IMG/VR virus record: IMGVR_UViG_3300037264_001489
Location: 1-20,849 of that record
Length of the DNA: 20,849 nt
Reading direction: 5' to 3' (one strand)
Source of the DNA: a virus
In this document: one piece after another, positions 1 through 20,849 of the stretch
Numbering within the stretch: the stretch's first letter is position 1
How the letters are laid out: every line of letters starts with the position of its first letter
The notes under the pieces: generated by a model
What the model was told of the DNA's origin: nothing
The model's input: the letters and a program-made list of their open reading frames with translations, nothing else
Database searches by the model: none
Program-made: the position numbers and the translations under genes

Positions 1-5
1 GTATC

Positions 6-875
6 CTATTGTGTAGCCTTTTTCAACCTACGTAAATGAGTATCTCTGCTAAGCCCCCTACGAAGCTTTTCATAATACTCTTTATCTACAGGGCGTACAA
101 CAATTTTACATCTACAGTTGGACAAGCATCGAGTAAAACCGCAGCCTGGCGTAATAGGGATGTTGTGCTTAATAAATGGTGAATTTGTAGCCATATACTT
201 ACACTGCGGACAAATTCTAATATCCAGTTTAGCTATCCAAAAGAGCGCATGGTTTGCCGGTGTAGCAGCAACGCGCCCTGCATAGTAGATGGATCCTACT
301 GTAGCTACGTACATTCCAATACGGTAAGGCCAGCGCTTAGGTTGTCTGTTTCTTTTTATATCCGCCAGGAAACGATTTAGATACTGCATTTCCTGGCGTA
401 GTGCTGAGTCTATCCATCGCTTATCCGCTGGAAGTAACAAAGGGTTGCCTCCAGCAGTAAGGGACGCCTCAACTCCAGTAGATTTAAGACCAAGTGTATA
501 AGCTTTGTAATACGCATTTTTTAAAGTCAGTTTAAACTCATCTGCGTAATTCTTGAAGCTAATTTTTTTGGCTGTGTAAGACTCTGTAGACTTAACCAAC
601 GTAGCGTGTGTGCTGGTAAGAAGCCTCTCAAGCTTCTTACGTGCGCCTGTTGTAGCGGTTGCCTTATCTTTTGTAAATGACGAACCTTTAGATGTAGCGT
701 GTGTTAATACAACATCACGGTCTATCTCAGTAGCAGCATCACCTACTGACTTATCTTCGTCTAATTGATGAGAGGGGACAATTCCGTCAGGTCTTTCCGA
801 AACGCCTTTGAGACTCTGAACGTGATGGATACACGTTTCGGAATGGTAACATTTGTTTTGCTCAGGTTGCTCCAA
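6..875 (-). CDS. MuF-like phage head morphogenesis protein (tentative)
   Basis: 289-aa protein, last gene of the packaging/head block, following terminase, portal and an HU-like gene. The C-terminal part (about residues 215-262) has the pattern CPQC...PGCGFTRC..NCRC followed by a hydrophobic strand. This resembles the Cys/His-rich end of Mu gpF-type minor head proteins, which usually end in a C-x2-C ... H-P-N-C-R-C pattern; here the final NCRC is kept. The N-terminal 80 residues are polar and look unstructured. The only early start is TTG at 873-875, which has a GAGGGGAGG stretch 5 nt upstream. This start makes the gene overlap the HU-like gene by 115 bases, which is unusual. No other ATG, GTG or TTG in frame lies close to the HU stop. 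The family call rests on the Cys motif and gene order only, so it could be another zinc-binding head protein. Confidence 0.5.
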   Translation of the reverse strand: MEQPEQNKCYHSETCIHHVQSLKGVSERPDGIVPSHQLDEDKSVGDAATEIDRDVVLTHATSKGSSFTKDKATATTGARKKLERLLTSTHATLVKSTESYTAKKISFKNYADEFKLTLKNAYYKAYTLGLKSTGVEASLTAGGNPLLLPADKRWIDSALRQEMQYLNRFLADIKRNRQPKRWPYRIGMYVATVGSIYYAGRVAATPANHALFWIAKLDIRICPQCKYMATNSPFIKHNIPITPGCGFTRCLSNCRCKIVVRPVDKEYYEKLRRGLSRDTHLRRLKKATQ

Positions 876-1054
876 AAATCCCTCCCCTCAGTAATCTTAG
901 GAATTATAGTCCCAATACCTGACATTCTCACAGTGTGCCCATCTGTCAAGGCGTCTGCAATAACATCAAAAACATCTCCAAGAACCTTAAGAGATTTTCT
1001 CTTGGAGTAGCCTTCCTTCTTTGCCAACTCATCAGCTAAATCATATTTATTCAT
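761..1054 (-). CDS. HU/IHF-like DNA-binding protein
   Basis: 97 aa from ATG at 1052-1054; a GTG one codon earlier is also possible. The layout follows HU: an N-terminal helical dimerisation part (NKYDLADELAKKEGYSKRKS...VLGDVFDVIADAL), then GHTVRMSGIGTI at the position of HU's G-F-G-T-F strand, a beta-arm region (residues about 55-80) and a closing helix with K-A-F-R-K-D-L. The arm lacks the usual R-N-P-Q/K-T-G-E sequence, so DNA bending may differ. The start overlaps the portal stop by 8 bases, which suggests translational coupling. In a head-gene block an HU-like protein could help condense or package DNA; that is inference. The 3' part is overlapped by the start of the next gene. Confidence 0.8.
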   Translation of the reverse strand: MNKYDLADELAKKEGYSKRKSLKVLGDVFDVIADALTDGHTVRMSGIGTIIPKITEGRDFWSNLSKTNVTIPKRVSITFRVSKAFRKDLTELSPLIN

Positions 1055-3776
1055 CACTTACAGTCACAGTCTCTACTACTACTGGTAAAGGGTTATTTTC
1101 CCAATTATCTGGATACGTTTCTAACGTGCGCGCCTTCTTGCCTATCAAGTAAGCTTCCATCAAATTATGCACTCTCTGTGGATTGCTTTGAACTAACTGT
1201 ACTAGCTTGTGTGCATCAGGAGTGACAATATTACCTGGGCCTTCTATATCAGGCATAGTACCTAGGAACATATGAATCTCATCATCTGATAGACGAAGGA
1301 AATTCCGCAACGACCAAGTTAGCCAACGTTTCTCATCTAGAATCTGGGACTGCGCTCCTATGTTCATGCTAGTCTGCACCATATCCATACGTAGCTGGTA
1401 GACCTTACTACGCATCAATTCATCTAGATACGAAATAGGTGACATACCTACTTTAAATGCATTCTTTGGATCCTCTGGGTCGATGCCCTTGTACACGAGT
1501 TGAATGGCTACCAACCTGCGGATACCTGATAGGTATGATTTACGTATAGCTTTAATTGTAGAAGCAAATCTAATACTTTGTGATGATAGAGTTGACTCAC
1601 CACTAAAGGCTCCCTGAGATTCTTCAAACCCCATAAATCCTTTAGGTATCCTCAGCGCACCAAACAATTTATTACGTTGGTACTCGATGTCAACGATATC
1701 ACTAATGTTTGGAGTACCTGAGAGCTTTTCAACACGTGATGTAGACCCTTCACGCACGGGCCAGAAAAGGTCAGCATCGATTGAGTTATGCACAAAAACG
1801 CCAGAACTCCTTTTACCGCAAGAACTTACAGGACTTACATCAATAGCAAAGTTGTGGAATTCCTCAACTGTAATGTCATATACGAGCTTACTTTTACCTG
1901 TTTTCACTACAGAAACTACGCAATGATTGGGAGCCTTATGAGTCGATTTCCAGACATGATATGGATTGTTCTTCTTGAATTCCTTCGGGAACTTCTGCCA
2001 CTTACGATAGAGGCTAAAATTCTGATTAGCCATCTTCTTGCCGACTCTGAGACTCTTCTCAGATTTGTTGTAAACCGCAACGTGCTTATTCCCGTTATTG
2101 GCTTGGTGCGGCCTTAGCATCTCTCTAAACTCTGGATCTTTCCATTTCTCAGTCACCGTCTTTTTCAGCGTTTTAGATGCTACTTTACGATGCGCCTCAG
2201 ACTTGTTGTACTTAGTTAGGTTGATTGGCCTCCAAACTTTACCAACCCTGGCTGCGTTAGCTTTATGTAGTTCTGGATTTTCATCAACCCACTTACCTAA
2301 GCCTTTCTCGTAATGTAACTCTGGATTTTCCTTAATCCATTTACCTAGTCCTTCTTCATATAAGGCCGCGTGTAGCTCAATATGCTCAACACGTCCCATC
2401 AGCCTAAGGTTATCAGGTGAGTTATTTCTCTTATCGAAATCCTTATGATGTGCTACACGCCCATTACCCCCGTAACCGCCCAAACATCTGTTAACTATAA
2501 CCTGGTGCGTGTACCCCCAGCCTTCTTTGATACCCTTCACACTACCCCCGTAACCCCCCTCATTTATCCAAATCTGCTCATACCCATCAAGGTTATCCCC
2601 ATCTTCTTTGGATGATGTCTTGAAGTAAACAGCAGCTAATGAGTTCCCTTCCTCCAACTCTATAGCCTTCTTGTACGTTCCATCCTTAAGCATCCACGGG
2701 TGGTCGTAAGTGCACTCTGCTGTATGCCCGTTATCTAGGGTTACTATACAAGTCTCTTTCTCCCCGCTCGTTCTTGGATGATAGCCTAAACCAGATACTG
2801 TATTACCATCCTTATCTTTTGAGTAAACCCACAGCTTCTTATCAGGCGTCTTAGCCCACTCCTCAAAAGTTATAGATGTACCATTAACTAGAGCAATCTT
2901 GGTGTCACCTACAAAGCAGACAGGATTCCATTGAGTCCTGTAATCGCCAGCGTTTCTGTTTAAGTATTCGCGCTTTTTAATAGCTTTACGCCATCTGTTT
3001 ACAATATCGTAAGCCTCTTCTGGAGTTGCGTTTCCAACATCGACGTAATAAATTATGCGATCAGATGCCTTAGTCATACGGTAAACTACCAAAGAGTCTT
3101 CAACCATCTTTAGCTGTTCCCACGCAGTTGCTGCAGGATACAAAATAGAATCGCCGTAGAGATTATCTCGTTCTCTAGATGGCATCCTAAAGTGGATAAT
3201 TTCCCAGGGCTTCCATTGAATACCTTGGGTCTTGGATATTTGCGATGCTGTCTTTCCTGTGTTACCAGATATATTGGGCTTAAATCCAAGAAGCTTACCA
3301 TGCTCTTGGACGCGGGCCACATTGATTGGTGGCGGGGACTTCAGATGAATTATGTCGCCAGTTTCGCTGTTATGTGTAATGGCCTCGAAATGGTCTCCAT
3401 ACTTACACATCTTGCGAACAATACCTGAGCCTATTTCCTCCATGTTAATACGATCAAAAAGTTTTGCAGCAACTCTTACTACGTCAGCGTTATCTGAGTC
3501 TACCCAAATTGATGCATCATGCTCCATGTCATACTTGAAGCACTCCTCCGCATAAAGGTCCAAAGCGCTCGCGATAAGCTCGTACTGGTCCATTCTGTCA
3601 TAATTACGATAGCGAGAGGCACGATCAGCAGGACGACTAGTTTGTTGATTGTAGTACTTCCATGCTTCTGATTCTCCGTAAGAGTTTTGGTCACCCGCTA
3701 TAGGGTCTTTTATCTTTGTATTAGATTGGTCTAGCCCGAAGTAACGCCTAACACCAAAAAAGTCTAGTAATCCCAT
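1047..3776 (-). CDS. Portal protein (T4 gp20 type) interrupted by an intein
   Basis: 909-aa precursor. Residues 1-286 and 665-909 are portal exteins, together 531 aa, close to T4 gp20 (about 524 aa). Landmarks: an acidic/aromatic N-terminus (YELIASALDLYAEECF, residues 65-80), WKPWEIIHFRMPSRERDNLYGDSIL (188-211, read in two halves), the pre-insertion strand TQWNP, and after the insertion IDADLFWPVREG, KLFGALRIPKGFMGFEES and a long C-terminal helical part. The portal forms the dodecameric ring at the capsid vertex through which the terminase pumps DNA. The intein (residues 287-664) splits NPV from SIDADLFWPV; removing it restores a continuous portal. The ATG at 3774-3776 overlaps the terminase stop by 13 bases, so the two are probably co-translated. 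Confidence 0.93.
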   Translation of the reverse strand: MGLLDFFGVRRYFGLDQSNTKIKDPIAGDQNSYGESEAWKYYNQQTSRPADRASRYRNYDRMDQYELIASALDLYAEECFKYDMEHDASIWVDSDNADVVRVAAKLFDRINMEEIGSGIVRKMCKYGDHFEAITHNSETGDIIHLKSPPPINVARVQEHGKLLGFKPNISGNTGKTASQISKTQGIQWKPWEIIHFRMPSRERDNLYGDSILYPAATAWEQLKMVEDSLVVYRMTKASDRIIYYVDVGNATPEEAYDIVNRWRKAIKKREYLNRNAGDYRTQWNPVCFVGDTKIALVNGTSITFEEWAKTPDKKLWVYSKDKDGNTVSGLGYHPRTSGEKETCIVTLDNGHTAECTYDHPWMLKDGTYKKAIELEEGNSLAAVYFKTSSKEDGDNLDGYEQIWINEGGYGGSVKGIKEGWGYTHQVIVNRCLGGYGGNGRVAHHKDFDKRNNSPDNLRLMGRVEHIELHAALYEEGLGKWIKENPELHYEKGLGKWVDENPELHKANAARVGKVWRPINLTKYNKSEAHRKVASKTLKKTVTEKWKDPEFREMLRPHQANNGNKHVAVYNKSEKSLRVGKKMANQNFSLYRKWQKFPKEFKKNNPYHVWKSTHKAPNHCVVSVVKTGKSKLVYDITVEEFHNFAIDVSPVSSCGKRSSGVFVHNSIDADLFWPVREGSTSRVEKLSGTPNISDIVDIEYQRNKLFGALRIPKGFMGFEESQGAFSGESTLSSQSIRFASTIKAIRKSYLSGIRRLVAIQLVYKGIDPEDPKNAFKVGMSPISYLDELMRSKVYQLRMDMVQTSMNIGAQSQILDEKRWLTWSLRNFLRLSDDEIHMFLGTMPDIEGPGNIVTPDAHKLVQLVQSNPQRVHNLMEAYLIGKKARTLETYPDNWENNPLPVVVETVTVSDE
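1785..2918 (-). other. Full-length intein with HNH homing endonuclease in the portal gene
   Basis: Protein-level insertion of 378 aa (precursor residues 287-664). It begins with Cys in CFVGDTKIALVNG (block A), has a block B T-Y-D-H (T356, H359), a block F region LVYDITVEEFHNFAID (631-646) and ends VFVHN followed by Ser665, so the +1 nucleophile is Ser and the penultimate His is present. All residues for splicing are visible. A short insertion (VSPVSSCGKRSS) separates block F from VFVHN. The middle holds an HNH endonuclease: VAHHKDFDKRNNSPDNL then EHIELH (H443/H444, N452, N456, H465, H469). It is followed by two 16-residue tandem repeats and a basic DNA-binding tail (NKSEAHRKVASKTLKK...), reminiscent of NUMOD modules. 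It is probably active for both splicing and homing, judged from motifs only. Confidence 0.93.
2262..2357 (-). repeat. Tandem 48-bp/16-residue repeat within the portal intein
   Basis: Two adjacent copies encode EEGLGKWIKENPELHY and EKGLGKWVDENPELHK (precursor residues 474-489 and 490-505). 12 of 16 residues are identical, and the DNA copies are clearly alike. They follow the HNH core directly and probably form part of the endonuclease's DNA-recognition tail. Confidence 0.85.
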
Positions 3777-6289
3777 TCTATTGATTCTCCACCTTGGATA
3801 CCAGTTATGTATCCATCATCTGTGCGCTTCTTTAGATTAAGCGCTTTTTGCACAAGTTTTTCATTAGAGTTTTTGAATTGAGGCTTATCTTGGTGGAATG
3901 GATACGTTGCATTATCTTTAGCACAAAGAAATACAGCGCCGGCTACAGCATCAGAAACGTCCTTAGATTTGTCTGGGGGGTGGTCAATCTTGGATTTCCT
4001 GCCTTTGATAATTCTTTGAAGTTGTCCTGCTTCCGATACGAATGGGTCATACTTATACATATGAATTCGTTCTTCCATTAAAAGATCGCGCAAGTAATCG
4101 TAGGCGTCACTGTTACGGTCTACAGATTGTCTATCAGTATTGAGTCCAACTTTCATTAAATCTTGTACGGAAGATGCTGATTGGTACCCATCATATGTAA
4201 TCTTATTGAACATAAATCCATTTCTACGCAGATATACAAAGAATTCCCTAATAGCTGAGATATCTATCTCACTACCTGGAGATGCTTTTATTCTAAGCAT
4301 GAAGTCCACGTTAACCTCAAAAGTTGAAACACTGTATCCAAGCTCATCCCTGATCTTAATAGACTCCTTACGCATACCAGCACTGTGTACTACAGCAATT
4401 CCAGCAGCATCGCCATTTAACGCCAAGTCAACGTGAGCAAATCTATTAACTTCTGGATTGAGCTTTGGCACGTATCTAGATCCTACCACCTTACACACAT
4501 CTCGTATCTTGAACCAGTCTGATATTTTAGGCATTTTAAGATAATCAAGTTCTAAAGTTTCAAGAGTAAATGGATGTTCCCATTCAGCATTGGCGCATGC
4601 TACAAGTTTAGTACGATCTTGTAGATAATTAGAAACTGCGTAGATAGGAACACCAGCAAGGTCACGAATAGCTTGTTCAATGTTGTTCTCAAAAATTACT
4701 CTATGCTCAACAGGAACATCAATTACGTGCTGTTCTTCTGGGTCTTCTTCACCTACTGCCAGGATGCGTGATTGCTTGTACTTGTTACCTACAGCTACTT
4801 TAAAAGTCTCCCCACAGTAATTTTCAGGCGGCTTAGTTTCCCACAAAGCATAATCTGATAGGTGGACCCCTCTCTCCCCTGCGAAACGCTCTATATGCTT
4901 TTCAAGGAAGTCTGATTCTGTATTTCTTGATGATATGACACAGAGCAATCCAGGGTTATACCCTCTATAGCCGTACTGACCTGTAATACGAGCGCGAACC
5001 TGATAGTACAGTTTGTACGCATCACCTATAGCGCCGCCCTTCATAAAGTTAGCCTCATCGATGATGCAAACAATAATTGCTCGGCCTAGCGCGTGTAGTT
5101 CCTTTGACCCGAAGTTCACACGAATACGATGAGGAAATTCAAGCCTGTAATTTATCTTATTGTTTCTAGGGAAGTACTTACGAAAATAAGGTGAGTGGTC
5201 TACAAACTGTTTTATGTAATCAAAAGCAGTTTCCTCAGCTTCAGATAGACGTACGGAGAAAACACCAAAATAAATAGCAGTGTTTGGATCTCCGAGGCCC
5301 AGATATGTTTGAGGATTCTTGGTGCATGAGAGTACATAAAGTTTGTACGCGCAAGCCACTGATGCTACATAGGTCTTTCCACAACGTATAGCTCCAGTAT
5401 TACTTGAAGTCAAACCTGCTTTCCAACAAATTTCATTTGTCTCTAAATCCCTACAACACAACTGCCAAAGACCTGTTTTATCTACTGTAAGACAATAAAC
5501 GTCCTCTTCTCCACACTCCTCTACACCAATTACTAAACCACGCGCTTTTCTATCTATTCCATGAACATCTTCAGCAATAAGATGATGCTCATAGTCATAA
5601 TCTTTCTTATTGTGTTGGTATATACGTCTGTAACCACTAAGAGCACCTTGACCTTCTGTTCTACTAAAGGGCATCAAACGTGTTTCACCTGGAGACATAT
5701 CTTTAACCATAATCAACTCACCGTCTCTAGTGAGCATCTGGTGTTTAGCGTTAGCTCTAAAATACGTGCCATTATCTAGTGTAATTTTGTATACAACGTC
5801 TCTGCCCGTTTTATGCGGATATCTAGCCTCAGCAGGAATAACTCTCCCCGTTTCTTTATCATGAGACCATATCCAGAACTTTTCATTTTCTCCTTTAGTT
5901 TCAGACAACTCTTGTATGCTAGGGGTTGTTCCATCACACATAGCAACTGGAGTATCACCTGTAACACAAAAAATCCACTCAAACGTATCTGTTCCCGCCC
6001 TAAAAACGTGGTTTAGCTCTTTTCGCCAAACAGGATAAATACCCTCACAAGATGTTCCTAAGTAAAAAGGATCTGTTATAAATTGTTCAATGCTTACAGG
6101 CTGACGTACAAAATCTATTGAATACAGTTTAGCGAGAGTATCAGAGGCACCTTTCTCCATGTGCTCTCTCAACATTTGAATTGCCCACTGCTGCTCCTCT
6201 GCGGTTAGACCTCCAAGTATTTCGGCTATTTTTGATTCATTTACTCCTGTGCCTTGTAGCGCTTGTATAATTGTCTCTCTGTTAATCAT
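3764..6289 (-). CDS. Terminase large subunit interrupted by an intein
   Basis: 841-aa precursor; the exteins (residues 1-107 and 298-841) join into a 651-aa terminase. The ATPase half shows Walker A TGAIRCGKT (298-306), Walker B IIVCIIDE (405-412) and a coupling motif VISSRNT (451-457). The nuclease half is RNase H-like, with acidic residues at D621 (FAHVDLAL), D700 (ITYDGYQ) and D777/D780 (KDVSDAVAG). It cuts concatemeric phage DNA and powers its translocation through the portal encoded directly downstream (13-base overlap). The start is ATG at 6287-6289, 11 bases after the preceding gene, with no clear Shine-Dalgarno sequence. The intein sits between FEWIF and TGAIRCGKT, so translation without splicing would give a motor with a displaced P-loop. 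Confidence 0.95.
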   Translation of the reverse strand: MINRETIIQALQGTGVNESKIAEILGGLTAEEQQWAIQMLREHMEKGASDTLAKLYSIDFVRQPVSIEQFITDPFYLGTSCEGIYPVWRKELNHVFRAGTDTFEWIFCVTGDTPVAMCDGTTPSIQELSETKGENEKFWIWSHDKETGRVIPAEARYPHKTGRDVVYKITLDNGTYFRANAKHQMLTRDGELIMVKDMSPGETRLMPFSRTEGQGALSGYRRIYQHNKKDYDYEHHLIAEDVHGIDRKARGLVIGVEECGEEDVYCLTVDKTGLWQLCCRDLETNEICWKAGLTSSNTGAIRCGKTYVASVACAYKLYVLSCTKNPQTYLGLGDPNTAIYFGVFSVRLSEAEETAFDYIKQFVDHSPYFRKYFPRNNKINYRLEFPHRIRVNFGSKELHALGRAIIVCIIDEANFMKGGAIGDAYKLYYQVRARITGQYGYRGYNPGLLCVISSRNTESDFLEKHIERFAGERGVHLSDYALWETKPPENYCGETFKVAVGNKYKQSRILAVGEEDPEEQHVIDVPVEHRVIFENNIEQAIRDLAGVPIYAVSNYLQDRTKLVACANAEWEHPFTLETLELDYLKMPKISDWFKIRDVCKVVGSRYVPKLNPEVNRFAHVDLALNGDAAGIAVVHSAGMRKESIKIRDELGYSVSTFEVNVDFMLRIKASPGSEIDISAIREFFVYLRRNGFMFNKITYDGYQSASSVQDLMKVGLNTDRQSVDRNSDAYDYLRDLLMEERIHMYKYDPFVSEAGQLQRIIKGRKSKIDHPPDKSKDVSDAVAGAVFLCAKDNATYPFHQDKPQFKNSNEKLVQKALNLKKRTDDGYITGIQGGESIEWDY
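5399..5968 (-). other. Mini-intein with apparent HNH remnant in the terminase gene
   Basis: 190-aa insertion (precursor residues 108-297). Block A is CVTGDTPVAMCDG, and block B carries N-A-K-H (180-183) after VVYKITLDNGTYF. The C-terminal region has VYCLTVDKTGLW and ends LTSSN followed by Thr298. Cys1, terminal Asn and a Thr +1 nucleophile are present, but the penultimate His of canonical inteins is Ser, and about 20 extra residues lie between block F and the terminal Asn. Residues 231-250 (YEHHLIAEDVHGIDRKAR) resemble the start of an HNH domain (YxxEHRLVAEExLGR), but the catalytic H-N-H part that should follow is missing. This looks like an intein that lost its endonuclease by internal deletion. 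Intein identity is secure; splicing efficiency is uncertain. Confidence 0.88.
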
Positions 6290-6300
6290 AAGTATACGCT

Positions 6301-6867
6301 TTAGACATCTATAATATCTTTACTACCGTTAATTCCGCTTGGATTTGAAAATTCTTCTAACAAACCCATTACAGCATGACGGATACTTTCGCGCGATTGA
6401 GCTTCAGGGATATCCTCACGACTAAGTGTAAGGGATCGTGCGTCAACCATGTTAATTAAAATCTGTGCACCAGTAGTTGAATCCTCAGTAGATTTATTAA
6501 CAAACTCAACGTTCTCTTTAACTATACCTTCTACATAACGGAGAGCCTGTAAAAGCTCTGCAGTGTCCATCATTGCTATACGGTCGGGCGTAAACAATGT
6601 TGATTGAATGTCCTCAGCAACATTTACAAGATTTGATACTCTCTTCATCCGCTGTAACGCCAAGATGGACATAAACATGGATGAGCGGTCACGAGACTCT
6701 GCGAGCAAATGACGTAAACCATCTTTAGATGAAACTTCTAATGCTGTTCCGTTTGTGGCCCAGTTTGCTGTACGTTCTAACAATTGCTCAGGCGTCTCGG
6801 TTACTGAATCCTCAATTTGTTTAATAGGAAGCATTGGTTGATCTATAGATACGTTTATATCATCCAT
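6301..6867 (-). CDS. Unknown protein in the position of a small terminase subunit
   Basis: 188 aa, acidic, mostly predicted helical, no Cys motif, no membrane segment. The middle part (residues about 45-125) has regularly spaced hydrophobics and ends in a helix ALRYVEGIVKENVEFVNKS. I do not recognise a family. It lies immediately upstream of the large terminase (11-base gap) and its ATG shares one base with the stop of the preceding HTH gene (TAATG). In many phages the small terminase sits here, but no DNA-binding motif is visible in this protein, so that role is only a positional guess. Confidence 0.7.
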   Translation of the reverse strand: MDDINVSIDQPMLPIKQIEDSVTETPEQLLERTANWATNGTALEVSSKDGLRHLLAESRDRSSMFMSILALQRMKRVSNLVNVAEDIQSTLFTPDRIAMMDTAELLQALRYVEGIVKENVEFVNKSTEDSTTGAQILINMVDARSLTLSREDIPEAQSRESIRHAVMGLLEEFSNPSGINGSKDIIDV

Positions 6868-7241
6868 TATGCAAACTTATCCATTTCTTTGTAAATTATT
6901 TTGACCGTACTTCTTTCTATAGAATATCTATCCGCAAGATCGGTTACAACATCCGGAGATTTTGGGTATCCATTTCGTTTAGCTTTCTTGAGAGTTAAAT
7001 AAATGAATGTGTCCCTGATGGCATTTTCAATTACTTGTTTTGTTGGCACCTTTACTGTTATCCCAGCAAATATATCTAAGAATTTTATTGTAGATTCTTT
7101 GCCAAATATTTCATAAATCTCAGGTAATAGCGTATCTCTACCTGTTCTTAGCAACGCAATCTGTAACGCGTCAATGTGTTTAGATGACCTACTATCAAAG
7201 ATGTCCCATTTCAGCGTAGTAGGCTTTGAGTTCTTCCTCAT
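6867..7241 (-). CDS. Small helix-turn-helix protein, Mor-like
   Basis: 124 aa from ATG at 7239-7241 (a GTG one codon earlier also fits). The C-terminal half resembles the Mor/C transcription activator family of Mu-like phages: a hydrophobic strand ITVKVPTK followed by helices, then a helix-turn-helix DVVTDLADRYSIERSTVKIIYKEMD (about residues 97-121). Mor-family proteins bind DNA as dimers and activate middle transcription. The gene sits directly upstream of the presumed packaging genes, so it could equally be a DNA-recognition (small terminase) subunit. It overlaps the end of the preceding gene by 47 bases. Confidence 0.6.
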   Translation of the reverse strand: MRKNSKPTTLKWDIFDSRSSKHIDALQIALLRTGRDTLLPEIYEIFGKESTIKFLDIFAGITVKVPTKQVIENAIRDTFIYLTLKKAKRNGYPKSPDVVTDLADRYSIERSTVKIIYKEMDKFA

Positions 7242-8046
7242 CACTAAAATCTACCTCATCCTCATCATTCAACTCAAATATACTTACGAATTGATTCTTC
7301 TCATCTCCGTAAATATTTGGAATACATTTTCTTACCCAATACAAGTAGTTTCGCACAGTAACATCTGTAAAGTCAACTAGAAATCTAAGCTTTTCTTTAT
7401 CTTTTTTAACGTTTAAGCCAAACTTCAAATCAATAAGATGTTCACTAATTTTAACACCCTTCAACGCGCACTCAGCTATGTACTTAGATACCTTACGTTC
7501 TGTTTCATCCAAACGTGTATCGTGCTCAAGGCGTTCCAATAAACATACTTTCAAATCGTCAATGAATATTTTATGTTCTACATCGCGTGCTGTGGGGAAA
7601 GGTCTATAGGTAAACGTTCTGATAGACCGGTCACCTCCTTTCTGTTGCTCTTGCTTGTAGAAGTGCCGCAGCAGGTGCCTCCTAATCATTATGCGGACAT
7701 AGCTAGGAAAGCCATAGTCTATAGGGAGCGCCTTATCCCTCAGCTTGAAGATAAAATAATAAGCAACAGGATCCATTACATCTGGATCGTGCTCCCTTTC
7801 TCCAAATAGTTTTGACCAGCACCACCCTATAAGTAAGGTGATATCAGGAACAGCATTTTCAATATGGCTAAAATCATCCGTTTCAAGATACTTAATATAA
7901 GCATCCTTTATTTTGAAACCTAGCCTAAGATATCCTATGTTCTTAAAATAAACCCAGTAGATGAACGGATAGTTAAACTTAAACTTGGTAAGTGCAATAT
8001 TTTTGGTGGTGTGCGTAACTTCCGCATCGACGACAAGCTGATTCAT
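7195..8046 (-). CDS. Possible RNA polymerase sigma-like factor
   Basis: 283 aa from ATG at 8044-8046, chosen over an upstream TTG (8059-8061) because GGAAAGG lies about 6 nt before the ATG and nothing precedes the TTG. The central part GFPSYVRIMIRRHLLRHFYKQ resembles sigma-70 region 2 (F-x-x-Y-x-x-x-x-I-R-x-x-I). The C-terminal third (LLERLEHDTRLDETERKVSKYI ... TDVTVRNYLYWVRKCI) has the size and basic helical character of a region 4-like HTH. T4-like phages use a small sigma factor (gp55) for late genes, and a phage sigma just before terminase and portal would make sense. The similarity is weak and visual. The C-terminus is strongly acidic (ELNDEDEVDFSDEEEL), reminiscent of a partner-binding tail. 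Confidence 0.6.
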   Translation of the reverse strand: MNQLVVDAEVTHTTKNIALTKFKFNYPFIYWVYFKNIGYLRLGFKIKDAYIKYLETDDFSHIENAVPDITLLIGWCWSKLFGEREHDPDVMDPVAYYFIFKLRDKALPIDYGFPSYVRIMIRRHLLRHFYKQEQQKGGDRSIRTFTYRPFPTARDVEHKIFIDDLKVCLLERLEHDTRLDETERKVSKYIAECALKGVKISEHLIDLKFGLNVKKDKEKLRFLVDFTDVTVRNYLYWVRKCIPNIYGDEKNQFVSIFELNDEDEVDFSDEEELKAYYAEMGHL

Positions 8047-8242
8047 TGCGGGCCTTTCCAACAGCAGCGCGTAATCTAGAGCCTATACCATCAGCAGCTT
8101 CAATAGCCATATTTAGTAAGCCATACTCCTCTGCTATACGGTCGATAGTTCCTCTAAGCATCCGTAATTCAGAAACTAGACGAAGTACTTCTGGGTCTTT
8201 ACTGCGACTCTCAATACTATCTAGTTCTTTTTCGGTAATCAT
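7979..8242 (-). CDS. Small protein with C-terminal CCHC zinc knuckle
   Basis: 87 aa. The first 60 residues are predicted helical and possibly coiled-coil (SIESRSKDPEVLRLVSELRM). The end carries C70-x2-C73-x4-H78-x4-C83 (CRRCGSYAHHQKYC), a textbook zinc-knuckle spacing that usually binds single-stranded nucleic acid. Its ATG overlaps the RusA stop (ATGA), so the gene is likely real and coupled. The zinc-knuckle codons overlap the start of the downstream sigma-like gene by 68 bases in another frame. The function is not known; nucleic-acid binding next to a Holliday-junction resolvase is plausible. Confidence 0.75.
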   Translation of the reverse strand: MITEKELDSIESRSKDPEVLRLVSELRMLRGTIDRIAEEYGLLNMAIEAADGIGSRLRAAVGKARNESACRRCGSYAHHQKYCTYQV

Positions 8243-8775
8243 TCCTTCAGTGAAACTCCTGGGTCTATCCTACCATCCCATTCTCCGTACGTCTCTGGTA
8301 GCTTCTGCACTCCTATCTTAATGATCGCCCGCAAATCCTTATGTGGTGGGTCTTTGTAAGCATCTTCTATAAATTCTTTTAGTTCTCCATCAGGTACCCA
8401 ACGCTTTTGTCCAATGACTACTAAATTGTGTGTGTCATCTACTTCCCAGTATTCGGAACAAGCATCTTCCAAAAGCTTAAAGTAATTAGAAACATCTCTA
8501 CGTTTGAGTGTACCCTTCTTATAAAAGAAAGAGCTTTTTTCCATCAAGAATAAATAATGAATAGAAAAAGGAGGACCAAATGGTAGGCGTCCTCCAGACA
8601 AAGTATCCGTTTTTTCTAACCAGAATTTTACAGCAGCTTTAAACTCTTTATAGTTGGGCTGCATGTACCTAATAGGAATATGCGACTTGCCTTTTCTGAC
8701 AATCCGAGTTGAATAGGCATGATTTACGCCAACAGGGGAAAATGGTATAATATAGATTCTTTTGGCGTCATTCAT
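8239..8775 (-). CDS. rusA: RusA-like Holliday junction resolvase
   Basis: 178 aa. It follows the RusA pattern: N-terminal strand and loop IPFSPVGVNHAYS, a central R-Y-x-x-x-x-Y-K-x-F helix start, a hydrophobic strand (FSIHYLFLM), then KRRDVSNYFKLLEDAC (91-106) and a following Asp pair (VDD, 112-114). RusA dimers cut four-way junctions symmetrically. The first catalytic Asp (D94) and the later Asp pair are present. The position of E. coli RusA D72 holds Ser96 (R-D-V-S-N instead of R-D-L-D-N), a variant that I believe also occurs in other phage members. It is somewhat longer than E. coli RusA (120 aa). It fits with the gp46/gp47 recombination genes upstream. Confidence 0.85.
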   Translation of the reverse strand: MNDAKRIYIIPFSPVGVNHAYSTRIVRKGKSHIPIRYMQPNYKEFKAAVKFWLEKTDTLSGGRLPFGPPFSIHYLFLMEKSSFFYKKGTLKRRDVSNYFKLLEDACSEYWEVDDTHNLVVIGQKRWVPDGELKEFIEDAYKDPPHKDLRAIIKIGVQKLPETYGEWDGRIDPGVSLKE

Positions 8776-8977
8776 TCAGCAAGACCCGTAATTCACTGGC
8801 TATTGTAGCATCACTAGTGCCTCCTACAAGTCTATGATGCCACATTTGCCAATGACGTACGCAAACATCTATAGTTTTACCGCCGTCACTAATGTCTACA
8901 GTAATGCACGCAGGATCGCCACACAATAAACAGACTCCGTGCGGATTATCTAAAACTGATCCAGGGCTTCGTTCCAT
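8768..8977 (-). CDS. Small Cys-rich protein of unknown function
   Basis: 69 aa from ATG at 8975-8977 (a TTG seven codons upstream has no ribosome site; the ATG has a GAAGGA about 11 nt upstream). It shows CLLCGDPAC and then VCVRHWQMWH, a C-x2-C plus later Cys/His arrangement that may bind zinc. It overlaps both neighbours (28 bases with the gene before, 8 with rusA). No family recognised. Confidence 0.65.
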   Translation of the reverse strand: MERSPGSVLDNPHGVCLLCGDPACITVDISDGGKTIDVCVRHWQMWHHRLVGGTSDATIASELRVLLNE

Positions 8978-9159
8978 TGTATCTGTAGATCCTTCCAAAA
9001 TATAGGATTACGAGGGTTCTGCTTAGTAATTACTGGACCAGCATCCAATATAAAATACACGCTATAACATCTCCAACAACCAATTTGCAGCAAACATCTT
9101 TCGTTATAGGCTGGTCGAGTCCATTCGTTAGCTAGACAGTACTCACACTTTTCGTCCAT
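8950..9159 (-). CDS. Small Cys-rich protein of unknown function
   Basis: 69 aa. It starts MDEKCEYCLANEW and has a second Cys pair (CWRCYSVYF), giving a C-x2-C ... C-x2-C zinc-ribbon-like layout in the first 35 residues. It overlaps the preceding gene by 17 bases. The C-terminus (IFWKDLQIQWNEALDQF) is aromatic and probably helical. No family recognised. Confidence 0.7.
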   Translation of the reverse strand: MDEKCEYCLANEWTRPAYNERCLLQIGCWRCYSVYFILDAGPVITKQNPRNPIFWKDLQIQWNEALDQF

Positions 9160-9697
9160 AAATCTTCTCGAAGAAATAGTTTAAGACGCCAGGTTTCTTT
9201 AAAGTATGGGTTACATCATCTAATGACTTAATAGGAACATCAGCCCTTACAAGCTCTACCGTACTTCCTACTCCAGCAATGATCTTTAAAGTAACAATAC
9301 AATAAGGCAGATTATCCTTAGATACTATTTTCCTATCAAAAAGTGTATCTAAGTCAGCTATAAGAGTGCCCGTGCTGCCATCATCCTTTAGATACACAAT
9401 TTCCAAAAGTTCATTATTTGTGTCCTTAACAAAAGTCCACCTATAGCCTTTTTCTTCAAGAGTTTTGTTTCTAAATTTTGCCTTACCTAACGGAGTCATT
9501 ACCTCGCGCTCTGGTAAAGAAGCGTCTTCAGATACAATAACTGAAGATGGCTTATCTTGTTTGAGGGCGGCTCTCTTTCTCTTTACCTTAACGCGGTCCC
9601 AGTCTTCTTTTTTACAATAAACACATTTAGAATATGAAGTTTCCTCATCATATAGAGTTGCCTTACAGTGCATACACGTATTTGTTACACCAGCCAT
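9143..9697 (-). CDS. Zinc-ribbon protein of unknown function
   Basis: 184 aa. The N-terminus holds CMHC (residues 8-11) and CVYC (25-28), a two-knuckle zinc ribbon, followed by a basic linker (RVKVKRKRAALKQ) and then a mixed alpha/beta region (about residues 70-175) with no motif I can name. The ATG at 9695-9697 has TTGGATG just upstream. The zinc ribbon plus basic stretch suggests nucleic-acid contact, but that is inference. Confidence 0.75.
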   Translation of the reverse strand: MAGVTNTCMHCKATLYDEETSYSKCVYCKKEDWDRVKVKRKRAALKQDKPSSVIVSEDASLPEREVMTPLGKAKFRNKTLEEKGYRWTFVKDTNNELLEIVYLKDDGSTGTLIADLDTLFDRKIVSKDNLPYCIVTLKIIAGVGSTVELVRADVPIKSLDDVTHTLKKPGVLNYFFEKIYGRKV

Positions 9698-9720
9698 TAT
9701 ACATCCAATTCTTTCAGCGC

Positions 9721-9900
9721 TTATCCAAGCAACGGGTTTTCTGTTACATTAATAGAATCTTCGGTAACTGAATTGACTTTGTATGTCTTAAAGAGCTTAT
9801 TTCCATCCTGCTCACCAGACTGTACTTGAATGTTTACTCCAGGAGTTGCATTAACAGCAACCCTACCAATTTCCTTACCTTCATGAATTACTTTCTTCAT
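9721..9900 (-). CDS. Small protein of unknown function
   Basis: 59 aa from ATG at 9898-9900, preceded by AAAGGA about 6 nt upstream; an in-frame GTG lies one codon earlier. The sequence is mostly beta-type (KVIHEGKEIGRVAVNATPGV ... FKTYKVNSVTEDSINVTEN) with no Cys or membrane segment. It directly follows an exported or anchored protein. Function unknown. Confidence 0.65.
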   Translation of the reverse strand: MKKVIHEGKEIGRVAVNATPGVNIQVQSGEQDGNKLFKTYKVNSVTEDSINVTENPLLG

Positions 9901-9902
9901 CA

Positions 9903-10268
9903 CTATTCCTTTAATAGACCGTAATAGGTCCTTTTCTTCATTAAGATTTCAACAATGGATCCATCTAAATCCTTGTCGTCCATATACTTCACAACAGTCA
10001 CCTTACCAATTTTGATTGTTTTAATCACCAGATAAGGATAATGCGCCTTAGGCTTATCAACCACAGCGCCCAATGAATTGTCTTCTAGTTCTACAACATC
10101 CCCCTCAAAGAAGATGCGGTTGTTCAAAATACAGCCTGACTTATAAGCAGTTTTTATACTAGGATTATGCGAAACCACAATTCCTGTCAATTCTAATGCT
10201 AGTTCTGTTCCATACGTTATTGATGTTAAAATAAGTATCGAAGCTATGATAATATTTACTGTTTTCAT
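9903..10268 (-). CDS. Exported or membrane-anchored small protein
   Basis: 121 aa. It starts MKTVNIIIASILILTSITYG, a signal peptide or N-terminal anchor with a possible cleavage after SITYG; there is no lipobox Cys. The mature part is beta-rich with FFEGDVVELEDNSLGAVVDKPK and LDGSIVEILMKKRTYYGLL, a pattern reminiscent of small SH3-like or KOW-type barrels. Its ATG overlaps the sbcC stop (ATGA). Function unknown; it presumably acts in the host envelope. Confidence 0.75.
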   Translation of the reverse strand: MKTVNIIIASILILTSITYGTELALELTGIVVSHNPSIKTAYKSGCILNNRIFFEGDVVELEDNSLGAVVDKPKAHYPYLVIKTIKIGKVTVVKYMDDKDLDGSIVEILMKKRTYYGLLKE

Positions 10269-12538
10269 GAAATTCTCTCTACTGTAGAAACATTTGAATT
10301 ACGCGTTGCTAGCAAAATATTACTGATTCTGCTATTTAAAGCATCGCTATGGCTTATCAAAAATACAGACATCCCAGCGTCAGCCTTCTCTTCAAGCATC
10401 TCTAAAATGGCATCAGTACCAGATTCATCTATACAGTCAAGGACTTCATCACAAACCAATAAGTTCATTTTGTGCCCAGTTATCGTAGCTGTCAAATCAG
10501 AAAGCGCAAAATGAACAGCTAAATCCATTCTTCTTTGCTGGCCACCAGACGCCGCTATGTAGCCTGCGCCCCCTGTAGAAGCCACAATATCCATCTTTTC
10601 TCTAACTTGACCAGATTTCAACTTTGTTTGTGGGGTAAGCTCTATTGCTATTTCTCCATCAGATATGGCTCTAGAGTGGTGGTTCATCCTAGAGTTTAAA
10701 TAAGTTATTACATCATCAAGTATCATTGACCTGACACCTGTAGCTGAAAACCCTTTTTCCCAAAACTCAAGATATGGAAGCTCATCATTGATTACACTGA
10801 GCTTACTTTCTACTACGGCTAAATCCCCCTCAGTTGTAGTAATTGCGCGCCTCAGTGCCTCTGTGGGCTTATTAAGGGCCGCCTCTTCTCTATCTAGGTA
10901 AGAAGCTTGAGACTTATTACCTGATATACGGTGGGCTACATCGTTGACCTGCATTTTGGCTTCGTTAAGGTTTACTGCAGCTATCTTTTCTTTGATAATG
11001 TTAAGGGTCTCTCTACTATCATCTAGCTTCTCCAAGGTTTCAGTAGCACCATTTTTATAGCCGCCAAGTTCAGTGTGAAGATTAGTAAGCCCCTCTTCCA
11101 TCGCAGCAACTGTAGCAGCTACATGTTCCTTATCAATCTCCTGTTCACATGTAGGACAGTTTCCTGTTAAATACAACAAGTTAGAAATACGACTAGTATG
11201 CTCCCTAATCTGCTTTTCACAATAACGTCGTGCAGACTCGGCTTTGTCCCATAGAGCTTTATTTACGTTAACGTCATTTAAAGCCTTAATGTGTTGATCG
11301 TTAACCTCTCTTATAAAGTCTTCCAGTAAACTAAGTTGCTCTACAGCATCTTTTCTTTCATCTTGGAGTTTTACTAAAGTGTTGGCTAATGTTTTTCGTT
11401 CTTCAGCCAGTCTAAGCATTTCATCATCTTTAGTAGCCTCAAGTTCCTCTATTTCTTTTTCATAGGAAATTATAGATGTCTTAAATGCCGTCCTGCTTCC
11501 ATCTAAGCCGCTGCTCTCACTCTTAATATCCTTTAGACGCTGCTTTACCTTTTTCTCAGCCTTACTAAATACGTCTAGCCCTATCAATTCTTCAAGTAAT
11601 TGTTTTCTACCTGTGTCATTTAAACTTAGAAATGTCTCGCCCATCTTCTGCCCAAAATAAATAACATGCTTAAAGGCGGACAAAGATAGGGGTAACAGCG
11701 AGCTTAAAATAGCCTCAGCATCTGCTTGTTTGAACGGTGTTTTATTCTTACCGTTTATAAATAGATGTAACTTATTTTTACCTGTTTTGTGCTCTCTGTG
11801 CCTAACTACAGTAAGTTCATCTTTACCTACGCATAAGTCAACCTCAACGCGCGTTCCTCCCGGAGAGGCGTAACTTACTACATCATCAAACTTAAGCCCT
11901 TTGTAAGTCTGTCCATAAAGGCACCAACAAATCGCTTCAAAGATACTAGAATTGTGTGTGATAAATCCATCAAGAGCATATAAGGATGTTTCATTATCTA
12001 TCTGTATATCGTACGTCTGTTCTGGTGCTATCCTCTGTATCTCTATAACTTTAGCCCAGCAAATATCAGACATTCCAGCATTATCAAACGTTGAAAGATG
12101 TGTTCTCGGTTGCGCTACTGAATCTCCTACTTTTAGATTTTTAGCCAGTGTAGTAGTACCATAACCTGTCATTATAGGATGCGTAACAGATACCCGCTCT
12201 GTAGTGCCATCATACAATGTTATTTTTAACAGCTCTTTAATACCGGATTCAATCACAGTAATAACTTTAGATGGTCTAAGTATTAAATCAGTATCAAGCC
12301 CAAACACAGTAAACGCAGAGTCTTGTCTAGCATATAACTCTTTAATTGTAATACGCTCACGTGTTACAGCATCAGTAAGTATAGTACTCCCTGAGAGGCA
12401 CTTTCCCACGCCATTAGAGTCAGCTTTACCACCATCTTGATTATACCCAAGAACAAGAACTAATCCTTGTTGATTAAGGTCTATAGTGGCTTTACCGATT
12501 ATAAGGAAATTCTCTATTGTTGCTTTTAGTAGCTGCAT
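10265..12538 (-). CDS. SbcC/Rad50-like recombination nuclease ATPase (T4 gp46 type) interrupted by a mini-intein
   Basis: 757-aa precursor; exteins total 607 aa (T4 gp46 is about 560). N-terminal lobe: ATIENFLIIGKATIDL, P-loop DSNGVGK (40-46) continuing after the intein as SSIFEAICWCLYG, and Q-loop YFGQ (294-297). The middle (about 320-590) is coiled coil with a short Rad50 zinc hook CPTC (461-464). C-terminal lobe: signature ASGGQQRRMDLAVHFALSDL (663-682), Walker B NLLVCDEVLD (692-701) and H-loop LISHSD (727-732). It works with the SbcD/gp47 nuclease to process DNA ends for recombination and replication. It is separated from sbcD by two plus-strand frames and a terminator, so it probably needs its own promoter upstream of 12538. 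No strong Shine-Dalgarno sequence precedes the ATG. Confidence 0.94.
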   Translation of the reverse strand: MQLLKATIENFLIIGKATIDLNQQGLVLVLGYNQDGGKADSNGVGKCLSGSTILTDAVTRERITIKELYARQDSAFTVFGLDTDLILRPSKVITVIESGIKELLKITLYDGTTERVSVTHPIMTGYGTTTLAKNLKVGDSVAQPRTHLSTFDNAGMSDICWAKVIEIQRIAPEQTYDIQIDNETSLYALDGFITHNSSIFEAICWCLYGQTYKGLKFDDVVSYASPGGTRVEVDLCVGKDELTVVRHREHKTGKNKLHLFINGKNKTPFKQADAEAILSSLLPLSLSAFKHVIYFGQKMGETFLSLNDTGRKQLLEELIGLDVFSKAEKKVKQRLKDIKSESSGLDGSRTAFKTSIISYEKEIEELEATKDDEMLRLAEERKTLANTLVKLQDERKDAVEQLSLLEDFIREVNDQHIKALNDVNVNKALWDKAESARRYCEKQIREHTSRISNLLYLTGNCPTCEQEIDKEHVAATVAAMEEGLTNLHTELGGYKNGATETLEKLDDSRETLNIIKEKIAAVNLNEAKMQVNDVAHRISGNKSQASYLDREEAALNKPTEALRRAITTTEGDLAVVESKLSVINDELPYLEFWEKGFSATGVRSMILDDVITYLNSRMNHHSRAISDGEIAIELTPQTKLKSGQVREKMDIVASTGGAGYIAASGGQQRRMDLAVHFALSDLTATITGHKMNLLVCDEVLDCIDESGTDAILEMLEEKADAGMSVFLISHSDALNSRISNILLATRNSNVSTVERIS
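11951..12400 (-). other. Mini-intein splitting the P-loop of gp46
   Basis: 150-aa insertion (precursor residues 47-196). It begins CLSGSTILTDA (block A), has S-V-T-H (117-120) as block B, TYDIQIDNETSLYALDGF as block F and ends ITHN followed by Ser197. Cys1, block B His, penultimate His, terminal Asn and +1 Ser are all present, so splicing should be competent. The size is near the minimum for a splicing domain and no endonuclease is visible. Excision restores DSNGVGK-SSIF, a regular Walker A motif. Confidence 0.93.
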
Positions 12539-12738
12539 TGTACATACTTGTGATAAGTAACCCTAGTATATACCAAAGTTATGACACTGAGACGCAAATG
12601 AATCCAGAAAAGCCTAAACCGCATGATAAGCTTGTACAAAATAGGTCTTTACGGATTCTCAAATTAAAAAAGCAATTAAACTCTTTAACACAAGATGGGA
12701 ACGAGAAAATAAAGAATCCCCCATACTGGAGCCTTTGA
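12517..12738 (+). CDS. Possible small membrane protein on the plus strand
   Basis: 73 aa from TTG at 12517, with AAGGA about 9 nt upstream; an ATG at 12598 would give a 46-aa form without the hydrophobic start. The first 14 residues (MLLLVAALYILVIS) could be a signal anchor, followed by a polar, lysine-rich tail with a short helix. It overlaps the start of sbcC in antisense by 22 bases and ends 26 bases before the next plus-strand gene. No family recognised. The start and even the coding status are uncertain; it fills an otherwise empty divergent region. Confidence 0.35.
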   Translation: MLLLVAALYILVISNPSIYQSYDTETQMNPEKPKPHDKLVQNRSLRILKLKKQLNSLTQDGNEKIKNPPYWSL

Positions 12739-12764
12739 AACAATTATAGGATACTAAGAATACG

Positions 12765-13571
12765 ATGCGTGAGTTGTTGGTTTCTTTGAGTTTACTAACA
12801 TGTATTCCAGCCTACGCCGCAGAATCTTCGTTGATTCAAGATGTAACCACTATAAATAAAGACACTTACAACGACTACGATTACTACATAGAACAAACAT
12901 ATTATCCAGGTTATGTAGATGATTGGATGTCATCCGTAACTATGACTAGGATACCACGAGGCTCTTTAGTTGTTAGCTATGATGGGCCACATAAACTCTT
13001 ACTAAAAGAACTAAATAATCAATTTCGTAGACTTGTACGTAAGTATGAAACTGAAAGTGCGCCTAATTACTTTAGAAATGACTGGGAAGGATTACCAAGT
13101 AATACTGACTGGTACAGTAGGTCTTGGATGGATTCTTTACCATCCGATAAAGGCGGGGCTCCTGATGAACCTTACGAGCACGTTATAGGTAAAGAAATAG
13201 ACTATGAGTTTGGCCCACTTACCATCAGTAATACACTAAAAATCAGCTTAGATTACGTAGCTGTTTTCAAACTAAATACCGATCCTACAACGCCAGATAA
13301 AGAACCTAATAAGTATAGAGTAGCGGTAGATATAGATGCATCTCAAAGTATATCTAGAGGCACAGAATTCAAGTTCAAATTTAAGCCAAATATACGTATA
13401 GGGTTAAATAGTAGTGGAAGCCTATTTGATCTAATTAAAAACGCATCTATAAGAATTGAGATGGATATAGTTATCTGGGGCATCAAAATAATACAAGGTG
13501 AGCTTGAGCTAAAATACAAAGATGTGGACGATATAAGAATTGAATTGAGTTTATCTCTAGCTGCGTGGTGA
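12765..13571 (+). CDS. Exported protein of unknown function (moron-like cassette)
   Basis: 268 aa, on the strand opposite to the rest of the window. It starts MRELLVSLSLLTCIPAYA|AESS, a typical Sec signal peptide with an A-x-A cleavage site, so the product is likely periplasmic or secreted. The N-terminal half is rich in Tyr, Asp and Trp. The C-terminal half (about 135-268) is strongly beta-type with alternating hydrophobics (PLTISNTLKISLDYVAVFKL; FKFKFKPNIRIGL; IELSLSLAAW), as in a small barrel or membrane-associated beta sheet. No domain recognised. It sits alone between sbcD and sbcC, converging on sbcD at a bidirectional hairpin, which suggests independent expression. Possible roles such as superinfection exclusion or host modification are speculation. 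Confidence 0.75.
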   Translation: MRELLVSLSLLTCIPAYAAESSLIQDVTTINKDTYNDYDYYIEQTYYPGYVDDWMSSVTMTRIPRGSLVVSYDGPHKLLLKELNNQFRRLVRKYETESAPNYFRNDWEGLPSNTDWYSRSWMDSLPSDKGGAPDEPYEHVIGKEIDYEFGPLTISNTLKISLDYVAVFKLNTDPTTPDKEPNKYRVAVDIDASQSISRGTEFKFKFKPNIRIGLNSSGSLFDLIKNASIRIEMDIVIWGIKIIQGELELKYKDVDDIRIELSLSLAAW

Positions 13572-13609
13572 CGTAATGTTATATACTGATGTCACCGCCC
13601 GACAAGGTG

Positions 13610-13642
13610 AAAAAGGGACTAGGTTCTACGGAGCCTAGTCCC
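13610..13642 (-). terminator. Strong hairpin terminator, probably bidirectional
   Basis: A 12-bp inverted repeat (arms 13615-13626 and 13631-13642, one G-U pair) with a 4-base loop. On the minus strand the stem is followed by five T residues (13614-13610), a standard Rho-independent terminator for the sbcD-containing operon, whose last stop is at 13650. On the plus strand the loop reads C-TACG-G, an extra-stable UNCG-type tetraloop, and lies 43 bases after the exported-protein gene, though with only a weak T-tract (CCTATTT). Confidence 0.88.
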
Positions 13643-13649
13643 GCCCTAT

Positions 13650-14693
13650 TTAAACAAGTAGTCCTTTTCCTACTTCCATCAACTTCTCCCTGTCCATTCC
13701 TCTGGGCACCCCCTTGTTATTCAAGAAAGCATTCAAAGCCTCCTCAGGGTCTGTGTCTACGTTCACAGCAACCTCTCTTACAACTTCATTGGTCTTCTTG
13801 TTTATTCCAATTACACTGTAAGAGATAAGATCAGGAAACATCTCCTGTACATAGTCTTTATATTTCTTTACATCTACGTGGTTGCACTTAACTCTAAGGT
13901 GCATCCTTCCAAGAAATTCACTATACCAGTATCTTGCATCATCATTCTTACGCTTAGTCCAATCTGCTACATAGTAGATTGGAGTATGCGGGTTAGCAAA
14001 GCGTTGCGTGCTAGTAACTTTTCTTGTTCTTTCGTCAACATTGATGAGTAAGGCTCCCCGCTTAATTCCTTTAATAGGTTTATCCGTAAAGTTGTGATGG
14101 AGCACGCTACCGATAAACTTAAAAGACGAAAGATCATGCGGATGGTGATAGTGCCCCGAAAAGATGGGTCCTCTAAAAACTTCTGGGTCCACTCCCACGG
14201 CTGAGTCTTGTCCGTATCCAAATGAAGCATGTTTTACATCCACATGAGTAAAGACTACAGCAGCCTGTTCTTCAAGTTCTTGTATCCAGCTAGTAGCCAT
14301 AGCTGCATCTTTATTGTAAGGCATTGCCCCAATCAAATCATAAAGCACAGTTGGCTTCCATATAATTTGAATTCCAATACCTTTAAACGCTTCTAATGAG
14401 GAGTAATCTCTACTATACGCATCATGGTTTCCCGGCAACATAATAAAATCAGCCGATATACCTTTACATGCATTACTGATTATCTCCATAGCCCTCACTC
14501 CAGTACAAAGGCTGGGTACATCAAGGTTGGAGGAGCTATCGAAACTGTCTCCTAGGTTGGCGACCATATCCGGTTGGTGCTCTTTAACAAGGTCTGCCAG
14601 CCATTCAGCCGTGCGTAAACACTCACCTAACCTACGCAGCGTTCGTCGGCCTTTTGATGAAATATGATAATCAGTGAAAAGAAGTATTTTCAA
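13650..14693 (-). CDS. SbcD/Mre11-like recombination nuclease (T4 gp47 type)
   Basis: 347 aa. Metallophosphoesterase motifs in order: F-T-D8-Y-H10, LGD49SFD, PGNH90D91, F-T-H150 and SGH181YHH (about 179-184). These coordinate two Mn ions in Mre11/SbcD nucleases. The C-terminal third (YVADWTKRKNDD onwards) would be the capping and SbcC-binding part. Partner of the gp46-like ATPase at 10265-12538. It starts at TTG (14691-14693), which overlaps the stop of the preceding small gene in TTGA; the first residues MKILLFTDYHIS match the family start, so TTG is very likely right. A terminator follows directly. Confidence 0.94.
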   Translation of the reverse strand: MKILLFTDYHISSKGRRTLRRLGECLRTAEWLADLVKEHQPDMVANLGDSFDSSSNLDVPSLCTGVRAMEIISNACKGISADFIMLPGNHDAYSRDYSSLEAFKGIGIQIIWKPTVLYDLIGAMPYNKDAAMATSWIQELEEQAAVVFTHVDVKHASFGYGQDSAVGVDPEVFRGPIFSGHYHHPHDLSSFKFIGSVLHHNFTDKPIKGIKRGALLINVDERTRKVTSTQRFANPHTPIYYVADWTKRKNDDARYWYSEFLGRMHLRVKCNHVDVKKYKDYVQEMFPDLISYSVIGINKKTNEVVREVAVNVDTDPEEALNAFLNNKGVPRGMDREKLMEVGKGLLV

Positions 14694-14851
14694 AAAAAGG
14701 ACTCAATCTCGTCTGCCGCAATTAACATCATTTGCCAGTGCCCACAACCATTACACGCGCAGCAACGTTTGTTATCTCGTGTAACATTAGAACAGGCGGG
14801 CACTTCATCCCATAACTTATCTATCAATTCTTGCGCCTCTTCAGCAGTCAT
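14690..14851 (-). CDS. 53-aa Cys-rich protein
   Basis: Short reading frame from ATG at 14849-14851, three bases after the preceding stop, to TGA overlapping the sbcD start. It reads MTAEEAQELIDKLWDEV..., then C20 and a cluster CCACNGCGHW (30-39), and ends in a short helix. The Cys/His spacing (C-x-C-x2-C-x-H) suggests a zinc site. It is tightly fitted between two real genes, which supports it being translated. Function unknown. Confidence 0.72.
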   Translation of the reverse strand: MTAEEAQELIDKLWDEVPACSNVTRDNKRCCACNGCGHWQMMLIAADEIESFF

Positions 14852-14854
14852 AGA

Positions 14855-15274
14855 TTATTTCCAAGTCCTAGGAATACTAAGGAAGTAGGTCTTAAGTTCT
14901 TCCGTTTTTAATGAATTAGCAATATCAGTTTCTAACTTATCTTCATCAGCGTGGTTACGTTCATGCTTCTTAACTTCTTCAAAGGCATCAGACCAACTTT
15001 GCCATGATGCAAGAGCAGGAGCCTCTTCAGTTTTAGCATCCGCCGTTGCATACAGCATACCTCTCAATACATTAATGGTTTCATCCTTTGCTTCAAGGGC
15101 ATTAGTATTGCTCTGATCTAATAAAACGTCTCGTTCTGCAATTTCTTTAAGAACGGCGTCATGTTTACGAGATGCAAGAACCCATCCTACCGATAGACCT
15201 AAAGCTCCCCACATCACGGGTATTAGAGGAAATAGATATACAGCCACGCTTTGCCAATCTACGTTATCGAACAT
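14855..15274 (-). CDS. Single-pass membrane protein with coiled-coil tail
   Basis: 139 aa. One hydrophobic segment at about residues 11-34 (VAVYLFPLIPVMWGALGL and following) is followed by a basic residue pair and a long helical, charged region (HDAVLKEIAERDVLLDQSN...). The topology resembles spanins or other envelope-tethered phage proteins, but there is no second spanin partner nearby and it lies among replication genes. A cytoplasmic tether is also possible. Function unknown. Confidence 0.75.
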   Translation of the reverse strand: MFDNVDWQSVAVYLFPLIPVMWGALGLSVGWVLASRKHDAVLKEIAERDVLLDQSNTNALEAKDETINVLRGMLYATADAKTEEAPALASWQSWSDAFEEVKKHERNHADEDKLETDIANSLKTEELKTYFLSIPRTWK

Positions 15275-15303
15275 TGCGCACTACCTTTAGTTTATAATTT
15301 ATC

Positions 15304-15885
15304 CTATTTTTTTTTTTGAAAAATGAAAACAGTACGTACTCTATGATTAGTGGAACGACTAATAGATATCTCACCGATCCGCTGAAACGCTTCTTTAGAA
15401 TACATCGGGAGCACCATATCCATCCAGCACACATAACCGCCAGGCTTTAATATTTTATAGCACTCTTTAAGAACCTTATTTCTATTACACATCGGCGTGC
15501 CATATTGCAATGCGTCAGAATTTGTATAAGGCGGGTCTGCGTAAATGATGTCATAAGATTCAGGATCTATATGATTACTTAACTCTTCTGCATCACATAA
15601 AATTTCTGGCTTTAGTTCAGGCTTAATGTCTACTCTAGTGTAGCGCTTATCTTCAGGTAACGATCCAGAGAATAAATGGAGCACCTTCTTACAATCAGGA
15701 AAAAGGCTAGTTATCCGCTTAAGATAAGAAGAAGGGTAGCTACCATGGTACCCCGAACCCTTATAATTGTTTCCGATGTTCCACACTCCAAGTATCCACC
15801 CCTTGCTATGCCACATGGTAGGGAAATCTGGAAATGCTGCGGCATACAGCCTAATTCTATCTTCGGGTGTTAACTCTTTAGCCAT
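15304..15885 (-). CDS. Class I SAM-dependent methyltransferase with DPPY motif, probable DNA methylase
   Basis: 193 aa. Motif I VLHLFSGS (68-75), an acidic strand end TRVDIKPE (84-90 region), a motif with CDAEEL (97-102) and the catalytic YADPPY (115-120). These are followed by ILKPGGYVCWMDM, typical of Rossmann-fold N6-adenine or N4-cytosine methyltransferases. No separate target-recognition domain is visible, so it may be non-specific or act on a short site, possibly to protect phage DNA. The last codons run through eleven A residues (minus strand, 15317-15307) before the TAG stop; see findings. Substrate (DNA versus other) is inferred from the DPPY motif. Confidence 0.85.
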   Translation of the reverse strand: MAKELTPEDRIRLYAAAFPDFPTMWHSKGWILGVWNIGNNYKGSGYHGSYPSSYLKRITSLFPDCKKVLHLFSGSLPEDKRYTRVDIKPELKPEILCDAEELSNHIDPESYDIIYADPPYTNSDALQYGTPMCNRNKVLKECYKILKPGGYVCWMDMVLPMYSKEAFQRIGEISISRSTNHRVRTVFIFQKKK

Positions 15886-15940
15886 CTATTACTCTTTCAA
15901 TCAATTCCAGCACAAACAAAGCACAAAACATTATAATCAA
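15878..15940 (-). CDS. Possible 20-aa hydrophobic peptide
   Basis: Short frame MIIMFCALFVLELIERVIDG from TTG at 15938-15940 (or ATG at 15929-15931); the stop overlaps the methyltransferase ATG. The frame stays hydrophobic further upstream, back to a TAA, but without a standard start codon. No Shine-Dalgarno sequence. Listed only because it fills the 75-base gap and would form one membrane helix. Confidence 0.18.
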   Translation of the reverse strand: MIIMFCALFVLELIERVIDG

Positions 15941-15960
15941 GCATACTAGACATACCGCAA

Positions 15961-16197
15961 CTAAGATTTACTTTCCCACATCCAATCATCGTGCTGATGA
16001 AAACCTTCCTGTGCGTGCCAATCTTGCCAAGTCATCATACCATCTTTTACAAATTCTCTATTAACCTTTCTCTTAGTACCGCATTTACTACACTTTGTGG
16101 GAATGTGCTGTAAATAATTTCTGCAGTCAGTAAAATCTGGCCCAAGTCCTTTAGTTGGTATTCTAACCCACGCAGAATTACCGCAGGAACATACCAT
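15961..16197 (-). CDS. Small zinc-ribbon protein
   Basis: 78 aa. C3-x-C5 near the start (MVCSCGNSAWVRIP) and CSKCGTKRKV in the middle form a likely zinc ribbon, followed by a Trp/His/acidic-rich tail (MMTWQDWHAQEGFHQHDDW). The ATG shares one base with the previous stop (TAATG). No family recognised; the ribbon could bind nucleic acid. Confidence 0.75.
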   Translation of the reverse strand: MVCSCGNSAWVRIPTKGLGPDFTDCRNYLQHIPTKCSKCGTKRKVNREFVKDGMMTWQDWHAQEGFHQHDDWMWESKS

Positions 16198-16448
16198 TAT
16201 GCAACAGCATCTGTAGGTAAGTCCGAATCCATTAATTGCTGAACAACCCGAAACAAATCAGTAGCCAGGACAGGATATGTCTCGTTACATGCCTTTGCGT
16301 AAGCTACAAGAGCAGGTAACGCGAAGGGATCATGCACTAAATCTAACACAAAGTAATTACATTTGTGGTGCTTACATCCTGGTTCAGACCCTCCATCAAT
16401 CCTCTCTACCTTATACTTGTTGTATACCCCTTCTCCTTTATCACTCAT
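16197..16448 (-). CDS. Small protein of unknown function
   Basis: 83 aa from ATG at 16446-16448, which has AGGTG about 6 nt upstream and overlaps the end of the thioredoxin-like gene by 8 bases; in-frame TTG and ATG codons further upstream lack such support. It contains CKHHKCNYFVLDLVHDP, then a helical part (ALPALVAYAKACNETYPVLATDLFRVVQQL). The Cys/His cluster may bind a metal. No function known to me. Confidence 0.75.
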   Translation of the reverse strand: MSDKGEGVYNKYKVERIDGGSEPGCKHHKCNYFVLDLVHDPFALPALVAYAKACNETYPVLATDLFRVVQQLMDSDLPTDAVA

Positions 16449-16740
16449 TACACACCTGACCGCCTTCATCTTCATAACTTGTGTATCTCTTAAAGCGCTC
16501 AAGCCACTGCAAAAGCTGAACTTGTGAAAGACCCCCGAGCATTTTATTAACTACTAAATCATCTTTAGTTATTACAAATGTTGGAGCACTAGATACTTCA
16601 TATTTATCCGATACCTGCCAGTCATCCAAAACATTATACTTCTCTAGTATGACATCTACGTCTTCAGCAACCTTATCAATTGTGGAACCCACAATATCGC
16701 AAGGCCGTCACCCAGGCAAATAAAAGTAAAGTAGCTTCAT
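16441..16740 (-). CDS. Thioredoxin-like protein with in-frame TGA at the active site (probable selenoprotein)
   Basis: 99 codons from ATG at 16738-16740 to TGA at 16441-16443, with one in-frame TGA at codon 11 (16708-16710). It reads MKLLYFYLPG-(TGA)-RPCDIVG..., against the thioredoxin pattern hhxFYAPWCGPC. The TGA falls on the first active-site Cys; the second Cys is codon 14. The rest of the fold is intact: an alpha-1 helix, KYEVSSAPTFVI with the cis-Pro, then the strand VVNKMLGGLS and the helix QLLQWLERF. The ATG overlaps the upstream stop (ATGA) and has AAGGAG 10 nt before it, so translation is clearly intended to start there. TGA ends at least ten other genes here, so it is not globally reassigned. 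The likely reading is selenocysteine (U-R-P-C), inserted with host SelB machinery. Alternatives are an inactivating mutation or a sequence error. A GTG-initiated 83-aa fragment (16692) would lack the active site and has no ribosome site. Confidence 0.78.
16679..16710 (-). promoter_or_regulatory. Candidate bacterial SECIS element
   Basis: Directly downstream of the in-frame TGA on the minus strand lies a perfect 7-bp stem ATTGTGG/CCACAAT (16695-16689 and 16685-16679) with loop GTT. There are 19 nt between the TGA and the first loop base. Bacterial SECIS models ask for an apical loop 16-37 nt after the UGA with a G in the first two loop positions; both hold. The bulged U of the E. coli fdhF element is not obvious, and the loop is short unless the top G-C pair opens to GGUUC. 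Confidence 0.5.
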
Positions 16741-16925
16741 CTAAAAAACACTCCTTGTCTCCACTGATCCGTACGCATAGCGCACGGAGCACAGAAATAC
16801 CCATATTTTTTAACATACGTCACATGCCATGCAGATTTAGGCCATATGTTTTCACATACTCCTCGACATTTAATAAAACTCGCATTTAAGTCATCAATTA
16901 CCTGCCGCCCGTCAGACATATCCAT
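16737..16925 (-). CDS. Small Cys-rich protein coupled to the thioredoxin-like gene
   Basis: 62 aa from ATG at 16923-16925 (a second ATG two codons on). It contains C-x3-C (CRGVC, residues 20-24) and C-x2-C (CAPC, 45-48), a likely zinc site, between polar helices. Its TGA overlaps the thioredoxin ATG (ATGA), so translation of both is probably linked. Function unknown. Confidence 0.72.
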   Translation of the reverse strand: MDMSDGRQVIDDLNASFIKCRGVCENIWPKSAWHVTYVKKYGYFCAPCAMRTDQWRQGVFFR

Positions 16926-16927
16926 AG

Positions 16928-17503
16928 CTATACGTCTTTTGTACTATTCATCAACTTAGCTACGTTCTCTTTGCAAAAACCGCGCTCATTACGTTTGATG
17001 AATTCTATCAAAATTCCTCCAAGTATGTTAAAAGGCTTACTAAATACCTGTTCTATTCCTGGGCATGTTTGCGGCTGCTCAGACAGAAACTCCCCCCACC
17101 CGTTAGCCTTCCAATGCTTCATAGCTTCTTCTACATCATCAACCATATAAGCTAAATGGTGTATACCCTCACCATTTTCAGCAACCCAATTACCTACAAT
17201 AGATTCAGGTATACCATCACTAATGAATACCTCTGGTGCTATATGGTACTCTGCGCAGGTATCACTCCCATGTTCTGGACACTGGCCAGTGTCTAGATCA
17301 AGCTCTGCCTCGCAGCAGGATAAAGGCATAATGAAGGGTATGGCTGAGGAGGACCGCTCTGACGGTAATAAAACAAGGCACTTAACGCTATCATCATCAA
17401 AAGGTTTAAACTCTTCGTGGAGCCTATACCCAAATGCATTTATCCAAAACTTAGCAGTCTCCCATCTATTAACTGCTCTGATGGCGATGTGATCGAGGCG
17501 CAT
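16928..17503 (-). CDS. VOC/glyoxalase-fold protein, methylmalonyl-CoA epimerase-like
   Basis: 191 aa. Two babb modules: MRLDHIAIRAVNRWETAKFW ... with metal-ligand candidate H5, and GEGIHHLAYMVDDVEEAMKHW with H115/H116; the last strand GGILIEFIK gives E167. The HIAI...GEGIHHLA..VDD pattern is closest to methylmalonyl-CoA epimerase and related VOC enzymes. A Cys-rich insert (CCEAELDLDTGQCPEHGSDTC split over residues 63-83) is not typical of that family. VOC proteins range from epimerases to dioxygenases and drug-binding proteins, so the substrate is open. ATG at 17501-17503 with GAAGGG about 9 nt upstream. A metabolic gene of this kind is unusual in a phage replication operon. Confidence 0.85.
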   Translation of the reverse strand: MRLDHIAIRAVNRWETAKFWINAFGYRLHEEFKPFDDDSVKCLVLLPSERSSSAIPFIMPLSCCEAELDLDTGQCPEHGSDTCAEYHIAPEVFISDGIPESIVGNWVAENGEGIHHLAYMVDDVEEAMKHWKANGWGEFLSEQPQTCPGIEQVFSKPFNILGGILIEFIKRNERGFCKENVAKLMNSTKDV

Positions 17504-17505
17504 AA

Positions 17506-17568
17506 CTACTTACCCTTCAAAGACTTGCGGTAATAAGTCAGATAAAGATGACAAGCATCCAATCTCAT
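17506..17568 (-). CDS. Possible 20-aa peptide
   Basis: Short frame MRLDACHLYLTYYRKSLKGK starting at the base after the preceding stop and ending 2 bases before the VOC gene's ATG. It fits the gap perfectly but is too short to judge; it may simply carry the ribosome site of the next gene. Confidence 0.25.
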   Translation of the reverse strand: MRLDACHLYLTYYRKSLKGK

Positions 17569-17793
17569 CTATAACCCTAGAGCCTTTCTCTCTGCTACAG
17601 TAAGCTTGGCGGCTGCTGTGGCTTTTAATTTAGCTTTATCTGCATCTTTAAAAACTTTTTCAATGATGTAGCGTAATCTTTTTTCTATAGCTTCGACGTG
17701 AGGAGTTACAGCTTGTAAAGCTTTTCTATAATCATCAATACAAGAATCTTCTAATTTAGGGGCAAACTGGGGGCTCATACTGGCAAAACTCAT
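17569..17793 (-). CDS. Small helical protein of unknown function
   Basis: 74 aa, mostly helical and Lys/Ala-rich at the C-terminus (FKDADKAKLKATAAAKLTVAERKALGL). No Cys pairs beyond one Cys, no membrane segment. ATG overlaps the previous stop (ATGA). Could be a nucleic-acid or partner-binding peptide; not recognised. Confidence 0.68.
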   Translation of the reverse strand: MSFASMSPQFAPKLEDSCIDDYRKALQAVTPHVEAIEKRLRYIIEKVFKDADKAKLKATAAAKLTVAERKALGL

Positions 17794-17990
17794 AGTTCAA
17801 TATCTTTCATATCTATACCATCCCATAATTTCCACGGAGCTATGGCCGCAGCTTCTCGTATAGGATGACACGCTTTTGTCACCCTGCCTCTACGCTCGCA
17901 TGGTCCTGTTATATATTTACAAAACTGCCCTTTCCTGACTTTACATAAAGAACAGGATATAGCATCTATAACTGCTTTATTCTGCCTCAC
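17790..17990 (-). CDS. Small zinc-finger protein
   Basis: 66 aa from GTG at 17988-17990, overlapping the previous stop in GTGA. Pattern C13-x2-C16-x7-C24 ... C31 ... C41-H42-P-I-R resembles the short zinc fingers common in phages (C-x2-C ... G-x-x-C ... H-x-x-R), thought to bind nucleic acid. The rest is a short aromatic tail (APWKLWDGID). Confidence 0.7.
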   Translation of the reverse strand: MRQNKAVIDAISCSLCKVRKGQFCKYITGPCERRGRVTKACHPIREAAAIAPWKLWDGIDMKDIEL

Positions 17991-18208
17991 TTTACCCCCG
18001 CACTCCTCGCTTCCACAGCTACAGAGGTTTCTATCAACTTATAAATTTGATGTCTAATACCAGCATTAGGCACATACTTTTCAAAATTAGTATCCCCTGC
18101 CACAGCTATTACATCCTTATCTGAAACTTTAGATTTCTTACAAGTCAAAACTAAGCATATGCTATCATCTTTTACGACTACCGCAGCTTCCTGAAAGGCG
18201 TGATCCAT
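17987..18208 (-). CDS. Small protein of unknown function
   Basis: 73 aa, alpha/beta, with SICLVLTCKKSKVSDKDVIAVAG in the middle and a C-terminal helix (GIRHQIYKLIETSVAVEARSAG). It overlaps the exonuclease end by 31 bases. No motif recognised. Confidence 0.65.
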   Translation of the reverse strand: MDHAFQEAAVVVKDDSICLVLTCKKSKVSDKDVIAVAGDTNFEKYVPNAGIRHQIYKLIETSVAVEARSAGVK

Positions 18209-19179
18209 GTGGCGAACCTCTTTGTAATTTCACTAAACTCGTACTTCCCAAGTATACTAATTAGTTCCACATCAGAAAAATGTGCCGAAACACTGTCAAC
18301 TAAATTGTCCGCTGCATCATGCACTGTTTCATGAAAGGTGTTTTTACGAAGATCCATGAGTTTTAAGTTACGCTCAACTACACCCCACTGCTCTGTAACC
18401 TTTTTAGCTGTCTTTGTTTTATGCCCCGAACAAAGGGATATTAGTGGGTCGTAATCCTCATCCATCATAATGCCATCTACTACCCAGGCATCTAGTTCAT
18501 TTTTAAATGCAGCACGTAGTAGCTTATCCGCTGTCTTTTCACCAACACCAAAGACACCTTTTACATTGTCTGAAACATCTCCTACAATGGCTTTCCTTAA
18601 AACAAAGGCTTCTGGATGTACCCCTGTCATTTCCTCAAAGTTTTCATAGGTGATAACTTGGTCAGCAATTGGCCTATAAACTGTAGCCCCATCCCTAACT
18701 AGTTGGAGCATGTCTTTATCATCTGTAACTACAACCACATTAGTAGCATCTTCTGAATAAAAACGCTTTGTGAGTAAATACAGTAAATCATCTCCCTCGT
18801 ACCCAGCAGCACCAAATTGCTTAACATTCAGGTATGGAAGAATGTTACGTAACATCTGCAATTGCTCACTAAAATGCTGCAGAGCTTCTGGCTTTTCCTT
18901 ATCTGCTCTGTTTGCTTTATAGGCAGGGTAAAGGGCATTACGCCTACCTACGCCAGATGAAGGAGTATCCCAACAGATAATGCAGCTTTCTGGCGAGAAC
19001 CTTTCTAGCGTGGCCCTCAAGACTCGTAGGAAGCCGTACACGGGGCCGGTTGGAATTCCTTGAGAGGAACTAAGCTTTTGTAGTTCTGGTATGAAACAGA
19101 CTCGATGTAACATATTATGGCCATCAACTAATAGTAACTTAGCCACTGTCTTTATCCTGTTTAATACCGGGGCATTCAT
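18178..19179 (-). CDS. 5'-3' exonuclease / flap endonuclease (Pol I N-terminal domain type)
   Basis: 333 aa from ATG 19177-19179. Motifs: LLLVDGHNMLHR (15-26), a basic R..YPAYKANR (about 79-93), EGDDLLYLL, VVVTDDKDMLQL and the helix-hairpin-helix GDVSDNVKGVFGVGEKTADKLL. These are the metal-binding Asp clusters and DNA-binding helix of FEN-type nucleases such as the Pol I 5' nuclease and T5 D15. It removes RNA primers and flaps during replication. A GTG at 19144-19146 (MAKLLLVDGHN) has a better ribosome site (AGGAT, 8 nt) and begins where the family usually begins, so the true product may be 11 residues shorter. The fold after residue 260 is typical of the phage members. Confidence 0.93.
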   Translation of the reverse strand: MNAPVLNRIKTVAKLLLVDGHNMLHRVCFIPELQKLSSSQGIPTGPVYGFLRVLRATLERFSPESCIICWDTPSSGVGRRNALYPAYKANRADKEKPEALQHFSEQLQMLRNILPYLNVKQFGAAGYEGDDLLYLLTKRFYSEDATNVVVVTDDKDMLQLVRDGATVYRPIADQVITYENFEEMTGVHPEAFVLRKAIVGDVSDNVKGVFGVGEKTADKLLRAAFKNELDAWVVDGIMMDEDYDPLISLCSGHKTKTAKKVTEQWGVVERNLKLMDLRKNTFHETVHDAADNLVDSVSAHFSDVELISILGKYEFSEITKRFATWITPFRKLR

Positions 19180-19276
19180 TTATTCCAATGAACTTTATCC
19201 GTAACCCGCCATCATAATCTATGAAACGCTCAAGAAGGGCAGGATTACCACAGACACAACATGTCTCTAAAATCAT
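19139..19276 (-). CDS. 45-aa Cys-rich protein
   Basis: Reading frame from ATG at 19274-19276, one base after the preceding stop, to TAA at 19139. It begins MILETCCVCGNPALLERFID and has a later Cys (NECPG), so C-x2-C plus another Cys may bind zinc. It overlaps the annotated exonuclease start by 41 bases, or by 8 bases if the exonuclease uses the GTG. The fit between genes supports translation. Function unknown. Confidence 0.65.
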   Translation of the reverse strand: MILETCCVCGNPALLERFIDYDGGLRIKFIGINECPGIKQDKDSG

Positions 19277-19277
19277 G

Positions 19278-19469
19278 CTAGCCCTTAACGCCACAAATAT
19301 TTAAGTCATCAGGATTTGATAGTTTAATACATAGATACCCTTCATCGTTAATGAACCGCTGCAAACCGACAGAACATTGACACCTTGAACATTCAGCTAT
19401 ATCAGAGCTAGCCCCCACCGTAAATACGTGTCCGTTAATCTCATCTATAAATGTCCCCATATTTATCAT
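19278..19469 (-). CDS. Small Cys-rich protein
   Basis: 63 aa from ATG at 19467-19469 (GGAAG about 10 nt upstream). CSRCQC (27-32) plus a later Cys (NICGVKG at the end) suggest a zinc site; the sequence DEINGHVFTVGASSDIAECSRC is reminiscent of a zinc-ribbon start. Followed at once by another Cys-rich small gene. Function unknown. Confidence 0.68.
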   Translation of the reverse strand: MINMGTFIDEINGHVFTVGASSDIAECSRCQCSVGLQRFINDEGYLCIKLSNPDDLNICGVKG

Positions 19470-19554
19470 TTAGCACTACTTCCATTTTAAGTAAACCGGC
19501 GTCAAACATAACAGATTCATCTATTAAATAAATTGGCGGTTCTATATCAAGCAT
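19441..19554 (-). CDS. 37-aa protein of unknown function
   Basis: Frame from ATG at 19552-19554, overlapping the end of the Nmad1-like gene by 8 bases (ATGCTTGA), to TGA at 19441. It reads MLDIEPPIYLIDESVMFDAG and continues LLKMEVVLNDKYGDIYR: acidic, mostly beta-type. It bridges an otherwise empty 77-base gap and overlaps the following small gene by 29 bases. Plausible but short. Confidence 0.5.
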   Translation of the reverse strand: MLDIEPPIYLIDESVMFDAGLLKMEVVLNDKYGDIYR

Positions 19555-19930
19555 CAGGGCGACTCAACCATAGCAAAGCGTAAGACCCTAAGTCTCCCAT
19601 TGTATCACTAAAGCTCTCGTCTGTTACTTCTCCCGGCTTTGCGTGTAGGGCGCTGAGCCTGTTTATCTTATCAGACATGCGCACTAATATGGCGTCTCCA
19701 ACGGATAATTCAGGCAGTAAAGTTGGTATCTGCCACGCTGATGACTCATAATCGTGGTTCTTGCGAAGGAGGGTGGCTAACCAAGCGAGACCTACAACAG
19801 CTATACGCTTTTGATCGTTACCTCTTTTACCATCTAATGCTTGGTGCAGCAACATTAAAGAAGGATTAGTAGTATCCTCTGACACTCCTGCAGTCTCAAA
19901 TATTTCTCCATAAGTTTGTCCATCACTCAT
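19547..19930 (-). CDS. DUF1599/Nmad1-like nucleotide-modification-associated protein
   Basis: 127 aa from ATG at 19928-19930, which has GAGGTG just upstream; a GTG two codons earlier is less likely. Helical. The C-terminal part VGDAILVRMSDKINRLSAL ... VTDESFSDTMGDLGSYALLWL matches the DUF1599 pattern (V-R-x-x-D-K-x-x-R-L ... D-E-S-x-x-D-T-x-x-D-L-x-x-Y-A). This family is related to all-alpha NTP pyrophosphohydrolases (MazG type) and has been linked by gene neighbourhood to phage base modification. The acidic D-E ... D-x-x-x-D layout suggests metal and NTP binding. Substrate unknown. Confidence 0.75.
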   Translation of the reverse strand: MSDGQTYGEIFETAGVSEDTTNPSLMLLHQALDGKRGNDQKRIAVVGLAWLATLLRKNHDYESSAWQIPTLLPELSVGDAILVRMSDKINRLSALHAKPGEVTDESFSDTMGDLGSYALLWLSRPDA

Positions 19931-19969
19931 ACACACCTCGTTTTAACATCATCAAAATAACAGTACATG

Positions 19970-20000
19970 GAAAAGGAGGGACATAGAGTCCCCCCTCTTC
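19970..20000 (-). terminator. Probable hairpin terminator
   Basis: Inverted repeat with 13-base arms (19970-19982 and 19988-20000; two A-C mismatches) and loop ATAGA, with a core GGGAC/GTCCC. On the minus strand the core stem is followed by CC-TTTT-CC, a short T-tract. It lies 37 bases after the stop of the gene at 20037 and about 40 bases before the next gene's start, so it likely separates the two transcription units. The rest of this 106-base gap holds nothing else clear. Confidence 0.6.
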
Positions 20001-20036
20001 TAAGTTTAACTAACAAGTAGAGGAGTGGCTAAAGAG

Positions 20037-20849
20037 TTACTGAGGCCAGTAACCCATAAGCTGGGCAATCCACTGTGCGTTAACGATGCCGAACGCAATA
20101 CCGCTTGCACCCACGACTAGAGCAAGCTTCTTCCATAGAGCCATCTTCTTAGGCTCGGCGTGCGGAGGCTTTGTGGTTAGTACGACCTCTGGGAAGTCTA
20201 CCATCCCATGATCCTCTGTTTGAACAGTCCAGGCTGTCTCGCAGAACGTATCGTGGTACGTGTTTACGTTGTTGCCGCCTGCCAGTGAACTACGTAGTTT
20301 AAGTGTGCTACGCTGAATGACGATCCACGGACCCTCGTCAGTCATCCTGTGCCAAACCTTAACTCCTTCTTCAATAGGGATCATATCTTCCTCTTCTTGC
20401 TGTTCTTGCTGTTCTTCAACCACATCAACCTCAGGCTCCTCTGGGGCTTCCTGAGCCTCCTCAGAAGTAAGCCTAACTTCTACAGTAGGATGTTGTGTTA
20501 GTGACCACCTAAAAGTCTTAGTAGTGGTCTCTCGCTCCTTCTCCTGCACAACAATCTTAGGACCCTTAAGATCTACCTTAAGGTGAGGCACATCCTCTAG
20601 AGGATAACGCACAGCAAGCCCATCAGTTTGACGAAGCTTACGATTACTCACCCAATTGAACGCGCTTCCCGTAATTTCGTAGTCATTACCAGCCTTGCAC
20701 GGATAACCATTTAGAACGACTATAACGAATGGTGCCTTGCTCTCACCTAGAGCCTCAGGTAGCTTAAACAGCCTTTGATCCGCGCGCTCCACAGGAAGCC
20801 ACGCAGTACGTGTTTCACTGCTGCTTCCATGGATAGACATCTTATTCAT
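20037..20849 (-). CDS. Tail-anchored protein of unknown function, possibly structural
   Basis: 270 aa; the ATG is the last codon of the window, so a longer upstream start cannot be ruled out. N-terminal part is beta-rich (FVIVVLNGYPCKAGNDYEITGSAFNWVSN, read in halves), resembling the short G-x-D-Y-x-I-x-G strands of phage structural proteins. Residues 129-162 are a Glu/Gln/Pro-rich linker (EEQQEQQEEED), then a second beta region with WHRMTDEGPWIVIQ, and one C-terminal membrane helix (about 240-260, KKLALVVGASGIAFGIV) ending in GYWPQ. Base composition is near 50% GC in the part I counted, clearly above its neighbours, which may reflect codon selection for high expression or a different origin. 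Function not recognised. Confidence 0.75.
   Translation of the reverse strand: MNKMSIHGSSSETRTAWLPVERADQRLFKLPEALGESKAPFVIVVLNGYPCKAGNDYEITGSAFNWVSNRKLRQTDGLAVRYPLEDVPHLKVDLKGPKIVVQEKERETTTKTFRWSLTQHPTVEVRLTSEEAQEAPEEPEVDVVEEQQEQQEEEDMIPIEEGVKVWHRMTDEGPWIVIQRSTLKLRSSLAGGNNVNTYHDTFCETAWTVQTEDHGMVDFPEVVLTTKPPHAEPKKMALWKKLALVVGASGIAFGIVNAQWIAQLMGYWPQ

Follow-up and report, generated by a model that had tools for sequence, protein, structure and literature searches.

A probable selenocysteine thioredoxin in a phage genome fragment, and UGA thioredoxin genes in other phages

INTRODUCTION

A viral DNA fragment, IMG/VR record IMGVR_UViG_3300037264_001489, carries a thioredoxin reading frame in which a TGA takes the place of the first cysteine of the active-site C-x-x-C motif. 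Is this a working gene whose UGA is read as selenocysteine, or is it a thioredoxin gene spoiled by mutation or by sequencing? A preliminary description, made from the letters of the fragment, favored selenocysteine. Here we weigh that reading against its alternatives, using the whole stretch of 20,849 nucleotides (the window) together with viral and bacterial sequence collections.

The proposed chemistry has precedent. A cellular thioredoxin with a U-x-x-C site is an accepted bacterial selenoprotein (PMC13188914), which bears out the earlier statement that this is a known selenoprotein form. A tRNA-Sec has been described in Basilisk-like Bacillus phages and reported as the first in phages (PMC6145125). 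Like the gene studied here, it would be a phage-borne part of selenocysteine decoding; the accessible part of that report concerns a tRNA gene and names no phage selenoprotein. Unlike those phages, the window fragment contains no tRNA gene. The reviews and surveys of prokaryotic selenoproteins that were searched (PMC13188914, PMC12013277) are silent on phage carriers. A marine trace-element survey examined other families, selenoproteins included, with few or no viral sequences (PMC9402790). The Sargasso Sea and Global Ocean Sampling surveys found thioredoxin selenoproteins without attributing them to phages. Within the open-access literature phage-borne selenoproteins thus appear undescribed, and a report elsewhere is possible. 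The selenocysteine thioredoxin is a known cellular kind; what appears to be new is a phage-borne version.

RESULTS

A thioredoxin frame with one UGA

The frame lies on the minus strand, a point absent from the preliminary description. From 16740 to 16441 it reads MKLLYFYLPG, TGA, RPCDIVGSTIDKVAEDVDVILEKYNVLDDWQVSDKYEVSSAPTFVITKDDLVVNKMLGGLSQVQLLQWLERFKRYTSYEDEGGQVCNE and a terminal TGA. Its features and neighbors are:

16441 to 16740, minus strand: thioredoxin gene, 99 amino acids and a stop, with one in-frame UGA and a U-R-P-C active site (Pfam, predicted structure)
16708 to 16710, minus strand: TGA codon 11, predicted selenocysteine at the first C-x-x-C position (the phage Omar column is Cys)
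16699 to 16701, minus strand: TGC codon 14, second (resolving) active-site cysteine, invariant in the alignment
16751 to 16756, minus strand: Shine-Dalgarno-like AAGGAG, 10 nt 5' of the ATG (sequence)
16737 to 16925, minus strand: upstream ORF of 62 aa, its TGA overlapping the ATG of the thioredoxin gene, operon context (ORF list)
16197 to 16448, minus strand: downstream 83-aa ORF overlapping the end of the thioredoxin gene, operon context (N-terminal part of PHROG 9572)

In the context MKLLYFYLPG-UGA-RPCDIV, the UGA stands at the first cysteine of C-x-x-C. The second cysteine, the cis-proline and all 88 sense codons between codon 11 and the terminal TGA are intact, as had been claimed. The start site is also as first described: AAGGAG at 16756-16751 lies 10 nt before the ATG, which overlaps the TGA of the previous ORF as ATGA. 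The next ORF begins inside the 3' end of the thioredoxin gene, and with overlaps on both sides the thioredoxin frame belongs to a tight operon. The 62-aa ORF upstream (16737-16925) has no Pfam or PHROG match; it encodes four cysteines and is translationally coupled to the thioredoxin. Just upstream of the operon, at 16928-17503, is a gene for a glyoxalase/dioxygenase-superfamily protein, which is unusual for a phage.

Standard ORF calling finds only an 83-aa fragment that starts at GTG 16692 and lacks both active-site residues; the ORF list agrees with the preliminary description on this. Might that fragment, or the 10-residue peptide ending at the UGA, be the real product of a gene that is decaying or that encodes a non-redox thioredoxin-like protein? 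The GTG ORF is the sole output of standard calling, but no Shine-Dalgarno sequence precedes it, whereas AAGGAG precedes the ATG. The fragment would be missing the first strand along with the active site, and the 88 codons contain no extra stop or frameshift and remain gene-like in their codon usage. We regard this explanation as extremely unlikely.

Family membership and the position of the UGA

Read through the UGA, the frame matches Pfam Thioredoxin PF00085 with 37.2 bits (cut-off 23.5, E=3e-9), and a separate six-frame search returned a PF00085 match of 28.7 bits with '1 TGA' inside. The read-through protein also matches PHROG 22 and 143 distinct PDB sequences at E up to 0.01; among the matches listed, nearly all are thioredoxins. 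A structure predicted from a 30-sequence alignment has a mean pLDDT of 85.4, and Foldseek matches it to thioredoxins with E about 1e-7. Compared with the usual thioredoxin fold, the protein lacks the first strand and helix and begins at the second strand. Its predicted redox residues are U11-R-P-C14 and the cis-proline Pro53. In the 30-sequence alignment, columns F6, 11, P13, C14 and P53 are invariant, column 11 being the first Cys, which is UGA in the window.

By search, the closest named phage relatives are Streptomyces phage thioredoxins. That of Streptomyces phage Omar (Omarvirus; YP_010055134.1), MNVLYFTSPHCRPC, shares the short N terminus and the C-R-P-C motif. It sits beside the window protein in a tree at low support, and it differs in having Cys exactly at the column of the UGA. 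By alignment, then, the UGA falls on the redox cysteine of homologues, as it does in bacterial selenoproteins.

The genetic code and the state of the frame

Does this phage read UGA as a sense codon everywhere? The 21 other window genes examined (5,796 codons) contain 95 TGG and zero internal TGA, and TGA terminates 10 of the 30 listed genes, the thioredoxin included. Because TGA is never internal in these genes and is an ordinary stop, the code is standard, and we rejected reassignment. The preliminary description had reached the same conclusion, with a small miscount: it spoke of at least ten other genes ending in TGA, and there are nine.

Among stop codons UGA is the leakiest, and suppressor tRNAs occur in some phages, so that inefficient reading, or reading by a suppressor or reassigned tRNA, might insert Trp, Cys or Gly at codon 11. 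The same figures (10 of 30 genes ending in TGA, none of 5,796 codons) count against this idea, as does the lack of a tRNA gene in the window; moreover, Trp or Gly at codon 11 would abolish the chemistry. We consider it very unlikely.

The codons after the UGA are those of a gene. Compared with equal-sized pieces of real genes of this phage, their usage lies at the 80th percentile, and it beats every off-frame piece.

A SECIS-like hairpin follows the UGA

If the UGA encodes selenocysteine, is there a signal for it? Directly after the UGA is a structure missed in the preliminary description:

16668 to 16707, minus strand: SECIS-like stem-loop directly after the UGA, with apical loop GUU at 16688-16686 (folding)

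The RNA 3' of the UGA, CGGCCUUGCGAUAUUGUGGGUUCCACAAUUGAUAAGGUUG, folds at -15.8 kcal/mol, and 0 of 200 shuffles are equally stable. The bacterial SECIS model asks for a loop of 3-9 nt, an upper stem of 4-16 bp, a G in the first two loop positions, a distance of 16-37 nt from the UGA and an MFE of at most -7.5 (PMC13188914). The window hairpin satisfies it, with loop GUU, 5 bp, a spacing of 19 nt and -15.8 kcal/mol. Rfam SECIS models gave no match.

How telling is this agreement? Among the 731 TGAs on both strands of the window, 34 meet the model and one, that of the thioredoxin, does so at such an energy; a looser scorer accepts 60, of which two are equally strong. When the gene was recoded synonymously (n=5000), 35% of the recodings met the loose model and 39 (0.8%) were as stable. 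The looser model is met by 60 of 89 bacterial WUGPC thioredoxins, by 24 of the 31 long viral frames described below and by 15 of 50 chance UGA frames. General hairpin constraints alone are weak, passing 5-8% of window TGAs and 35% of recodings. Since many sequences pass the loose model and few are as stable, the hairpin counts as good evidence that stops short of being conclusive.

Relatives of the window phage

The window has no DNA match to known phages, and searches with the thioredoxin, exonuclease and SbcC found no close relatives in the viral-contig collection. At least 101 viral stretches contain the gene at 16197-16448, and none of the 80 loci that were kept has a thioredoxin close to it. 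The codon-11 UGA of this gene is known from one sequence, and all UGA homologues found are distant. The proposal to compare codon 11 among relatives was thus answered in part, with Cys in Omar and UGA in distant phages and no close relative found. The suggestion that sel genes might lie elsewhere in the phage found no support: SelA, SelB, SelC and SelD are all missing from the 20.8-kb fragment. As a separate observation, the portal, terminase and SbcC-like genes (window 1047-3776, 3764-6289 and 10265-12538) each apparently contain an intein, and the apparent portal intein matches HNH endonucleases.

Could the UGA have arisen by error in sequencing or assembly, or by a recent nonsense mutation, in an ordinary C-R-P-C thioredoxin? 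A Cys codon is one substitution from TGA, Cys homologues occur in phages and the window phage is represented by a single sequence. Yet by our own estimate a random stop would fall on a catalytic cysteine and be TGA less than 1% of the time (2 of 99 codons, about one-third of stops). A random stop would also leave unexplained a correctly spaced SECIS-type hairpin, and in-frame UGAs occur at the same position in other phages. We judge an error or recent mutation improbable.

UGA thioredoxins in other phages

To these other phages we now turn. The pattern F-x-A-x-W-U-x-P-C had 82 matches in 2.9 million viral contigs. Of 81 scored UGA frames, 50 were set aside as having no long GPC frame. The 31 long thioredoxin frames, in all of which a UGA precedes GPC, represent 26 distinct UGA regions; 30 belong to one family and the other is locus L076. 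Two further patterns gave chance frames: F-x-x-P-G-U-[R/S]-P-C in viral contigs had 17 matches, all of this kind, and a second PGU pattern had one.

We call the 30-contig family marine, a label that we infer from contig names and T4-like gene content. Its loci (L022, L024, L028, L034, L089 and 25 more) share the motif W-UGA-G-P-C. In 22 aligned sequences the UGA is invariant, as the search pattern required. A SECIS-type hairpin, mostly GAGC-AGGU-GCUC, lies 22 nt downstream of the UGA and is shifted by one base in four members. In its alignment 89% of cells are paired and two pairs are changed on both sides; covariation exceeds that of shuffles only modestly (score: 15 of 500 shuffles).

One member is the 113-kb genome G027 (IMGVR_UViG_3300030099_006395; locus L089), with its UGA thioredoxin at L089:9253-9594, just upstream of the genes for single-strand binding protein and UvsX. 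With a major head protein, tail sheath, DNA polymerase, helicase and ribonucleotide reductase in addition, G027 is by gene content a T4-like phage. A second member, G012, has a T4-type portal, terminase and sheath. G027 also carries a convincing predicted tRNA-Sec at L102:1501-1591 (69.4 bits against a cut-off of 47; ARAGORN anticodon UCA). SelA, SelB and SelD were found neither in G027 nor in the other phage records searched, so the host would have to supply them.

Two further phages have candidates. L076:4660-4984, in a 116-kb genome (G025) with a phage terminase, is a separate WUGPC thioredoxin with a lipoprotein-like N terminus. Its hairpin, GAAAC-AGUU-GUUUC, is weak (-4.7 kcal/mol) and sits 22 nt after the UGA, the same place as in the marine family. 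L303:584-904, in a phage with a GpA-type terminase, is a thioredoxin-like P-G-UGA-G-P-C frame with 80 codons after the UGA that matches the window protein with 40.8 bits. Its cis-proline is replaced, and its hairpin is weak and no better than shuffles, so the case for L303 is one of frame and motif only. A tree joins the window protein, with low support, to L303 and Omar and places the marine family on a separate branch, which suggests separate origins for the window and marine thioredoxins.

DISCUSSION

The window gene is, in our judgment, quite probably a phage selenoprotein: a U-R-P-C thioredoxin whose selenocysteine would be decoded by the SelB of the host. The reading first proposed is supported by the fold, a gene-like frame, the standard code, a SECIS-type hairpin, Cys homologues and the UGAs of other phages, all of them sequence evidence. 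We infer the incorporation of selenium, as we do decoding by the host, selenium content, a rate advantage and the clients of the enzyme.

How would such a gene work? A ribosome would start at ATG 16740 and come upon the UGA as its eleventh codon. There the SelB of the host, bound to the downstream hairpin, would bring Sec-tRNA(Sec), and selenocysteine and 88 more residues would be added; without selenium or SelB, only the 10-residue peptide would be made. In the finished protein the selenolate would attack disulfides in proteins of the phage or the host, with Cys14 resolving the intermediate, a faster version of the ordinary thioredoxin reaction. Phage thioredoxins can serve ribonucleotide reductase, as T4 NrdC does, and this enzyme would be a likely client during phage growth. 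G027 carries a ribonucleotide reductase; none is shown in the window fragment.

The window protein shares with the bacterial Sec thioredoxin its family (PF00085, U-x-x-C), the selenocysteine at the first C-x-x-C position and a SECIS-type hairpin just downstream. It differs in being phage-encoded, in having PGURPC instead of WUGPC and in lacking the first strand and helix. In GTDB genomes the pattern WUGPC[K/R] gave 88 long frames in 92 loci, mostly in Planctomycetota and also in Verrucomicrobia-type and Melainabacteria genomes; identity of the window protein to the best-scoring bacterial UGA copies found is about 31%. The marine T4-like thioredoxins, such as that of G027, resemble the window gene in being phage-borne with an in-frame UGA at the same residue. 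They differ in their full-length fold, separate branch and unrelated hairpin sequence 22 nt downstream, and in that one of the phages has a tRNA-Sec.

We also think it likely that selenocysteine use is recurrent in bacterial viruses: several unrelated tailed-phage lineages would have a UGA thioredoxin with a SECIS-type hairpin, and at least one T4-like phage would feed decoding with its own tRNA-Sec while relying on host SelB. The wider claim that phages encode selenoproteins draws mainly on the marine family and its predicted tRNA-Sec.

If these genes are what they seem, phages use the 21st amino acid in redox enzymes, and such genes would work only in hosts that decode selenocysteine. Standard gene calling would miss or truncate phage selenoprotein genes. 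A phage tRNA-Sec and a selenoprotein gene in one genome would allow a direct test of the reason for rare tRNAs in phages.
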